64,000 nt of DNA, taken from NCBI RefSeq assembly GCF_001857945.1, contig NZ_CP017770.1, positions 682,001 through 746,000 on the forward strand, written 5' to 3'. The translations under genes were made by a program, and so were the position numbers. The notes under the pieces are model-generated. The model searched no databases, had not been told where the DNA came from, and saw nothing but the letters and a program-made list of their open reading frames with translations. Below are positions 1-64,000 of this stretch, piece after piece (within the stretch, counting starts at the first letter, position 1; every line of letters begins with the position of its first letter). The DNA comes from Paenibacillus crassostreae. GTDB lineage: Bacteria; Bacillota; Bacilli; Paenibacillales; Paenibacillaceae.

Positions 1-1642
1 CACTTAATCGGTCCCAATGCTCCTTCACTTCAACTAAATCACCACTCATACGATCAATCAGTACAGCCCAATCCTGAGATTTCTCATTAAACGATTGGCG
101 AAGTTGATCTCGTAGAACAGGGAATTGTCCATTTCGGTTATCTTTGTACAGTCGTACAAGGGTGTGGATCACATTGAAATACCTCATATGTAGCCCTAAA
201 TGTTTACCTGCAACATCTTCTAAGTGATGAGCTTCATCAACGACTAAATACTCATAAGCAGGCAATAATTGATGACCCGCTTTCACATCCGTGAACAATT
301 TAGAGTGGTTAGTAATGACAACATCCGCAATACTCGCTTCATGTTTAGCTCGATGATAATAACATTTACGGAACCAAGGACAGGCCCGACCCAGACAAGA
401 ATCCGAATCACTGGACACTGTTTCCCAGAAATCCGCACCACGACCGACAAGATTTAATTCTTCATCATCACCTGTCAAAGTCTGCGTTAACCATACGATC
501 ATTTGTGCAGCTATAAGCATATCCTCTTTAGGATTACTGAAGTCTCTAGTATTTATTTTATGTTCAAATTTTCTCAAACACAAATAATGTTGTCTACCCT
601 TAAAAACGGCAGCTTTAAATGGAAAGGGTATTACTTGAGTTAACAGTGGAATATCACGTTCACGTAACTGCTCTTGAAGGTTAATCGTATGCGTGCTGAT
701 CATAACTTTCTGCTCACGCTTCACACTTTGATAGATAGCAGGAATCAAATATCCTAGTGATTTACCAGTACCTGTTCCAGCTTCTATAAGTAGATGCTTT
801 TCATCCTGTAGTGCTTTCATTACTTCATTGAACATCATGTTTTGTGATTCTCGTGCTTCATACTGAGGCATCAATGTGCGAAGTTGGTCTTGAATTTTCT
901 CAAGGTACTCATTGAATTCCATATTCTTTAATGGATTATCGTCTGCATCATCTCGTGGCGCTGAAATATCCGTCCAATCTTCAACTGCTAATGCCAAGCG
1001 ACGATAAAATGTATGTTTCTCCAAGTCCTGTGCGGGCTCTTTCTCTTTCTCACGACACAAAACATCGAAGAACCAAGCTAAATCACTATCATCATCACCA
1101 AATATTTCATTAATTCTTTGTAAGCTAATAAGCGGAAGACTAATTAATTCGTCTAAGCATTTCAGTAACACATGCGCAGTTGCTAATGCATCACTATCGG
1201 CTTGATGCGGTCGATCATGCTGAATACCGAATTGTGAAGTAACTAGACCTAATTGATATGTCGATAATGAGGGAAAACTTATTTTTAGCAAATCTATGGT
1301 GTCTAACAACCGACCAGCGAATGGTAAATAACCACATCGATCGAGTGCGTTCTGCAAAAAATTAAAATCGAAGGCAATATTATGACCTACCAAAACAACA
1401 TCATCTAACAGTGGAACTAACTCCATCAACATTTCTTCTAATGAAGGAGCATTCTCAACATCACCAGCTGTGATGCCTGTTAATTGACTTATAAAAGGAG
1501 GAATAGATATCCCGGGATTAACAAATGATCCATATACTTGTGATATTGATAGATCTTCCTCAATAATGGCAAGCCCCACTTGAATGATCTCATCCGTGGA
1601 CTGGTTGCCCGTAGTTTCAAAGTCCAGTACAGCAAATTTCAT
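1..1642 (-). CDS. dinG: DinG-family ATP-dependent helicase with DEDDh exonuclease domain (partial, C-terminus beyond left edge)
   Basis: An open frame runs from an ATG at 1642 to the window edge, so about 547 N-terminal residues are visible. The N-terminus is a DEDDh 3'-5' exonuclease domain: VLDFETTG carries the first two acidic residues, HNIAFDFNFL the third, and HQADSDA the final His/Asp. A superfamily 2 helicase follows, with Walker A GTGTGKS near residue 290 and a DEAH box (VVDEAHH) near residue 469. Clustered cysteines between them (CLRKF, CLGRACPWFRKC) fit the XPD/DinG iron-sulfur region. This exonuclease-helicase fusion is typical of Firmicute DinG, thought to act in DNA repair. The gene is last in the panBCD-TPR-dinG run, as in B. 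subtilis, but a terminator separates it from the TPR gene. The missing part should hold the rest of the second helicase domain. Confidence 0.93.
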   Translation of the reverse strand, partial: MKFAVLDFETTGNQSTDEIIQVGLAIIEEDLSISQVYGSFVNPGISIPPFISQLTGITAGDVENAPSLEEMLMELVPLLDDVVLVGHNIAFDFNFLQNALDRCGYLPFAGRLLDTIDLLKISFPSLSTYQLGLVTSQFGIQHDRPHQADSDALATAHVLLKCLDELISLPLISLQRINEIFGDDDSDLAWFFDVLCREKEKEPAQDLEKHTFYRRLALAVEDWTDISAPRDDADDNPLKNMEFNEYLEKIQDQLRTLMPQYEARESQNMMFNEVMKALQDEKHLLIEAGTGTGKSLGYLIPAIYQSVKREQKVMISTHTINLQEQLRERDIPLLTQVIPFPFKAAVFKGRQHYLCLRKFEHKINTRDFSNPKEDMLIAAQMIVWLTQTLTGDDEELNLVGRGADFWETVSSDSDSCLGRACPWFRKCYYHRAKHEASIADVVITNHSKLFTDVKAGHQLLPAYEYLVVDEAHHLEDVAGKHLGLHMRYFNVIHTLVRLYKDNRNGQFPVLRDQLRQSFNEKSQDWAVLIDRMSGDLVEVKEHWDRLS

Positions 1643-1761
1643 GTTCAATTATTCCCTTTCAATCCAGTCTCATTTTACAGCATAACAGAAGATTTAAATT
1701 TATTCATTAATTTGAATTATGAAATTGTATGCAGAAGATGGAATAGTTCTCTAATATGTTG

Positions 1762-1807
1762 AAAAAAAAGGCGATGCTCTGTTGCTTTCGCTTAACAGGC
1801 ATCGTCT
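1762..1807 (-). terminator. Rho-independent terminator after the TPR gene
   Basis: Read on the minus strand, a GC-containing stem (GACGATGCCTGTT paired with AACAGAGCATCGCC, one bulge) with an AGCGAAAGC-type loop is followed directly by eight T residues. It lies just past the stop of the TPR gene and before dinG, so it probably ends most panBCD-TPR transcripts. Confidence 0.85.
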
Positions 1808-1826
1808 TCTATAGGATGTCCTTACT

Positions 1827-2456
1827 TTAAAATAATGAAATAAGCTGACTTCCATATTGAAGTTGACCATGATTGTGGGAACACACCTGTAAATTAACTA
1901 GTGGATCAGGCATGGTCGGATCATTCTGTAAAGCCAACGCAAAGTACTCCTGAGCTTTAGATGTATCCGATAATTTGACGTGAATACATCCTAAAGCGTT
2001 ATAGATCATTGCTTTTAAACGATTATGCTCTGCCATAGGAAGAATCCTGTGAAATTGTACAAGAGCTTCGCTTGTCTCCTCTAAATGAAGATGGGCCATA
2101 GCAATATATAGTCTGGCGAGCACGCTGTCAGGCATTTCGTTAACAATATTAGAAAATTGCTGGATCGATTGACGAAACATCAGTAATTTGAAATACCCTT
2201 GACCGCGTATGAAGGACTCCATCTCCATTTCAGGTGTTGCAGCTAAAGAAAACACAGGTGAGAGTACCATATATTCTCGGAATGTGCTCATTTTCTCTTC
2301 AAAACAGAGCCATTCCTCAATAATTCCATCACTCATCGCTTTAAGCATATTCCACCTTTGAAGCAAAAGTTGCTTTTGAGTCTCTTGTGCTGTTGGGTAA
2401 TGCTTGACAATTTCCTCTAACATGTCGTTCATTTCAGCGAATACATGTTGAAACAT
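1827..2456 (-). CDS. TPR-repeat protein of unknown function
   Basis: The protein has 209 residues and is rich in helix-forming sequence. The C-terminal half reads as tetratricopeptide repeats: helix pairs such as ARLYIAMAHLHLEETSEALV and a unit ending in SKAQEYFALALQNDPTMPDP, with the A/G/Y spacing of TPRs. The N-terminal half (about residues 1-90) has no motif I recognise. There is no signal peptide or membrane segment, so it is probably cytoplasmic. Three in-frame ATGs are available (2483, 2465, 2456). The ATG at 2456 is chosen because AAGGTGGG lies about nine bases before it and would be inside or too close for the others. The gene follows panD and precedes dinG, a spot with no counterpart in B. 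subtilis. Protein-protein interaction is the only role that can be inferred. Confidence 0.75.
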   Translation of the reverse strand: MFQHVFAEMNDMLEEIVKHYPTAQETQKQLLLQRWNMLKAMSDGIIEEWLCFEEKMSTFREYMVLSPVFSLAATPEMEMESFIRGQGYFKLLMFRQSIQQFSNIVNEMPDSVLARLYIAMAHLHLEETSEALVQFHRILPMAEHNRLKAMIYNALGCIHVKLSDTSKAQEYFALALQNDPTMPDPLVNLQVCSHNHGQLQYGSQLISLF

Positions 2457-2578
2457 GACCTGCATCCCACCTTCAACAATCATAATATTAGTGCAAACTT
2501 ACTAATATCATTTTTTGTTTAAGTGGACCTTTTCATTCGTTGTTTCCATACATTGCATCAATTCACATAACCCATGGT

Positions 2579-2962
2579 TTACAGAATCGTCGCATGCACT
2601 TCTTTATCCATTAATTGAACAGGTTTATTGTTCTCATCAACGAATACAACTGTTGGCTTATGTGATTGTAAGCTTTCCTCAGACATAACAGCATACGAAA
2701 TAATAATAACCGTATCCCCAGGTTGAACTAACCGTGCAGCTGCTCCATTAAGGCATATAACTCCACTATCCCTTGGACCAGGAATAGCGTACGTTTCCAA
2801 GCGTGCACCATTATTATTATTTACGATCTGAACTTTTTCATTTTCGAGAATATTTGCCGCTTCCATTAAATCCTCATCTATAGTAATACTTCCAACATAA
2901 TTTAAATTCGCTTCAGTAACTGTTGCTCGGTGAATTTTAGATTTCATCATATGTCTAAACAA
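2579..2962 (-). CDS. panD: Aspartate 1-decarboxylase, TTG start
   Basis: PanD makes beta-alanine from L-aspartate for pantothenate and CoA synthesis. It is a pyruvoyl enzyme that cleaves itself at Gly-Ser; the site is visible in NYVGSITID near residue 25, and the conserved [13 protein letters not shown] and [13 protein letters not shown] segments follow. I place the start at the TTG at 2962, not the downstream ATG pair at 2950/2947, because AAAGGGGGC ends nine bases before the TTG. The resulting N-terminus MFRHMMKSK lines up with the B. subtilis protein and gives the same length, 127 residues. The start overlaps the end of panC by 8 bases, which suggests translational coupling. Third gene of panBCD. 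Confidence 0.95.
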
Positions 2963-3851
2963 TTGAAAAAGCCCCCTTTGGCATAAATAACATATTATCA
3001 ATAAGTCGAGTTGTTCCAAACTTCACAGCAAGCGCAATTATTATTTGAGATTCAACCTCTGTCACAATGGCATTATCGGCCACTGGAATCAATTCAGGAA
3101 ATGTCAGCACTTCTATATAATCGATCTTTGCGAGTGGCGAACTCTGAATCATAGATAATATCTTCTCACGCAATTCAGATGCTGTTACAGACTTGCTATC
3201 ATTAAATGCCACCTCCGCATCGCGAAGGGAACGAGAGAGCACAAGGGCCTGTTTACGTTCTTCTGTGTTTAAATAAACATTTCTGGAGCTGAGTGCTAGT
3301 CCATCCTCTTCTCTTACAATCGGACATGGAACAATCTCCACATTGATATTCAAATCCATAACCATCTGTTGAAGTACAGCAACTTGTTGAGCATCTTTCT
3401 GTCCAAAAAAGGCGAATTGAGGTTGCACAATGTTGATCAATTTACTTACAACAGTCGTCACACCATCAAAATGTCCCGGACGAGATGCTCCACATAGACG
3501 ATCGGTTCGTTCAGACACTCTAATTTTGGTTTTTGTCGGTTGAGGATACATTTCAGCAACTGTGGGTATAAAAACAATATCGACACCTTGTTTTTCAGCT
3601 AACGCTAAATCACGTTCTTCATTACGTGGGTATGTCTCATAATCTTCACCAGGTCCAAATTGGATTGGATTGACAAAGATACTAACAACGACTACATCAG
3701 CGAATTCACGTGCACGAGTCATCAGACTCGCATGTCCATTATGGAGGAATCCCATAGTTGGTACTAATCCAATCTTTGCATTATGCTGACTGCTTACTCT
3801 ATATTGTTGTAACTCATGTTTTAATTCAGAAATGGATCTAATAACTTTCAT
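2955..3851 (-). CDS. panC: Pantothenate synthetase
   Basis: PanC joins pantoate and beta-alanine with ATP to give pantothenate through a pantoyl-adenylate intermediate. The 298-residue protein shows the family hallmarks: [15 protein letters not shown] with the HxGH nucleotide-binding motif at residues 37-40, the [16 protein letters not shown] segment, and the KMSKS-like region around ALSSRNVYL. It is slightly longer than the usual 280-285 residues, with the extra length at the C-terminus. ATG start, only a few bases after panB; its 3' end overlaps panD by 8 bases. Part of the panBCD operon. Confidence 0.97.
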
Positions 3852-3853
3852 GC

Positions 3854-4720
3854 TTACTCCTCCTTTGATGTATCACTACCATAAAGGGAATCTAATACTT
3901 GTTCATCCGCTGTGAAGACATGTTCCGCAGATGGGAAAGAGCGCTCCTTCACTTCTTTAACATAATTCCCTAACCCTTCACGAATTACTGAACCAATGTC
4001 CGCATAAGTTTTGACAAAACGTTTCTCCATATAAGGTGATGCATATTGTAAAATATCATGGAATACCAACACTTGTCCATCACAATATCGCCCTGCACCA
4101 ATACCGATGGTCGGAATGGATAATTCCTTGGAAATGGCTTCAGCCACCTGCTCAGTGACCAGTTCTAATACAATCCCAAAAGCTCCTGCCGCTTCTAACG
4201 CTTTAGCTTCATCCATTAGCCGTTGAGCATCCTTAGCGTCTTTTCCTTGAATGCGATATCCACCAATTTGATTCACCGATTGTGGGGTCAGACCAATATG
4301 TCCCAGTACAGGAACACCCGATTTCACAATTGCCTCAACGGTAGGGCATATTTCTTTTCCACCCTCCATTTTGACAGCATGGGCATGACCCTCTTGCATA
4401 ATCTTCCGTACACCACGTAAAGTTTCATCTATACTTCCATGATAAGTCATAAATGGCATATCTGTTACGATAAAAGTATTTTCCGCACCTCTAGCCACCG
4501 CACGAGAATGATACACCATGTCCTCCAAGGTTACTGGAATGGTTGAGTTATAGCCAAGTACGACATTTCCTAATGAATCACCGACAAGTATGATGTCCAC
4601 ATTCGCTTCCTCTGACAACTTAGCTGATGGATAATCGTAAGCTGTAACCATACTTATAGGAATTCCATCCTTTTTCATTTTTTTAATTTTCACAATATTT
4701 AGCATTGATTTTCTTGACAT
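3854..4720 (-). CDS. panB: 3-methyl-2-oxobutanoate hydroxymethyltransferase
   Basis: PanB transfers a hydroxymethyl group from methylene-tetrahydrofolate to ketoisovalerate, giving ketopantoate, the first committed step of pantothenate synthesis. At 288 residues it matches the family. Conserved segments include MVTAYDYPSAKL, VGDSLGNVVLGY with the metal-binding Asp, VKMEGG with the active-site lysine region, GHIGLTPQSVNQIGGYRIQG, and GIGAGRYCDGQVLVFHD. The ATG at 4720 has GAAGGGAG ten bases upstream. It is the first gene of panBCD, and the leader upstream carries two tandem hairpins and a terminator, so control by early termination is likely. Confidence 0.97.
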   Translation of the reverse strand: MSRKSMLNIVKIKKMKKDGIPISMVTAYDYPSAKLSEEANVDIILVGDSLGNVVLGYNSTIPVTLEDMVYHSRAVARGAENTFIVTDMPFMTYHGSIDETLRGVRKIMQEGHAHAVKMEGGKEICPTVEAIVKSGVPVLGHIGLTPQSVNQIGGYRIQGKDAKDAQRLMDEAKALEAAGAFGIVLELVTEQVAEAISKELSIPTIGIGAGRYCDGQVLVFHDILQYASPYMEKRFVKTYADIGSVIREGLGNYVKEVKERSFPSAEHVFTADEQVLDSLYGSDTSKEE

Positions 4721-4752
4721 ATAATCCGTGCTCCCTTCTTCATTAACAAAAC

Positions 4753-4785
4753 AAAAAAACCTTTTAGCTTTTCCACTAAAAAGGT
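4753..4785 (-). terminator. Intrinsic terminator in the panBCD leader
   Basis: On the minus strand ACCTTTTTAG pairs with CTAAAAGGT around a short loop and is followed by seven T residues. It lies about 35 bases before the panB start and after the pan-like hairpins. It could end birA readthrough, or act as the expression platform of a regulated leader. Its position immediately before the panB ribosome site favours the second reading. Confidence 0.75.
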
Positions 4786-4798
4786 CCGATAGTCAAAA

Positions 4799-4851
4799 AA
4801 GAGTCACTTTCGATCGTCCCTTCTGTCTCGGTCCTTTCGGCTCAGAGCAGA
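4799..4851 (-). promoter_or_regulatory. Candidate tandem pan RNA motif upstream of panBCD
   Basis: Two adjoining hairpins can be folded by eye from the minus-strand transcript. The first (4822-4851) pairs TCTG with CAGA at its base and GAGCC with GGACC around a GAAA loop, leaving an unpaired A on each strand. The second (4799-4822) pairs AAGGG with CTCTT, with further A bulges and another GAAA near the loop. The pan motif known from Firmicute panB/panD leaders is described as hairpins with two conserved bulged A residues, often in tandem, so the match is in kind and in context. It was not tested against a covariance model. Confidence 0.5.
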
Positions 4852-4976
4852 ATCCAACGTACTCACGATATACAGTAAGTAATGTTTAATACAAATAAAC
4901 CATGTAACATAAGTGCAGTTCGATTCATATCGATACCGCCTCAGACACAGTATACCAAACCATATCGTATTTTACA

Positions 4977-5948
4977 CTATTTAAGTTTGACATCTCCAGA
5001 GATCACAGGCTTGATTTCACCCATCCCCATATCTACAAGCAATGCACCACTTGAGTCTAAACCAACTGCTATACCTTCTTGTATGCCTTGATGCGAGTGA
5101 ACAATAACCTCTTCGTTAAGATTCAACGACAATGCTTCCCATAAATTTATGATCGGACGAAAACCTTTCTGTTGGTAGATTTGATACAATGTTTCGAACT
5201 CTTCCATGACCGCAGCGATCAATAATGTTCGATTGACTGTGCTTCCACTCTCTATCTTTAAAGATGTAGCAATTGTCTTTAACTCATCAGGATAATCGTT
5301 ATCATCCACATTGACACTAATGCCTATCCCTGCAATACAATAACGCATGACATTATCTTCTATAGCCGACTCCAATAAAATACCACAAATTTTCCGTTTC
5401 TGAATCAGAATATCGTTGGGCCACTTAATTCCAACCTCTAATCCTGTCACTTGTCTAATGGCTCGACAGACGGCAACACCTGTAAGAAGGGTTAGTTGTG
5501 ATGCGAACTTCAAAGGTTGCTGTGGTCTAAGGATCAAGCTCATCCAGATCCCCTTCCCATAAGGAGAGAACCATTTCCGACCCAGTCGCCCTTTCCCCCC
5601 AGTCTGTTCCTCCGCAATAATAAGCGTACCTTCAGCCGCACCTTGCTCTGCTCTTCTTCGCGCATCCTCTTGTGTAGAGAACGTCGTCTTTATTACCTCC
5701 ACCTTAGACCCCATAACCGTTGTATGAATAGCATTAGTTAATGTCAGTGGGTCAAGAAAATCTGGTGACACTATAATTCGATACCCTTTATGTGAAATTG
5801 CCTCAAATTCATATCCTAAGCTTCTTAATTTATTTATTTTTTTCCATACTGCCGTTCGACTAATCGATAATCTCCGACTGATTTCTTCACCCGATATAAA
5901 TTCATTTTCCGCTTCAAGTAACATACTCAACAAAGTATCATCAACCAT
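4977..5948 (-). CDS. birA: Bifunctional biotin-protein ligase / biotin operon repressor
   Basis: The enzyme activates biotin as biotinyl-5'-AMP and attaches it to the carrier protein of acetyl-CoA carboxylase; with bound biotinyl-AMP it also represses biotin genes. The 323-residue protein has an N-terminal winged helix-turn-helix (about residues 1-60, ISRRLSISRTAVWKKINKL). The catalytic domain carries the adenylate-binding loop GGKGRLGRKW (117-126) and KWPNDILIQKRKICGIL with the catalytic lysine. A small SH3-like C-terminal domain ends the protein. The DNA-binding domain marks it as a group II, regulatory BirA. Its ATG overlaps the cca stop by 8 bases, the same cca-birA-panB order as in B. 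subtilis. Confidence 0.96.
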   Translation of the reverse strand: MVDDTLLSMLLEAENEFISGEEISRRLSISRTAVWKKINKLRSLGYEFEAISHKGYRIIVSPDFLDPLTLTNAIHTTVMGSKVEVIKTTFSTQEDARRRAEQGAAEGTLIIAEEQTGGKGRLGRKWFSPYGKGIWMSLILRPQQPLKFASQLTLLTGVAVCRAIRQVTGLEVGIKWPNDILIQKRKICGILLESAIEDNVMRYCIAGIGISVNVDDNDYPDELKTIATSLKIESGSTVNRTLLIAAVMEEFETLYQIYQQKGFRPIINLWEALSLNLNEEVIVHSHQGIQEGIAVGLDSSGALLVDMGMGEIKPVISGDVKLK

Positions 5949-7224
5949 GATTCTTATTCACCCGCTTCATTTCATCCATTAAAGATTCTTTAGTATTCTC
6001 GACGATTCCTGCAGATACAACTAATAATAAATGTTGAAGCATTTCTCTTAGCCAAGGTCCTGAAGGCATCTTCAAAGTCTGCATGATGTCTCCACCTGAC
6101 ACAACTAATTGTTTCAGATGGTGAATTCTCATTTGACTTGTCCAAACCGCCAAAATGGTTAAATCATATGTGGACACAACACGTCTATGCTCAGGAATTA
6201 CACCTTGTATTTCTAACCATCCTTTAGCAGTTGCCAATCCTGATTGTAGAACGATACTGATCCAGGATAATCTCTGTGAATCATCCAAGCTTATGAGATT
6301 ATTTGTTTCAAATAGAAATCGAACTTGCTCATCTATGTCAATCAGACTACTGATATCATCTTTTTTCTGATTACTGAATGTCCATTTCTTTAAGTATGTT
6401 CTCGCTTCATTGCCATTGAAATTCCCTGCATAAAGTAATAACCCCCATCTAAGATGAACAGATTCAGCACTTAACTCATGAATTCTTGATAATAATTCAG
6501 AATCAAATCGCGAACACAATACAGGTACTTTCGCAAATTCTAATAAGCGACTACGATTTAATAATTCAAACCCTCTTAATGGGTCCTCCCCACTCATCAC
6601 CTTCTCAATCTCAACACGAATCCGTTCCATTGCTATGTATTGGAGATGACTCCGTTGAGTGCATAGTCCCTTCCATGTATTCTTTGCGATAGAATATCCG
6701 AATACAGATGCAAAACGAACACAACGTACCATTCGCAATGCATCCTCATCGAAACGCTCAAGTGGGTTTCCTACACAACGGATTTTGCCTCTACGTGTAT
6801 CCATTAAACCATCGAAAGGGTCAATATATGTACCGTCCAAATCTCTAGCAATCGCATTCATCGTAAAGTCACGACGTTGCAAATCCTCTTTAATATCTTT
6901 GACAAAAGTGACTTCGTCAGGACGTCGATGATCGATGTATGTCCCTTCCACTCGATAAGTAGTGACCTCAAATGGTTGACCTTCCATCATAACCGTTATT
7001 GTTCCATGTTGGATTCCTGTAGGAATCGTATGCTCGAATAACCTGATGATCTCTTCAGGATGCGCCGATGTCGTCAAATCCATATCATGGACAGCACGAC
7101 CCATTAATTCATCACGAACGCAACCGCCTACCCAATAGGCTTCGAAGCCGTGAGCATGTAACGTTTGAAGAATAACTTCACTTTGTTTCGCCATACTTAC
7201 ATCCGCATGTTTCCATTTCACCAA
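5941..7224 (-). CDS. cca: tRNA CCA-adding enzyme, TTG start
   Basis: This class II nucleotidyltransferase adds or repairs the 3'-CCA end of tRNAs using CTP and ATP without a nucleic acid template. In 427 residues it shows the polymerase-beta fold motifs: GGCVRD (33-38), DMD with the two metal-binding aspartates (47-49), a DFTMNAIA segment (RRDFTMNAIARDLDG), and EDALRMVRCVRFASVFGY, where E-D-x-x-R is the nucleobase-reading template. The TTG at 7224 is preferred because GGTGGAGG sits nine bases before it; the next ATG, at 7194, lacks a good ribosome site. It overlaps birA by 8 bases. All known functional motifs appear intact. Confidence 0.95.
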   Translation of the reverse strand: MVKWKHADVSMAKQSEVILQTLHAHGFEAYWVGGCVRDELMGRAVHDMDLTTSAHPEEIIRLFEHTIPTGIQHGTITVMMEGQPFEVTTYRVEGTYIDHRRPDEVTFVKDIKEDLQRRDFTMNAIARDLDGTYIDPFDGLMDTRRGKIRCVGNPLERFDEDALRMVRCVRFASVFGYSIAKNTWKGLCTQRSHLQYIAMERIRVEIEKVMSGEDPLRGFELLNRSRLLEFAKVPVLCSRFDSELLSRIHELSAESVHLRWGLLLYAGNFNGNEARTYLKKWTFSNQKKDDISSLIDIDEQVRFLFETNNLISLDDSQRLSWISIVLQSGLATAKGWLEIQGVIPEHRRVVSTYDLTILAVWTSQMRIHHLKQLVVSGGDIMQTLKMPSGPWLREMLQHLLLVVSAGIVENTKESLMDEMKRVNKNHG

Positions 7225-7281
7225 TGATAGCTACCTCCACCATTACAACCTCAGGCTTTCCAAACCTTATCGGATTTGAAT

Positions 7282-8454
7282 TTACTTACACATTTCTTTT
7301 ATTAGAGACTTATTTGGAGATGGGCGTCCTAAAACGCGATAATATATATCTTCATATTCCTTCGTAATCAGTTCATCACAGAAATCTTCTCTTGCTCGTT
7401 TCAGTGAAGCCTTTCTGAATTTCTCGGATAGAGCAACATCAGATAATAAAGTAATCGCGTACTCAGCCATTAACTCAACTTCTCCAATGGGTGCAAGGAA
7501 ACCTGTCTCACCATGTTTGACAAGTTCTGGTATTCCTCCAGCTTCAGAACCGACGGTAGGGACTCCACAGCCCATTGCCTCTAAGGCTACCAACCCGAAA
7601 CTTTCTTTCTCAGACGGTAATAACAGCACATCAGCTAATGAAATAACATCAGCGATTTCTTCTTGCTTACCAAGGAAGTGGACTTTATCTCCTAGTCCTA
7701 ATTCATTTATTTTACATTGAATTTTAGGTAGGTCCGGGCCTTCTCCGACGAACAATAATTTGGATGGGATCACTTTATTCACTTTTGCAAATATGTCAAC
7801 TACATCCGATACACGTTTAACAGGTCGGAAATTTGAAATATGCATCAATATTTTCTCATTAGGGTTTGCAAATTCTGCTCGTAATGAAGGCATATCCCGC
7901 GGATAATACACACGTTTATCCACGAAATTATATGTCAAATCAATATCTCGATTAATGTCCAAGACATTTCTTGTTTCTCTGATTAAGTCATTCGAGACCG
8001 CCGTTACTGCATCGCTCTTGTTAATAGCTAGACGAATGAGGTCTTTAAGAGACTCATCTTGTGCTAATACCGTAATATCGGTACCATGGAGCGTTGTAAC
8101 AACTTTCAATTGATCACCTACCATCTGCTTTGCCAGAAAAGCACATGCAGCATGCGGTACAGCATAATGTACATGAAGAACATCCAGGTTCTGCATCTTT
8201 GCTACTTGAGCCATCTTGTTAGCCAATGATAAATCGTAGGGTGGATACCGGAATACATAGTAATCGCTCACTTCAACCTCATGATAAAAAACATTCTTCT
8301 GGAATGTTTTCCCTAATCGAAATGGAATACTATGTGCAATAAAATGTACCTCATGACCTTTTTCTGCTAATAATTTTCCGAGTTCAGTCGCTATGACACC
8401 CGATCCTCCGAGAGATGGATAACATGTAATACCAATTTTTAATAATTCACTCAC
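7282..8454 (-). CDS. bshA: N-acetyl-alpha-D-glucosaminyl L-malate synthase (bacillithiol step 1), GTG start
   Basis: BshA is a GT4 glycosyltransferase that transfers GlcNAc from UDP-GlcNAc to L-malate, starting bacillithiol synthesis. The 390-residue protein has the typical N-terminus KIGITCYPSLGGSGVIATEL, the acceptor-domain segment TTLHGTDITVL, the donor-binding ISNFRPVKRVSDVV, and EKESFGLVALEAMGCGVP with the E-x7-E motif. The GTG at 8454 has GAAGG seven bases upstream and gives the usual N-terminus; an earlier in-frame GTG at 8484 would add ten unconserved residues. It follows bshB1 with a gap of about 100 bases, and the two supply consecutive steps. Confidence 0.94.
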   Translation of the reverse strand: MSELLKIGITCYPSLGGSGVIATELGKLLAEKGHEVHFIAHSIPFRLGKTFQKNVFYHEVEVSDYYVFRYPPYDLSLANKMAQVAKMQNLDVLHVHYAVPHAACAFLAKQMVGDQLKVVTTLHGTDITVLAQDESLKDLIRLAINKSDAVTAVSNDLIRETRNVLDINRDIDLTYNFVDKRVYYPRDMPSLRAEFANPNEKILMHISNFRPVKRVSDVVDIFAKVNKVIPSKLLFVGEGPDLPKIQCKINELGLGDKVHFLGKQEEIADVISLADVLLLPSEKESFGLVALEAMGCGVPTVGSEAGGIPELVKHGETGFLAPIGEVELMAEYAITLLSDVALSEKFRKASLKRAREDFCDELITKEYEDIYYRVLGRPSPNKSLIKEMCK

Positions 8455-8553
8455 ACGGTCGCCTTCTTTCCTCATCGACTTCACAGACCTATACTATGCT
8501 TGGGATGAGACGAATATATAAAATGATAACAATACGTTATTTTAAATTTAAAA

Positions 8554-9246
8554 TTAAAAAACTTCAACTAAAAATGGCGTCTTCACAGCAAAACCTTCTG
8601 CGAACGGAACAAGTCGACGTTGCCCCACTAATCTGTCACGTGATTTCACCCGTTCGATATATCCTTGATTGAGTGGAGTAGCAACCGTATCTGTTACCTT
8701 TTGTTCAAATTGAGAACGATAACATGACAGCGCCTTTTCCTTCATTTCATATTGTTGCGTGGTATCTACTATAAGATCAACTTGTCCTAAATCATTAATG
8801 AAATAGAAATATAGTTGCTCCACATTCACGATAGGTAGATCAGGCATATAGCGACGTAGTTTAGCATTAAATACAGCCTCTTCTACTAATTTGCTACAAG
8901 CTACATGATCTGGATGTCGATCCTCCCAATACGGAGCAAATACGATACGTGGTGCATGTCTACGAATCTCAGCAGTTACTGCTTCAATATGACCTGGCGT
9001 AATCGTTAACCCACGATCTGGAAGGCCTAGATTAGTTCTAGAAGACAGTTTTAACAACTCACCTGCTTCTATTGCCTCCTGTTTACGGGTCTCTACAGTA
9101 CCATTAGAAGACATTTCAGCATAAGTCAAGTCGCATATCCCCACTCGAAGTCCTGCTTCAATATGCTTATATATTGTTCCCGCCATGCCAATCTCTGCAT
9201 CATCTGCATGAGCACCGAACACAAGGATATCAAGTTGATTTATCAT
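8554..9246 (-). CDS. bshB1: Bacillithiol biosynthesis deacetylase BshB1
   Basis: BshB1 removes the acetyl group from GlcNAc-malate in bacillithiol synthesis. The 230-residue protein belongs to the LmbE/PIG-L zinc deacetylases: [13 protein letters not shown] holds the H-x-D-D metal and catalytic residues near the N-terminus, and the DRHPDHVAC segment supplies a third zinc ligand. The ATG overlaps the mgsA stop by 4 bases (ATGA), so the two are probably translationally coupled. The order mgsA-bshB1-bshA is the same as in B. subtilis. The third bacillithiol gene, bshC, is not in this window. Confidence 0.95.
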
Positions 9247-9665
9247 ACTTCATCACTAGTTGGCTTATATTTATGTACAAGTTCACGCCACGCAAAGTCA
9301 CCACGATCAAGTGCCTTAACGAGAATTTCAGCTGTTGCAATATTCGTAGCCAAAGGAATACCTTGAACATCACATAGACGCAGTAAAGCATTGATATCTG
9401 GCTCATGTGGTTGTGCCATAAGTGGATCTCTTAAGAAAACAATTAGATCCATTTCATTCTGTGCCACAAGTGCACCTATCTGTTGGTCACCGCCAAGAGG
9501 TCCTGACATGAAACGATGAATTTTCAAATCCGTATTTTCCATAATTCTTGATCCGGTAGTCCCAGTTGAAAATAGTTCTTGTCCTTCAAAGACATGTTCA
9601 TAGGCAATGACGAAATTAACCATTTCTTCTTTTTTGCGATCATGTGCTATAAATGCGATTTTCAT
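9243..9665 (-). CDS. mgsA: Methylglyoxal synthase
   Basis: MgsA converts dihydroxyacetone phosphate to methylglyoxal and phosphate, a bypass of lower glycolysis used when sugar phosphates build up. The 140-residue protein is the normal length and carries the conserved [12 protein letters not shown] segment, with the catalytic aspartate, and the STGTTG phosphate-binding turn. An AGGAGGAGAG ribosome site precedes the ATG. Its neighbour bshB1 belongs to bacillithiol synthesis, and bacillithiol takes part in methylglyoxal detoxification, which may explain the linkage; that last point is inference. Confidence 0.96.
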
Positions 9666-9685
9666 AGTTTCTCTCCTCCTAATAG

Positions 9686-10489
9686 TTAGTCAATGAATTG
9701 TTCGAAACCATATACCAGCCCTGTATATTCCATTACCTTTTGAATTCCTACTTTGACTCCCGGCATATATCCTGCACGCTCATAAGAATCATGTCGTATT
9801 TTTAGAGATTGACCGAATCCACCAAGTATAACTTCTTGTTGAGCAAATACGCCTGGCAAGCGTACACTATGAATTCGAAAGCCGTTATAATAACCACCGC
9901 GAGCTCCTTCGATCGTCTCTTCCTCTTTAGGATTCCCTTGACGAAGCTCCTTACGATTCTCAACAATCATTTCAGCTGTTTTAATCGCTGTTCCTGAAGG
10001 TGCATCCAGCTTCTGATCTCCATGATATTCAATAATTTCAAGATGCGGAAAGTACTTACTCGCCTGTGCAGCGAATTTCATCATCAATATCGCGCCAATA
10101 GAGAAGTTAGGTGCAATCAAACCACCAATTTCTTTCGCTTGACACAGCTTGTCCAGTTCTTCAATTTGTTCTGGTGTAAAGCCAGTCGTTCCAATCACTG
10201 GGCGAACGCCATGTTTAATAGCTAAAAATGTATTGGTATAAGCAAATTCCGGTGTAGTGAAGTCAACCATCACATCTGGCTTTTGCTCTACAAAGGCAAG
10301 TTCAATATCTGTCGTTATGATGATACCACTTGCGGGTAGTCCCACAAGACTAGCAGCATCAACTTCTCCTGCAGATCGATCCACCGCTGCAACTAATTCA
10401 AGTTCTGGGTCTTCTAATACCAATCTAACTACTTCCTTGCCCATGCGGCCACCCGCACCTACAACTGCTACTTTTATCGGATCTGACAT
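9686..10489 (-). CDS. dapB: 4-hydroxy-tetrahydrodipicolinate reductase
   Basis: DapB reduces the DapA product to tetrahydrodipicolinate in the lysine and diaminopimelate pathway, which also feeds spore dipicolinate. The 267-residue protein begins with the dinucleotide-binding [16 protein letters not shown], contains VDFTTPEF and PVIGTTGFT, and has the catalytic region [18 protein letters not shown] with the conserved His and Lys. The ATG lies 21 bases after the upstream TPR gene stop, and mgsA follows 20 bases downstream, so the gene is inside one operon starting at ypjD. Confidence 0.97.
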
Positions 10490-10510
10490 TTTGTAATTCT
10501 CCCCACTTTC

Positions 10511-11050
10511 TTATCTTTTGAATGAATCATTTATATACTCTTTAAATCTCTTTTTAAGTTGTTCTAATAATTTATCCAGACCCTGTTCTGCTGGTAATAG
10601 AAACAATCCCTCTTTCAGCGTTGAAATAGCCGTAGCATGTTCATTGAGTTCACTATAAGCTAGCGCCAGCCATACATATGCATCACCATATAACGGATCT
10701 AGTTCGATGGCCTTTTTTAGTAAAGATACCACCTTATAATAATCAATAACTGTTGCCGCGTTTAATTGTTCCATTTGCTTCTTAGATTCTTGAACTATTA
10801 GTTTCGCATTAAGATGCTGGATATACAACTGATAGACCACTTTTCCCTGATCTAGCTGATGTGCCTTTTCAGCATGTTCGATCCCTTTGACAAGGTGATT
10901 ATTCCGAGCATAGGTAATGGAACATTTATAATGTAGTTCTGCATCCAAGGGGTTTAATGTAATTGCCTCTTCAAACAGACGAATGGCTCCAATGAAATCA
11001 TTTTGCAAAATACAACGGTACGCTTGCTGAACATAATCCTCCGTTTTCAT
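10511..11050 (-). CDS. TPR-repeat protein between ypjD and dapB
   Basis: This 179-residue soluble protein consists largely of tetratricopeptide repeats. Helix pairs such as AIRLFEEAITLNPLDAELHY, an ALAYSELNEHA unit and a KKAIELDPLYGDAYVWLAL unit show the TPR spacing, with about three to four repeats separated by a less regular middle. There is no signal peptide or membrane segment. The ATG has GGTGGG eight bases upstream. It sits inside the ypjD-dapB-mgsA-bsh run, where B. subtilis has no such gene. Together with the TPR gene beside panD it makes two TPR genes inserted in one otherwise conserved block. No specific function can be assigned. Confidence 0.75.
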   Translation of the reverse strand: MKTEDYVQQAYRCILQNDFIGAIRLFEEAITLNPLDAELHYKCSITYARNNHLVKGIEHAEKAHQLDQGKVVYQLYIQHLNAKLIVQESKKQMEQLNAATVIDYYKVVSLLKKAIELDPLYGDAYVWLALAYSELNEHATAISTLKEGLFLLPAEQGLDKLLEQLKKRFKEYINDSFKR

Positions 11051-11100
11051 GTGCTGTTCCCACCTTCGAATGGGTTTTGTACAGCATATGATAGTTTTAC

Positions 11101-11430
11101 CTAATCGGTGTTCTTTTTGGTCCAGCGATTAGCATCACGCGTATTAAATTTATGCATCACAGCATCATGTGATTTACTCAAGTCAATTCCTAATGAATTA
11201 GCGAAACACATGGTTATAAAAAGAATATCTCCCAACTCAAGCTCAATGGAATTATCCTCTTCACTTGCTTTCTTAGGTTTCTCACCGAATTGATGATTTA
11301 CCTCTCTTGCTAATTCGCCAACTTCTTCTGTCATTCGCGCTAGCATGGACATTGGGCTGAAATACCCTTCTTCAAATTGCGAAATATAACGATCAACTTC
11401 CCGCTGCATTTCCGCCAATGATTTCTCCAT
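11101..11430 (-). CDS. ypjD: MazG-like nucleotide pyrophosphohydrolase
   Basis: A 109-residue all-alpha NTP pyrophosphatase of the MazG/YpjD type. The metal-binding EEVGELAREV and the later ELELGDILF give the E-x-x-E ... E-x-x-D signature. The sequence closely follows B. subtilis YpjD, including EVDRYISQFEEGYFSP and the C-terminal HKFNTRDANRW. Two in-frame ATGs exist. The one at 11442 is only one base from AAAGGAG and so unlikely; 11430 is chosen and also matches the family start. It is probably the first gene of the dapB operon, divergent from ypjC. A house-cleaning role on abnormal nucleotides is inferred from the family, and the substrate is unknown. Confidence 0.88.
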   Translation of the reverse strand: MEKSLAEMQREVDRYISQFEEGYFSPMSMLARMTEEVGELAREVNHQFGEKPKKASEEDNSIELELGDILFITMCFANSLGIDLSKSHDAVMHKFNTRDANRWTKKNTD

Positions 11431-11615
11431 ATTCCTAACCATTCTCCTTTAGGTTGTACACGAAAATATAACCAATTTCTTTTTTTCATTTTACTCCAAT
11501 TGTCATACTAAAGCTATTTTGAAACTAATATTTTTTAAATAATTCACTTTAAAGGTATACTAAACATGACATAATAATCTATGTTTTTCCTATTTCTGAT
11601 ATTGCGGAGGATAAC

Positions 11616-12485
11616 ATGAAGACATTGAAGATCGGTTTACAATTCAAAATGATCGTACCCATCATTATAGGGACAGCCATATATGCTTTTGGTTTACTCT
11701 ATTTCATAATCCCTAACCAGCTGATGGAGGGTGGAGTGACAGGGATTACACTATTACTCAACTATGCTTTCCATATCCCCCCTTCCTTATCTACATTAAT
11801 TCTCAATATCCCTCTATTTATTCTGGGATGGATAATCCTAGGTAAGAAACAGATGCTTTATACCGGGATAGGGATCGCTTCCTTAACTTTTTTCCTTTGG
11901 TTTATTGAAAGACTCATTCTTAAGGGCCTGATCATTCCCTTTGAGACACAATACGATTATATTTTAGCTTCATTATATGCTGGGATTACCTTGGGTGCCG
12001 GTCTTGGCATAGTATTCCGTTCAGGAGGAACTACAGGAGGATCCGATATTATCGCCAAAATATGTAATCGTAAATTCGGATGGAGTATGGGTCAAATCAT
12101 ATTAGCATTGGATATCATCATTATCGGTGCAGCTTTATTCTTCATTCCCATTGAAAAGATACTATACACTTTTGTAACTGTATATATTGCATCTAAAGTA
12201 ATTGACTTCATCCAAGAAGGAGCATATGCTGCTAAAGCCTTTACAATTATTAGCGACCATGCGCCAGAGATTGCTGATCGCATCACAAATGAAATGGATC
12301 GAGGGGTAACCATCATTCCTGCCATTGGTGCCTATTCAAAGAAAGCCAAGTATATTGCCTATTGTGTTGTCTCAAGACAAGAAATCCATCGACTCACACT
12401 TATTGTGAAGTCAATGGACGCTAAAGCATTTATCATCATCAATGATGTACGAGATGTTCAGGGAGAAGGATTTCACGAAGAGTGA
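11616..12485 (+). CDS. ypjC: YitT-family (DUF2179) multipass membrane protein
   Basis: A 289-residue inner-membrane protein with five or so hydrophobic segments in the first 190 residues, including the typical GLLYFIIPNQLMEGGVTGITLL and a GAGLGIVFRSGGTTGGSDII loop. A soluble C-terminal DUF2179 domain follows, containing GVTIIPAIGAYS and YCVVSRQEIHRL. The family is widespread in Firmicutes and its function is unknown. GCGGAGG lies five bases before the ATG. It is the only plus-strand gene in the first 22 kb, divergent from ypjD and convergent with ypjB, the same arrangement as ypjB-ypjC-ypjD in B. subtilis allowing for strand. Confidence 0.88.
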   Translation: MKTLKIGLQFKMIVPIIIGTAIYAFGLLYFIIPNQLMEGGVTGITLLLNYAFHIPPSLSTLILNIPLFILGWIILGKKQMLYTGIGIASLTFFLWFIERLILKGLIIPFETQYDYILASLYAGITLGAGLGIVFRSGGTTGGSDIIAKICNRKFGWSMGQIILALDIIIIGAALFFIPIEKILYTFVTVYIASKVIDFIQEGAYAAKAFTIISDHAPEIADRITNEMDRGVTIIPAIGAYSKKAKYIAYCVVSRQEIHRLTLIVKSMDAKAFIIINDVRDVQGEGFHEE

Positions 12486-12503
12486 TCGGGGAAATACATA
12501 TGA

Positions 12504-13343
12504 TTAAGGGAGAAATGATTTCCATGTCCTTTTCTCCCCTTGGTATTTCTTATATCCAACGTAAATCAATATAGATAGAATGAAAATTGCAGCAATCCAA
12601 ATACTTTTATGATAGGAATATGGGTCATATTGTACCGAAAAAGCCGCTTCATCTCTTTTCTTCCCAAATAATTCATTAAATAATTGTTCCCCTTGAGCAA
12701 TAGCACTTCTTATCGATTCTGGCTTAGAACTCAACGAAGTTGTTATCCCCCCCGCAAAAGAAATCCATGAATCAATCATATTCACCTCGTAAGGTTTCTT
12801 ATGTATAACTACGGCTGGTCGAATTAATTCATAGTGTGCTTGTAGATTATCATACGCTTTTTTTAAACCGACATTATTATTCTCATTCAATTGATTATGC
12901 ATCTTACTTAAGTCCTCACGTACGACTTTATAATACTGATGCCATAATGGTTGTTCTGTATTATTTAGACTATCTGCTGCTAATCTTAATTTTGCTGCTG
13001 CAGTTAACCAAAGATCAGGTTGAATCGTTGCTTGAGCCGTAGCAATTTTCATTTCAATGATACATTCTGATAGAGCATGAATACCTTCAATACCGGTAAT
13101 ATTTTGGAACGAAGAGGATGTGAAAATCTGCTCTATTTTTTCCGTTTCCAAACGCACCTCTGTTAAATTCCCATCTACAACATTACGATATAATCTCTCA
13201 GCAACCATGCTCAGCTCTTTAGCCTGTTGAGTTGGTTCTGATGATATCTCCTTTGCAACAATCACATCATCATTCATTACGATCATGATTATGAAGCTTA
13301 ATACCAGCAATAACAGTGGATGAGATTTGATCATCCTAGACAT
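12504..13343 (-). CDS. ypjB: Sporulation protein YpjB-like, signal peptide and C-terminal membrane anchor
   Basis: The 279-residue protein starts with a basic stretch and a hydrophobic core (LLLLVLSFIIMIVM) that reads as a signal sequence. A mostly helical extracytoplasmic region follows, and a membrane segment near residues 252-268 (IWIAAIFILSILIYVGY) precedes a basic cytoplasmic tail. Placement next to ypjA and ypjC supports assignment to YpjB, which is annotated as a sporulation protein in Bacillus. The ATG at 13343 has AGGAGG about eight bases upstream. I see no enzymatic motif. The name rests on gene order and architecture more than on sequence motifs. Confidence 0.7.
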   Translation of the reverse strand: MSRMIKSHPLLLLVLSFIIMIVMNDDVIVAKEISSEPTQQAKELSMVAERLYRNVVDGNLTEVRLETEKIEQIFTSSSFQNITGIEGIHALSECIIEMKIATAQATIQPDLWLTAAAKLRLAADSLNNTEQPLWHQYYKVVREDLSKMHNQLNENNNVGLKKAYDNLQAHYELIRPAVVIHKKPYEVNMIDSWISFAGGITTSLSSKPESIRSAIAQGEQLFNELFGKKRDEAAFSVQYDPYSYHKSIWIAAIFILSILIYVGYKKYQGEKRTWKSFLP

Positions 13344-13422
13344 GGGACATCCCTCCTACCGTAAATGTATGGTACGAGGGATGCTTATAGAACCGGTGAT
13401 TTATATTTCCATGATTACTCTC

Positions 13423-14064
13423 TCACTTGATTACATGCTTATGAACTCTAGTATATTTCAAGGTAATCCAAGTAACGACAACACTAAAAATCGTAAGAAC
13501 AATCGTAAAATTCTGTACCTCTGTTATATTATCTCCCAAGACATTAGGCAACCAAGGATAAACTCCATATGTATAATCTATGAAATCATTCAGTAGAGTC
13601 CATGCGGCAGCTCCAAGTAATATACGTGAATTGAATTTAAAAAAGCGAACATACAATAATGATTCAACAACCATAGCCGAATGAGATACAACAAGCATCC
13701 AATCCTGCCATTGAAGAATATCTCCTTGGTATTGACCTGCAAAAATTATACTACTTGCCCATATCCCATATTTCACGGAAGTCACTACTGCTAGCGCTTC
13801 GATTATATAACGAGCATTCTTCCCCCAGGTTGTCCGAGGTGGAAACAATAAACATCCGACAGCGACCGTAAAGAACAAACTAGCAGTAGGACTATCAGGA
13901 ACAAATACTACAATCCATGATGAATAATGTTCAAGTGTGTATTCCATCTGTCCGCCATACCATATATATCCATATACTGTTCCCAATAAATTACAAATGA
14001 ATAAAAGCCAAAGGAAATTATTTTTACTTAAAAATGTTTTACTCCAGAAATAGGAAATGGACAA
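13423..14064 (-). CDS. ypjA: YpjA-like DUF1405 membrane protein, TTG start
   Basis: A 213-residue multipass membrane protein with about six hydrophobic segments, including LLFICNLLGTVYGYIWY and FTVAVGCLLFPP. Its location directly after qcrABC and before ypjB matches B. subtilis ypjA, a DUF1405 protein of unknown function. The start is a TTG at 14064 with AGGAGG seven bases before it; no ATG lies at a sensible place near the N-terminus. Conserved aromatic and acidic residues between helices (WYGGQMEY, DFIDYTYG) are typical of the family. No function can be assigned from sequence. Confidence 0.75.
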   Translation of the reverse strand: MSISYFWSKTFLSKNNFLWLLFICNLLGTVYGYIWYGGQMEYTLEHYSSWIVVFVPDSPTASLFFTVAVGCLLFPPRTTWGKNARYIIEALAVVTSVKYGIWASSIIFAGQYQGDILQWQDWMLVVSHSAMVVESLLYVRFFKFNSRILLGAAAWTLLNDFIDYTYGVYPWLPNVLGDNITEVQNFTIVLTIFSVVVTWITLKYTRVHKHVIK

Positions 14065-14090
14065 CGATGTACCTCCTTATGTAATAACCA

Positions 14091-14126
14091 TTAAAAGAAA
14101 CCTGATCTAATAAAACGATCAGGTTT
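14091..14126 (-). terminator. Rho-independent terminator of qcrABC
   Basis: A perfect stem, AACCTGATC with GATCAGGTT around an A/T-rich loop, lies just past the qcrC stop and is followed on the minus strand by TTTCTTTT. The plus strand also has a T run, so it may work both ways, though no plus-strand gene uses it. Confidence 0.85.
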
Positions 14127-14140
14127 TTCATTTCATTTTA

Positions 14141-15010
14141 CTATTCTGCTTTTTGTTTCGCAAGCCAAGTTGCAAGTTCAGTCACGTCTTGATCGGTTAA
14201 CCCAGTTGCAATCGCATTGTCATACATAGGAGGCATAGTTCCTTGACCCTCTTTAATGATCCCTAGAATAGCAGCTTCATCATGAGTATCACCAATACCC
14301 CGTAACGATGGTCCAGAAGCCCCTTTCAAATCTACAGCATGACAACTAATACATCCTGCTAATTTGAACGTCTCCATCGCTACATCATCCTTGTCCACGA
14401 TCGCCACTTCTTCAGTTACAATAGCGTTAGAAGTCGGAAGACCTTGCGCTCGCTTCTCCTGCGCTTCTTCCTCACGTTGAATATGCTCTGGTACCTGATT
14501 CGTAGCTTCTAGTTCATGAACATAGTGAGTCCAAGCCGTATTAGTCAGATACACGATCGCCGCAAGTGATAATAACATAAGTGATGAAGCAATCGGTCTA
14601 CGATAGAAACGTCTCTCTTTACCTGTATCTAGGAAGGGAGCAAGTAATAATGCCGTGAAAGCTACCCCTGTTACACCGATTACACCAAGTGCCACATAGT
14701 CTCCTGAGGCATATGGTAATTTCAAATACTCATATAAGAATAAGAAATACCAGTCTGGCATCGGTATGATCGATGCGCTTGGATTAGCTGGATAACCAAG
14801 CGGAGCTGGTTCAGCAATCGTTAATACTAAGAACCCTACCAGAACAACAACCCCAACCATCCATTCTTTCAACAAAAAGTTAGGGATAAAAGCTTCCGAT
14901 TTACCAGGATAAGCTGTGTAATCTGGGGGTACAATATAACCATTGGCTTTTTTTACACGCGAATCTCCAACAAAGACTACCTTTTCTTTCGAATCTTTTC
15001 CGTGCGCCAT
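14141..15010 (-). CDS. qcrC: Menaquinol:cytochrome c reductase cytochrome b/c subunit
   Basis: QcrC is the fused third subunit of the Bacillus-type bc complex. The N-terminal part (about residues 45-160) corresponds to subunit IV of b6f complexes, with three membrane helices and the PMPDWYFLFLYEYLKLPY segment at the quinol site. A linker follows, and then a C-terminal cytochrome c domain with C220-I-S-C-H224 for covalent haem and GTMPPMYD supplying the axial methionine. Length 289 residues, close to B. subtilis QcrC. ATG start. Last gene of qcrABC, with a strong terminator downstream. It acts in the membrane, passing electrons from menaquinol to cytochrome c oxidase. Confidence 0.96.
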   Translation of the reverse strand: MAHGKDSKEKVVFVGDSRVKKANGYIVPPDYTAYPGKSEAFIPNFLLKEWMVGVVVLVGFLVLTIAEPAPLGYPANPSASIIPMPDWYFLFLYEYLKLPYASGDYVALGVIGVTGVAFTALLLAPFLDTGKERRFYRRPIASSLMLLSLAAIVYLTNTAWTHYVHELEATNQVPEHIQREEEAQEKRAQGLPTSNAIVTEEVAIVDKDDVAMETFKLAGCISCHAVDLKGASGPSLRGIGDTHDEAAILGIIKEGQGTMPPMYDNAIATGLTDQDVTELATWLAKQKAE

Positions 15011-15028
15011 CAGTAAACCTCCCTTCTT

Positions 15029-15700
15029 TTATAGTGGACCGGAAATTCCTTGTCTGCGGATCATAATGAAATGTCCGACCAACAGAGTTAGCAATACGGC
15101 CGGGAGGAAGAATACATGTAATGCAAAGAATCTAGTAAGCGTCTGTGCACCTACGATAGTTCCACCTTGCATTAATTCCTTCAAGACAGGTCCTAAATAG
15201 GGTACAGAGTTAGCAATTTCCATCGTTACTTTCGTTGCAAAGTATGCTTTGTTATCCCATGGGAGTAAGTAACCTGTTAATCCTAAGCCCAGCATAACAA
15301 AGAATATAAGCATACCTACAACCCAGTTCATTTCACGAGGTGCTTTATATGAACCCGTAAAGAAAACTCGCATCGTATGTAAAAACATCATTACAATAAC
15401 TAAACTCGCTCCCCAGTGGTGCATTCCTCGTACAATTTGACCAAATGCAACCTGTGTCTGTAAGTACTCTACACTGTTGTAAGCGTTCATAATATCAGGC
15501 ACATAATACATTGTCAGGAACATACCTGACAAAATTTGAATAACAGTAATGAAGAATGTCAATCCACCGAAGCAATAAACAAAAGCAGAGAAATGATGTG
15601 CCGGGTTAACATGTTCCGGAACTTCATGATCTGCAACGTCTCTCCATATCGGCGTGATATCAAGACGTTCGTCAATCCAGTTATAGATATTCTTAAACAT
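15029..15700 (-). CDS. qcrB: Menaquinol:cytochrome c reductase cytochrome b subunit
   Basis: The 223-residue protein is the b6-type cytochrome of the bc complex, with four membrane helices. The paired haem-ligand histidines are visible in GMHHWGASLVIVMMFLHTMR and in FALHVFFLPAVLLTLLVGHF. Cys43 (FVYCFGGL) corresponds to the cysteine that covalently holds an extra c-type haem in b6 and Bacillus QcrB proteins. The ATG at 15700 lies 16 bases after the qcrA stop. It works with the Rieske protein QcrA and cytochrome b/c QcrC to oxidise menaquinol; the menaquinone genes lie at the other end of this window. Confidence 0.97.
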   Translation of the reverse strand: MFKNIYNWIDERLDITPIWRDVADHEVPEHVNPAHHFSAFVYCFGGLTFFITVIQILSGMFLTMYYVPDIMNAYNSVEYLQTQVAFGQIVRGMHHWGASLVIVMMFLHTMRVFFTGSYKAPREMNWVVGMLIFFVMLGLGLTGYLLPWDNKAYFATKVTMEIANSVPYLGPVLKELMQGGTIVGAQTLTRFFALHVFFLPAVLLTLLVGHFIMIRRQGISGPL

Positions 15701-15716
15701 CCGAAATATTCGCCTC

Positions 15717-16262
15717 CTATTTCACTACCGTATTTGATTCAGTACTGCCCAAGTAAACCCATCCATTTTCAATTTTAACTTTATAAGTATCAAGTGGTTT
15801 TGGTGATACAGCCAAGGTCTGGCCTACTTTCGTATAACGCGCACCATGGCAAGGACAGTGATACTCATCTGGATAAGATTTATTATTATTCCATCCAACA
15901 GTACAGCCTAAATGTTTACAAATAGGAGATAATGCATAAATGGTACCGGATTCATCCTTACGAATCCATGCAACTAAATTAGCAGTACTTGGATACCAGC
16001 CATCCTGTTGCTTTAGTTCAAAAGAAAACTCTTGTGGTTCATTGTTAATTTTAGTTACTTCAGCTACTTTTACGTAATCACCGTCAGCTTTCTTTTGCAG
16101 AATAGGATCTACTGCGAAACGTACCATTGGCAAGATTGCTCCTGCTGCCATATAGGCTGTGGCACCTCCCAATGTATAAGTAAGAAATTGTCGACGGGAC
16201 ATTTCCTTATTACTATTGGGTATGTACTCTGCTTCATGATGATCATTTTGGTTGTTCCCCAT
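15717..16262 (-). CDS. qcrA: Rieske iron-sulfur subunit of menaquinol:cytochrome c reductase
   Basis: The 181-residue protein has a short charged N-terminus, a twin-arginine style motif SRRQFLTYTLGG followed by a hydrophobic helix that anchors it in the membrane, and a C-terminal Rieske domain. The [2Fe-2S] ligands are in CKHLGC and CPCHGARY, giving the C-x-H ... C-x-x-H pattern. A longer frame opens with a TTG at 16307, but AAGGGGG lies eight bases before the ATG at 16262, so that is the start. First gene of qcrABC. A good sigma-A promoter and two TGTGACA elements lie upstream. Confidence 0.96.
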   Translation of the reverse strand: MGNNQNDHHEAEYIPNSNKEMSRRQFLTYTLGGATAYMAAGAILPMVRFAVDPILQKKADGDYVKVAEVTKINNEPQEFSFELKQQDGWYPSTANLVAWIRKDESGTIYALSPICKHLGCTVGWNNNKSYPDEYHCPCHGARYTKVGQTLAVSPKPLDTYKVKIENGWVYLGSTESNTVVK

Positions 16263-16341
16263 ATCTTCAACCCCCTTTTTCAACCCGTTCATTAAGTAGT
16301 AATTCAATGATATTTATCACACCAATTACCAAGACAACTTA

Positions 16342-16370
16342 ATAATATATGAGCCTCTTAAGACCGTCAA
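16342..16370 (-). promoter_or_regulatory. Sigma-A promoter of qcrABC
   Basis: On the minus strand TTGACG (16365-16370) and TATTAT (16342-16347) are separated by 17 bases, 5/6 matches each to the consensus. The predicted start of transcription is about 75 bases before the qcrA ATG. Confidence 0.7.
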
Positions 16371-16387
16371 GAATTCACGTTCATTTT

Positions 16388-16438
16388 CTTGTCACAAATA
16401 AATCATGTTTCGAATTAATTGTTGAAAATTTGTCACAT
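16388..16438 (-). promoter_or_regulatory. Two TGTGACA direct repeats upstream of the qcr promoter (candidate ResD boxes)
   Basis: Minus-strand TTTGTGACAAG (16388-16398) and AATGTGACAAA (around 16428-16438) are direct repeats about four helical turns apart, 20-70 bases upstream of the -35. The B. subtilis ResD consensus is TTTGTGAAT, and qcrABC is ResD-dependent there, so these are plausible activator sites. The second repeat touches the ypiF stop. Confidence 0.35.
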
Positions 16439-16879
16439 TTATAATGGATCACCTTTCATCCAGAGACGTTCAATCCTATTTTGTACGATAGCAGTTAAAG
16501 TCAACTGTTCATTGCCCATGATCTTTTCTAATAGCGGTTGCGATAGTACTAAATCCGAATAAGGACATTGGGATGACTCTACATATGTATCCGCTGTCAC
16601 AATGATAACATACTTGAATCCACTTTTTTTGATTTTGTGACAAAGTTCATTTACCAATTCGTATTTTTCGTTAATATCATAATGGAAAGCGGGATAAGTA
16701 ATCGTTCTGCCACGGTATCTATTCTCAACTAAATCCAATAAATCACGTAATCTTTCTAAAGCTGCTGTAGCTTCAATGGGGCTTTCTACACCCTTGAGCC
16801 CGGTGAAAGGAATAATACAAGTGTCTAAATACGGTTGTAGTTCTAGCCAAGATTCAGAGGATATTTCGCTGAATTTCAT
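16439..16879 (-). CDS. ypiF: DUF2487 protein YpiF-like
   Basis: A 146-residue soluble protein without recognised catalytic motifs. The family is defined by B. subtilis YpiF, which sits in the same place directly upstream of qcrA. Features seen here are an N-terminal WLELQPYLDTCIIPFTGL segment, a YRGRTITYPAFHY stretch, and KYVIIVTADTY, which reads like a beta strand of an alpha/beta fold. The ATG at 16888 is directly against the ribosome site, so the ATG at 16879, eight bases after AAAGGA, is chosen. Function unknown. Terminator-separated from the IDEAL peptide upstream. Confidence 0.75.
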   Translation of the reverse strand: MKFSEISSESWLELQPYLDTCIIPFTGLKGVESPIEATAALERLRDLLDLVENRYRGRTITYPAFHYDINEKYELVNELCHKIKKSGFKYVIIVTADTYVESSQCPYSDLVLSQPLLEKIMGNEQLTLTAIVQNRIERLWMKGDPL

Positions 16880-16921
16880 ATAAGTCATCCTTTCTGTGTT
16901 GCTTCTCTCCTATAATTTAAA

Positions 16922-16956
16922 CTAAAAAAAAAGAAATGCATAGTTGCATTTCTTTA
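16922..16956 (-). terminator. Rho-independent terminator after the IDEAL-domain gene
   Basis: AAAGAAATGCA and TGCATTTCTTT form a perfect stem with a four-base loop, followed by a long T run on the minus strand. The stem begins at the stop codon of the IDEAL gene. Confidence 0.9.
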
Positions 16957-17133
16957 AATCAAAGTCTTAAGCTCTTCGGTTAGTTCGGTGAAAGCTACCT
17001 TATCTCTATTAGCTAATGCTTTGTCAATCTTCTTATAGACCTCTTCACTGCGATATTTACGTAGTGCCTCATCCCAGATCATTTCAGCTGATAACCCTAG
17101 CATGACTTCGTAAGTAACTTTCAACTTATCCAA
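16954..17133 (-). CDS. Small stand-alone IDEAL-domain protein, TTG start
   Basis: A 59-residue peptide. Its C-terminal half, EEVYKKIDKALANRDKVAF followed by TELTEELKTL, fits the IDEAL domain, a roughly 40-residue module. In B. subtilis YpiB that domain forms the C-terminus of a 179-residue protein encoded at this same chromosomal position. Here the larger N-terminal domain of YpiB is missing and the module stands alone. The start is the TTG at 17133 with GGAGG nine bases before it. The larger frame opening at 17196 overlaps the preceding gene and lacks a ribosome site. Probably translated with the upstream 376-residue gene, 19 bases away. Function unknown. Confidence 0.7.
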   Translation of the reverse strand: MDKLKVTYEVMLGLSAEMIWDEALRKYRSEEVYKKIDKALANRDKVAFTELTEELKTLI

Positions 17134-17152
17134 TTGAATGCACCTCCAAACT

Positions 17153-18283
17153 TCAGATCTTAATATTACCTTTAGTAAGAACCATATCGTTCTCAAGCAT
17201 TCTGTTGCCCCATAGTGTCATTTTTACAACGGTCCCTTCCCCTTCACTCTCTCCAATACGAACAAACCCTAAATGCATCATCATCTGTATGATTCGTTGC
17301 TCGATGATTGACTGTGATGTATCGTAGTAGAATGGTTTAATCAGCCACCCTATAGCCTCATACAACGAAGAAAGCGTAACCCAATCATGACAACACTGTC
17401 CAATCCAATACACAATGGAGTTTAAATTCGGAATAGGACGTTTATACAATCTTAACCAATAACGAAAAATATACACCATATCTTCGCTTTTTCCTTGTTC
17501 CAAGTATTCGAGTCCTATCTTTGTCATTATTAGTCTATGAGATAATTCATCTATATACCCCATATGTAGGGCATAATCATAGATCAAAGATAATCTACTT
17601 GGATATAAATGAAAAGTTTTACCATATCCGAACCTCCATCCTCCTTTTGATAAAAGAGGTTCTGAAATGTGAAAACTCTCCATCAACTGTTGTTGATTTC
17701 TTCGATACATCGCACAATCATGGTTCATTTCAATCTCATGTTGATGAACATAACGAAGAAAACAATCTAAATCCTCCACCAATAATCCTTGTTCTTCACG
17801 ATAAACAGCGGGTTCCCCAGAGTGTATTAGAGAACTCTTGAAATATTCACCTAATTCCTTACGAAATCTTTCCTTTAGATCACGAGGAACTTGATACAAA
17901 TACTTCGTATCCTGTAACAAACCATTAAATAGCCATCCACTTTTTTTGAAGCGTGCAATCGTTTCACGTGAACTTGGATTTTGTATCTGCTCTCTCGAAG
18001 TCCCATTCTCAACATCCGCAAAGGAAGTTTGCTTTATGATTGCAATAAGTTCCTCAACATTGAAGTAATTCCGACTATCGAATAAAATCGCATTCAGAAA
18101 TCTCAAATCGTCTACGGAAAGAGATCGAATTTGTTGGCCAATGAAATCTTTTCCATTCAAAGCTACTAATATACTCTGAATTAATTCATGTTTCGAATTC
18201 TTCCTGCACTCACATTGATAGTGGCTTGCTATGGTTGTTAATTGACCAATATCGGCAAACGTGAGCATATCCGCTAGATTCAT
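17153..18283 (-). CDS. Unrecognised 376-residue protein at the ypiA/ypiB position
   Basis: I do not recognise this family. The 376-residue protein is soluble, helix-rich and has no signal sequence. The N-terminus (FADIGQLTTIASHYQCECRK, then NSKHELIQSILVAL) looks like a SAP- or winged-helix-like nucleic acid-binding module. Later segments (VNWIGQ-like helices and LSSLYEAIGWLIKPF) have the spacing of repeated winged helices seen in helicase-associated proteins. That comparison is only impressionistic. The ATG at 18283 has GTGAGG nine bases upstream; a GTG at 18298 is less well placed. It lies where B. subtilis has ypiA and the bulk of ypiB, and is followed by the small IDEAL gene. At its 5' side the conserved synteny ends. 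Confidence 0.6.
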   Translation of the reverse strand: MNLADMLTFADIGQLTTIASHYQCECRKNSKHELIQSILVALNGKDFIGQQIRSLSVDDLRFLNAILFDSRNYFNVEELIAIIKQTSFADVENGTSREQIQNPSSRETIARFKKSGWLFNGLLQDTKYLYQVPRDLKERFRKELGEYFKSSLIHSGEPAVYREEQGLLVEDLDCFLRYVHQHEIEMNHDCAMYRRNQQQLMESFHISEPLLSKGGWRFGYGKTFHLYPSRLSLIYDYALHMGYIDELSHRLIMTKIGLEYLEQGKSEDMVYIFRYWLRLYKRPIPNLNSIVYWIGQCCHDWVTLSSLYEAIGWLIKPFYYDTSQSIIEQRIIQMMMHLGFVRIGESEGEGTVVKMTLWGNRMLENDMVLTKGNIKI

Positions 18284-18381
18284 CGTTGATCGCCTCACCG
18301 TTTTAGTAGCATTATTGGTAATTAATTCGTTTTTGATACATCCAAACTTACTAACTAATCATTTTTATCTAGATAAAATAC

Positions 18382-18407
18382 AAAAAAAGTCCTAAAATCA
18401 GGACTTA
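18382..18407 (-). terminator. Rho-independent terminator after the histidine phosphatase gene
   Basis: AAGTCCTGA and TTAGGACTT pair around a short loop and are followed by seven T residues on the minus strand. It ends the phosphatase transcript about 100 bases past its stop. Confidence 0.8.
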
Positions 18408-18503
18408 TGTTCAAATATAAGAAAGTATAAGTTTTACGCAATACATTATATCTTATATTTCTCGCTTAAACACTTACCGTCCTTATAAGGACGCCGAAGG
18501 CGT

Positions 18504-19091
18504 TTATGCTTGGGTTTCATATAAATGTCGATTACAATTATAAAGTAACGGTATCCAATCGAAATCCACTTTTTCCAAGATCGTTAAGGATAAATTGCCG
18601 ATTCTCTCATTATATTTATCCCTAAACAAAGCTGAATATAGTTGCGCTAGAAAAGCTCCATGACTGATAACAAGTATATTCTTATCATGATACTGCTTCC
18701 ATATATCATCCAAGAATGTAAGACCTCTAGCTTGAATATCTTCATCCTTTTCTTGTCCGAGGTCTAATTGATCCCATTCTTTGCCCCACGTTTGCTCTCG
18801 TTGCTCTGCTGTTAACCCCTCTACATGTCCAAAATAGCGTTCACTAAGCCGAGGATCAGATTCCAGAATGGGTAGAGATAATATAGATGCAATAATAGAT
18901 CCCGTCTCATCTGCACGTGATAATCCACTACTAATCACATAATCCCATGTATCAGGATCATCCTTTAAGCGATTGCCTAACAATAAAGCCTGTTTTCTGC
19001 CTTCATCATTTAATGGAATATCTGTCTGCCCCTGAATCCTACCTACGAGGTTCCAGTCAGTCACACCATGTCTTATCAGTCCTATTCTCAT
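18504..19091 (-). CDS. Histidine phosphatase family protein (phosphoglycerate mutase-like)
   Basis: A 195-residue member of the histidine phosphatase superfamily. The phosphohistidine motif LIRHGVTDWN is at residues 5-14, the second catalytic histidine is in VISHGAFLAQL, and the SGLSRADET arginine and the ERYFGHVEGLT glutamate complete the pocket. Such proteins include PhoE- and CobC-type phosphatases, and the substrate cannot be told from sequence. The ATG at 19091 follows the anti-sigma gene by 36 bases, so it may be part of the ECF sigma operon. No signal peptide; cytoplasmic. Confidence 0.85.
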   Translation of the reverse strand: MRIGLIRHGVTDWNLVGRIQGQTDIPLNDEGRKQALLLGNRLKDDPDTWDYVISSGLSRADETGSIIASILSLPILESDPRLSERYFGHVEGLTAEQREQTWGKEWDQLDLGQEKDEDIQARGLTFLDDIWKQYHDKNILVISHGAFLAQLYSALFRDKYNERIGNLSLTILEKVDFDWIPLLYNCNRHLYETQA

Positions 19092-19127
19092 CTAGCGTAC
19101 CCTCTCCTATCCTCAACATGGTAATCA

Positions 19128-19730
19128 TCAACGACGGTTACGACTTAGCCTTCTCAGTGATAGTAGGGCTAGAGCAATACTCATAATTGATAATATCATC
19201 CAGTATAGAGGATGCGCAGGACCCATATTGACTACCAAAGGTTCAATAATTCCACTGTTTAATTCAGGAATGATATATGACCCTTCTTGGGGTAGTACGG
19301 TTGGATTACCTGCAATCCCTGTTGGAAGAATACCATTTGAGGGTGTTGTTTCAATCTCAGTTGCTCTAGGATCCAACGAAATAAAGAATACAAAACTTAT
19401 GAAAAATAGCATCAGACAACCAAATATCCATAAAGAAATTTTACGTCTAGTCGCACCTGATAGTTCAAATGGTTTACTCTTATCTTGAATCAACCATGGT
19501 GATTCGCTGAAAATCCGCTCCATCACTTGTTGATTCACAGCTTCTGAACGCAATTCTGCCCATTCATCATCTATATCTAACATTAACATTCGGCTTTCTT
19601 CCCAAAGCTCGAATTTAGCAGAACACTCGCTACAGGTTGCTATATGTTGTTCTAACATAAGCCTCTTCGGATCATCTGTTGGAATGTCCCACATCAATCC
19701 GAACAATTCCTGAGCCTCAGAGCATTTCAT
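19128..19730 (-). CDS. Anti-sigma factor with N-terminal zinc finger and two membrane segments
   Basis: The 200-residue protein is encoded directly after an ECF sigma gene, with a 4-base ATGA overlap. The N-terminus (about residues 1-50) has the zinc-binding anti-sigma (ZAS, zf-HC2) pattern H-x3-C-x2-C in QHIATCSECS. A membrane helix lies near residues 94-114 (ISLWIFGCLMLFFISFVFF), an external stretch follows, and a second hydrophobic helix (YWMILSIMSIALALLSL) sits next to a basic C-terminal tail. The protein should hold the sigma factor at the membrane until a signal releases it. The second C-terminal helix is unlike classic RsiW and implies that both ends are in the cytoplasm. Confidence 0.8.
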   Translation of the reverse strand: MKCSEAQELFGLMWDIPTDDPKRLMLEQHIATCSECSAKFELWEESRMLMLDIDDEWAELRSEAVNQQVMERIFSESPWLIQDKSKPFELSGATRRKISLWIFGCLMLFFISFVFFISLDPRATEIETTPSNGILPTGIAGNPTVLPQEGSYIIPELNSGIIEPLVVNMGPAHPLYWMILSIMSIALALLSLRRLSRNRR

Positions 19731-20320
19731 CTGCTAGTCATCCCTTCAAATTCATCATTAATGTGGTTGTAAACGTATGGTTCAAGTTGTATTTTCACAC
19801 TAGAACGAGCTCGAAATAAAAGTGACTTAACAGAACTTACGCTTTGTCCCATAATTTCAGCAATTTCCTGATAATCTAATTGATCATATTCTCTCAAGAT
19901 TATGGCAGAGCGTTGTTTCTCAGGTAAATTGTTGATAGCATTTCGCACCATATTAACTTTTTCATTTCGCAAAATAGTCTGTTCTGGAGCAACTTCCGAA
20001 GGTGCAATAGGAATAACTCCACCTTCATCTAGTGGAATATTTACATTACGATGTTTACGCAATTCACTCAACACCGTATTACGAGCAATCGTATAAAGCC
20101 ATGTGGAAAATGTTGCCTCCACTTCCCTAAATGTATCTAGACTCCGATACGCTTTGTAGAAAGTTTCTGAACAGAGATCTTCTGCCATATTCTCCTGATT
20201 TGAGCTCTTAAGCATATGAAATACAAAAGCTAATATTTTTCGTTGATAACGACGCATTAATACAGAAAAAAGCTCAACATTTCCCTCTTTAATCTCACGT
20301 ATCATCTGGGAATCTGTCAT
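19727..20320 (-). CDS. ECF-type RNA polymerase sigma factor
   Basis: A 197-residue extracytoplasmic-function sigma factor. Region 2 is clear (LMRRYQRKILAFVFHML, AEDLCSETFYKAYRSLDTF, TWLYTIARNTVLSELRKH), and region 4 contains LPEKQRSAIILREYDQLDYQ and a helix-turn-helix EIAEIMGQSVSSVKSLLFRA. It is SigW-like in general layout, but its promoter specificity cannot be predicted. It pairs with the anti-sigma gene downstream. The promoter found upstream is of the sigma-A kind, so I see no sign of self-activation. Target genes are unknown. Confidence 0.88.
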   Translation of the reverse strand: MTDSQMIREIKEGNVELFSVLMRRYQRKILAFVFHMLKSSNQENMAEDLCSETFYKAYRSLDTFREVEATFSTWLYTIARNTVLSELRKHRNVNIPLDEGGVIPIAPSEVAPEQTILRNEKVNMVRNAINNLPEKQRSAIILREYDQLDYQEIAEIMGQSVSSVKSLLFRARSSVKIQLEPYVYNHINDEFEGMTSR

Positions 20321-20501
20321 ATTTATGCGACCTCCTCGCCAACCATCTACTTATTCCCTGTGATTTAGCTAAATTTATACACCTAATTAGAATGTGAAAT
20401 TTATATTTGCTGTACTGAAAATAATATGAATCTATCATTTATCTTTCTATGTAATGTAGGTAAAAGGAAATCTATCAATAATTTAAAACAGGATCTTTCA
20501 T

Positions 20502-20530
20502 ATTGTAACATAAACTCGAATGATAGTCAG
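20502..20530 (-). promoter_or_regulatory. Candidate sigma-A promoter for the ECF sigma operon
   Basis: Minus-strand CTGACT (20525-20530) and TACAAT (20502-20507) are 17 bases apart, 4/6 and 5/6 matches to the consensus. The -10 has a TG one base upstream. It would leave a leader of about 175 bases before the sigma gene ATG. Confidence 0.45.
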
Positions 20531-20609
20531 TTATATTGATTGAATCCCGCAAATTGGCAGATAATCAATTTATTTGTTGCAATGTCCTATCAAAATTAAA
20601 TCAAATCAC

Positions 20610-21095
20610 TTAATTCGTGAATCCCTCCATTAATAAATGGTCACAAACTCCACCCCAATCATCATTTAAAAGAACCTTACTCTGGACCTTTTGTCCTACT
20701 GGAACAAAGGTCAGTTTATAGAAAGGGGCCTCCTCACCATAGACTTCATAATATAACTCGTAATGACAATTCCCTAGAAGTGGTATCTGAATAGTCACCA
20801 CTGTTCCAACCGATAAGACTTCTAAATGTTCCAGCTCCAACACTTCAAAGGGTACGACATAACATCTCTTTGAAAGTAGATCCAGCGAGAAATTATCTTT
20901 CAATACTAACAAAACATCCGCTTCAAAACTCCCTTCAATTAGTGGATCGAAAGTGATGTAACCCGGATGGATAATCGCGCCTTGTTCTATATTGCTATCT
21001 CCCCATTGACACCATTCTTCAGCATAAGCTCTGGATCGTACTTGAATCTGATGGTGAGATATACTCATTTGTATCTTTTGGATTTCCGCGTTCAT
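20610..21095 (-). CDS. comJ: ComJ/Nin-like protein (possible nuclease inhibitor)
   Basis: The 161-residue protein resembles the ComJ (Nin) family in layout: an N-terminal MSISHHQIQV strand, an acidic middle with EQGAIIHPGYITFDP, FEADVLLVLKD, and VVPFEVLELEHLEVLS, ending in a short beta-rich part. In B. subtilis Nin inhibits the competence nuclease NucA and is encoded beside it. No nucA-like gene is next to this one. It is a soluble protein. The ATG at 21095 has GAGGAGG six bases upstream; an earlier ATG at 21137 lacks a ribosome site. The family assignment rests on my alignment from memory and should be treated as probable, not certain. Confidence 0.55.
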   Translation of the reverse strand: MNAEIQKIQMSISHHQIQVRSRAYAEEWCQWGDSNIEQGAIIHPGYITFDPLIEGSFEADVLLVLKDNFSLDLLSKRCYVVPFEVLELEHLEVLSVGTVVTIQIPLLGNCHYELYYEVYGEEAPFYKLTFVPVGQKVQSKVLLNDDWGGVCDHLLMEGFTN

Positions 21096-21139
21096 TCTCT
21101 GCCTCCTCAGATATATATGAAATGCACTTGGAATCATTC

Positions 21140-22381
21140 TTAAATTAATTCATTTCGTTTTTTCAAATATTTATATAATATCATCCCTGCGAAAGAACAT
21201 ATTAAAGCGCATAATCCGATAAAGCCATATCCTGCTTGCAAACCACGCAGTAGTCCTATTTCTGTTGTTGTTCCGTATATATTCTTTACCACATTGATAA
21301 TGGCTCCAATTATATAATTGCCTATTACGCTCCCGATCCCCATCATGGTTACGGTAAAGGTAATAGCCGTGTCGCTTCCTGTTGGATATCTTTTAGCAAT
21401 AAAAGCCATGACAGTCGGGTATATTGGCGCAATACCAATACCAGCCAAGGCAAAGAAGATGGCGGCTGGTTCACCAGCTAGAATAGCTATAAATGTACAT
21501 ATCCCCGCAAATCCAGATAATAGAATGATAGATAGGTTAAACCCTATTTTATCGGTAACAGGCCCTAGAAACAGTCTTGCTCCTGAGAAAAAAAGAAAGA
21601 ATGTCGAAAGCATTCCTGCGGCTACCGTTGTATTCCAACCGTAAGATTTCTCAAGAAAATTGACAAGCCAACCACCCACAGCTAGCTCAGATACAACTCC
21701 GAAAGAAAGAATGGCAACTAATAACCACAATGCAGGGTCACGTACTAGGACCTTAAATGGAATACGATCCTCATCTAATAGATCATCACCTGGGAAGCGG
21801 CTCATCACAGCAGGGATCATAGGGATCACGGAGAGACATAACATCACAAGGTACATTCCACGCCAATCCAACGTATATTCAAACACTGTTAGAGTCATTA
21901 ATCCCGATGCTAATAATGGAGCCACTGTAGAGCTTAGTCCATAAAAAAAATGAGATAAGTTCATCATCGTCCCGGTATTTCTAACAAAAATCCGTGCTCC
22001 AAGAATAGCTAGCGCAATTTCTAGCATGCCATTTCCAATATACATCAAGAAATAAGAAGCCGAGAAAAATGTGTAATTATGCGAAACAAATATAAGAATC
22101 CCTGAGATTAGCATCGACCCAAAAGCAATAAGACTCGACCATTTGATCCCGATTTTTCTCGTTAATAATGCTGTAAAGGAACAAGCTATTAAATAACCTA
22201 AGGCATTGAGTGATAACAATGTTCCCAATTGAATCTCGTCCAGATTGAAATCCATCTGAATTCGCGGAATCGCAGGACCTTTAATATTTTCAGAAATACC
22301 AAAAATAATAAATCCAATAAATATCGTGGCTAATTGTAATCCATAATTCTTCTTAAAACCTTTTGCTCGTTGTTCTGACAT
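21140..22381 (-). CDS. MFS transporter, substrate unknown
   Basis: A 413-residue membrane protein with about twelve hydrophobic segments and the MFS cytoplasmic loop signature between helices 2 and 3 (ALLTRKIGIKWSSLIAFG) and in the second half (GPVTDKIGFNLSIILLSG). It begins with IFIGFIIFGISENIKGPAIP and has the membrane segment FGVVSELAVGGWLVNFLE. Proteins of this layout include sugar and drug antiporters, and I cannot name a substrate. AGGAG precedes the ATG. The comJ-like gene downstream starts 44 bases past its stop, so they may be cotranscribed. It is divergent from the calcium ATPase, sharing a 234-base upstream region. Confidence 0.8.
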   Translation of the reverse strand: MSEQRAKGFKKNYGLQLATIFIGFIIFGISENIKGPAIPRIQMDFNLDEIQLGTLLSLNALGYLIACSFTALLTRKIGIKWSSLIAFGSMLISGILIFVSHNYTFFSASYFLMYIGNGMLEIALAILGARIFVRNTGTMMNLSHFFYGLSSTVAPLLASGLMTLTVFEYTLDWRGMYLVMLCLSVIPMIPAVMSRFPGDDLLDEDRIPFKVLVRDPALWLLVAILSFGVVSELAVGGWLVNFLEKSYGWNTTVAAGMLSTFFLFFSGARLFLGPVTDKIGFNLSIILLSGFAGICTFIAILAGEPAAIFFALAGIGIAPIYPTVMAFIAKRYPTGSDTAITFTVTMMGIGSVIGNYIIGAIINVVKNIYGTTTEIGLLRGLQAGYGFIGLCALICSFAGMILYKYLKKRNELI

Positions 22382-22615
22382 GATTATTCTCCTAATCCTT
22401 TTTATTAGAATTTTGTACCTCTATCATTATATAGTAATGAAGATATTTTTCTTTAAAATTTCATGATGAATTAATAGATTACAATAATTTATATGGGTTT
22501 AGAAACTCATATGAGTCTGATTCGTATATAACTAAATGCATCATAATTGAGTTGCTTTCAGTTAACACTACTGTTTAGGAACAAGATTAACCACTACAAG
22601 AGAGGAGCTGTATAG

Positions 22616-25270
22616 ATGGATTTCTATCGAAGCAGCTTTTCAGAAGCATTAACAGAAGTACAAAGTAATGAAACTGGACTTTCAACCGAAGAAGTTGCGA
22701 AGCGGATCGCAAGTGACGGTTACAATGAATTAAAAAACAAAGAACAAGTTCCTATATGGAAGTTATTCGTGGAGAATTTCAAAGACCCCATGGTTATTGT
22801 TCTAGTCATAGCGGCAGTCGTGCAAATCATTCTAGGACATTTTATGGAGTCGCTAATTATATTCGCTGTTCTTATATTAAATGCTATAGTCAGCGTAGTG
22901 CAGACACGTAAAGCAGAGAGTTCACTTGATGCTTTGAAGAAAATGTCTGCTCCCGAAGCTAAAGTTATGCGTGATGGGGCAATAATGACTGTACCCGCAC
23001 GAGAACTTGTCAGTGGCGATATCGTCGTTCTTGATGCTGGTGATTACGTACCTGCTGATGGTCGCTTGATTGAATCAGGTAGTCTTAAAGTTAACGAGGG
23101 CATGTTGACGGGAGAATCTGAAGCTGTTGAGAAACATGTGAATACCATCCATGATGAATCCCCGCTTGGAGACCGTAAAAACATGGTATTCAGCGGATCA
23201 CTAGTTGTATATGGTAGAGGGAAAATGCTTATAACGGGTACAGCACTTCATACGGAAATTGGTAAAATAGCCACTCTACTTGAAAGTGCCGAAGCGAAGC
23301 AAACTCCATTACAGCGTAAGCTTGAGGCTTTCAGCAAAAAACTTGGTATCGCAATATTATTACTAAGTGTTCTTATTTTCGCAGTACAAGCTGGACGTGC
23401 AATATTCTCGGATGATACGGTAGATATGACAACAACTATTTTAAATGCATTAATGTTCGCCGTTGCTGTTGCTGTTGCTGCAATCCCTGAAGCGCTCTCT
23501 TCTATCGTTACTATTGTTCTATCAGTTGGTACTAACAAAATGGCAAAACAAAACGCTATTATTCGTAGCCTACCTGCTGTTGAGTCATTAGGATCAACTA
23601 GTATCATTTGTACAGATAAGACAGGAACATTAACTCAGAACAAAATGACCGTCGTTGATTATTTCCTACCTCAAGGAACTAAAGATAACTTCCCTGACGA
23701 TCCAGATTCCTGGTCGATCGGAGAACGTCGATTACTACATATCGCTGTTCTGTGTAACGATTCTAACATTAATGAAGATGGAAAAGAATTAGGTGATCCA
23801 ACAGAAGTTGCTCTAATCTCATTTAGTAATAGTATGAACAAAGACTATAAAGAAATTCGAGACAACTTTCCACGAGAAGCCGAAATTCCATTTGATTCAG
23901 ACCGTAAGCTAATGGCAACTTTACACACTTTCGATGGACAAAAAACAATCATTGTTAAGGGTGGTCCAGATGTGCTCTTTAACCGCTGTAATCAAGTCCT
24001 CTTAGGTGATGAAGTTGTCCCTATGTCTGAGGAAATTCTTGAACGTTTACAGCAAGCCAATGAGAACTTTTCTAAGAAAGCCCTTCGTGTCTTGGCTTAC
24101 GCATATAAACCTATGAAAACTGATAACATAAATATAGGACTTGCAGATGAACAGAATCTAATTTTGGTAGGTTTAACCGCTATGATCGACCCTCCAAGAG
24201 AAGAAGTATATGCTTCTATACAAGAATCGAATAAAGCTGGAATTCGCACAATTATGATTACTGGTGACCATAAAACAACTGCGCAAGCGATCGGGCTTGA
24301 TATTGGCTTAATGAATAAAGATGATATTGCCTTAACTGGCCAAGAATTGGATGCCTTATCTGACGAAGAATTAGATCAGAAATTAGAAAAGATCAGTGTC
24401 TATGCCCGGGTCTCTCCTACCAACAAAATCAGAATTGTTCGCGCTTGGCAAAAGAAGGGCAAAATCACTGCCATGACTGGTGATGGTGTAAATGACGCCC
24501 CCGCATTGAAACAAGCTGATATAGGTGTTGCTATGGGTAGTGGGACGGATGTCGCCAAAGATTCCGCGGCTATGATTCTTACGGATGATAACTTTGTATC
24601 CATCGTAAAAGCAGTGGGTGTCGGAAGAACGGTATTTGATAATATTAAAAAGGCAATCTCATATTTATTCGCAGGTAATTTGGGTGCGATTATCGCTATC
24701 TTATTTGCACTAATATTCGATTGGATTAATCCTTTCACGGCAATTCAACTCTTATTCATTAACCTAGTTAATGACTCATTGCCTGCTATTGCATTAGGTA
24801 TGGAAAAGGCAGAACCTGATGTCATGTCACGTAAGCCAAGACCTATTGATGAAGGGATTTTTGCAGGTGGTACGTTAAGAGCAGTCATTACTAGAGGTCT
24901 ACTCATCGGTATTGCAGTCATTATCTCACAGTACATCGGATTACAGGAATCACCTGAAATGAGTGTCGCTATGGCATTTACAACGTTGATTCTAGCACGT
25001 ACTCTTCAAACATTCGCGGCACGTTCAAATACGCAAACAGCATTCCAAGCTGGATTCTTCAGTAACAAGTTCGTTATTGGTGCAGTATTAGTCTGCTTTG
25101 TATTCTATGGTATTACCGTTATTCCTGGAATTCGGGGAATCTTCTCCATCCCAGATGCATTCGGCATGCAACAATGGTTCATCGCTGCAGGTCTTGCATT
25201 AGCTGCTGTTATTATGATGGAAATTTTAAAAGTCATTGTGCATGCATTGGGTAACAATAAAAAGTCTTAA
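22616..25270 (+). CDS. P-type calcium-transporting ATPase (PMCA type)
   Basis: An 884-residue P2-type ATPase that pumps a cation, most likely Ca2+, out of the cell. In order: an N-terminal cation-ATPase domain, two membrane helices, an actuator domain with LTGESEAV, helix M4 with VAAIPEALSS, the phosphorylation site CTDKTGTLTQNKM, a nucleotide-binding domain with KGGPDVLF, the hinge TGDGVNDAPALKQADIG, and six C-terminal helices including M6 NLVNDSLPAIALG. The M4 PEAL in place of PEGL and the M6 Asn/Asp pair fit single-site PMCA-like bacterial pumps. A GAGAGGAGC ribosome site precedes the ATG. It is alone on the plus strand, ended by a strong terminator. Manganese transport cannot be excluded. 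Confidence 0.9.
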   Translation: MDFYRSSFSEALTEVQSNETGLSTEEVAKRIASDGYNELKNKEQVPIWKLFVENFKDPMVIVLVIAAVVQIILGHFMESLIIFAVLILNAIVSVVQTRKAESSLDALKKMSAPEAKVMRDGAIMTVPARELVSGDIVVLDAGDYVPADGRLIESGSLKVNEGMLTGESEAVEKHVNTIHDESPLGDRKNMVFSGSLVVYGRGKMLITGTALHTEIGKIATLLESAEAKQTPLQRKLEAFSKKLGIAILLLSVLIFAVQAGRAIFSDDTVDMTTTILNALMFAVAVAVAAIPEALSSIVTIVLSVGTNKMAKQNAIIRSLPAVESLGSTSIICTDKTGTLTQNKMTVVDYFLPQGTKDNFPDDPDSWSIGERRLLHIAVLCNDSNINEDGKELGDPTEVALISFSNSMNKDYKEIRDNFPREAEIPFDSDRKLMATLHTFDGQKTIIVKGGPDVLFNRCNQVLLGDEVVPMSEEILERLQQANENFSKKALRVLAYAYKPMKTDNINIGLADEQNLILVGLTAMIDPPREEVYASIQESNKAGIRTIMITGDHKTTAQAIGLDIGLMNKDDIALTGQELDALSDEELDQKLEKISVYARVSPTNKIRIVRAWQKKGKITAMTGDGVNDAPALKQADIGVAMGSGTDVAKDSAAMILTDDNFVSIVKAVGVGRTVFDNIKKAISYLFAGNLGAIIAILFALIFDWINPFTAIQLLFINLVNDSLPAIALGMEKAEPDVMSRKPRPIDEGIFAGGTLRAVITRGLLIGIAVIISQYIGLQESPEMSVAMAFTTLILARTLQTFAARSNTQTAFQAGFFSNKFVIGAVLVCFVFYGITVIPGIRGIFSIPDAFGMQQWFIAAGLALAAVIMMEILKVIVHALGNNKKS

Positions 25271-25287
25271 ATAAGTTAAGTGAAAGA

Positions 25288-25337
25288 TAAAAAAGGCGAC
25301 TTACCGTTCGAATATGAACGGTATGTCGCCTTTTTTT
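25288..25337 (+). terminator. Rho-independent terminator of the calcium ATPase gene
   Basis: A long stem, AAAAAAGGCGAC and ACCGTTC with GAACGGT and GTCGCCTTTTTT, has a small internal loop and an eight-base apical part, followed by T residues. It starts about 20 bases past the ATPase stop. Confidence 0.93.
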
Positions 25338-25511
25338 ATGCTATATTTTTATGAAAATCAAAATTATGTAATAAACTCGAAGTAGCGAAGAAAATGGATT
25401 TAAGGACAATTCGCTATCGTAACGATCACGATGAACTAGATAATTCAACGCGAAAGCTGTACTCTATAGATAGAACTTCGTAAATATTATTGTCAGGAAA
25501 GGTTGATCCGC

Positions 25512-26030
25512 ATGTTAACATCCGTTGAATCTCATCGTAATGAAGCCCCAACTTCTGTGCGTTGTATGATCATAACCGTCTCAGATACGAGAACCGTAGA
25601 GACAGACAAAAGTGGGGCATTACTTCGAGAACTTATGATGTCCTCTGGTTACGATATTACCGATTATCAAATCGTTCACGATACCTATGAAGAAATTCAG
25701 ACGGCTATACGCCAAGGGTTATCGAATCCTAACGTGGAAGCTATTCTCCTGAATGGTGGTACTGGAATCGCTAAGCGAGATACCACTTATGAAGCGGTCC
25801 GCGATATGCTTGATAAAGAAATGCATGGCTTCGGTGAAATATTCCGTTATCTAAGTTTCGTAGACGATATAGGTACAGCAGCTATTCTAAGTCGTGCTAT
25901 TGCGGGAGTTATCCATAATAAAGCTGTGTTCTCCATGCCAGGCTCTACAGGAGCTGTGAAACTTGCTACGTCACGGATCATTATCCCAGAACTACGACAT
26001 GTGATGCGTGAGATTTATAAAGATCTATAA
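25512..26030 (+). CDS. moaB: Molybdenum cofactor biosynthesis protein B
   Basis: MoaB-type proteins bind molybdopterin and are related to MogA, which adenylates it before metal insertion. The 172-residue protein has the MoCF-binding fold: CMIITVSDTRTVETDKSG near the N-terminus, LLNGGTGIAKRDTTYEAV with the conserved GGTG, and PGSTGAVKLA near the C-terminus. The ATG at 25512 has AGGAAAGG nine bases before it; a TTG at 25503 is too close to that site. It is on the plus strand, while all other cofactor genes here are on the minus strand. Its last 6 bases overlap the end of the convergent ywiC. The 170 bases upstream show no riboswitch I recognise. Confidence 0.93.
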   Translation: MLTSVESHRNEAPTSVRCMIITVSDTRTVETDKSGALLRELMMSSGYDITDYQIVHDTYEEIQTAIRQGLSNPNVEAILLNGGTGIAKRDTTYEAVRDMLDKEMHGFGEIFRYLSFVDDIGTAAILSRAIAGVIHNKAVFSMPGSTGAVKLATSRIIIPELRHVMREIYKDL

Positions 26031-26759
26031 TTTCATCTGTATAACAATGACTGTAACAACTAAAAAGTAGACTGCACCCACAACCTCTAATATACCTACT
26101 TTCATAGGACGAATTTGCTTACCTCCGTATATGAAAGCACGGACTAGCGCGAAAACATAGGCCAATGTCATCCAAGGAAGGCCAACGATCCATGGGATAA
26201 TCAGCAGAAGGATATGATATATACGTGAAGCTGTGAACCAACGTTGGTTTCCTCTTTTTCGGAAAACCGTCTTGACAAAGAAGACAGTACCTATAAAGTA
26301 TATAAAGTTAAATAGAATAACCCACACCATTGTACGGTCCCATCCACCATCACCAATCAAGTAAGCAGCGGCACCACCTAGAGCAAAGATGAGGAGTGCG
26401 CAAAGATCATTTAACATCTCACGTTCCGCTTTACGTTTCACATGCCATATATTAACTAATAATAAGCAGACTAAAGGAATCGCAAAATAGAATAACTCTG
26501 GATGCTTAACCAAAGGTACAAGGACGCATAACACAGCAATTACACTATAAGTAATTCCCCACTTAATCAAGTGTCCACGTTTAGATCTTTTTTTGAGTGC
26601 TTGAAGGAATGGATACGATGCCAAATATAAGAACAACCACGCTAGAAAAAGCAGCACATGCATCCAACTTGGATGCCCCGCTAACATCCCAATAATAAAT
26701 GGAACACTCACCATCGCCCACCCACCATGTTCATGTGGGATCACAATATTATTCTTCAT
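26025..26759 (-). CDS. ywiC: YwiC-like membrane protein of the nitrate respiration cluster
   Basis: A 244-residue multipass membrane protein with about six to eight hydrophobic helices. It begins with the typical IPHEHGGWAMVSVPFIIGML, rich in conserved His and Trp, and has a basic loop QALKKRSKRG. The YwiC family is found beside narGHJI, fnr and narK in B. subtilis, and here it ends the minus-strand nitrate/molybdenum run, only 15 bases after moaA. The function is unknown. The ATG at 26759 has GGAG nine bases upstream; a TTG just before it is less well spaced. Its 3' end overlaps moaB tail to tail by 6 bases. Confidence 0.8.
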   Translation of the reverse strand: MKNNIVIPHEHGGWAMVSVPFIIGMLAGHPSWMHVLLFLAWLFLYLASYPFLQALKKRSKRGHLIKWGITYSVIAVLCVLVPLVKHPELFYFAIPLVCLLLVNIWHVKRKAEREMLNDLCALLIFALGGAAAYLIGDGGWDRTMVWVILFNFIYFIGTVFFVKTVFRKRGNQRWFTASRIYHILLLIIPWIVGLPWMTLAYVFALVRAFIYGGKQIRPMKVGILEVVGAVYFLVVTVIVIQMKL

Positions 26760-26774
26760 CAATAATCACTCCAA

Positions 26775-27782
26775 TTATCCACCAATCTGTGACATTCTGC
26801 GCATTGTAGGCGTATGTGTTGTCTGTTCCTCCAACAAATGCCTAGACATTTCATGGCTCTCTGGTTTGGTACCTAGTGCCTCTAGAAATAATTGACGTAC
26901 AGCTTCATCATCACCAATAACATTACGAACTTGATAATGCTCAGACCATGCAAGACATGGCTTAATAACACCATCAGCTGTTAACCGTAGACGATTGCAG
27001 GTTTTGCAGAAATGATTGCTAATCGGATGAATGAGTCCGAAGCTTCCTTTTGCACCTGCTATTGTATAATTATCTGAAGGTCCATTTCCTTGTAGTGAAG
27101 AGGCAGCCTCGTAAGACCAACCTTTCTCAGCACAGACTTCAAATACTCGGTCAAGAGAGAAATATAAACTCTTCCACTGTGAATCATGATGCCCTATCGG
27201 CATATACTCAATAAATCGAACATTAATTTCTCGATCCATCGTTAGCGCAAGGAAATCAGCGATTTCATCATCATTGATACCTTTCATCAAGACAACATTT
27301 AATTTTATGGGTGATAGACCAACCCTTATACATTCATCAATACTGGCTAATACTTTCTTAATGTCTCCACCACGTGTAATGGATTTAAAGCGTTCAGGTT
27401 GTAGGGAATCCAGACTTATATTAACACGTGTTAATCCGGCTTCCTTTAAGCGTGCTGCACGGGGTGCAAGAAATATAGCATTGGTTGTTAAAGCAATATC
27501 CTCAATGCCTGGAATTTGTGAAAGCATCGCGACTAGAACATCCAATTCTTTGCGAACTAAAGGTTCGCCTCCAGTTAATCGTAACTTTCGCACTCCCATT
27601 CCAGCCAATATTCTAACTACATCAGTGATTTCTTCATAACTTAATAGATGCTCTGCAGGCTCAAATTCCATTCCCTCTTCAGGCATGCAATAGATACATC
27701 TTAAATTACAACGATCTGTCACTGATATTCTAAGATAGTCATGTTTCCGGCCGAAAGGATCGATTAATGTTTGAATTGACAT
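26775..27782 (-). CDS. moaA: GTP 3',8-cyclase
   Basis: MoaA is the radical SAM enzyme that starts molybdenum cofactor synthesis by rearranging GTP to 3',8-cyclo-GTP. The 335-residue protein has the first cluster motif C25-x3-C29-x2-C32 (CNLRCIYC), the SAM-binding LTGGEPLVR, and the second cluster's cysteines in CKTCNRLRLTADGVIKPCL. It ends in the conserved Gly-Gly (MSQIGG) needed for activity. ATG start, 45 bases after moaE. It works with MoaC and then the MoaD/MoaE synthase, all encoded just upstream. Confidence 0.97.
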   Translation of the reverse strand: MSIQTLIDPFGRKHDYLRISVTDRCNLRCIYCMPEEGMEFEPAEHLLSYEEITDVVRILAGMGVRKLRLTGGEPLVRKELDVLVAMLSQIPGIEDIALTTNAIFLAPRAARLKEAGLTRVNISLDSLQPERFKSITRGGDIKKVLASIDECIRVGLSPIKLNVVLMKGINDDEIADFLALTMDREINVRFIEYMPIGHHDSQWKSLYFSLDRVFEVCAEKGWSYEAASSLQGNGPSDNYTIAGAKGSFGLIHPISNHFCKTCNRLRLTADGVIKPCLAWSEHYQVRNVIGDDEAVRQLFLEALGTKPESHEMSRHLLEEQTTHTPTMRRMSQIGG

Positions 27783-27827
27783 CTGTTCACTCCCTTTACA
27801 TTTTGCAACAATGAACTACCGAATCAA

Positions 27828-28301
27828 TTATTCGATATCGCTGTCTATTAATGGCTTCCCATCCGGATATGCGTTTTGTCCTGATTGATCACCAATCCAT
27901 TCAGAACCATCTTCCCATTGCTCTTTTTTCCAGATTGGAACGATTTGTTTAATCCGCTCGATGATGTATTCATTCGCTTCATAAGCTGCTTTTCGATGTG
28001 GTGAAGATACTGCAATAACAACTGCAATATCAGAAATTTCTAAGTGTCCAGTCCGATGGGTAATAGCAGATATCGTATCTGGCCATCTATCTCGAACTTC
28101 TTGTCCAATACGCGTCAATTGCGCAATAGCCATAGAAGTATAAGCTTCGTATTCTAGATAAAGAGTTCGCTTGCCTAATGTAAGTTCACGAACCGTACCG
28201 ATGAACAAGGTTATCGCTCCTGCTTCCCGACGCTTCACTTTATCTGTAACTTCTTCTGGAAGGATCGGCTGATCCGTAAGTACATATAGCGCAGAATTCA
28301 T
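27828..28301 (-). CDS. moaE: Molybdopterin synthase catalytic subunit
   Basis: MoaE forms a heterotetramer with MoaD and converts cyclic pyranopterin monophosphate to molybdopterin by inserting two sulfur atoms. The 157-residue protein has the family segments GAITLFIGTVRELT and LEYEAYTSMA. SSPHRKAAYEANEYIIERIK follows, and WKKEQWEDGSEWI carries the conserved catalytic lysine region. GTG and ATG starts are adjacent; the ATG at 28301 is better placed for AAGGTGG. It lies 20 bases after moaC. Confidence 0.95.
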   Translation of the reverse strand: MNSALYVLTDQPILPEEVTDKVKRREAGAITLFIGTVRELTLGKRTLYLEYEAYTSMAIAQLTRIGQEVRDRWPDTISAITHRTGHLEISDIAVVIAVSSPHRKAAYEANEYIIERIKQIVPIWKKEQWEDGSEWIGDQSGQNAYPDGKPLIDSDIE

Positions 28302-28321
28302 CACTCAGCCACCTTTCTCAT

Positions 28322-28819
28322 TCACAAGGAATCCGTTTCTTGACGAATATAATCGCCACTCTTACCGCCACTCTTACGCTCAAGGTACGTAACCCCAAGC
28401 ACCATATCTTTATCTATCGCTTTACACATATCATATATTGTTAATCCTACGACTTGAGCCGCAGTGAGTGCTTCCATCTCCACGCCAGTAACACCAGTTG
28501 TCTTAACAGTCACTTGGAACGATAACGTCTCTGCATCCTCTTCATGAAAGGTAATATCTATTCCTGTCAATGGTAATGGGTGACACATAGGAATAATGTC
28601 CGAGGTTTTCTTAGCAGCCATGATTCCTGCAACTTGCGCTACAGACAGAACATCACCTTTACCAATACTGCCTTCTCTAATTTTATTTAATGTTTCTGGA
28701 CGCATACGAATTTGACTCTTGGCTATAGCCACTCTTCGCGTCTCTGATTTCTCAGTAACATCTACCATTCGTGCTCTACCTTGCTCATTGAAATGCGTTA
28801 AATTTGATTCACTCATCAT
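28322..28819 (-). CDS. moaC: Cyclic pyranopterin monophosphate synthase
   Basis: MoaC converts the MoaA product 3',8-cyclo-GTP to cyclic pyranopterin monophosphate. The 165-residue protein is the usual length. It starts with [20 protein letters not shown] and contains [31 protein letters not shown] and [11 protein letters not shown], all family hallmarks, and ends with KSGGKSGDY with active-site lysines. ATGATG at the start; AGGAGG is upstream and either ATG could serve. Confidence 0.97.
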
Positions 28820-28857
28820 AGGTTCCTCCTGACTTTATTGAGTTAGCGATACTTCGA

Positions 28858-29088
28858 TCAACCACCACTTACAGGTGGAAGTAAGGCAACCGTGTCATCT
28901 GCTTGAATAAGATAATCACGATTAACGAATTGTTCGTTCACTGCGACCATGACCTGATGAAGTGAGGAATTCGCATAACGTTTCTCTAACTCTTCAAACA
29001 AATCGGTTACCGTTATCTCTCCAAGATCAAGTGATAAGCTAGAAGCACCAAATTCTTCTCTTAAATGTGCAAACAATAAAATTTTCAT
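28858..29088 (-). CDS. moaD: Molybdopterin synthase sulfur carrier subunit
   Basis: MoaD is a 76-residue ubiquitin-like protein whose C-terminal Gly-Gly is adenylated by MoeB and turned into a thiocarboxylate that supplies sulfur to MoaE. The C-terminus LLPPVSGG and the beta-grasp segment MKILLFAHLREEFG fit the family. The longer frame from 29109 lacks support; GGAGG nine bases before the ATG at 29088 fixes the start. Its activating enzyme MoeB is encoded immediately upstream, 24 bases away. Confidence 0.94.
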   Translation of the reverse strand: MKILLFAHLREEFGASSLSLDLGEITVTDLFEELEKRYANSSLHQVMVAVNEQFVNRDYLIQADDTVALLPPVSGG

Positions 29089-29112
29089 ATCTCTGTCCCT
29101 CCCTAACACATA

Positions 29113-30147
29113 TTAACCCAAATAACGGTAATATAATTCTTTAGCCAAAAGCGGGTCTGCTGTCCCATGGATTAAAGCTCTACCATCTTTAAAAATAACT
29201 AAACGATACTCTTCTTCATGAATTTGAACAAGATATGGATTAGAGGTCACACGACTACTCCGCTTCTGAGCGGATTCGATCACTTGTTCCAAGTCCAAAG
29301 GCGACACTCTAGATGGCCGTATCCAAACTGTGGATCTACCACATAAAGTTTCTGTTTTCATAGAAGCAACCTCTTGCAGAAATGGATATGAAGGATCGTT
29401 TCCACAAGTATTACATTGTTCTTGTCTTAAACTTGAGCTAATTTGTATAGTTTGAAACAGGCTGGACCATAGATCAAATACACGAAAAGAATTGGACATA
29501 CTCTCCTCATTACCTGTTAACCATTTCAATGCTTCTGCAGATTGCAATGAAACAACCATTTGAACAGCAGGAGCGATAATTCCATTTATTTCACAGTTTG
29601 CTGCTGAAACCGGCATACTAGATAATAAACAGTGCAAGCAAGGCGTTTGTTGATGTGGTAAGAAACTACACATCACGCCATAACTACCTGAACAAGCACC
29701 ATATAACCACGGAATCTTATATTTGTATGCGATATCGTTAATCATATAACGGATCGAGAAATTGTCCGTAGAATCTATGATCAAATCTACTTTAGATGCC
29801 TCGACAAGTCGAATTAATTCAACAGCTGTGCAATCTAATACCTCAGCATCTATTTGGATACTTGCGTTAATCTGACGCAATCGGCGTGCCGCTGCTACTG
29901 CCTTGGGCAACTGCTCCTTAGCATCCTGTTCGCAATATAGTGTTTGTCGTTGTAAATTACTCCAATCCACATAATCACGATCTACTATCGTTAGCTTCCC
30001 TACACCAGAACGTGCCAATATTTCAGCATTGCCAGAACCTAGTGCACCAGCTCCGATAATAAGTACATGTTTATCGTGAAGTAAAGCTTGCCCCGAGGAG
30101 CCAATCGGTGCGAAGCTTTGTTGTCTTACATATCTTTCATTACACAC
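29113..30147 (-). CDS. moeB: MoeB/ThiF-type adenylyltransferase, GTG start
   Basis: This E1-like enzyme adenylates the C-terminus of MoaD (or ThiS). The 344-residue protein has the nucleotide-binding HVLIIGAGALGSGNAEIL near the N-terminus, VDRDYVDWSNLQRQTLY, the catalytic DSTDNFSIRY region, and two C-x-x-C zinc pairs (CLHC at the middle, CNTC later). The C-terminal 90 residues are not a full rhodanese domain. The GTG at 30147 has GAGGAGG eight bases upstream. Placed between mobA and moaD, so MoaD is the likely partner; a second role for ThiS cannot be ruled out. Confidence 0.93.
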   Translation of the reverse strand: MCNERYVRQQSFAPIGSSGQALLHDKHVLIIGAGALGSGNAEILARSGVGKLTIVDRDYVDWSNLQRQTLYCEQDAKEQLPKAVAAARRLRQINASIQIDAEVLDCTAVELIRLVEASKVDLIIDSTDNFSIRYMINDIAYKYKIPWLYGACSGSYGVMCSFLPHQQTPCLHCLLSSMPVSAANCEINGIIAPAVQMVVSLQSAEALKWLTGNEESMSNSFRVFDLWSSLFQTIQISSSLRQEQCNTCGNDPSYPFLQEVASMKTETLCGRSTVWIRPSRVSPLDLEQVIESAQKRSSRVTSNPYLVQIHEEEYRLVIFKDGRALIHGTADPLLAKELYYRYLG

Positions 30148-30165
30148 GATCGTTGCCTCCTCGTT

Positions 30166-30762
30166 TCAATCTTCTAATATAGCTAGATATTGTTCTGGTG
30201 TATCGACATCCTTAGTGAAATCCGTAGATATCCCACGGGCTATCCATTCAGACTCATCAATTCCAACCCAATTCATGACATCTAACAGACCTGAAAGTCG
30301 ATATTTCTCCGCTTCGATGAGTTGAATGACTGAATTCAGTATAGACTGCGGTCGATATACACCATGAAGCATTTGATGCTTGCCACCAATGACGGGTATA
30401 ACACTATCAAAATCATTTTTCCGAAGATAATCTAACATCAATTGTGCTGCAGTTACAGATAATGAAGGGTGATCACAGCCCACAACCCACGCAAATTCAG
30501 TTCTTATCTTTGAAAAAGAAGCGTGTATTCCTGATAATGGTCCATGACCAACGTATACGTCAGAAAGGTATTCGATTTCCCCCAACATAAGATCTATATA
30601 TATGCTCGGGTCAGGTGTAACAATCATAATCTCATCACAGAGTGTCCGCAGAACACGCACTTGCCTTTCAATAAATGTCTCTCCATCCAAAGATAGCAAC
30701 GCTTTATTGAACCCTTGCATACGCGAATTACGCCCTCCTGCTAGAATCACACCTGTAACCAT
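30166..30762 (-). CDS. mobA: Molybdenum cofactor guanylyltransferase
   Basis: MobA transfers GMP from GTP to molybdenum-molybdopterin, giving the bis-MGD form used by nitrate reductase. The 198-residue protein has the nucleotidyltransferase signature VILAGGRNSRMQGFNKALL at its N-terminus, VGHGPLSGIHASF, and VVGCDHPSLS with metal-binding acidic residues. It begins 15 bases after narI, so the enzyme operon runs straight into the cofactor operon. MobB is encoded on the other side of narGHJI. Confidence 0.95.
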   Translation of the reverse strand: MVTGVILAGGRNSRMQGFNKALLSLDGETFIERQVRVLRTLCDEIMIVTPDPSIYIDLMLGEIEYLSDVYVGHGPLSGIHASFSKIRTEFAWVVGCDHPSLSVTAAQLMLDYLRKNDFDSVIPVIGGKHQMLHGVYRPQSILNSVIQLIEAEKYRLSGLLDVMNWVGIDESEWIARGISTDFTKDVDTPEQYLAILED

Positions 30763-30777
30763 TTAAATACCACCTTT

Positions 30778-31458
30778 TTAGCTACGTTTACGATATAACA
30801 CATAAGTTCTTTTCAAATATTGTATCGGCATACTCAACATATGCACAAGTCTTGTGAACGGAAATACTGCGAATAGTGCGAAACCTAACATCACATGTAT
30901 TTTAAAAATAATCGGAACATCCTTCATTAAATTACCATCAGGTGTAAAAGTTAATACTCCACGAATCCATGGTGAGATCGTCTCACGATAATCGAAATCT
31001 GTATGTCCCGCTGCGTTAAATATCGTTGCACCCATTCCAACGACAACGATAGTCGTAAGCATTATGATGGATAACATATCTCCGAAACTACTCGTTTTAC
31101 GAATACGTGGGTCGGATATACGACGATATAATAGTATTAGACAACCTGCTAAAGTTAACACTCCTGCAAATCCACCAGCACCAACCGCCATGATATGATA
31201 GAAATGATCGCTTACGCCAATAGCAGCAAGCCAAGACTTAGGAATAAGAAGTCCACCAATATGCCCGAATAACACAAGCATAATCCCTATATGAAATAGA
31301 AGACTTCCCCAACGTAGTTTCTTCTTTTCAAGTATTTCACTTGATTTAGCTGTCCAACCAAATTGGTCTGTTTGATACCGATAATACAATCCTAACAGAA
31401 AAATAATAACAATGATATATGGGTATATGACCCACAAAAGCTGACTACCCGATGACAT
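30778..31458 (-). CDS. narI: Respiratory nitrate reductase gamma subunit
   Basis: NarI is the membrane cytochrome b that oxidises menaquinol and anchors NarGH. The 226-residue protein has five membrane helices. Haem-ligand histidines are visible in LLFHIGIMLVLFGHIGGLL and in KIHVMLGFALFAVFPFTRLVHML. A longer frame reaches 31551 over the end of narJ, but GGGGAGG eight bases before the ATG at 31458 sets the start, 5 bases after the narJ stop. Electrons then pass through NarH clusters to molybdenum in NarG on the cytoplasmic side. Confidence 0.97.
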   Translation of the reverse strand: MSSGSQLLWVIYPYIIVIIFLLGLYYRYQTDQFGWTAKSSEILEKKKLRWGSLLFHIGIMLVLFGHIGGLLIPKSWLAAIGVSDHFYHIMAVGAGGFAGVLTLAGCLILLYRRISDPRIRKTSSFGDMLSIIMLTTIVVVGMGATIFNAAGHTDFDYRETISPWIRGVLTFTPDGNLMKDVPIIFKIHVMLGFALFAVFPFTRLVHMLSMPIQYLKRTYVLYRKRS

Positions 31459-31463
31459 TCTGA

Positions 31464-32159
31464 CTACCTCCCCTTCATTTGGTTCACATCTAGATTTGGA
31501 AAGGATGAGCCTCCGCCGCCATATCCCGCGGCTGCCCACATTGGGCCACAACCCGCCGCGCCAGCATTGTTACCACCGTATCCTACAGATGCGTCGAATT
31601 CAAAGGATCCTTCTTCCACTGATGACTGATCGAGAAGTAATAATATACCTGACATTACATGACGATAAGGGCTATTACCTGCAGTAAGTGCATCTCTTAC
31701 ACTTTCTAAAGCTTTACGGAAAGAGATCAACAGGGAGACACCTTTGTCCTCTTCTGCAACGGCTACATACTCAAGCACAAGTGGCAAATAATCAGGAAGT
31801 TCTTCACTTGCAAGTAACATATCTTCTTCTTCATAGATTTGTTTCAACTTGAGCAAGGCTGGACCCCGCTCACGCTCTTCACCAAGCTGACCATAAGTCA
31901 GATATAAATTTGCTTTTTTATTGAAATCAAAGGTTTTTACGTAGCTCTCTGTTATCGTTTCTGAGTCCATTCCAATGAACTCTGCGATACATTCACTGAC
32001 AAATCCTTTAATCTGTTCTACACTTTCCTCGTTCTCGTCTTCTAGCAAATGACACCAATCGACGTACATTTCATCAGCTGTCTCTTGCCACTCTGCATCG
32101 GGATACTGTAGTAGAAACGATAGCATCATCCAACTCGAACGGAGCGTCATATCTTGCAT
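31464..32159 (-). CDS. narJ: Nitrate reductase assembly chaperone
   Basis: NarJ is the dedicated chaperone that holds apo-NarG until the molybdenum cofactor is inserted. The 231-residue protein is mainly helical, of the TorD/NarJ type, with LLQYPDAEWQETADEM and YLPLVLEYVAV typical of the family. The C-terminal 40 residues are unusual: a Gly/Ala-rich tail with one Cys (GNNAGAAGCGPMWAAAGYGG). The ATG at 32159 has AGGAG eight bases upstream; the apparent extension to 32231 runs into a 64-base repeat and is not coding. The narH-narJ gap is 168 bases, by far the longest in the operon. Confidence 0.93.
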   Translation of the reverse strand: MQDMTLRSSWMMLSFLLQYPDAEWQETADEMYVDWCHLLEDENEESVEQIKGFVSECIAEFIGMDSETITESYVKTFDFNKKANLYLTYGQLGEERERGPALLKLKQIYEEEDMLLASEELPDYLPLVLEYVAVAEEDKGVSLLISFRKALESVRDALTAGNSPYRHVMSGILLLLDQSSVEEGSFEFDASVGYGGNNAGAAGCGPMWAAAGYGGGGSSFPNLDVNQMKGR

Positions 32160-32173
32160 TTTTATCACTCCTA

Positions 32174-32310
32174 AAGTTTTGTGAGGGATTACTTCCTGAA
32201 TTACTTCGAACAAAACTAGCTTCGGAAGCATAAGCTTAAGTTTTGTGAGGGATTACTTCCTGAATTACTTCGAACAAAACTAACTTCGGAAGCATAAGCT
32301 TAAGTTTTGT
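32174..32310 (-). repeat. 64-bp tandem direct repeat between narH and narJ
   Basis: Two copies of a 64-base unit lie head to tail (32174-32237 and 32238-32301) with one mismatch (CTAGCTTC against CTAACTTC), followed by the first nine bases of a third copy (32302-32310). In the transcript each unit can pair AGTTTTGT with ACAAAACT, 8 base pairs around a 27-base loop, and also forms a small AAGC/GCTT hairpin. There is no open frame through it. The near identity suggests a recent duplication or selection on structure. Confidence 0.95.
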
Positions 32311-32327
32311 ATGTGTTAACTACCTGA

Positions 32328-33797
32328 TTAGCCTCCGCATGGACCAGGTCCACCCGCCATATTGGTAAATCCGCATGCTCCTTGCTCACTATAGAGATCC
32401 GCAATTTCTTCACGATGTGCTGATGGAATAACAAAGCGATCATCATATTTAGCGATTGCAAGTAAGCGATACATCTCTTCAATTCCTTTTTCCGTCAAAC
32501 CGAATTGCTCAAGTAGTTCAAGATTTGGTTCCTTCTTCAAATTACGAGACCGCATATGTGAACGCATAAGAGCCATCTTCTTAAGGACGTTCTTGATCAC
32601 TTCGGTATCGCCTGCTGATAGCAGATTCGCAAGGTATTGAACAGGAATACGCATATCATCAATAGCTGGGAAAATATCATCTGGATTTGCTGATGTGCCT
32701 TTACCTTCAACCATATTCGTAATCGGGCTAAGCGGTGGAACATACCATACCATCGGCATCGTTCTATATTCTGGATGAAGCGGAAGTGCTATCTTCCAGT
32801 CTACCGCCATTTTATAGATCGGAGAACGTTGTGCAGCATCGATCCAATCTTCTGGGATACCTGCTTCACGAGCAGCTGCAATCACTTCTGGATCAGATGG
32901 GTCTAGGAAAATATCAAGCTGTGCTTCATATAACTTCTGTTCATCCTCAACGGAAGCTGCTTCTTCGACACGATCTGCATCGTAGAACATGACACCGAGG
33001 TAACGAATACGTCCAACACAGGTTTCCGAACAAACCGTCGGTAGACCTTGCTCAATCCGTGGAAAACAGAGTGTACATTTCTCAGCTTTGTTTGTCTGCC
33101 AGTTAAAATATACTTTTTTATAAGGGCAACTAGTTACACAGAACCGCCAAGAACGGCAAGCATTCTGATCGACAAGAACAATTCCATCCTCTTCACGCTT
33201 ATACATCGCACCTGAAGGGCAACTGGACACACAAGATGGATTGATACAGTGTTCACAGATACGAGGTAGATACATCATGAATACTTGTTCGAACTCCATC
33301 CGCACGGATTCTTCAATACCTGCCATATCTGGATCAAGTAATCCTGTTTCGTGGACGCCTGCCAGATCATCCTCCCAGTTAGGACCCCACTTGATTTCCA
33401 TATGTTCACCCGTAATTTGTGATTTCGGGCGCGCCACAGGTTGATGTTTCGTTTCTTTCGTTGGGTTTAATTTTTCATATTCATAGTCCCAAGGCTCATA
33501 ATAATCATCAATGGTTGGTTGGTCTGGATTATGGAATATATTCATCAGACGTTTGGAACGGCTACCGGAGCGTAGCTCCAGTTTACCGTTCTTAAGTATC
33601 CATCCGCCCTTGTATTTCTCTTGGTTCTCCCACTGTTTCGGATAACCGATCCCTGGCTTGGTCTCTACGTTATTGAACCACATGTATTCGGCACCTTTAC
33701 GGTTTGTCCAAGTATTCTTACACGTAACAGAACACGTATGGCATCCGATACATTTATCTAGGTTCATTACCATTCCAATCTGTGCTTTAATCTTCAA
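32328..33797 (-). CDS. narH: Respiratory nitrate reductase beta subunit, TTG start
   Basis: NarH carries one [3Fe-4S] and three [4Fe-4S] clusters that wire NarI to NarG. In 489 residues the cysteine groups are CIGCHTCSVTC near the N-terminus, CEHCINPSCVSSCPSGA, CRSWRFCVTSCPYKK, and CTLCFPRIEQGLPTVCSETC. The Trp in CRSW in place of a Cys is the normal mark of the [3Fe-4S] site. The TTG at 33797 has GGAGG nine bases before it and overlaps the narG stop by 11 bases; the family N-terminus MKIKAQIGMVMNLDKC supports it. The Cys/Gly-rich C-terminus (GGPGPCGG) resembles that of B. subtilis NarH. Confidence 0.97.
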   Translation of the reverse strand: MKIKAQIGMVMNLDKCIGCHTCSVTCKNTWTNRKGAEYMWFNNVETKPGIGYPKQWENQEKYKGGWILKNGKLELRSGSRSKRLMNIFHNPDQPTIDDYYEPWDYEYEKLNPTKETKHQPVARPKSQITGEHMEIKWGPNWEDDLAGVHETGLLDPDMAGIEESVRMEFEQVFMMYLPRICEHCINPSCVSSCPSGAMYKREEDGIVLVDQNACRSWRFCVTSCPYKKVYFNWQTNKAEKCTLCFPRIEQGLPTVCSETCVGRIRYLGVMFYDADRVEEAASVEDEQKLYEAQLDIFLDPSDPEVIAAAREAGIPEDWIDAAQRSPIYKMAVDWKIALPLHPEYRTMPMVWYVPPLSPITNMVEGKGTSANPDDIFPAIDDMRIPVQYLANLLSAGDTEVIKNVLKKMALMRSHMRSRNLKKEPNLELLEQFGLTEKGIEEMYRLLAIAKYDDRFVIPSAHREEIADLYSEQGACGFTNMAGGPGPCGG

Positions 33798-36700
33798 GCC
33801 AATTCACCTCCGTAAGTTTACGTATAACAACATTCAAGTCACGTTGGTTCCCTGTCGGACCATAATAGTTGAAGCCATAGCTCAATTGTGCATATCCACC
33901 AATCATATGTGTTGGCTTCACATGAATTTTCGTCGGACTGTTATGAGTTCCACCACGAGTAGAAGTTACATCTGTTGCAGGAACGTTGATCGTGCGATCT
34001 TGTGCATGGTACATATAGCACATTCCACGCGGCATCCGATGTGTGACAACAGCACGAGCGACAACCGCACCATTCTGATTGAAACATTCAATCCAGTCGT
34101 TATCTTTAATATCTGTTTCCGCTGCATCGTCTTTATTCATCCAAATGGTTGGTCCTCCACGGAACAATGTGAGCATTGGCAGAGAATCATAATACATACT
34201 GTGAATTGACCATTTACTATGTGGAGTCATGAAATTCAATACAATTTCTTTCCCTTTAACACCTGGACGATCTTTAACTGTATGGAAAGGTGAATGTTTC
34301 AACGTTGGTTTGAATATCGCCATATTCTCACCGAATTCTGTTAACATTTCATGATCGACGAAGAAATGTTGTCGTCCCGTCAATGTTCTAAATGGAATCA
34401 TTCGTTCAATATTCGTAGTAAATGGTGAATATCTGCGCCCATGCTGTTCCGTTCCACTGAAAGCAGGTGAAGTAATAACCGTCTTCGGTTGTGCTGTAAT
34501 TTGACTAAAGGTAAATCGTTCATCTTCACGATCCGTCGCCAAATCCTTCAGCTTCAAGTCTGTTTTCTTCTCAAGAGATTCCCATGCTTTTACTGCCATT
34601 TTTCCGTTACTTGTTGAAGATAAGGTCATGATCGTTTCAGCCATATGGATATCTGTGTCTAGCTTAGGACAACCTTCGCCTACACCTGGCTCATCAATTA
34701 CACCATTAATTTTCTTCAGTAGCTCATATTCATCATCAGCTGACCAATTCATCCCTTTAATACCATAAGGCTTTTCTTTCACCAATGGTCCAAGTGAGGT
34801 CATCTTCTTATAGACTTGAGCATAATCACGCTCTACAATAATAAATTTCGGCATTGTCTTACCAGGTATAGCTTCGATCTCTCCCTTACTCCAATCACGC
34901 ACTTTACCAAATGGTTGTGCTAACTCTTCCGGAGTATCATGCATTAAAGGTACGGATACGAGATCCTGTATAGGTCCATCGAATTGCCCTTCCGCCATTT
35001 CCGAGAAGGTCTTGGCAATCGACTTGAACGTTTCCCAGTCTGAACGTGACTCCCAGAGCGGCGGAACCGCTGGGTTGAATGGATGGATAAATGGATGCAT
35101 ATCTGTTGATGAGAGATCACTCTTCTCATACCAAGTAGCAGCCGGAAGAACGATATCGGAATACACAGCCGTACCTGACATACGGAAGTCTATGTTGACC
35201 ATCAAGTCAAGTTTGCCCTCTGCAGCTTCATCTCTCCAGGTTATTTCTTCTGGTCGGATGGTATTTGTATCATCATTTAGTAAGCCGTTGTGCGCACCTA
35301 GTAAATACTTCAAGAAATACTCATGTCCTTTACCAGAACTTGAGATCAGATTCGCACGCCATACAAACATCACCTTCGGATGATTGATTGCTGCATCTGG
35401 ATCTTCCATAGCAAATTTCATTTTACGATCCTTCAATTGCTGAGCCACATATTGTGAAACAGCTTCTGCCGTTGTGGCACCATTGGCATTGGCTTGACTC
35501 ACTAGATTGATCGAATTCTCATCGAACTGAGGATAGGATGGTAACCAACCAAGTCTGGATGCGAGTACGTTATAGTCAGCAGGATGTGCATAACGTGTCT
35601 TATCCACAAGTGCTGATGTATGTCCATCTACCGGGTTCGATTCGAACCGCCATTGATTCGTCGCGAAATAGAAGAACGAGGTTCCGTTCATTTGTCGAGC
35701 AGGCATCGTCCAATCTCTTGCAAAAGCAACTGTAGCCCATCCTTCGGCTGGACGTAGTTTCTCTTGTCCTACGTAATGCGCCCAACCACCACCATTAACA
35801 CCTTGACAACCCGTCATGAGAACCAAGTTCAGAATACTACGATAAATCGTGTCCGAATTGTACCAGTGATTAATTCCTGCACCGACAATAATCATCGAAC
35901 GTCCTTGGCTTTCTACAGCATTTGTAGCAAATTCACGAGCAATTTGAATAATTGAAGCTCGATCAACACCTGTAATGGCTTCTTGCCAAGCTGGTGTATA
36001 TGCGGTGTCTGCATCGTCATAGCTACCAGCACCCGTAGGATCAACTCCATACTGTGCAAGCATCAAGTCAAACACAGAAGTTACCCGATATGTTGTGCCA
36101 TCAGCAGCCTCAATTGTTTTATAAGGAATGCTGCGGGATATGACCGTCTTACCGTCATCATCAAAGTATGGCAAGCTGATGTCTAAATTCCCATTTGCAT
36201 ATTGGCCTAGTCCAAGCTGTGGATTAATGTCGTCACCAGTAATCGTATCCACCGGATTCAAGTTCCATTTACCATCCTCACCCCAACGTGATCCAATTGT
36301 GCCATTCGGGATATGAAGTTCTCCTGTATTTTCATCAATAAGAACTGTCTTCCATTCAGGATTATTCGTTTTAATCCCTAGATCTTTCGCTGTTAGGAAA
36401 CGATCTGCTGTGCAGACTCCGTTCTTCTCTTCCAATAAAAGAAGAAATGGAAAGTCAGTATATTTTTTAGAATAATTTTCGAAATACTCCGTGCGATTCT
36501 GAACATAATATTCATTTAAAATAACATGACCCATCGCCATGGCAAGTGCTCCATCTGTCCCTTGCTTCGATTGTAGCCATTTATCAGCGAATTTCACAAA
36601 CTCAGCATAATCTGGGCTAATAGATACGACCTTAGTTCCACGATATCGAGCTTCTGTCATAAAGTGTGCATCTGGCGTTCTTGTCATTGGAAGGTTAGAT

Positions 36701-37467
36701 CCCCATACAAGCAAGTAGCTAGAATTGTACCAGTCACTACTTTCAGGCACATCCGTCTGATCCCCCCAAATTTGAGGCGAAGCTGGCGGAAGATCTGCGT
36801 ACCAGTCATAGAAACTGAGTAGTGGCGAACCGAGTAACGAGAGAAATCTCGATCCAGCAGCATAGCTAATCATGGACATTGCCGGAATTGGCGAAAATCC
36901 AAATACGCGGTCTGGGCCATATTTCTTAATCGTATACAGTAATGATGCGGAAATAATTTCATTGACCTGATCCCATGATGCACGGACCATGCCGCCCTTG
37001 CCTCGGGCAGATTTATAGGTTAATTTCTTGTCTTCATTCTCAACAATAGAACCCCATGCTAGTACTGGATCTCCGTATTGTTGTTTAGCTTCTTGCCACA
37101 TTTGTAGCAATTTACCTCGGATATATGGATATTTCACCCGAAGTGGACTATATAGATACCAAGAGAAGCTTGCTCCACGTGGACAGCCCCGCGGTTCAAA
37201 TTCAGGCATATCAGGTCCTGTTGTTGGATAATCTGTTTGTTGTGATTCCCAAGTGACAATACCGTTCTTTACGAATATTTTCCAACTGCAAGATCCTGTG
37301 CAGTTAACACCATGGGTAGAACGGACAACTTTATCATGCGACCAGCGGTTACGATACATATCTTCCCAAGAACGATCAGCTGTTGTTACTTCGCTCCATC
37401 CTTCGGCATTCTTTTCTCGCTTGCGGAAAAATGTTAGTTTTTGCAATAGAGGGTTATTCTTCTTCAT
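33787..37467 (-). CDS. narG: Respiratory nitrate reductase alpha subunit
   Basis: NarG is the catalytic subunit that reduces nitrate to nitrite at a bis-MGD molybdenum centre. The 1226-residue protein is near-collinear with B. subtilis NarG. The N-terminal STHGVNCTGSCSWKIF and EPRGCPRGASFSW hold the His/Cys3 ligands of the FS0 cluster, and SFYDWYADLPPASPQ contains the aspartate that ligates molybdenum. HVKPTHMIGGYAQLSYGFN and TGNQRDLNVV end the protein. The ATG at 37467 has CAAGGAG eight bases upstream; the one at 37488 does not. A perfect NreC-type dyad lies about 90 bases before the start. No twin-arginine signal, so it stays on the cytoplasmic face. Confidence 0.98.
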   Translation of the reverse strand: MKKNNPLLQKLTFFRKREKNAEGWSEVTTADRSWEDMYRNRWSHDKVVRSTHGVNCTGSCSWKIFVKNGIVTWESQQTDYPTTGPDMPEFEPRGCPRGASFSWYLYSPLRVKYPYIRGKLLQMWQEAKQQYGDPVLAWGSIVENEDKKLTYKSARGKGGMVRASWDQVNEIISASLLYTIKKYGPDRVFGFSPIPAMSMISYAAGSRFLSLLGSPLLSFYDWYADLPPASPQIWGDQTDVPESSDWYNSSYLLVWGSNLPMTRTPDAHFMTEARYRGTKVVSISPDYAEFVKFADKWLQSKQGTDGALAMAMGHVILNEYYVQNRTEYFENYSKKYTDFPFLLLLEEKNGVCTADRFLTAKDLGIKTNNPEWKTVLIDENTGELHIPNGTIGSRWGEDGKWNLNPVDTITGDDINPQLGLGQYANGNLDISLPYFDDDGKTVISRSIPYKTIEAADGTTYRVTSVFDLMLAQYGVDPTGAGSYDDADTAYTPAWQEAITGVDRASIIQIAREFATNAVESQGRSMIIVGAGINHWYNSDTIYRSILNLVLMTGCQGVNGGGWAHYVGQEKLRPAEGWATVAFARDWTMPARQMNGTSFFYFATNQWRFESNPVDGHTSALVDKTRYAHPADYNVLASRLGWLPSYPQFDENSINLVSQANANGATTAEAVSQYVAQQLKDRKMKFAMEDPDAAINHPKVMFVWRANLISSSGKGHEYFLKYLLGAHNGLLNDDTNTIRPEEITWRDEAAEGKLDLMVNIDFRMSGTAVYSDIVLPAATWYEKSDLSSTDMHPFIHPFNPAVPPLWESRSDWETFKSIAKTFSEMAEGQFDGPIQDLVSVPLMHDTPEELAQPFGKVRDWSKGEIEAIPGKTMPKFIIVERDYAQVYKKMTSLGPLVKEKPYGIKGMNWSADDEYELLKKINGVIDEPGVGEGCPKLDTDIHMAETIMTLSSTSNGKMAVKAWESLEKKTDLKLKDLATDREDERFTFSQITAQPKTVITSPAFSGTEQHGRRYSPFTTNIERMIPFRTLTGRQHFFVDHEMLTEFGENMAIFKPTLKHSPFHTVKDRPGVKGKEIVLNFMTPHSKWSIHSMYYDSLPMLTLFRGGPTIWMNKDDAAETDIKDNDWIECFNQNGAVVARAVVTHRMPRGMCYMYHAQDRTINVPATDVTSTRGGTHNSPTKIHVKPTHMIGGYAQLSYGFNYYGPTGNQRDLNVVIRKLTEVNWLED

Positions 37468-37500
37468 TCGGTCATCTCCTTGCGCCATATTCTACTTATC

Positions 37501-37566
37501 ATTGTAGACTCAAATACTGGCGAAAAAGAGAGGGGAAAACCCTCAATCGACTTAGGGCTTTCCCTA
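37501..37566 (-). promoter_or_regulatory. NreC-type dyad and weak promoter upstream of narG
   Basis: TAGGGCTTTCCCTA at 37553-37566 exactly fits TAGGG-N4-CCCTA, the inverted repeat described upstream of nitrate genes controlled by NreC in Staphylococcus carnosus. About 46 bases further along the minus strand is a -10 like TACAAT (37501-37506) with no good -35, as expected for an activator-dependent promoter; the dyad would be centred near -65. An overlapping larger stem (GGGAAAGCCCT with AGGGTTTTCCC, 37534-37564) could also be a weak terminator after mobB. Confidence 0.6.
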
Positions 37567-37589
37567 GTTTTATATGATTGGCTTACAAA

Positions 37590-38171
37590 TTATGATTTAA
37601 CGTCTGGTGAAAGGAGTGACATTGCGAGGGTATGGATACTGTTTAAGACAGTTTCCTCATCATGAATAGAAATAATCGGGGCATTATAGTCTTGCGGATT
37701 GACTTCTCTATGATCTGACAATTTTTTCGGATTTAACCAACTTATCCATAGACGTACGTCAGATGCCTCTTGGAGTAGCTCTTCCATCTGATCCGTTTCT
37801 CGAATGAGAGCAACCTTGGGGTAATGTGCTGATTTAAATCCTTCTGCAATTAATATATCTACACGTCCATATAGCATTTCAGCAATTTCCGACAATGAGG
37901 TAGGTTCTTGACGCATCCACCGGGTAGCTGTGTTTGATGTAAGGACGGTTTCTACCGATCCATGCATTAGGTGTTTACTACTATCAGTTCTAGGTTCATC
38001 CAATTGAAATCGATGTGCATCATGCTTAGCTGATCCAACTTTTAGTCCATCATTAGCAAGCGAAGCGATAATCTTACAAGCAAGTGTCGTCTTACCACTA
38101 TCTTTAAAGCCGACGATTTGTAACACTGGTAAGCCTCCGCTAGTAATATCATCATAAAAATCTCTGGGCAT
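37590..38171 (-). CDS. mobB: Molybdopterin-guanine dinucleotide biosynthesis adapter protein
   Basis: MobB is a GTP-binding protein that assists MobA in making the guanine dinucleotide cofactor. The 193-residue protein begins with a beta strand and the P-loop VGFKDSGKTTLACKII, then has VGSAKHDAHRF and ILIAEGFKSAHYPKVALIR, as in the family. ATG start, 77 bases after moeA. It precedes narG and is separated from it by the NreC-type dyad, so narG probably has its own promoter. Confidence 0.92.
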   Translation of the reverse strand: MPRDFYDDITSGGLPVLQIVGFKDSGKTTLACKIIASLANDGLKVGSAKHDAHRFQLDEPRTDSSKHLMHGSVETVLTSNTATRWMRQEPTSLSEIAEMLYGRVDILIAEGFKSAHYPKVALIRETDQMEELLQEASDVRLWISWLNPKKLSDHREVNPQDYNAPIISIHDEETVLNSIHTLAMSLLSPDVKS

Positions 38172-38248
38172 TAAACTTTTCCTCCTTTCTTTTAAAACTT
38201 GGTGATTCAGGTTGAACTCATACGATTGATCGATATTGTTGACAATTT

Positions 38249-39511
38249 CTATAACTGTATAACTTCCACTAAAGTACCTTTTTTATAACCGTTAGGTGAG
38301 CCCGGGATACAGATCAAACAATTAGCATCTCGTAAAGATACCGTGACACTTGACATATCCAGACCAACAGGTGCTGCTTGCAGCATGCCATCAACGCTCG
38401 ATAGTACACCACGAACAAAACGTGTAGAACGATCTGATTTAAGATAATCCTCAGTTAATATAGCCGTCATGCGCTGTTCAGGAACAAGTTCAGCCCCCAT
38501 CATGCCACGAATAGCTGGGCGAAGAAAAAGCCTTGCGCCAACAAAACAGGCTGAGGGATTTCCGGAAAGTGCAAATAAAGGTTTGCCATTCCATAATCCA
38601 TAGGTGGTGGGACTTCCTGGGCGCATTAGTAATCTGTTGAACTTGAGATCTCCATCCCAAGTTTGGGTAACATCATAAATAATATCGTGATCCCCCACAG
38701 AGACACCACCTGTTGTAACAACTACATCATATGTATTTAGGGCAGACATCACTTGTGTTCTAGCTAATTCAGAATCATCTGGAATTCGATCCAACATGAT
38801 GGGGATCCCGCCATAATCCATAATAGCAGCTGCAATCATATATCCATTACTGTTGCGAATCTTACCTGGTTCAAGTGGAGCTTGAACGTCTAATAATTCA
38901 GCACCTGTCGTTATTATAGCAACTCTTGGTTGCCGATAGACTTGAACTGTTGCAACGCCGAACATAGCCAGCAAGGCAATCTCTCCTGGTCCAATACGTA
39001 TACCAGTACGAAGGATGATTTCACCTTCTGAAACTTCAATGCCGATCGGAGAAACATTCATTTCCGGAGTGACAGCACCTTTGATTCGGCAGGTATCTAC
39101 TCCATCCAAGTCAATGCCGCCTTCTTCTGTCATTTCATATTTAATAACAGCATCTGCCCCGTCAGGAACAGCACCGCCCGTCATAATCCGCGCACATTCA
39201 CCACTCTTAATCACCTTTTGCGAGACATTCCCAGCTGGAATGTTATCTACAACTTTTATAGTCACAGGTGTCTTTATCGTAGCTTGGGAGGTATCCGAAC
39301 TAATAACCGCATAGCCATCCATTCCTGAACGACGAAAATGCGGGACTGGCTGTGGCGCAACGACCTCCACAGCTAAAAATCTCCCTACACTTTGCATAAT
39401 TGGAAGCTCTTCCTTCACCATCACGTGAACATTACTTAATACGATTTGGGTTGCTTCCTCCACACTGATCGCTTTTCGCATAAAGTTCTGTTGATTCTTT
39501 CTACCACTCAT
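38249..39511 (-). CDS. moeA: Molybdopterin molybdenumtransferase
   Basis: MoeA inserts molybdate into adenylated molybdopterin. The 420-residue protein has the domain order of the family: the N-terminal domain with RRSGMDGYAVISSDT and GECARIMTGGAVPDGADAV, the MoCF-binding domain with TTGAELLD and VVTTGGVSVGDHDII, the FALSGNPSACFVGARLF segment, and a C-terminal beta domain. AGGAAGGGA precedes the ATG by about ten bases. Only one moeA is in this window. It lies between narK and mobB. Confidence 0.96.
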   Translation of the reverse strand: MSGRKNQQNFMRKAISVEEATQIVLSNVHVMVKEELPIMQSVGRFLAVEVVAPQPVPHFRRSGMDGYAVISSDTSQATIKTPVTIKVVDNIPAGNVSQKVIKSGECARIMTGGAVPDGADAVIKYEMTEEGGIDLDGVDTCRIKGAVTPEMNVSPIGIEVSEGEIILRTGIRIGPGEIALLAMFGVATVQVYRQPRVAIITTGAELLDVQAPLEPGKIRNSNGYMIAAAIMDYGGIPIMLDRIPDDSELARTQVMSALNTYDVVVTTGGVSVGDHDIIYDVTQTWDGDLKFNRLLMRPGSPTTYGLWNGKPLFALSGNPSACFVGARLFLRPAIRGMMGAELVPEQRMTAILTEDYLKSDRSTRFVRGVLSSVDGMLQAAPVGLDMSSVTVSLRDANCLICIPGSPNGYKKGTLVEVIQL

Positions 39512-39563
39512 AGAATAAACATCCCTTCCTAAAACTTAGTCATTTCGGTTATTACCACTAGAA

Positions 39564-41072
39564 CTAGATTAACTTAGCCAAGGTTGGATCTACTTCGCTA
39601 AATACTCCGACGTAATAATTTGTTTCACCTACATCATTTTGTACTGCATTAATGGTGATATGTTGTAGAAAAGCTTCTCCGTTTCTTTTCTTATTCCAAA
39701 TATTCCCGCTCCAACAATTATTCTCTTTCAATCCCTTCCACATAGACTCGTAGAATTCTTTATCATGACGACCTGATTTGAGAAATCCGGATTTTTGCCC
39801 AATAGCCATGTCAGCAGTATATCCAGTGACTGCTGTATACGCAGGATTTACGTTGATGATTATGCCTTTTTTGTTTGTAACAAGCACGGCTTGCGAAGTA
39901 CTTTGAATGATTTGCTCTGCTAACTTCACTCGATCCTGCCAGTACAAATATAGCACAAGCAACAAGCTACATAATGCAACCATGGATAATGCCATGAATC
40001 CAATCGCATAATGACCTGTTATTGCAAGAAGGGCTGATAACATAAGTGGAGGGAAGAATCCCCCGAGACCACCAAGGGCAGAAATAAGTCCATTAGCAAT
40101 ACCTGCTTGCTTCGAGAAATATAGTGGAACTAATTTAAATAGTGTACCATTTCCTGTTCCCGAACAGAAACCAATAAGTAAACATCCTACTGAATACAAC
40201 ATAATGGATGGTGAAAATGCTAGCATAATACCACCGATTGTCAATCCTATGAATACAAATGATAGAATTTTAAATGGATTAAGCTTATCACCTAACCAGC
40301 CACCTACAGGACGCATAATTGTTGCCAATAGCACAAAACCAGCGGTACGAAGACCTGCATCTATTTTACTAATACCAAAATGTTGAACAAGATGGTTGGG
40401 TAAGAATACTGTGAATGCAACAAAAGAACCGAACGTTATAAAGTAAAAGAAGCACAGAAGCCATAATTTCTCATTTTTGTAGATCCCTTTAATTTGCTCC
40501 ATCAAAGGAACGCTCGATTTATTCTCTTTACGATCACCTATAAAGAAGTTAGCAATCGCAAATATAATGAGAAGAATAAGATAAAACTGAACCGTAGACC
40601 GCCATCCAAACTGCGTTGCTAATATTGGTGCGAAGAATGTACTTAATGCAGATCCAATATTCCCCAGTCCGTAAATACCATTAACGAGTCCGTGTTTCTC
40701 GCGTGGATAATACTTAGGAATTGAAGTAACACCTACAGAGAACGTAGCGCCTGAAACCCCCAGGAATAATCCCCCTATGATAAGGTCAGCAAAACTGTCA
40801 GCTCTACTGATATAGAATACTGGGACTAACAAGACAACGAAGCTGATTAAGAACATCAGTCGAGCCCCATACTTATTCGTCCAATAACCAAATGGAACCC
40901 GTAAAATAGAACCTAATATAATCGGTACGGCCGTGACTAACGATAATTGTCCTGATGTTAAAGGAATTCCGTCTTTAATAAATACGATTAGCGATGATAA
41001 GATACCCCAAACAGCAAAGCCAAGCACTAGACTTAACGTTTGTAAGGGTAATATTGCCTTTTTTTGTTTCAC
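39564..41072 (-). CDS. narK: NarK-type nitrate/nitrite transporter fused to a C-terminal PAS domain, GTG start
   Basis: The 502-residue protein has two parts. Residues 1-380 are an MFS nitrate/nitrite transporter with about twelve membrane helices and both NarK signatures, GIYGLGNIGSALSTFFAP and GLISALGGLGGFFPPLML. Residues about 384-502 form a cytoplasmic PAS plus PAC module: AVLVTNKKGIIINVNPAYTA, GYTADMAIGQ, FLKSGRHDKEFYESMW and a C-terminal NYYVGVFSEVD strand. That PAS type is usual in diguanylate cyclases and kinases, not transporters. The GTG at 41072 has AGGAGG seven bases upstream. The gene follows the nreA-like gene and precedes moeA. The PAS may sense redox state or a ligand and gate transport or signal to the Nre proteins; this is inference. 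Confidence 0.9.
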   Translation of the reverse strand: MKQKKAILPLQTLSLVLGFAVWGILSSLIVFIKDGIPLTSGQLSLVTAVPIILGSILRVPFGYWTNKYGARLMFLISFVVLLVPVFYISRADSFADLIIGGLFLGVSGATFSVGVTSIPKYYPREKHGLVNGIYGLGNIGSALSTFFAPILATQFGWRSTVQFYLILLIIFAIANFFIGDRKENKSSVPLMEQIKGIYKNEKLWLLCFFYFITFGSFVAFTVFLPNHLVQHFGISKIDAGLRTAGFVLLATIMRPVGGWLGDKLNPFKILSFVFIGLTIGGIMLAFSPSIMLYSVGCLLIGFCSGTGNGTLFKLVPLYFSKQAGIANGLISALGGLGGFFPPLMLSALLAITGHYAIGFMALSMVALCSLLLVLYLYWQDRVKLAEQIIQSTSQAVLVTNKKGIIINVNPAYTAVTGYTADMAIGQKSGFLKSGRHDKEFYESMWKGLKENNCWSGNIWNKKRNGEAFLQHITINAVQNDVGETNYYVGVFSEVDPTLAKLI

Positions 41073-41109
41073 AGCTATACCTCCTGATTTATGGAAATGA
41101 ATACTTTTT

Positions 41110-41176
41110 ATTATCATGGAAACCTACTGGGAAACAAACAGGGGAATTCCCTCATTTCATGCTAGGAATTCCCCAC
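41110..41176 (-). promoter_or_regulatory. Two GGAATTCC dyads resembling NreC sites upstream of narK
   Basis: GGGGAATTCCC (41141-41151) and TAGGAATTCCCCA (41163-41175) each match TAGGG-N4-CCCTA at 7 of 10 defined positions and are about 21 bases apart, two helical turns. They also pair with each other as a 10-bp hairpin. A possible -10, GATAAT (41110-41115), would put the dyads near -44 and -65; the second offset equals that at narG. The start of transcription is an estimate. Confidence 0.45.
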
Positions 41177-41187
41177 ATATCGTAATT

Positions 41188-42111
41188 TTAATTACTCCAA
41201 TTTATTTCATCAAGTAAAAGTCGTGTTGGTATTGAAAATCTTACCGATTGTTTTTCCTTCTCAATCAGGATTTCTAGATCACATTTAAGTGATTTAAGCT
41301 GGGGCATGACAGATTGAAATAACTCTTGTGATGCAGGGTGAAGAAGATAACCCTCATATTCGATCACAGTGTGCCCTAACTCATCTTGACCAATAATTAA
41401 TTGCGAAGCTTCTGTAGAAATAGCATACTCTTGTACCAATAGGGATATGATTGCTGCAATTTCCTCCTGACGTTCTCCACTCAATCGTGTTATTCGCTGA
41501 TCTAACAGTTCACAAGTAATTCCTGCTGCTTGCGCCTCATGAAGTAGTTGGACAATTGGCCCTGTTTTATGATTCATTGCAGATTCAGTATCTTTATATA
41601 GTTGCTCATTTGATTTAGGTATTCCAACAAACTCCTCAACATCTCCAGAGTTAGTAACCTCGTCATACAATTGAGCAAGCACACTAGCACAGTCTTGCAC
41701 ACGTGCAATTTCCTGTGCAAGGAATATACGTCTGCTTCGATGACCAACGAGCAGTACACCATACGCTAGCCTTTGTGCCTGAATAGTAGATTTAATGGAT
41801 ACACCTACTCCAGAGTGAAGGGATTCCACTATGAAGATCGGATATTCTAATACCTCTTCCTGTACATCTCCCGGAAACACATTAACAACGTGTGGAGTCA
41901 TCCCCTGCAGAACTTTACCAGCCATTCCTTTACCCATACGAACTGAAATTTTCTTGTATTGATCTGATTTGGCACCGAGGGCAAATCGCCAATAAATATC
42001 ACGGTATATACCATCTGTTAACGCTATGGCAACAAAATCCAATCCTATTTCTTGCTTGAGTTCTTCTAGTTCTCTTTGGATTTTCTGCTGGATCGTAGTA
42101 CTGTTAATCAA
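41188..42111 (-). CDS. nreA: NreA-like GAF-domain protein (probable nitrate receptor) with C-terminal extension, TTG start
   Basis: The N-terminal 150 residues form a GAF domain with IYWRFALGA (Trp41) and RMGKGMAGKVLQG (59-70), the part that in staphylococcal NreA lines the nitrate pocket. A C-terminal extension of about 140 residues with no recognised motif follows, so the protein (307 residues) is twice the length of S. carnosus NreA. The extension contains a helix-rich stretch and a strand LGHTVIEYEGYLLHPA. The TTG at 42111 overlaps the response regulator by 8 bases and has GGGGG ten bases upstream. It is the third gene of the kinase-regulator-receptor run and lies before narK, so nitrate sensing is the likely role. 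The identification is by context and fold. Confidence 0.7.
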   Translation of the reverse strand: MINSTTIQQKIQRELEELKQEIGLDFVAIALTDGIYRDIYWRFALGAKSDQYKKISVRMGKGMAGKVLQGMTPHVVNVFPGDVQEEVLEYPIFIVESLHSGVGVSIKSTIQAQRLAYGVLLVGHRSRRIFLAQEIARVQDCASVLAQLYDEVTNSGDVEEFVGIPKSNEQLYKDTESAMNHKTGPIVQLLHEAQAAGITCELLDQRITRLSGERQEEIAAIISLLVQEYAISTEASQLIIGQDELGHTVIEYEGYLLHPASQELFQSVMPQLKSLKCDLEILIEKEKQSVRFSIPTRLLLDEINWSN

Positions 42112-42760
42112 TATCCAGTAACCCCCTTCTATAAGCCAATTTCACTAACTCTCGGCGATTATCTAATTGCAACTTATCCATCATATTTGCTTTATGATTC
42201 TCAACTGTCTTTACGCTAATCAATAGCAATTCTGCCACTTCCTTATTAGTATATCCCTTTGCTACTAGACTAAGAATTTCCTTTTCCCGTTCTGTCAGAG
42301 ATTCGAATACATCCTTTGGATCTTTCGGCTGTCCTTGCAGATACCCTTGAATAACCTTTTTAGTTGCAGATGGATGTAAATATACAAGCCCTTGTTGAAC
42401 CTGTTCAATGGCCGTTACAAGTTCGGATAATGGTGCTGATTTCAGAATATATCCTGATGCTCCTGCTTTTAGTGCGCGAAATAAATACTGTTCATCATCA
42501 TGCATCGTTAGAACAATAACCTTCACTTCGGGCATTGATTGCAAAAGCTCCTTCGTTGTATAGAGACCATCACGGCCATTTGGAAAGCTTAGATCCATCA
42601 GCACAATGTCTGGTTTAAGTTCCATGGCTTGCTGAATACAGGATACACTATCTGCTGCTTCACCAACGACTGTGATACTGGCTTGTGCATCAAGTACAGC
42701 ACGAAGCCCACTTCGCACGACAGCATGATCGTCTACAATGATAACCTTTATTTTCAACAT
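42104..42760 (-). CDS. nreC: NreC-like LuxR-family response regulator
   Basis: The 218-residue protein is a NarL/FixJ-type response regulator. The receiver domain has IIVDDHAVVRSG with the acidic pair, the phospho-acceptor Asp in IVLMDLSFP, VLTMHDDEQYLF and YILKSAP with the conserved Lys. The C-terminal LuxR helix-turn-helix is LTEREKEILSLVAKGYTNKE to VKTVENHKANMMDKL. Along its length it resembles S. carnosus NreC, including the unusual DDEQYLFRALKAGASGYILK region. AGGAGG precedes the ATG. It is 8 bases after the kinase gene. It should bind the TAGGG-N4-CCCTA dyad upstream of narG. Confidence 0.85.
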   Translation of the reverse strand: MLKIKVIIVDDHAVVRSGLRAVLDAQASITVVGEAADSVSCIQQAMELKPDIVLMDLSFPNGRDGLYTTKELLQSMPEVKVIVLTMHDDEQYLFRALKAGASGYILKSAPLSELVTAIEQVQQGLVYLHPSATKKVIQGYLQGQPKDPKDVFESLTEREKEILSLVAKGYTNKEVAELLLISVKTVENHKANMMDKLQLDNRRELVKLAYRRGLLDID

Positions 42761-42768
42761 ATACCCTC

Positions 42769-44013
42769 CTATGATTTCGAACCAAAATGATCTGAATTAG
42801 AGATTTGCACCTGTATTGTAGTCCCTTCTCCCAACTTAGATTGAATGTCAAACGCGCCACCTAGAATCTTGACTCTCTCCTCCATACTATATAACCCAAC
42901 TCCTTGACGGAGCTCAGAAGTAATGACAAAACCTAATCCGTAATCTCTTACCTTTAATTCTGCGGAAGTCTGATTAAGCTTTAACTGAACATCTATCATA
43001 TCAGTTTGTGAATATTTAGCTGCATTCGTAAGTGCTTCTTGAACGATGCGGTAAAAGGCTGTCTCAATTGCCGCTGGCATACGCGCACCCTCCTCTTCCA
43101 CTTTGAAATGAACCTGAATACCAAATTTCTGCCCATACATGCGGAAATATTTGCGGAGAGCAGCGATCAATCCAATATCATCAAGCGCAGATGGCCGTAG
43201 TTCGGCTGATAAGTCACGGATATCCTCGATCGTATTGCGAATAGCATCCTGCAAAGGGTCCATGTGATCATCAGATATCTCATTTCCAATATTCTGTTTC
43301 AACACTTCAGATTGAATCAGAATGCTATAGAGCGACTGTCCGATTCCATCGTGTAACTCGCGCGATATAAGTTTTCTTTCATTCTCTTGTGCGAGCAGTA
43401 TGGAATGTGTAATCATCTTGGCAATTTGATGTTGTTCTTCCTGACGTTTCTCTTCAACTTCTTGAATACGCAATATACTTAAGGGCCCATGCATCGTGTC
43501 TACATAATGCGATACGCTAGCATTGACAGATTTGGTAACTCCCTGTGGAGTAACTACTTGAAGCTCTATTAACTGTTGAGATGAATCAGAAACAAAACAA
43601 TCTTGATAAGAACAAAGTTTATGCAACCCTGGATAATTCGAACACATATTGCAGAAACTCAAGGTCATTTCACCATCATCTATATTTAACATTTGCTGAG
43701 CAGCTGGATTAATTCTCTTAATATTCATCTCTTTGTCAAGCACAAGAACACCATCTGAAATATGCTTAAATACACTTGCCAGTTGTTCTTGCTCTGATCT
43801 AAGCCTACGCCCTTGGGAATAAATAATAAAGAAAAATACAGTTGTAATAATTAATACAAAACAAAATGTCGTTATAAAATATTTCCAATCGTTATCATCG
43901 ATCCCTAGCATAATTCGAATCGAGAATACAATGATTAAGGTAGTGCTGATCGTTAATAAGCCATTTCTAACCATGAACTTCGCTAATCCAAGTGACTTTC
44001 GAAAAGGTATCAT
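42769..44013 (-). CDS. nreB: NreB-like sensor histidine kinase with membrane anchor and four-cysteine PAS region
   Basis: The 414-residue kinase has two predicted membrane helices (about 17-36 and 46-65), a PAS domain (75-180), and a HisKA_3/HATPase_c core with phospho-acceptor His221 in SRELHDGIGQSLYSI and an N-box EALTNAAKYS. Inside the PAS are four cysteines, Cys121, Cys124, Cys134 and Cys139 (C-x2-C-x9-C-x4-C). In S. carnosus the soluble NreB uses four cysteines in C-x2-C-x11-C-x2-C for an oxygen-labile [4Fe-4S] cluster. Here the spacing differs and the kinase is membrane-bound. GGAG lies seven bases before the ATG. First gene of the nreBCA run. Oxygen or redox sensing by an iron-sulfur cluster is a strong inference, not shown. 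Confidence 0.82.
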   Translation of the reverse strand: MIPFRKSLGLAKFMVRNGLLTISTTLIIVFSIRIMLGIDDNDWKYFITTFCFVLIITTVFFFIIYSQGRRLRSEQEQLASVFKHISDGVLVLDKEMNIKRINPAAQQMLNIDDGEMTLSFCNMCSNYPGLHKLCSYQDCFVSDSSQQLIELQVVTPQGVTKSVNASVSHYVDTMHGPLSILRIQEVEEKRQEEQHQIAKMITHSILLAQENERKLISRELHDGIGQSLYSILIQSEVLKQNIGNEISDDHMDPLQDAIRNTIEDIRDLSAELRPSALDDIGLIAALRKYFRMYGQKFGIQVHFKVEEEGARMPAAIETAFYRIVQEALTNAAKYSQTDMIDVQLKLNQTSAELKVRDYGLGFVITSELRQGVGLYSMEERVKILGGAFDIQSKLGEGTTIQVQISNSDHFGSKS

Positions 44014-44118
44014 TTTACTTCTCCTTTCATTGACTGAGATTACAGTCGACTTCTAGTCTACCACTAGCTTACATCCGTTGTGAATCATTAATCAAAACAA
44101 ATTTTAAACAAGCAGAAA

Positions 44119-44153
44119 CGGCAATACCGTCCCTTTTCAAGGGCGGCATTGCC
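44119..44153 (-). terminator. Hairpin after ilvD, probable terminator
   Basis: GGCAAT-CCG-CCCTT pairs with AAGGG-CGG-ATTGCC in a nearly perfect stem. On the minus strand it is followed by GTTTCTGCTTGTTT, so the T run is weak. It lies about 50 bases past ilvD and before nreB's upstream region. Confidence 0.6.
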
Positions 44154-44199
44154 ATGAGGTCAAAATATAAGAAATAAAGTATCAAATGAAATCGTTTAA

Positions 44200-45894
44200 T
44201 TACAATATATCTAAATCTGTTACTGCTCCATTGGATGCAGAGGATACTAAAGCTGCATATTTCGCTAGCGCACCAGTCTTAAACTTAGGTGATGGCTTAA
44301 CCCATTTCTCGCGTCTTGTTTGTAGTTGTTCTTCCGTCACATTGAATTTGATTTCTTGCGTAATACTGTCGATGATGATAATATCATCGGTTTCTAAGAA
44401 AGCAATGGGACCACCCACTTGTGCTTCCGGGGCTACATGTCCTACAACAAAACCATGGGAACCTCCAGAGAACCGACCATCCGTAATTAGCGCTACTTCT
44501 CCACCCAAGCCTTTACCAACGAGCATGGCCGTTAGAGACAGCATTTCTGGCATCCCGGGACCACCTTTGGGACCCGCATAACGGATGACAACGACATCAC
44601 CCTTCTTGATCTCATCGTTAACTATAGCTTCGGTTGCTTCATCTTCACTATTGTAGACACGTGCCGGTCCTTCGAAACGAAGATTTTTTAATCCTGACAT
44701 TTTGGCAACAGCACCGTCCGGGGCAAGATTCCCTTTAAGAACGACTAATGGTCCACTTGTCTTCAATGGGTTATCAAATGAACGGATTACATCTTGATTT
44801 TCTTGCAAAGATGGCATTGCGGCTAGGTTCTCTGCAATAGTCTTGCCAGTAACCGTCATACAGTCACCATGTAGCAATCCTTCTGCCAACAATAGCTTCA
44901 TCACACCAGGTACTCCACCAATATCATTCAGGTCTTGCATAACAAACTTCCCACTCGGTTTCAAATCAGCGAGATGAGGAACATTTTTGCGAATGCGATC
45001 GAAATCATCTAATGATAGATCAACTTGAGCGGAATGGGCCATAGCCAGTAGATGCAAGAAGGCATTGGTTGAACCACCAAGAGCCATAACAACTGTAATG
45101 GCATTCTCAAATGCTTCTTTCGTCATAATATCACTCGGAAGAATGTTTTTCTCAAGCAGACCTATTACAGCTTCGCCTGCTTTAGCACACTCTAGCGCTT
45201 TGTCAGAAGATATAGCGGCTGTTGATGAAGATCCAGGAAGACTCATTCCTAAAGCTTCAGCAGCTGATGCCATTGTATTCGCAGTATACATACCACCACA
45301 TGCACCAGGACCTGGACAAACAGAACATTCAACTTTGTGTAGTTGCTCTTCATCAATTGTACCTTCGTGATATGCTCCAACCGCTTCGAATGCTGTAACG
45401 ATATCAACATCTTGTCCATCTAACTTACCAGGCTGAATCGTTCCCCCATAGACATATACGGAAGGTATATTCAATCTACCCATGGCCATCAAGCAAGCAG
45501 GCGTATTCTTATCGCAACCCCCAACAGCTACTAATCCATCAAAACGTTCCGCATTCGTTACGATCTCAATAGAATCGGCAATAACCTCCCGACTTGGTAG
45601 TGAAAATAACATACCTTCATGTCCCATAGCAATACCATCGGATACGGTAACTGTATTAAAGATTAAAGGTGCTCCACCATGTTCCTTAACACCTTCTTTA
45701 GCTGCACGTGCTAAACCATCGATATGCATATTACAAGGCGTCACTTCACTCCATGTACTTGCTATACCAATCATCGGTTTTTTGAAATCTTCATCTGTAA
45801 AGCCAACTGCTCGAAGCATAGCACGGTTAGGTGTTCGATTAACTCCTTCACTAATATCCTTACTACGTGTTCTCAAGTCTTTTTGTTCTGTCAT
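44200..45894 (-). CDS. ilvD: Dihydroxy-acid dehydratase
   Basis: IlvD dehydrates dihydroxy-isovalerate and -methylvalerate to the keto acids of valine, leucine and isoleucine; the valine precursor ketoisovalerate also feeds PanB. The 564-residue protein shows the iron-sulfur ligands in [32 protein letters not shown], and the C-terminal [19 protein letters not shown]. Length and motifs are normal. It lies 21 bases after a GntR-type regulator gene and is probably in one transcript with it. No other branched-chain genes are nearby. No T-box was found upstream. Confidence 0.96.
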
Positions 45895-45915
45895 CCTAAA
45901 TCAGCTCCCTTGTTG

Positions 45916-46581
45916 CTATATTAATGTATAAAGCTCGTTCATCGGTCTTAATAGGTTCTGTTTCATGATCGCTGAAGCTGTAGAAGAGTCACGTTGTTCC
46001 ATGGCAGCGATAATTGCAGCATGTTCTTCCACTGATGAATTCGTAGAAGTCTCATGTTGTTGCAGAAAGACATACTTAAACCGCCGGATATGTGTTTGAA
46101 TCGTTGAACTAAAAGAAGAAATATAGAGATTATCAGATATTTCAACAATCAGATTATGAAACTGCTCATCCATCTCCATCGCTTGATAGGGTTGTTTATT
46201 CTCAATCGCCTCAGCGAACCTAACGTTTAATGATTTTAATTGTTCAATCTGTTCTAGTTGGATTAGCGATGTTGATATCTCGGCAGCCAATGCATGCAAT
46301 GATGCAAACACAGGATATAATTTAAGAATGTCATCCTTTTCAATATCCTTCACCCTTGTAGCTTTGCCAGGGTGAACCTCAACTAATCCTTGAACCTCTA
46401 GTAATAATAAAGCTTCTCGAATGGGCGTTCTACTTACACCAAGTGCTTCTGCTAATTCAGCATCAATTAATTGCTCTTTAGGCTGAAGCGTTCCATCAAT
46501 AATCCATCTTTGGATTTGTGAGTATGCTCGCTCTTTCGCTGACATTCTATTCGGTGATGAGAAATCACTTGGAATTGGCAT
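45916..46581 (-). CDS. GntR-family regulator (FadR subfamily)
   Basis: A 221-residue regulator. The N-terminal winged helix has the GntR signature YSQIQRWIIDGTLQPKEQLI and LGVSRTPIREALLLLEVQGLV. The C-terminal FCD domain is all helical with the metal-binding type histidine in EMDEQFHNLIVEI and HAAIIAAMEQRD. Such proteins respond to a small carboxylate. The neighbour ilvD suggests a keto or hydroxy acid, but that is inference. ATG start. An 18-bp dyad overlaps its own -10, so it probably represses itself and ilvD. Confidence 0.88.
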   Translation of the reverse strand: MPIPSDFSSPNRMSAKERAYSQIQRWIIDGTLQPKEQLIDAELAEALGVSRTPIREALLLLEVQGLVEVHPGKATRVKDIEKDDILKLYPVFASLHALAAEISTSLIQLEQIEQLKSLNVRFAEAIENKQPYQAMEMDEQFHNLIVEISDNLYISSFSSTIQTHIRRFKYVFLQQHETSTNSSVEEHAAIIAAMEQRDSSTASAIMKQNLLRPMNELYTLI

Positions 46582-46607
46582 GCCGATTCTCCTCTTTTCA
46601 TTTATTT

Positions 46608-46629
46608 ATTATATGCAATATATCGCATA
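46608..46629 (-). promoter_or_regulatory. Putative GntR operator overlapping the gntR-ilvD promoter
   Basis: TATGCGATATATTGCATA (46612-46629, minus strand) is a near-perfect dyad with TATGC/GCATA arms, and the -10 TATAAT at 46608-46613 overlaps its end. It is 31 bases before the gntR ATG, as expected for an autoregulatory operator. The -35 is poor. Confidence 0.5.
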
Positions 46630-46687
46630 CATATATTAAAATCAAGTGAACATTATTTTATTTTAAAAATTATCTTTTCTTAAAGCA

Positions 46688-46737
46688 TAAAAAAAGACCA
46701 CTTTTTTCAAAGTGGTCGCTGCTCAATCTAGAGCAGA
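46688..46737 (-). terminator. Terminator of the aro-trp-hisC-tyrA supraoperon
   Basis: GACCACTTT and AAAGTGGTC form a perfect stem followed by seven T residues on the minus strand (46688-46717). Directly before it a second small stem, CTGCTC with GAGCAG (46718-46737), can fold. It lies about 110 bases past tyrA and marks the boundary of the conserved aromatic block. Confidence 0.9.
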
Positions 46738-46844
46738 AGTATTTGGATAGGAGTGGAGAGAAACCATACTGTAAGTTCATTGTAATGTATCCGTTTTCAT
46801 TTGTCAATAACTGTTTTAAAAGTTAATGTAACCACTTTTAAAAC

Positions 46845-47942
46845 TTATACAAACACCGTATATTCTAGCTCATGAAGTACAATTCTTGCCCGTTCCATAT
46901 CCTCTTCTTGACGAAATGAAAGACGCATGACACCTGGAACATCCTCTCTACTCTCGATAATTTGAATATTACTAAGATTTATCTGTTCGGACCCAAGTTC
47001 GGTAGCGATCTTCCCGATAATCCCAGGATGATCTGGTACATTCAGATATAAATCAAATAGTGGCGTGATCATGCCCTTTCTACCTTCTGGAAGTTCATTG
47101 CGAAAGGCATTAGCCTTCTGGAATGCTTCTTCGATCGCCTGTCCATTACTACCTTTAAGCATATCAATAAAAATTGAAATTCCCTTATTCCAATCTTCAA
47201 GTAGACGTAACATCACTTCATTATTATTCAGAAGAATATCACGCCAGATGACGGGATCACTAGATGCTATCCGAGTAATATCTCTAAATCCACCTGCCGC
47301 CAATCTTCGATAGAGCATATTTGATTCGTTATAATCACTTATTTGGTTAACTAAAGCTACTGCGATAATATGTGGCAAATGACTGACTGCTCCCACGATT
47401 TCATCATGCAATTTTGGTTCTACCTTCACGATTTGTGCTCTAGTGTATAATAATAATTTCTCTAACGATTCAATGGCATATTCAGGGATACTAGCCGATG
47501 CACATAGAACATAAAAAGCATTCTCGAAGAGAAGAACTGAGGCAGCATCTACACCTGATCGCTCAGACCCAGCCATGGGATGTCCACCAATGAAAAATAC
47601 ATCTTTAAATTTCAATGCCTCGGCTGCTACCGATACGCTTGCTTTAGTGCTACCTACATCCGTAATAATACAGCCCTTCTTCAATGGCATTTCACTTAAT
47701 TTAGTCAAGTATTCTTCTAATTTCCCAACAGGCACGCATAGAAAAATAAAGTCAGCATCCTTTGCCGCTTCTTCCATAGAAAGTGTCGCTACATCTACAA
47801 CACCCTTACTCATATATTTGTCTATAGATTCAGGGCGGTGGGCGTGACCCACCACCGTTATACCTGGCTTATTCTTAAAACATAAGGCCAGTGAACCTCC
47901 GATTAAACCTACTCCAAAGATTGCAATTTTTGTTGTGTTCAT
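46845..47942 (-). CDS. tyrA: Prephenate dehydrogenase with C-terminal ACT domain
   Basis: TyrA oxidatively decarboxylates prephenate to hydroxyphenylpyruvate, the tyrosine branch. The 365-residue protein starts with the NAD-binding IAIFGVGLIGGSLALCFK, has FLCVPVGKL and FIGGHPMAGSERSGVDAAS with the catalytic histidine, and VSHLPHIIAVALV. A C-terminal ACT domain follows from about residue 290 (LYLNVPDHPGIIGKIATEL), for feedback by tyrosine. ATG start, about 50 bases after hisC. It is the last gene of the supraoperon; in B. subtilis aroE (EPSP synthase) comes next, but here the GntR gene does. Confidence 0.95.
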   Translation of the reverse strand: MNTTKIAIFGVGLIGGSLALCFKNKPGITVVGHAHRPESIDKYMSKGVVDVATLSMEEAAKDADFIFLCVPVGKLEEYLTKLSEMPLKKGCIITDVGSTKASVSVAAEALKFKDVFFIGGHPMAGSERSGVDAASVLLFENAFYVLCASASIPEYAIESLEKLLLYTRAQIVKVEPKLHDEIVGAVSHLPHIIAVALVNQISDYNESNMLYRRLAAGGFRDITRIASSDPVIWRDILLNNNEVMLRLLEDWNKGISIFIDMLKGSNGQAIEEAFQKANAFRNELPEGRKGMITPLFDLYLNVPDHPGIIGKIATELGSEQINLSNIQIIESREDVPGVMRLSFRQEEDMERARIVLHELEYTVFV

Positions 47943-47993
47943 GTTTCCTCACTTCTAATCGTCATGGATTCATTTTTTAAAATTAATCTCAAG

Positions 47994-49073
47994 CTAAGCT
48001 ATTACCTTCTCAAGCGCTTGAATAAACACTTTATTCTGTTCCTTTGTACCTACGGAGACCCTGATATAACTAGGATACTTTTGATGACCAGCACGGATGA
48101 TCACTCCTTGGCGTAACATAGCTTGAAATACCTCACCTGATGGCTTACGCACATCGACCATAATGAAGTTCCCATGTGCAGGTAGATGAGACAGGCCTAG
48201 ACGGTCAAATTCCCCCTGCAAATAAGTAATTCCCTCTGCATTCAATCTTCTGCAATCTTCCACAAACGCCTGATCTTCTAGTGCTACAATAGCAGCAGCT
48301 TGCGCTATACTTGAAGTATTAAAAGGTTCACGTACTTGATTAATCAGTTTAATCACTTCAGGACTACCAACACCATAGCCTATACGAAGTGAGGCTAAAC
48401 CATATATTTTGGAGAACGTACGCAACACAACTAGATTTGGATATTTATTTAATAACGATAGACCATCTGGGTAAGATGAATCTGTTACAAACTCACAATA
48501 CGCCTCATCAAGCACGACCATAACCTGTGAGGGGATAGCATCTAAGAATGATGTAAGTGCATCTTCTGAAACAATCGTTCCTGTTGGGTTGTTAGGGTTA
48601 CAGACCCAGATAATCTTTGTGCGCTCATTTACAGCAGCAAGCATAACGTCCAGATCATGGACTCCATTCTTTAAAGGAACCTCAATGGATTTAGCTCCTT
48701 CGATATCTGCGTTACTCTTATATACGGAGAACGTCTGATCAGCCATGATCGTCTCATCACCTGGAATAAAGAATGCACGTGTAATTAACGAAATGACTTC
48801 ATCAGATCCACAACCGAAAATAATCTGATCTTGATTTACACCTAAGTATTTGCTTAAAACTTCCGTTAGGTTTACCGCACCCCCGTCAGGATATATGCTG
48901 ATATTTTCTAGTTCAGATAGAATCGCATCTTTAACCCGCGGTGATGAACCATACGGGTTTTCATTAGAAGCTAATTTAATAACATTCTCTAATCCTAGTT
49001 CCCGCTTCACTTCTTCAATTGGTTTTCCTGGTTGGTATACAGGTAGATTAACAATATGTGCTTTCGGTTTCAT
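47994..49073 (-). CDS. hisC: Histidinol-phosphate aminotransferase
   Basis: HisC is a PLP-dependent aminotransferase; in Bacillus it serves histidine synthesis and also tyrosine and phenylalanine synthesis, which explains its place in an aromatic operon. The 359-residue protein has the fold-type I residues: ASNENPYGSSPRV at the substrate site, the phosphate-binding FGCGSDEVI, WVCNPNNPTGT, VVLDEAYCEF, and TFSKIYGLASLRIGYG with the PLP lysine. ATG start, 23 bases after trpA. No other his genes are near. Confidence 0.96.
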   Translation of the reverse strand: MKPKAHIVNLPVYQPGKPIEEVKRELGLENVIKLASNENPYGSSPRVKDAILSELENISIYPDGGAVNLTEVLSKYLGVNQDQIIFGCGSDEVISLITRAFFIPGDETIMADQTFSVYKSNADIEGAKSIEVPLKNGVHDLDVMLAAVNERTKIIWVCNPNNPTGTIVSEDALTSFLDAIPSQVMVVLDEAYCEFVTDSSYPDGLSLLNKYPNLVVLRTFSKIYGLASLRIGYGVGSPEVIKLINQVREPFNTSSIAQAAAIVALEDQAFVEDCRRLNAEGITYLQGEFDRLGLSHLPAHGNFIMVDVRKPSGEVFQAMLRQGVIIRAGHQKYPSYIRVSVGTKEQNKVFIQALEKVIA

Positions 49074-49096
49074 AAATGACCACTCACTTTCTATCT

Positions 49097-49903
49097 TTAT
49101 CCTTTTAATTGTGCCACGAATTCTCGTATTTGCAAAAGTCCCTGTTGTCTTGTGTTCTTATCATTTAATAATGGGATCACAGATTCAATTTCACGAACGA
49201 TGGCACTTCCCACAACGACACCATCGCAAATTTTAGAGAAACGAGCCACTTGTTCATGTGTAGATATGCCAAAACCAACAGCAACGGGAATACTCGTGAA
49301 CTGTTTGACTGTCTGAATAAATTCATCCACACCTTGGTGAAATGACGAACGTTCTCCTGTTACACCTAGAGAGGATACACAATATACAAATCCGCTAGCA
49401 TTACTAACAATCTTCTCTATTCGCTCATGCGATGTTGGTGCGACTAATGGAATTAGACTAATACCCGCTTCATCCGCACGACGACGTATATCTCCTGATT
49501 CCTCTACTGGAAGATCAGGAATAATCAAGCCGCTGATTTCGTGACTTTTCACCTCTTCGAAGAAATGATCTAACCCCATTTGTAATACAGGGTTGTAATA
49601 GGTGAATAGAATAAAAGGCATCTTAACTCCAGCTTTACGAGCTAGTACGGCTGTCTCCATACAAGTTCGAAGATTAACATCATGCTTCAGCGCACGTTGT
49701 GATGCACGTTGAATAACAGGACCATCCGCTAGAGGATCTGAATAGGGAACACCTAGTTCAAGAATATCTGCACCCGCTGCTTCAAGTTGAATAATAATTT
49801 CTACTGTGGTCTCAATATCAGGATCGCCAACAGTCAAGAATGGAATAAGCGCAGTTTGATTCTGCTTTTTCAATGTTGCAAATCTCTGGTCCATCAAATT
49901 CAT
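49097..49903 (-). CDS. trpA: Tryptophan synthase alpha subunit
   Basis: TrpA cleaves indole-3-glycerol phosphate and channels indole to TrpB. The 268-residue protein has [18 protein letters not shown], the catalytic Glu in [20 protein letters not shown] and the Asp in [11 protein letters not shown], and [10 protein letters not shown] near the phosphate site. Its ATG overlaps the trpB stop by 4 bases, so synthesis of the two subunits is coupled. Confidence 0.97.
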
Positions 49904-51096
49904 GACTGCTCACCCCCTGTATATGCCATGATGGATTCCACATCCTTATCTCCTCGTCCAGATAAACAAATAACGATAATATCATCCTTCGTTAGTGTCG
50001 GTGCAAACTTAATAACTTGCGCAACAGCATGAGCGGATTCAAGTGCAGGGATAATACCTTCAGTTCGACATAGCAACTGCAAAGCATCAAGCGCCTCTTG
50101 GTCCGTAATCGGGACATATTTAACTCGTTCAATATCTTTTAAATAAGAATGTTCTGGTCCTACACCTGGGTAATCAAGCCCCGCAGATATGGAATGTGCC
50201 TCTTGCACTTGTCCATGTTGATCTTGTAACAAATAACTCATCGACCCTTGGAATACACCATGGGTTCCTTTACTCATTGTGGCTGCGTGGAATTCAGTAT
50301 CAACACCTTTACCAGCTGCTTCCACTCCAATCATTGCCACATCTTTATCTTCGATAAATGGATAGAACATCCCAATTGCATTACTCCCACCACCTACGGC
50401 AGCAACAAGCACATTGGGTAGTCGTCCTTCACATTCAAGAATTTGGCGTCTCGTCTCATCTCCAATAATTCTCTGGAAATTACGTACCATCATCGGATAT
50501 GGATGTGGTCCTACAGCAGAACCAAGAATATAGAACGTATCTTCTACATTGCTAACCCAATAACGTAGCGCCTCATTTCCTGCATCCTTCAATGTACGTG
50601 AACCTGAAGTAACAGGAATAACCTCTGCACCCAACAATTTCATTCTAAATACATTCAATGCTTGACGTTTCGTATCATCTTCACCCATAAACACTTTACA
50701 CTCCATACCAAGAAGTGCCGCAACTGTAGCTGTAGCCACACCATGTTGACCTGCACCCGTCTCAGCAATGACCTTTTTCTTACCCATACGTTTAGCCAGA
50801 ATACCTTGTGCAATGGCATTATTGATCTTATGTGCACCTGTATGGTTTAAATCTTCACGCTTCAAATATATTTTAGCTTCACCTAAATGTTGACTGAGTC
50901 TTTCGGCAAAATAAAGGGGTGTCTCACGTCCTGAATACTGTTTCAACAAATAATCGATTTCCTCTTGAAAACTAGCATCGGCTGCATTTTGTTTATAAGC
51001 ATCCTCTAATTCAATGAGCGCATTCATCAATGTCTCTGGTACAAATCGACCACCGAATTTACCGAAACGACCGTTCTGATCTGGAACTTGCATCAT
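49900..51096 (-). CDS. trpB: Tryptophan synthase beta subunit
   Basis: TrpB condenses indole with serine using PLP. The 398-residue protein has [16 protein letters not shown] at the start, [16 protein letters not shown] with the PLP lysine, [19 protein letters not shown], and the PLP phosphate-binding [12 protein letters not shown]. It ends in [10 protein letters not shown]. Two adjacent ATGs (51096, 51093) overlap the trpF stop; either could serve. Confidence 0.98.
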
Positions 51097-51767
51097 ATCT
51101 GTTTCACCCTTTCAACAAAAGCTTTTATTTTCTCTATATCTTTCAAGCCATTACTTTCTACCCCACTAGAAACATCTACTCCATATGGATGGTAATTCGT
51201 AATCAGTTCTCCTACATTCGAAGGTTGAAGCCCCCCTGCAACAAACAGTGGGATGTTATGTTCCTCACACCACATCTGATATTGTGAAATTTGCTCCCAT
51301 GCGAATGTCTGTCCAGATCCTCCACCATACACAGGGTCAAACGTATCTAGTAATAATGCATCTATTGCACCAATATACTCCTTGGGAACAAGTTGCTCAT
51401 GACTATTCTCGATTCCATTTCCATTCACTTGAATTACTTTAAATACCTTCACTCCGAACCGTTGTTTCACCTTTAGACAGAAGTCAGCATCCTCTTGCCC
51501 ATGTAACTGGATAACATCCAACCGTACTCGATTCATTACTTGATCTAAATAATCCAGCTCAGGATTTACGAATACACCTACACTCCCAGGTTGTTGACCA
51601 TTCTGCCAACTCTTAAGTTGCAATATAAGTTCAGCTGCAAGTTCCAAAGTCACTTGTCTACGACTCTTCGCGAATATAAATCCAATGTAATCCACCGGTA
51701 AGTTTAACATAGATTTTAGCACTTCAACGTCCTGAAGTCCACATATTTTTACAACTGTATTTCCCAT
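51093..51767 (-). CDS. trpF: Phosphoribosylanthranilate isomerase
   Basis: TrpF isomerises phosphoribosylanthranilate in the third tryptophan step. The 224-residue TIM-barrel protein has [14 protein letters not shown] with the catalytic cysteine, [30 protein letters not shown] with the catalytic aspartate, and the phosphate-binding [15 protein letters not shown] longer frame from a GTG at 51794 lies inside trpC; GGGAAGG seven bases before the ATG at 51767 sets the start, directly after the trpC stop. Confidence 0.95.
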
Positions 51768-51768
51768 T

Positions 51769-52578
51769 CTAAAGCCTTCCCTTAGACTCACCAAGAGGTC
51801 CCATTAAATCTTGAACAGCCACGCCTACATCATTCTGACGCATGAAATACTCTCCAACAAGAACTCCATGGGCACCCGCCTGTTTCAGGAAATCCATATC
51901 AGATGTTCCTGCTATTCCACTCTCACTAATGATTGTCAATCCTTCCGGAATCATCTGAATTAGTTTAGCCGTCGTTTCCAATGATGTCTCAAATGTTTGC
52001 AGATTACGGTTATTGATCCCAATTAAAGAAGCTGACCCTAGATTTAATACAGTTTGCAACTCTTTTTCGCTATGAACTTCGATCAACGTATCTAATCCAA
52101 TGGAAGAAGCAATCTCGATGTACGAAGATAATTGTTCTTTCTTCAATATGCTTACAATCAGCAGAACTGCATCAGCACCCAACAATCGGGCCTCATAAAT
52201 CTGACGTTCGTCGATAATGAAGTCTTTGCGTAGTAAAGGTAACTTCACAGCCGCATGAACCGCCTGCAAATATTCTGAGCTGCCTTGGAAATAATCCACA
52301 TCGGTTAATACAGACAAACAATCAGCACCAGCCTTTTCATAAGCTAGAGCAATCTCTACGGGATCAAAATGTGGACGAATTAACCCTTTGGATGGTGATG
52401 CTTTCTTCACCTCGGCAATTAACCCCATATCTCTATTACGGCTATTGGATAATGCTCTTTCAAAACCTCTTGTGTTCGACATGTCAGCAATTTTGCGTTC
52501 TGCATTTGCGAGATCGAAGGTCTTCGCAAGTTCTGCCACTTCTTTCACTTTTGTTTCGACTATTTTATCAAGATACAT
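51769..52578 (-). CDS. trpC: Indole-3-glycerol phosphate synthase
   Basis: TrpC closes the indole ring in the fourth tryptophan step. The 269-residue TIM-barrel protein has LIAEVKKASPSKGLIRPHFD with a catalytic lysine, LSVLTDVDYFQGSSEYL, LLRKDFIIDERQIYEARLLG, TLIEVHSEKEL and IGINNRNLQTF, all conserved. The ATG at 52578 overlaps trpD by 11 bases. Confidence 0.97.
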   Translation of the reverse strand: MYLDKIVETKVKEVAELAKTFDLANAERKIADMSNTRGFERALSNSRNRDMGLIAEVKKASPSKGLIRPHFDPVEIALAYEKAGADCLSVLTDVDYFQGSSEYLQAVHAAVKLPLLRKDFIIDERQIYEARLLGADAVLLIVSILKKEQLSSYIEIASSIGLDTLIEVHSEKELQTVLNLGSASLIGINNRNLQTFETSLETTAKLIQMIPEGLTIISESGIAGTSDMDFLKQAGAHGVLVGEYFMRQNDVGVAVQDLMGPLGESKGRL

Positions 52579-53674
52579 GGGATTCTTCTCCTGTCATTTG
52601 GATCAATTGATTTAGTTTCGCATAAGCAGCTCCACTATCTATGGCTTCTGCAGCAAGTTTCACACCTGCAGCTATACTATCAGCTATTCCAGAAATATAA
52701 ATACAAGCACCTGCATTAGCTAGAACAACATCTCGGTAGGGACTTATCTCTCCTAGTAGAACGGCTCGTGTGATTTCAGCATTTCGTGCTGCATCCCCAC
52801 CTAATACATCCTCTAATGGGTGCATTTCAAGTCCTAAATCATGTGGATTTATATCATATGTAGTAACTATACCTCTTCTTAATTCTGATATTTGTGTAGG
52901 AGCTGAAATACTAATTTCATCCAATCCATCATGACTTGAGACGACTAGAGCACGTTTAAGACCAAGTTCTCTGAGTGAATGTGCAATGGTCTCAGTCATA
53001 TTCCGATTATAGATCCCTAATAGCTGGCGATCAGCACCTGCAGGATTGGTCAGTGGCCCTAATATATTAAAGACGGTTCGAATGCCAAGTTCCTTCCTTG
53101 GAGCGGCTGCATGTCGCATAGAAGGGTGATAAATTTGGGCGAATAAGAAACAAATTCCGATCTCATCCAAACAGTATTTCGCATGTTCAGCCGTTATGTT
53201 AATATTCACGCCAAGTGCTTCCAATACATCCGCACTTCCTGCACGTCCGGAAGCTGAACGGTTACCATGCTTGGCAACACGCACAGACACAGCAGATGCA
53301 ATGATTGCAGATGTGGTCGAGATATTAAATTTATGAATTCCTGATCCACCAGTACCACATGTATCTAGCAATTGAGCACCCTCAGTCTGTATTCTACTAC
53401 CCGATCCACGCATAGCTTCAGCAAAACCAGTGATCTCATCTACTGTTTCACCCTTGATGCGTAGCGCAGTTAGCAATCCACCGATCTGAGCATGAGTTGC
53501 TGCACCATCCATGATAATCTGCATCACTTTCCTAGCCTCTTGTCGTGAAAGATCATTTCCATTTATCAATTGATTTAGACTAGTTTGAATCAAAGTTGCA
53601 TGATCTACTTCTACCGATTTCTGATTTACTGAACTCAACTTTTCTATACTTTTCTCCACTAGGCTCATCTCCAT
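52568..53674 (-). CDS. trpD: Anthranilate phosphoribosyltransferase
   Basis: TrpD transfers phosphoribosyl from PRPP to anthranilate. The enzyme core is normal: DTCGTGGSGIHKFNIST is the PRPP-binding glycine loop, followed by VAKHGNRSASGRAGSADVLE, HPSMRHAAAPRKELGIRTVF and NILGPLTNPAGA. The 368 residues include about 25 extra N-terminal ones before the usual start; no strong ribosome site lies before the ATG at 53674 or the next one at 53668, so the exact start is uncertain. Confidence 0.93.
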   Translation of the reverse strand: MEMSLVEKSIEKLSSVNQKSVEVDHATLIQTSLNQLINGNDLSRQEARKVMQIIMDGAATHAQIGGLLTALRIKGETVDEITGFAEAMRGSGSRIQTEGAQLLDTCGTGGSGIHKFNISTTSAIIASAVSVRVAKHGNRSASGRAGSADVLEALGVNINITAEHAKYCLDEIGICFLFAQIYHPSMRHAAAPRKELGIRTVFNILGPLTNPAGADRQLLGIYNRNMTETIAHSLRELGLKRALVVSSHDGLDEISISAPTQISELRRGIVTTYDINPHDLGLEMHPLEDVLGGDAARNAEITRAVLLGEISPYRDVVLANAGACIYISGIADSIAAGVKLAAEAIDSGAAYAKLNQLIQMTGEESHVS

Positions 53675-53712
53675 TGTTTATATTAGCTTCATCTCATCTC
53701 AATTTCAGCACA

Positions 53713-55269
53713 TCACTTAGGTGTATATTCGTATAAATAATCTTGATTAATCATATCTTCATCATTTTTTATAGGAGGAAACATTAATTCTGCTGTACGG
53801 ATCGCTTTTAATAATGCTTTCGCTTTATTAACTGTTTCTTCATACTCTTTCTCCGGAATAGAATCCCATACAATTCCAGCACCTGCTTGTATATAAGCTT
53901 TTCCTTTACGGAAAATCAATGTACGGATTGTTATGCATGAATCCATATTCCCTGAGAATCCAAGATAACCAATCGCCCCTGCGTAGGCACCACGAGCTTC
54001 CTTCTCTAACTCAGCAATAATTTGCATAGCTCTTAGTTTCGGTGCACCTGATACCGTTCCTGCTGGTAAGCATGACAGAAAAGCATCAAAGAAATCCTTA
54101 TCTTCGCGTAGTTGTCCCGACACATTCGAGACAATATGCATTACATGTGAATACTTCTCTATTTCCATAAAAGAATCGCATTTCACAGTCCCAAATTGAG
54201 ATACTCTTCCAAGATCATTACGGCCAAGATCAACGAGCATTAAATGCTCTGCACGTTCCTTCTCATCTGCCATCAATTCTTCAGCTAATGCTCGATCTTC
54301 ACTTTCAGATAACCCACGCGGTCTTGTACCCGCTATAGGACGCGTTTCAACACGGTCTCCATCTACTTTAACCAATGCCTCCGGCGAGGTACCTACGATA
54401 ATCTCTTCGCCCATTTTTAAATAATACATATAGGGTGATGGATTTAATGTTCTAAGAACACGGTAAACATGTAACGGAGATACTTCTGTTTCAATATGAA
54501 AACGTTGTGACAATACAACTTGAAATATGTCTCCAGCTCGGATGTATTCTTTGGCTTGTTCCACATTGGATATATATTGTTCTTTCGTCATATTCGATTT
54601 AATATCACCTAGTTCCACATCTTGTGGAATGCTATGGCGGTTCACATTTTCACGTGGTCCTTGTTCTTGCAATTGCTCAGCAATGTATTCTAACTTATGA
54701 CTAACGGCATCATATGCCTTAGCAATATCTTGATCTCTATCCCCTTCGTTGACGTGTACATTGCCTACTAAGAGGATTTGTTGCTTCACATGATCAAAAG
54801 CAATAATAGAATCACAGAACATGAAGCGAATATCATCCATATGGAGATCATCGACGGCATGTGCAGGTAGATTCTCATAATACTGCAGTAGATCATATCC
54901 AAAGAATCCAATGGCACCACCTGTAAATGGTGGCATTTCTTCAAGCTTCGGGCTTCGATAAGAGCGTAACAATGCCTTCAGCTCTTCAACTGGTTTACCC
55001 TTCATTACTTCCTCTACACCATTCTTTTCTAGCACAATTCTGCCCTGTTTTCCAGAAATCATTAGAAAGGGATCCGTTCCGATAAAGGAATATCTAGCCC
55101 ATTGACTACCTCCTTCTACGCTTTCCAGCAAAAATGAATGCTCGCGTTGGGCATACCTCTGAAAAATACGAATTGGCGTTTCCATATCTGATAAAAGACG
55201 TTTCACAACGGGGATTAAATTATATTGCTTTGAAAGTGTAATTACTTGATCTAAACTGGGGGTCATCAT
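53713..55269 (-). CDS. trpE: Anthranilate synthase component I
   Basis: TrpE makes anthranilate from chorismate with ammonia supplied by a glutamine amidotransferase. The 518-residue protein has the feedback site region LLESVEGGSQWARYSFIG (the LLES motif) and the chorismate-binding domain with GDIFQVVLSQRF, ETRPIAGTRPRG, HLMLVDLGRNDLGRV and GTVSGAPKLRAM. ATGs at 55275, 55269 and 55266 are available; GGGAGGG is seven bases from 55269. No trpG follows, so the amidotransferase (probably the shared PabA) is elsewhere, as in B. subtilis. It is preceded by the attenuator-like leader. Confidence 0.97.
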   Translation of the reverse strand: MMTPSLDQVITLSKQYNLIPVVKRLLSDMETPIRIFQRYAQREHSFLLESVEGGSQWARYSFIGTDPFLMISGKQGRIVLEKNGVEEVMKGKPVEELKALLRSYRSPKLEEMPPFTGGAIGFFGYDLLQYYENLPAHAVDDLHMDDIRFMFCDSIIAFDHVKQQILLVGNVHVNEGDRDQDIAKAYDAVSHKLEYIAEQLQEQGPRENVNRHSIPQDVELGDIKSNMTKEQYISNVEQAKEYIRAGDIFQVVLSQRFHIETEVSPLHVYRVLRTLNPSPYMYYLKMGEEIIVGTSPEALVKVDGDRVETRPIAGTRPRGLSESEDRALAEELMADEKERAEHLMLVDLGRNDLGRVSQFGTVKCDSFMEIEKYSHVMHIVSNVSGQLREDKDFFDAFLSCLPAGTVSGAPKLRAMQIIAELEKEARGAYAGAIGYLGFSGNMDSCITIRTLIFRKGKAYIQAGAGIVWDSIPEKEYEETVNKAKALLKAIRTAELMFPPIKNDEDMINQDYLYEYTPK

Positions 55270-55337
55270 GACCATCCCTCCCTGATTATATTGGTCTTAC
55301 GAATGCCAAAGCCAGTATAAACATTTCTTATAATTAA

Positions 55338-55366
55338 AGAAAAACCTCTACAAAAGTAGAGGTTTT
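55338..55366 (-). terminator. Attenuator terminator before trpE
   Basis: AAAACCTCTAC and GTAGAGGTTTT form a perfect 11-bp stem with a four-base loop, followed by TTCTTTAAT on the minus strand. It is about 70 bases before trpE and 130 bases after the GAG/UAG triplets. The CTCTACT part of its first arm can instead pair with AGTAGAG inside the triplet run, so termination and pairing with the triplets exclude each other. Confidence 0.85.
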
Positions 55367-55501
55367 GGGGTCATGAAGTATATGAAAGAGTCCGGTTACT
55401 AATCCCTTCTTCAATTCAAGAACATATTCCCTTAATAAAGAATCAGAAATAGGTTCATGAATCGAAAATACGATTCAGTACCGAAATAAAGTACATATGG
55501 A

Positions 55502-55549
55502 CTCTGCTCAACTCTTCTCAACTCAGCTAACTCTACTCAACTAAGACTA
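55502..55549 (-). promoter_or_regulatory. GAG/UAG triplet array, probable TRAP binding site of the trp leader
   Basis: On the minus strand ten GAG or UAG triplets occur in 48 bases, at plus-strand positions 55502, 55507, 55512, 55517, 55522, 55527, 55531, 55536, 55541 and 55547. Most spacers are two bases, giving a five-base period, as in the B. subtilis trp leader bound by the 11-subunit TRAP protein. The predicted transcript starts near 55542, so eight or nine triplets would be in the RNA. TRAP with bound tryptophan would block pairing with the terminator arm and so cause termination. Confidence 0.8.
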
Positions 55550-55578
55550 CTATACATGATTCCAATAACTTTTGACAA
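55549..55578 (-). promoter_or_regulatory. Internal trp promoter
   Basis: Minus-strand TTGTCA (55573-55578) and TATAGT (55549-55554) are separated by 18 bases. It lies just after aroH and starts transcripts at about 55542, right at the triplet array. This is the same place as the trp promoter inside the aro supraoperon of B. subtilis. Confidence 0.65.
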
Positions 55579-55594
55579 CCCGATAGTTAAAATT

Positions 55595-55972
55595 TTAATT
55601 AGTTCCTTGACCGGATAGGTCAGGACGAAGTTTACGTGCATCATTTAAATACACATGCTTCATTTCACGCTGACTTTTCTCAGTGTTCACTTGAATCATA
55701 AATCTGATGCAATGAGGTAGACTCCCTTGAACAGGGATTTCAACCGAGCACATCAAGGGAACGAGTTCCCAACCTTCCAATTCTCGAATGGCTCTCGCAG
55801 GGAAAGTAGCATCTAAATCATGAGTCATGGTAATCCATACACTGCAGATATCTTCCGGTTCAATCTCATTACGGATCACAATTTCTCGTAGTAATGTCAT
55901 CGTTTCTTTAATTATTTCTTGTTCTTCATTCTTTGTTACACTCGTTGCTCCACGAATACCGCGATTATACAA
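55595..55972 (-). CDS. aroH: Monofunctional chorismate mutase, AroH type, TTG start
   Basis: AroH converts chorismate to prephenate with a trimeric beta-barrel enzyme. The 125-residue protein matches the B. subtilis type: NRGIRGATSV with the conserved Arg near the N-terminus, MTHDLDATFPARAIR, PLMCSVEIPVQGSLPHCIR with the active-site Cys and Glu, and VYLNDARKLRPDL at the end. The TTG at 55972 has GGAGG eight bases before it and overlaps the aroB stop by 8 bases. It is followed by the trp promoter and leader. Confidence 0.94.
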   Translation of the reverse strand: MYNRGIRGATSVTKNEEQEIIKETMTLLREIVIRNEIEPEDICSVWITMTHDLDATFPARAIRELEGWELVPLMCSVEIPVQGSLPHCIRFMIQVNTEKSQREMKHVYLNDARKLRPDLSGQGTN

Positions 55973-57071
55973 GAACTTCCCCTCCTTCTCTAAGTTGATC
56001 AATTGTTTCTCGAACAAGTTGTACAGGCACATCCTTCACAATACTTACCGACCCAATCGATTCAGGTATGATAAAGAGCATATGCCCTTCTCTAAATTTC
56101 TTATCATGCATCATTGCCTTTATAATATCATCCGTTGATAGATGCGCTGCCATTGTCACTGGAAGTTTAAGCGATTGGAGCATACTAACCGTCTCATCGT
56201 AAATACTAGAATCACGACCTAGACGACCAGCTAGTAACGCTGATCCCGCCATCCCGATTGCAATAGCTTCACCATGCAAGTATTCTCCATATCCAGCAAC
56301 AGCTTCTATCGCATGCCCGATAGTATGACCCAAATTAAGAATTGCTCGTAAACCATTCTCTCTTTCATCTTGGGAAACAACATCTGCTTTGATGCTACAA
56401 CCTCTTTCCAATCCATAACCAAGTGCATCTGGATCAAGTGCTACTAATTCTGAGGAATGTTCTCTACACCATCTAGCGAAGTCACCATCACGAATCAAGC
56501 CATGTTTCACCATTTCAGCTAGACCAGCAGATACTTCACGTGGAGGTAATGTCTGCAATGTGTCCAGATCGTAGAGCACAAGTTCTGGTTGATGGAAAGC
56601 CCCAATCATGTTCTTAGCAAGTGGATGATTAACAGCTACCTTCCCGCCTACACTGCTATCATGAGCGAGAATCGTAGTCGGAACCTGAACGAACTTGATC
56701 CCTCTCATATACGATGCGGCTACGAATCCAGCTAAATCACCTACAACACCACCACCAAGTGCAATGACAGTTGAATTACGATCTAGTCCCCCTTCGATCG
56801 CGGTTGTCATAACATCTTCAAAGACGGTTAATGATTTAGAAGGTTCCCCTGCTTTTACTATTTTGGATACGGATTCGTAACCTGCTGCGCTTAATGTACT
56901 TTCTAGTGAGGAAAGGTAGGTTGGAGCAATATGGTCATCCGTCACAATCATTAATGGGCTCTTAGTAGAAATCCCGTGATTTTTGAAATATTCTCCAATA
57001 TGTTGTAATAGGCCCGATCCAATATAGATCGGATACGAACGATCGCCCAAATCCACATTCACGGTTCTCAT
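55965..57071 (-). CDS. aroB: 3-dehydroquinate synthase
   Basis: AroB makes 3-dehydroquinate from DAHP using NAD and a metal ion. The 368-residue protein has VIALGGGVVGDLAGFVAASY at the NAD site, QVPTTILAHDSSVGGKVAVN, EMVKHGLIRD with the metal-binding Glu/His, and NLGHTIGHAIEAVAGY with the metal histidines. ATG start two bases after aroC. Normal length and motifs. Confidence 0.97.
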   Translation of the reverse strand: MRTVNVDLGDRSYPIYIGSGLLQHIGEYFKNHGISTKSPLMIVTDDHIAPTYLSSLESTLSAAGYESVSKIVKAGEPSKSLTVFEDVMTTAIEGGLDRNSTVIALGGGVVGDLAGFVAASYMRGIKFVQVPTTILAHDSSVGGKVAVNHPLAKNMIGAFHQPELVLYDLDTLQTLPPREVSAGLAEMVKHGLIRDGDFARWCREHSSELVALDPDALGYGLERGCSIKADVVSQDERENGLRAILNLGHTIGHAIEAVAGYGEYLHGEAIAIGMAGSALLAGRLGRDSSIYDETVSMLQSLKLPVTMAAHLSTDDIIKAMMHDKKFREGHMLFIIPESIGSVSIVKDVPVQLVRETIDQLREGGEVLV

Positions 57072-57073
57072 AT

Positions 57074-58243
57074 CTAGTAATTCTCCAATTGAGAAAGATA
57101 GCTCTTGTAATTTGCTCTAATCTCATCCATAGAATCGCCACCGAATTTTTCTAGGAATGCCTTAGCAATCTCCCAAGCAACAACATGTTCCATAACAACA
57201 CTAGCTGCAGGAACTGCGCATGCATCAGAACGTTCTACTTGTGCAGTGAAAGCTTCCTTCGTATCGATGTCTACACTTTGCAGTGGTTTATACAATGTTG
57301 GAATAGGCTTCATGACACCACGAACCACGACGGGCATACCATTCGTCATTCCACCTTCAAATCCACCCAGACGATTACTTGCACGATAATACCCTTTTTC
57401 CTCACTGTACATAATCTCATCATGTACTTGCGATCCTCTTAGAATTCCTGCTTCAAACCCAATACCAATCTCTACGCCCTTGAATGCATTAATAGACATA
57501 ACACCTTGTGCAATTCGTGCATCTAATTTGCGATCATATTGAACATAACTACCAAGACCAATTGGAACGCCTTCAACGATACACTCAACAATACCACCGA
57601 TCGAGTCTCCGTCTTCCTTAATCTGATCAATGTAAGCTTCCATCTTCTTCTCTGTTTCAGCATCAATTACCCTCACTGAAGAAGCTTCTGTCTGTTCAAT
57701 CAATTCATCAATAGATAAGTTATTAGCTGGAGCCTCAATTTCACCAATACGTATCACTTGTCCTGCAATCTTAATACCGAACTCTGCTAGAAATTGACGA
57801 GCTATTGCCCCACAAGCAACACGAACTGTTGTCTCACGTGCACTTGAACGTTCCAGAACATTACGTAAATCCTTATGATTATACTTAAGTCCACCATTAA
57901 GATCTGCATGCCCCGGTCGAGGACGGTGTACACGTCTCTTCTCTTCGTCTGTCCCTTCAATTGGCTCGATATTCATAATATTACGCCAATGTGTCCAATC
58001 ATTATTAGCGACTACTAATGCCAATGGTGCTCCTGTTGTGTAGCCGTGTCTAACTCCACCCACGATTTGAGCGGTATCCTTCTCAATTTGCATACGTCTT
58101 CCCCGTCCATAACCCTTTTGACGGCGATGAAGTTGGAAATTCAATTCATCAAAATCTAATGTTAAATTACTAGGTAAACCTTCAATAATAGCTGTGAGTT
58201 GGGGTCCGTGAGTCTCCCCCGCTGTTAAATAGCGTAAACTCAT
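57074..58243 (-). CDS. aroC: Chorismate synthase
   Basis: AroC removes phosphate from EPSP to form chorismate with reduced FMN, giving the branch point used by trpE, aroH and mqnA in this window. The 389-residue protein has [62 protein letters not shown] and [16 protein letters not shown], with the two catalytic histidines in the first and third. It is called aroF in B. subtilis. A near-perfect sigma-A promoter lies 63 bases upstream. Confidence 0.97.
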
Positions 58244-58305
58244 GTTGCTTTCCCCCTTTAGACTTTCATACTGTAAATGGCTAAAATCCGATAATATCTT
58301 TGCTT

Positions 58306-58334
58306 ATTATAGTATAGGACATACACTTTGACAA
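58306..58334 (-). promoter_or_regulatory. Strong sigma-A promoter of the aroC-B-H supraoperon
   Basis: Minus-strand TTGTCA (58329-58334), a 17-base spacer and TATAAT (58306-58311). The match is 5/6 and 6/6, the best promoter in the window. It starts transcripts about 55 bases before the aroC ATG. Confidence 0.85.
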
Positions 58335-58365
58335 GAAAGGTAACATCACTTTTCTTATCTGAATA

Positions 58366-58405
58366 TAAAAAAAGCACCGTTCCTCACAAATACAGGATAC
58401 GGCGC
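58366..58405 (-). terminator. Rho-independent terminator after the 54-residue peptide gene
   Basis: GCGCCGT-A-TCCT pairs with AGGA-A-CGGTGC (one mismatch, one G-U pair) and is followed by seven T residues on the minus strand. It separates the menG-cheR run from the aro promoter. Confidence 0.88.
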
Positions 58406-58423
58406 AAATAACACATAGGCTTG

Positions 58424-58588
58424 TCAACCATTGATTGGTTGGTTCTTCAACTCAATATTTTTGGGATCCTTCAGAGAATTTAGAACTAGTACATTAAGAT
58501 GTGCTTGTTCTAAACCTAAGATCTGTCCACATTCCTGAATTGTAATGAAACCTCGATGGTAAGCTTTGATGACCTTGCGTTTATCCAT
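58424..58588 (-). CDS. Small conserved-looking 54-residue protein with helix-turn-helix-like segment
   Basis: A short open frame between cheR and aroC starts with an ATG at 58588 after GGAGG (12 bases away) and ends in TGA, with a terminator just past it. The peptide begins MDKRKVIKAYHRGFITIQEC and continues GQILGLEQAHLNVLVLN, a pattern (I-x-x-C/A-x-x-L-G-L) like the helix-turn-helix of small regulators. It has a charged lysine-rich tail. No known family could be named. The good ribosome site, a codon pattern like its neighbours, and a terminator at the right place support it as a real gene. The role is unknown. Confidence 0.65.
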   Translation of the reverse strand: MDKRKVIKAYHRGFITIQECGQILGLEQAHLNVLVLNSLKDPKNIELKNQPING

Positions 58589-58680
58589 ACTAAGTAAATC
58601 CCTCCACTAACATCCATTAGATTCTATAAGATATTAGTATCGCAAACTGCTCATGGAAATATACATTAATGAAAGATCAT

Positions 58681-59514
58681 CTATGCCTTTTTTCGATAAA
58701 AGAATGTTTCAGTCGGCTCAAGATCATATTGTGCTGGCGAAAAAATCTGTTCTGTGCTACCTACAAATAAATATCCACCCGGACGCAAACTCTTTGCAAA
58801 TTTATGATAAAGATTATTCTTAGCTTCTTCTGTAAAGTAGATCATTACGTTACGACATACAATAAGATCATAGGAATTCTCGAAAGAGTCTAATAATAAG
58901 TTCTGCTTCTTAAATTGAACAGCTTTCTTCAAAGATTCATCAATTGCGTACAGCATCCCATTTGCAACAAAATGTCTAGCAGCTACATCCTTCGGTACAT
59001 CTTTTAATGAACGCTCCAGATATAATCCCTTACGAGCTTTCTCTAATGCACCATCATCTAAATCTGATGCTATAAGTGTTGTATTCTTTAAAAGCCCTTT
59101 ATCTGCTAGGATCATAGCTAATGTATAAGGTTCTTCTCCTGTTGAGCACGCTGCACTCCAAATTTTGAGACGTCCCTTATTACTCTGAATAATTTCTGGA
59201 AGAATGATATCACGAAGAACTTCCCAACGGTTCCGGTTACGCCAGAACTCAGATACATTGATCGTCATTCGATCTAGAAATTCATAAAGGAGGTCTTTAT
59301 TTTGTGTCATCCCCTTAAAGAATGAATCAAAGGATTGATAACCATGCTTAACACGGAGTGTCGTCAATCGGCGCTTCATCTGTCCTTCTTTATATTGCGC
59401 AAGGTCAATTCCAGTAGATTTCTTAATTGACTCAATGAATTTAACATAATCGAGATCAACTGCTTCATTCTCTATTCGGGAATCTTGAGGTAATAATTTC
59501 GGTTTTATATCCAT
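58681..59514 (-). CDS. cheR: Chemotaxis protein methyltransferase
   Basis: CheR methylates glutamates of chemoreceptors using SAM. The 277-residue protein has the N-terminal helical CheR domain (FIESIKKSTGIDLAQYKEGQ, RRLTTLRVKHGY) and the methyltransferase domain with LKIWSAACSTGEEPYTLAMI at the SAM site, LIASDLDDGALEKARKG, and LIVCRNVMIYFTEEAKNNLY. ATG start; it overlaps the ndk stop by 10 bases. The ndk-cheR-aroC order is as in B. subtilis. No other chemotaxis genes are here. Confidence 0.95.
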   Translation of the reverse strand: MDIKPKLLPQDSRIENEAVDLDYVKFIESIKKSTGIDLAQYKEGQMKRRLTTLRVKHGYQSFDSFFKGMTQNKDLLYEFLDRMTINVSEFWRNRNRWEVLRDIILPEIIQSNKGRLKIWSAACSTGEEPYTLAMILADKGLLKNTTLIASDLDDGALEKARKGLYLERSLKDVPKDVAARHFVANGMLYAIDESLKKAVQFKKQNLLLDSFENSYDLIVCRNVMIYFTEEAKNNLYHKFAKSLRPGGYLFVGSTEQIFSPAQYDLEPTETFFYRKKA

Positions 59515-59948
59515 GGTTTTAGTCCTTTGTCATAATTCACGAGTTCATTCGAATCAAAGAAATTACGAATCTCTCTTGTACTGCTCTCTACAGAGTCCGA
59601 GCCGTGAATCAAATTATTTGGTGTATGTGCAGCAAAATCTCCGCGAATCGTACCTGGTTGTGCTTCTCTGACATTCGTTTTACCAATAAGAATACGAGAT
59701 AAAGTAATGATGTCATCACCTTCCCATACCATGGCTAGAACCGGTCCTGAAGTGATCATTCTAACAAGATTAGGGAAGAAGTCTTTTCCCACATGCTCAT
59801 TGTAATGAAATTCTGCTTGTTCTATAGTTACTTGAACAAACTTACATGCGACTAAAGTAAAGCCCTTATCTTCAAGACGACTTATGATTCGACCCACTAA
59901 TCCACGTTGTACACCATCAGGTTTAATCATTAGAAAAGTACGTTCCAC
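59505..59948 (-). CDS. ndk: Nucleoside diphosphate kinase, GTG start
   Basis: Ndk transfers gamma-phosphate between nucleoside triphosphates and diphosphates through a phosphohistidine. The 147-residue protein has TFLMIKPDGVQRGLVGRII at the N-terminus, SGPVLAMVWEGDDII, and the active-site region GTIRGDFAAHTPNNLIHGSD. In the active site NNLIHGSDS the catalytic His is as usual. The GTG at 59948 has GGAG ten bases upstream and gives the normal N-terminus; an earlier GTG at 59957 is too close to it. Confidence 0.96.
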   Translation of the reverse strand: MERTFLMIKPDGVQRGLVGRIISRLEDKGFTLVACKFVQVTIEQAEFHYNEHVGKDFFPNLVRMITSGPVLAMVWEGDDIITLSRILIGKTNVREAQPGTIRGDFAAHTPNNLIHGSDSVESSTREIRNFFDSNELVNYDKGLKPWI

Positions 59949-59966
59949 GGGATCCACTCTCCATTT

Positions 59967-60938
59967 TCAATATGATCTTCTTGTAACAAAGTGAGCTATA
60001 TCCTTCAAATTTCGTTTAATTTTGAGATCTGGAAGTTCAGCTAATACTTCCAAAGCCTTGTTAATATACCTAGTAGCTAATTGTTCCGATCTGCTAATGC
60101 CTGAACTACTTTTTATTAGAGATATTGCTTTAGCAACATCACATTGTCCATTCAATTGATGGATATGAGCTAATTCATCAATTAATGATTGCCGGACTTC
60201 AAGATCTTGTAGTGCATAAATCACAGGTAAGGTTATATTTCCCTGACGAATATCACTTCCAGGTGGTTTGCCAATTTGCTTCTCAGTTCCGCAAAGATCT
60301 AGTAAATCATCTTGTATCTGAAAAGCCATCCCCACATAATATCCATATCGGTAAAGAAGGCTACTAATTTTAGAGTCTGCCTCTGCAGCGACAGCACCTA
60401 GTTGACAACTTACAGCAATCAATAATGCTGTCTTGCGACGAATACGAAGCATGTATCGTCGTACACTTTGTCCTGTATTAAAAAAGTCTCGAATTTGCTC
60501 CATTTCTCCGATGGACATCTCAACCATAGCTTTAGATAATATTTGATGGATTAAAGGATTTGGAAGCTGTGACACGATATCTAGCGCTTTAGCATAAATG
60601 TAATCCCCTGTATACATGGCGATTTTATTATCCCATTTCGCCTTCACAGTGAGTTGTCCTCGACGAGTATCCGCATCATCAATGACATCATCATGAACGA
60701 GCGAAGCCATGTGAATCAATTCAAGGGGAACCGCTACTCGCATCAGCTTCTCTAGATCGTATTCACCAAATTTACCTCCTAACAATACAAAGACAGGACG
60801 TAACCTCTTCCCACCTGCTTTTAGAAGATGAAGTGATGTCTCATGAATAAGCTCATCGCCACTCATACTACGAAAGAGTTCCTCTTCTATGTATGCCATA
60901 TCTTTTTTTAACAATCCGAACATATCTAGTTTTTTCAT
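59967..60938 (-). CDS. hepT: Heptaprenyl diphosphate synthase component II
   Basis: HepT is a trans-prenyltransferase subunit that builds the menaquinone side chain. The 323-residue protein has the first aspartate-rich motif DDVIDDADTRRG, GGKRLRPVFVLL, GDYIYAKAL, and the second aspartate-rich motif QIQDDLLDLCG. The ATG at 60938 overlaps the mqnA stop by 4 bases; an in-frame ATG at 60971 lies inside mqnA without a ribosome site. In B. subtilis hepT follows menG directly, while here three futalosine-pathway genes are between them. The hepS partner, expected beyond the right edge, is not visible. Confidence 0.93.
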   Translation of the reverse strand: MKKLDMFGLLKKDMAYIEEELFRSMSGDELIHETSLHLLKAGGKRLRPVFVLLGGKFGEYDLEKLMRVAVPLELIHMASLVHDDVIDDADTRRGQLTVKAKWDNKIAMYTGDYIYAKALDIVSQLPNPLIHQILSKAMVEMSIGEMEQIRDFFNTGQSVRRYMLRIRRKTALLIAVSCQLGAVAAEADSKISSLLYRYGYYVGMAFQIQDDLLDLCGTEKQIGKPPGSDIRQGNITLPVIYALQDLEVRQSLIDELAHIHQLNGQCDVAKAISLIKSSSGISRSEQLATRYINKALEVLAELPDLKIKRNLKDIAHFVTRRSY

Positions 60939-61801
60939 TCTTTCACCTGTATTCGCGTTTTCTCTTGCCATAATTCCATAGTCACTTCATGAGATATAAG
61001 CCCTAGTTCGTAAGCATAACGAAAATATAGTTCTAGCCCCTGTCGTTGTCTAGCCCCATAATCGTAACATAGATTCTCGAAATAACGCTGCCAATATTTC
61101 ATTGTTCCACCAATAGTCTTCATAGCTTCATAAACTATAGGAGATAAATCTGATAAACTCTGACGTTTACTTGCAAGTAAAGCATCTACGATCTCTCGAA
61201 TGACTTCAGGTTTATTCTCAGCGGCATCACGATGTACAGCCCATACTGCAAAGGTCATGCTAAACCCTGTCCACTGATTCCAAAGTTCACTTAGGTCTGT
61301 CACATACAACCCATGATCTTCCCAAGAAGCCTTAATCGCATGATCTCCAATGAGGAGTGCAGCATCTGCAACTTCCATCATACGACTGAGATCTGGATCC
61401 ACAGTGATATATTCCGGATTCCCCTCCAATGCTTTACTCATTAATATTTTTAGTAAATTAGTGGAGGAGGCTGATGTATTGGTCACAGCAATTCTACCAT
61501 TAATAATATATTCTAAAGGTACCTTAGAGAATAATAGGATGGAATGTACAGGGCCATCTGCGCTAACAGATAAGTCCGGCAGTAACAATAATGAATCTGA
61601 TATCTCCCCATAGGCGAACGAAGATAAGGCTCCAATATCAATCTGACCTTCACCCATCCCTCTATTTAGTATAGAAGGAACATCTGTTATCATCTCCACA
61701 GTGCCATGCAACGAGTCTGGTTCAAAATAATAAAAAATAGGCCAAGCATTTGTATATTGGATTTTGCCAAGAACGGTCTTGTCATTATCCTGTGAGCCCA
61801 T
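60935..61801 (-). CDS. mqnA: Chorismate dehydratase (futalosine pathway)
   Basis: MqnA dehydrates chorismate to 3-enolpyruvylbenzoate, the first step of futalosine-dependent menaquinone synthesis. The 288-residue protein has the MqnA/MqnD periplasmic-binding-like fold: LGKIQYTNAWPIFYYF at the start, DVPSILNRGMGEGQIDIG, VTNTSASSTNLLKIL with the conserved Ser/Thr cluster, and AALLIGDHAIKA. GGGAGG is seven bases before the ATG at 61801. It lies between ubiX and hepT. The substrate chorismate is made by aroC just downstream. MqnB, C, D and E are not in this window. Confidence 0.93.
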   Translation of the reverse strand: MGSQDNDKTVLGKIQYTNAWPIFYYFEPDSLHGTVEMITDVPSILNRGMGEGQIDIGALSSFAYGEISDSLLLLPDLSVSADGPVHSILLFSKVPLEYIINGRIAVTNTSASSTNLLKILMSKALEGNPEYITVDPDLSRMMEVADAALLIGDHAIKASWEDHGLYVTDLSELWNQWTGFSMTFAVWAVHRDAAENKPEVIREIVDALLASKRQSLSDLSPIVYEAMKTIGGTMKYWQRYFENLCYDYGARQRQGLELYFRYAYELGLISHEVTMELWQEKTRIQVKE

Positions 61802-61803
61802 CG

Positions 61804-62409
61804 TCAACCCTCCCATCTTTTGAATAATTGATGATCAATGCGGAGATTATCGAGTACTTTACCCACAACGAAATCAATCAAGTCGTTTATACTCTGGGGA
61901 TGGAAATAAAAAGCTGGCATCGCTGGAATCAATCTCACCCCAAGTCTAGCCAACTTTAGCATATTCTCTAAATGAATAGCATGAAGTGGCGTTTCACGAG
62001 GTACAATCACTAATGGACGTCCTTCTTTAAGCATAACATCGGCTGCCCGGGATAGTAAGTTATCAGATGAACCATTTGCAACAGCGGATAAGGTTCCCAT
62101 CGAACATGGTGCAATAATCATTCCATCCACTTGAAAAGACCCACTCGCAATCGACGCACCAATATCTGAATTTGGATGGTACTGATACACTCCAGGATAA
62201 TGTCCAAACTTCTCATTCAAGATCCCTTCTCGATCAGTAGTACTCCAATCCAACTCCTCCTGCAACACACGCCAACCTGCTTGAGATATTACGATATGTA
62301 CATCTAGATGATTAGCTAACAAGGTCTCAATCAGTCTAATACCATAAATAGAACCGCTAGCCCCAGTTATGCCAACAACCCACCTTTGTTTCCTTCCTAG
62401 GATATTCAA
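61804..62409 (-). CDS. ubiX: UbiX-family flavin prenyltransferase, TTG start
   Basis: UbiX attaches a dimethylallyl group to FMN, giving prenylated FMN used by UbiD-type decarboxylases. The 201-residue flavoprotein has VGITGASGSIYGIRLIETLL at the N-terminus, GSFQVDGMIIAPCSMGTLS, VMLKEGRPLVIVPRETPL and MPAFYFHPQSINDLIDF. The TTG at 62409 overlaps the mqnP stop by 4 bases (TTGA). In the futalosine route a decarboxylase of UbiD type is thought to act on the naphthoate; the partner gene is not in this window. Confidence 0.92.
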   Translation of the reverse strand: MNILGRKQRWVVGITGASGSIYGIRLIETLLANHLDVHIVISQAGWRVLQEELDWSTTDREGILNEKFGHYPGVYQYHPNSDIGASIASGSFQVDGMIIAPCSMGTLSAVANGSSDNLLSRAADVMLKEGRPLVIVPRETPLHAIHLENMLKLARLGVRLIPAMPAFYFHPQSINDLIDFVVGKVLDNLRIDHQLFKRWEG

Positions 62410-63278
62410 CCTGTTAGCACCACCAAATCAACCAGTGTGAACACAAACACTATGATACTTAGAACACTATTCATCGTGAAGAAAGCGGTTTGCAATTTAC
62501 TCATGTCTTTTGGTGAAAGAATAAGATGTTCATAAATTAAAATACCACATGATATTATAATTCCTACGAAATACCACCAGTTCAAAGAAGTTGTAAAGTA
62601 AAGAGTGATAAAACCGATCGCTGTAATCACGTGAAAAACACGGGCAACCTGCAATGATTTATGAATACCGAAACGTGCTGGAATAGAATATAATCCTTCT
62701 TTTTTATCAAATTCCATATCCTGAATGGCATAGATAATATCAAAACCAGCAGTCCAAAAGGACAATGTGATATAAAATATGAAAGCACTTGAGTCCACAC
62801 TATTCGTGACAGCAACCCAGCCACCAAGCGCTGCCAGAGATGTAGTCAACCCAAGAACAACATGGCATAGCCACGTAAAACGTTTCGTGTAGGAATAGAT
62901 AACAAGCATAAATACCGCAATTGGTAATAACTTCACGGAAAGCGGCGTCAATTCATAGGCTGCCCAGAATAATAGGATGAATGATACAATTGTAAAGATT
63001 AACACTTCCATCGTTTTAAGTAATCCAGCTGGAATAGCTCGATTAGCCGTACGTGGATTCTTCTTATCAATTACCTGATCAATAATTCTATTTAAGCCAA
63101 ATGCTGCACTTCTAGCACCAAATAATGCCATCACAATCCAACCGATCTGTGCCCATGTTGGGAGTTCACCGTGAACCGTAACCGAGCCAAGTAAAGCACC
63201 CATGAACGCAAATGGTAGTGTAAATAGGGTATGCTCAATTTTAATCATTTCAAGATATACTGCAATTTTTTTAAACAT
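62406..63278 (-). CDS. mqnP: UbiA-family prenyltransferase, probable MqnP
   Basis: A 290-residue membrane protein of about eight helices. The first aspartate-rich motif is in FGLNRIIDQVIDKKNPRTANR (N-x3-D-x-x-x-D type) and the second in DIIYAIQDMEFDKKEGLYSI, the metal-diphosphate-binding sites of UbiA enzymes. In this company it should prenylate the 1,4-dihydroxy-6-naphthoate of the futalosine pathway. MenA, the enzyme of the classical route, is the alternative but is less likely given mqnA next to it. AGGAG lies seven bases before the ATG at 63278. Confidence 0.88.
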   Translation of the reverse strand: MFKKIAVYLEMIKIEHTLFTLPFAFMGALLGSVTVHGELPTWAQIGWIVMALFGARSAAFGLNRIIDQVIDKKNPRTANRAIPAGLLKTMEVLIFTIVSFILLFWAAYELTPLSVKLLPIAVFMLVIYSYTKRFTWLCHVVLGLTTSLAALGGWVAVTNSVDSSAFIFYITLSFWTAGFDIIYAIQDMEFDKKEGLYSIPARFGIHKSLQVARVFHVITAIGFITLYFTTSLNWWYFVGIIISCGILIYEHLILSPKDMSKLQTAFFTMNSVLSIIVFVFTLVDLVVLTG

Positions 63279-63279
63279 G

Positions 63280-64000
63280 CTAAATCTCCTTAATCCCAAT
63301 ATGTAATGCTGCTATTCCACCAGTTAGGGGGTGAGCTTCGACATGCTGAAGTCCGACTTGTTCAAATATCTTTGCAAGTTCATCTCTCCCAGGAAATAAA
63401 GAGACTGAGACAGGTAACCATTTATACTGTTCATATCTTGAGGCGAATAATTTACCTAAGTTTGGTAGTATTTTTTCAAAATAGAAATAGTAAATACCCT
63501 TAAATGGCTGCCATGTAGGCTTCGATAGTTCAAGACAGACTACCATTCCACCAGGCTTGACAACTCGTTTCATTTCATGTAGAACCTGTACAAGATCCGG
63601 AACATTCCGTAATCCAAACCCAATTGTTGCATAATCGAACTTATGATCTTCAAAAGGGAGACTCATGGCATTACCTTCGATTAACGTGATGTTCTCAGCT
63701 AATTTATGATTATTCACTTTACGACGACCCACTTCAAGCATACTTGGACTGAAATCCAGCCCGATGATCTTCCCTGATCCACTTGCCTCAGCTAAACTAA
63801 GTGTCCAATCACATGTTCCACAACAGATATCAACAGCGTTCTCACCCTGTTTCATATCCATTCTTGCCATTGCGAATTTTCGCCATGCTTTATGTCTGCG
63901 AAAACTTAAGATATCATTCATCACGTCATATTTCGTAGCAATACTCTCAAAAACAGATTGTACGAACTGTTCTTTAGGCACATCCTTTTCCACTTCCTGT
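63280..64000 (-). CDS. menG: Demethylmenaquinone methyltransferase (5' end probably beyond right edge)
   Basis: MenG (UbiE) methylates demethylmenaquinone with SAM in the last step of menaquinone synthesis. The visible sequence, from about QEVEKDVPKEQFVQSVFES, has VDICCGTCDWTLSLAEASG at the SAM site, GLDFSPSMLEVGRRKV, the family signature YATIGFGLRNVPD, and VKPGGMVVCLELSKP. An in-frame GTG at 63993 exists, but the AGGA before it is one base away, and the frame stays open to 64000. The true start is therefore likely a few codons outside. mqnP follows one base after the stop. In B. subtilis this gene lies beside hepS. Confidence 0.93.
   Translation of the reverse strand, partial: QEVEKDVPKEQFVQSVFESIATKYDVMNDILSFRRHKAWRKFAMARMDMKQGENAVDICCGTCDWTLSLAEASGSGKIIGLDFSPSMLEVGRRKVNNHKLAENITLIEGNAMSLPFEDHKFDYATIGFGLRNVPDLVQVLHEMKRVVKPGGMVVCLELSKPTWQPFKGIYYFYFEKILPNLGKLFASRYEQYKWLPVSVSLFPGRDELAKIFEQVGLQHVEAHPLTGGIAALHIGIKEI

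Follow-up and report, generated by a model that had tools for sequence, protein, structure and literature searches.

A NarK-type carrier fused to a predicted FAD-type PAS domain in Paenibacillus crassostreae and other Bacilli

The narK-PAS gene and its surroundings

The window analyzed here (64,000 nucleotides of P. crassostreae DNA) contains, on the minus strand and in this order, nreB, nreC, nreA, narK-PAS, moeA, mobB, narG and narH, the names moeA, mobB and narH being those we presume to apply. The first three encode an NreB-like PAS histidine kinase (42769..44013, minus strand; HisKA_3, HATPase_c and PAS_8 domains), an NreC-like response regulator (42104..42760, minus strand; Response_reg and GerE) and an NreA-like GAF protein of 307 aa (41188..42111, minus strand), whose score with model NF038250 (70.9 bits) is under the cut-off of 175. 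The latter protein is about twice as long as the 142-position NreA model; its sole Pfam match is a weak GAF domain (residues 8–147), and its second half is matchless. Inspection of the kinase by eye showed a hydrophobic N-terminus and, in the PAS part, the motif CNMC...CSYQDC, which recalls the Fe-S cysteines of staphylococcal NreB. Downstream of narK-PAS lie narG (33787..37488, minus strand; TIGR01580 match at G000:C1:715793-719452) and the ORF named narH (32328..33797, minus strand).

The narK-PAS gene (39564..41072, minus strand) is a single frame of 502 codons, read from 41072 to 39564, with a GTG start and the sequence AGGAGG immediately 5′ of it. An alternative in-frame ATG at 41117 would yield a product of 517 aa; the GTG codon is read as the probable start, being the better fit to the ribosome site. 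The region between nreA and narK-PAS contains a hairpin (41128-41190; arms GGGGAATTCC/GGAATTCCCC, 11 pairs) of −20.1 kcal/mol over 63 bases (z −2.57; equalled by 4 of 200 shuffled sequences), which was not listed by a simple terminator scan. This structure may be either a terminator or a regulator site and, since it lies between the two genes, narK-PAS may be transcribed separately from nreA.

Residues 1–377 of the predicted protein (39942..41072, minus strand) form a NarK-type MFS transporter. Pfam analysis identified MFS_1 at residues 14–340 (204 bits), and the top NCBIfam match was TIGR00886 (NarK; 223.4 bits, E 4.5e-66); because this score is below the model cut-off (311.7), the protein is termed NarK-type rather than a certified member of the family. 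The best matches of the transporter part in the PDB were, by sequence, nitrite extrusion proteins 1 and 2 and NarK and, by fold, NarK 4u4w (approx. 24% identity). Residues R58 and R254, one per half, are invariant in 42/42 rows of alignment A1 and align to arginines of 4jr9. In NarK, the arginines of both halves have a substrate role. The narK-PAS product is a predicted nitrate/nitrite carrier of the NarK/NNP type. It resembles NarK and NarU (PDB 4jr9, 4u4w, 4iu8) in its MFS fold and aligned arginines, but their chains carry no attached sensor. E. coli YajR (PDB 3wdo), an MFS carrier placed at rank 41 in the fold search with the transporter part, has a C-terminal soluble domain that is not a PAS.

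The PAS domain occupies residues 386–495 (39588..39917, minus strand). Pfam assigned PF00989 to residues 386–493 (44 bits; cut-off 22.6) and PAS_9 scored 43 bits, while the isolated tail scored 48 bits. The protein stops just past this domain, with no kinase or cyclase attached. In the AlphaFold2 full-length model (overall pLDDT 81), a single continuous helix, residues 355–391 (39900..40010, minus strand), joins the last membrane helix to the PAS; the join is less certain than the rest, because the pLDDT of block 381–390 is only 64. The segment G358–T399 is 42 residues long in 209/209 PAS-bearing rows, although other stretches are equally constant.

A sequence-only reading of this DNA had proposed that NarK and PAS are fused in one frame, naming a frameshift near position 39,920 as the event that would undo the proposal. 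The open frame, the two Pfam domains and the homologues uphold the fusion. A protein search (7996 candidates scored, 3958 relatives found) revealed MFS_1 and PAS together in 120/120 of the best 120 of 3958 relatives, the window's own protein included (59–100% identity); the 119 other homologues among the matches listed are 59–87% identical to the query, with 95–100% coverage. The fusions that the earlier reading had proposed to look for are thus numerous. Moreover, the P. crassostreae genome contains a second NarK-PAS copy (G000:C1:279075-280547; L115:8564-10081; 55% identity), adjoining a second narGH set, as well as a third, distant carrier without a PAS. The split of one relative (L076) into two frames demonstrates that single breaks happen, but the idea that a sequencing error joined two genes was rejected as vanishingly improbable: the homologues, the second copy and 209 non-identical rows, constant in length at the junction, are all fused.

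Cofactor type of the PAS domain

The PAS tail is predicted to adopt a PAS fold (mean pLDDT 87), as the sequence-only reading had anticipated. In the PDB, its best sequence matches were the FAD redox sensors MmoS and NifL, the first-ranked being the tandem PAS of MmoS (PDB 3ewk), a histidine kinase sensor. The best fold match was PAS1 of Azotobacter vinelandii NifL (PDB 2gj3; TM 0.86, rmsd 1.3 Å). According to PMC10468136, MmoS is an FAD redox sensor and an F-helix Trp is the primary FAD determinant; FAD-contact roles of NifL Tyr83 and Trp87 are given in PMC8063818.

Four of the NifL residues have equivalents in the fused PAS. Tyr441 and Trp445 (codons 39738..39752, minus strand) match Tyr83 and Trp87, and Asn460 (39693..39695, minus strand) matches Asn102, all three being invariant (209/209 rows); the equivalent of Thr41 is kept in 208/209 rows. 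By contrast, the NifL Arg80 and Glu70 contacts are not kept, since these positions are K438 and S428 here and are variable or different across the family. Position H436, which is His in 82/209 rows and otherwise Gln, may in our reading be the His of the FAD site named for some clusters. Few residues of the domain are as well conserved as those of the cofactor pocket. A control of the Tyr/Trp/Asn signature in other PAS proteins did not discriminate, since the profile retrieved just 14 rows, all of the same class.

On the basis of sequence, fold and these three residues, the tail is predicted to bind FAD. The earlier suggestion that the PAS responds to redox state, oxygen or a ligand can thus be narrowed to a flavin, as a prediction. 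Sensing of something else (blue light via a LOV domain, a heme-bound gas or a small ligand) appears very unlikely. Position 428, which is aligned to the LOV cysteine, is Pro, Ser, Ala or Thr in 209/209 rows and Cys in none, and the LOV type was rejected. The F-helix heme type (FixL/DosP) was rejected as well, His being present in no more than 7/209 rows at any position of helix 438–451, so that the F helix lacks a conserved histidine.

Distribution, genomic context and history of the fusion

The occurrence of the fusion was surveyed across the class to which the window belongs, taken to be Bacilli (398 genomes); three candidates were scored per genome and the list was cut at weak matches, so that extra copies may be missed. 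Among the matches listed, 68 extend through the PAS (two of them, in G081 and G205, starting beyond residue 100), and a hand count assigns them to 66/398 genomes. A carrier of at least 50% identity but without the PAS was found, among the matches listed, in 37 genomes; 32 of these belong to family f10, which we infer to be Staphylococcaceae from its nar-nreABC-narK order and from its holding the 26 NreA matches above the model cut-off. Family f15 is similarly taken to be B. subtilis-like. Only one of the 398 genomes (G138) has both forms among the matches listed. Of 398 genomes sampled from the phylum, 11 gave a match at E ≤ 1e-30; a single one of these matches came from outside the class, and it was without a PAS. 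Matches were also obtained with 182 plasmid records, among which only that of Niallia taxi covers at least 80% of the query.

The fusion is therefore common to many Bacillus- and Paenibacillus-like bacteria and no rarity. The earlier view of a NarK with a sensor as an exception holds in that the fusion is real, but not in that the form is unusual, given the 66/398 PAS-bearing Bacilli genomes and a history in which the fused form looks ancestral (see below). The narK gene of B. azotoformans, described in the accessible part of PMC3475470, is 1500 bp long, a length that fits the fused form, and is linked to a narGHJI cluster; it was assigned to the NarK2 subfamily, and that part of the text does not mention a PAS. 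No description of a NarK-PAS fusion was found in the open-licence literature searched, the accessible part of PMC8139620 being silent on it, although absence from print is not thereby established. The component families are known, whereas the NarK and PAS combination appears to be new.

In order to relate the fusion to its neighbors, 80 named fusion loci were inspected (up to 10 kb per side, shorter at contig ends). The nreB-nreC-nreA genes lie directly 5′ of the fusion in the window and in 8/8 of its closest relatives (L035–L042), which agrees with the proposed tie to Nre at this locus. As a general rule this linkage was rejected: nreA is present in 14/80 loci, 8 of which are these closest relatives, and nreC in 16/80, and PAS-less relatives co-occur with an NreA match too. 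In the 398 Bacilli genomes, an NreA match accompanies the fused carrier in 46/66 cases and its PAS-less relatives in 34/37, while 20/66 PAS-bearing genomes have no NreA match at E ≤ 1e-12; at this threshold 110 genomes match, only 26 of them above the model cut-off, and the rest may be other GAF proteins. NarG co-occurs with the fused carrier in 49/66 genomes and with PAS-less relatives in 36/37, all such counts being inflated by related species.

These numbers also bear on the idea that the carrier acts as a receptor, its PAS informing a partner, such as an NreB-like PAS kinase, of flux or redox state while transport itself stays ungated. The adjacent nre genes of the window and its closest relatives would suit such an arrangement, but the scarcity of nreA and nreC at fusion loci, the PAS-bearing genomes without an NreA match and the frequent NreA match in genomes of PAS-less close relatives all speak against it, and we regard it as unlikely.

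Nitrate reductase genes are more regular neighbors. Of the 80 loci, narG occurs in 33 and a NasC/Fdh-like set in another 33, the two never together; the remaining 14 lack both. The NasC/Fdh-like set (L043:5430-9826, L046:5475-9823 and 31 others) comprises a molybdopterin enzyme, a DmsB-like Fe-S protein and a Rieske protein, the last with a twin-arginine-like start as read by eye. A NarI-like membrane protein accompanies 32/33 sets (weak Pfam PF02665 match, below the cut-off in the 3 scanned). The set may encode a membrane-bound nitrate reductase of an alternative type. From the reductase and NreA co-occurrence counts it follows that the PAS goes with nitrate reduction generally rather than with Nre.

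The presence of narG or a NasC-like reductase within 10 kb on either side in 66/80 loci would also be compatible with a docking or dimerizing PAS that lacks a working cofactor and, for instance, pairs carriers or tethers them to nitrate reductase. PAS domains are typically dimeric (PMC3466315). Pure docking, however, would not call for the strong conservation of the cofactor-pocket residues; this explanation is thus rather improbable, though less so than that of a receptor.

To reconstruct the history of the fusion, a tree was built from the transporter part only, with 81 PAS-bearing and 13 PAS-less rows and one outgroup. It needs 7 changes of PAS state. Only one PAS-less row, L134, lies outside the PAS-bearing branch, and the other twelve nest within it at six places: (i) L117, (ii) L118, (iii) L120, (iv) L121 with L122 (B. 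subtilis-like), (v) a staphylococcal-type group, represented by 6 rows out of the 32 genomes found, and (vi) the split gene L076. The history would most simply comprise one gain and six losses of the PAS, the number being approximate because the deep forks are not settled and some of the branches long; the last loss, that of L076, either happened recently or reflects an assembly error. AU tests, of groups chosen after the tree was seen and with a bootstrap not fully settled, rejected both a single ancestral group of PAS-less carriers (11 rows, L076 and L134 excluded; p 1.5e-53) and a single clade uniting every PAS-bearing row with L076 (82 rows; p 2.9e-40). Judging from this tree, fusion seems to be the ancestral state of this NarK branch, and the PAS-less forms seem derived.

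A tblastn search of the loci of PAS-less rows with the window's PAS tail (E ≤ 1) detected no PAS remnant except in L076. In this locus, from Virgibacillus subterraneus (L076:9974-11506), a 402-aa carrier is accompanied by a separate PAS frame, a split that is either recent or an artefact of assembly. Three other loci (L092, L095 and L096) encode, in second nreB-like ORFs near narK-PAS, kinases with tandem PAS domains of the same Trp/Asn class, a possible donor of the fused PAS.

In 14 close, non-overlapping pairs (saturated pairs skipped), dN/dS was 0.011–0.134 for the PAS versus 0.014–0.094 for the transporter, values that are rough because several dS exceed 1. They indicate that purifying selection has maintained the PAS as a functional domain. 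Identity to the window's protein in ten chosen rows was 40–50% for the PAS versus 57–67% for the transporter; over long times the PAS part diverges faster.

Among 133 conserved transporter positions, 14 are altered in the staphylococcal-type rows and 0–4 in the other four lineages that lost the PAS, compared with 0–5 in ten chosen PAS-bearing controls. Only 2/133 are altered in two lineages, and no signal of a carrier–PAS interface was found among these positions.

A possible redox gate within the carrier

The sequence-only reading had suggested that the carrier itself is gated by, or reports, redox state, oxygen or a ligand. Gating by redox state remains the best reading, on the strength of the FAD-type tail and the shared helix, and we consider it reasonably probable that the PAS is an FAD redox switch acting on the carrier through that helix. 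Since no other effector domain is attached and the protein ends after the PAS, the carrier would be the output. In aerated cells, the PAS-bound FAD would be oxidized and the PAS would change shape; this change would be relayed along the continuous helix to the last membrane helix and keep the carrier inactive. Once oxygen is exhausted, reduction of the FAD would let nitrate enter or nitrite leave again. The fusion, its conservation under purifying selection and the FAD-type residues are observed; that the tail binds FAD, that the switch works in this direction and that the carrier is gated are inferred.

Two characterized systems provide points of comparison. In NifL, oxygen oxidizes the FAD, and a role in signaling is ascribed to the N-terminal flank of PAS1 (PMC3466315); the carrier of narK-PAS is attached on this same, N-terminal side of its PAS. 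NifL PAS1, however, passes its signal on to another PAS and to effector domains (same source), whereas the narK-PAS tail has a transporter. The respiratory nitrate carrier NarK2 of Mycobacterium tuberculosis, for which no PAS is mentioned in the accessible part of PMC3445494, is inhibited via the redox state, the carrier itself being the control point, and nitrite production is approx. 15-fold higher without air. The same text states that the mechanism of NarK2 inactivation is unknown and was not revealed by altering 23 residues.

Respiratory nitrate carriers are reported to be switched off by the redox state when cells are aerated. If FAD gating is true, the fusion is a candidate for this redox inactivation and would be an unambiguous example of a transporter under the control of an attached FAD-PAS. 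The presence of a flavin-type sensor and a carrier in one polypeptide makes redox shut-off a one-protein experiment, for which the related PAS-bearing and PAS-less carriers are natural controls. We tentatively propose, with somewhat less confidence than we have in the switch itself, that the NarK from which this Bacilli branch arose may have had its own flavin redox gate, nitrate entry being controlled within the carrier, and that the better-studied staphylococcal NarT and the B. subtilis-type NarK may have lost it. If true, this would offer, for Gram-positive bacteria, a direct molecular answer to the old question of how oxygen halts nitrate uptake.
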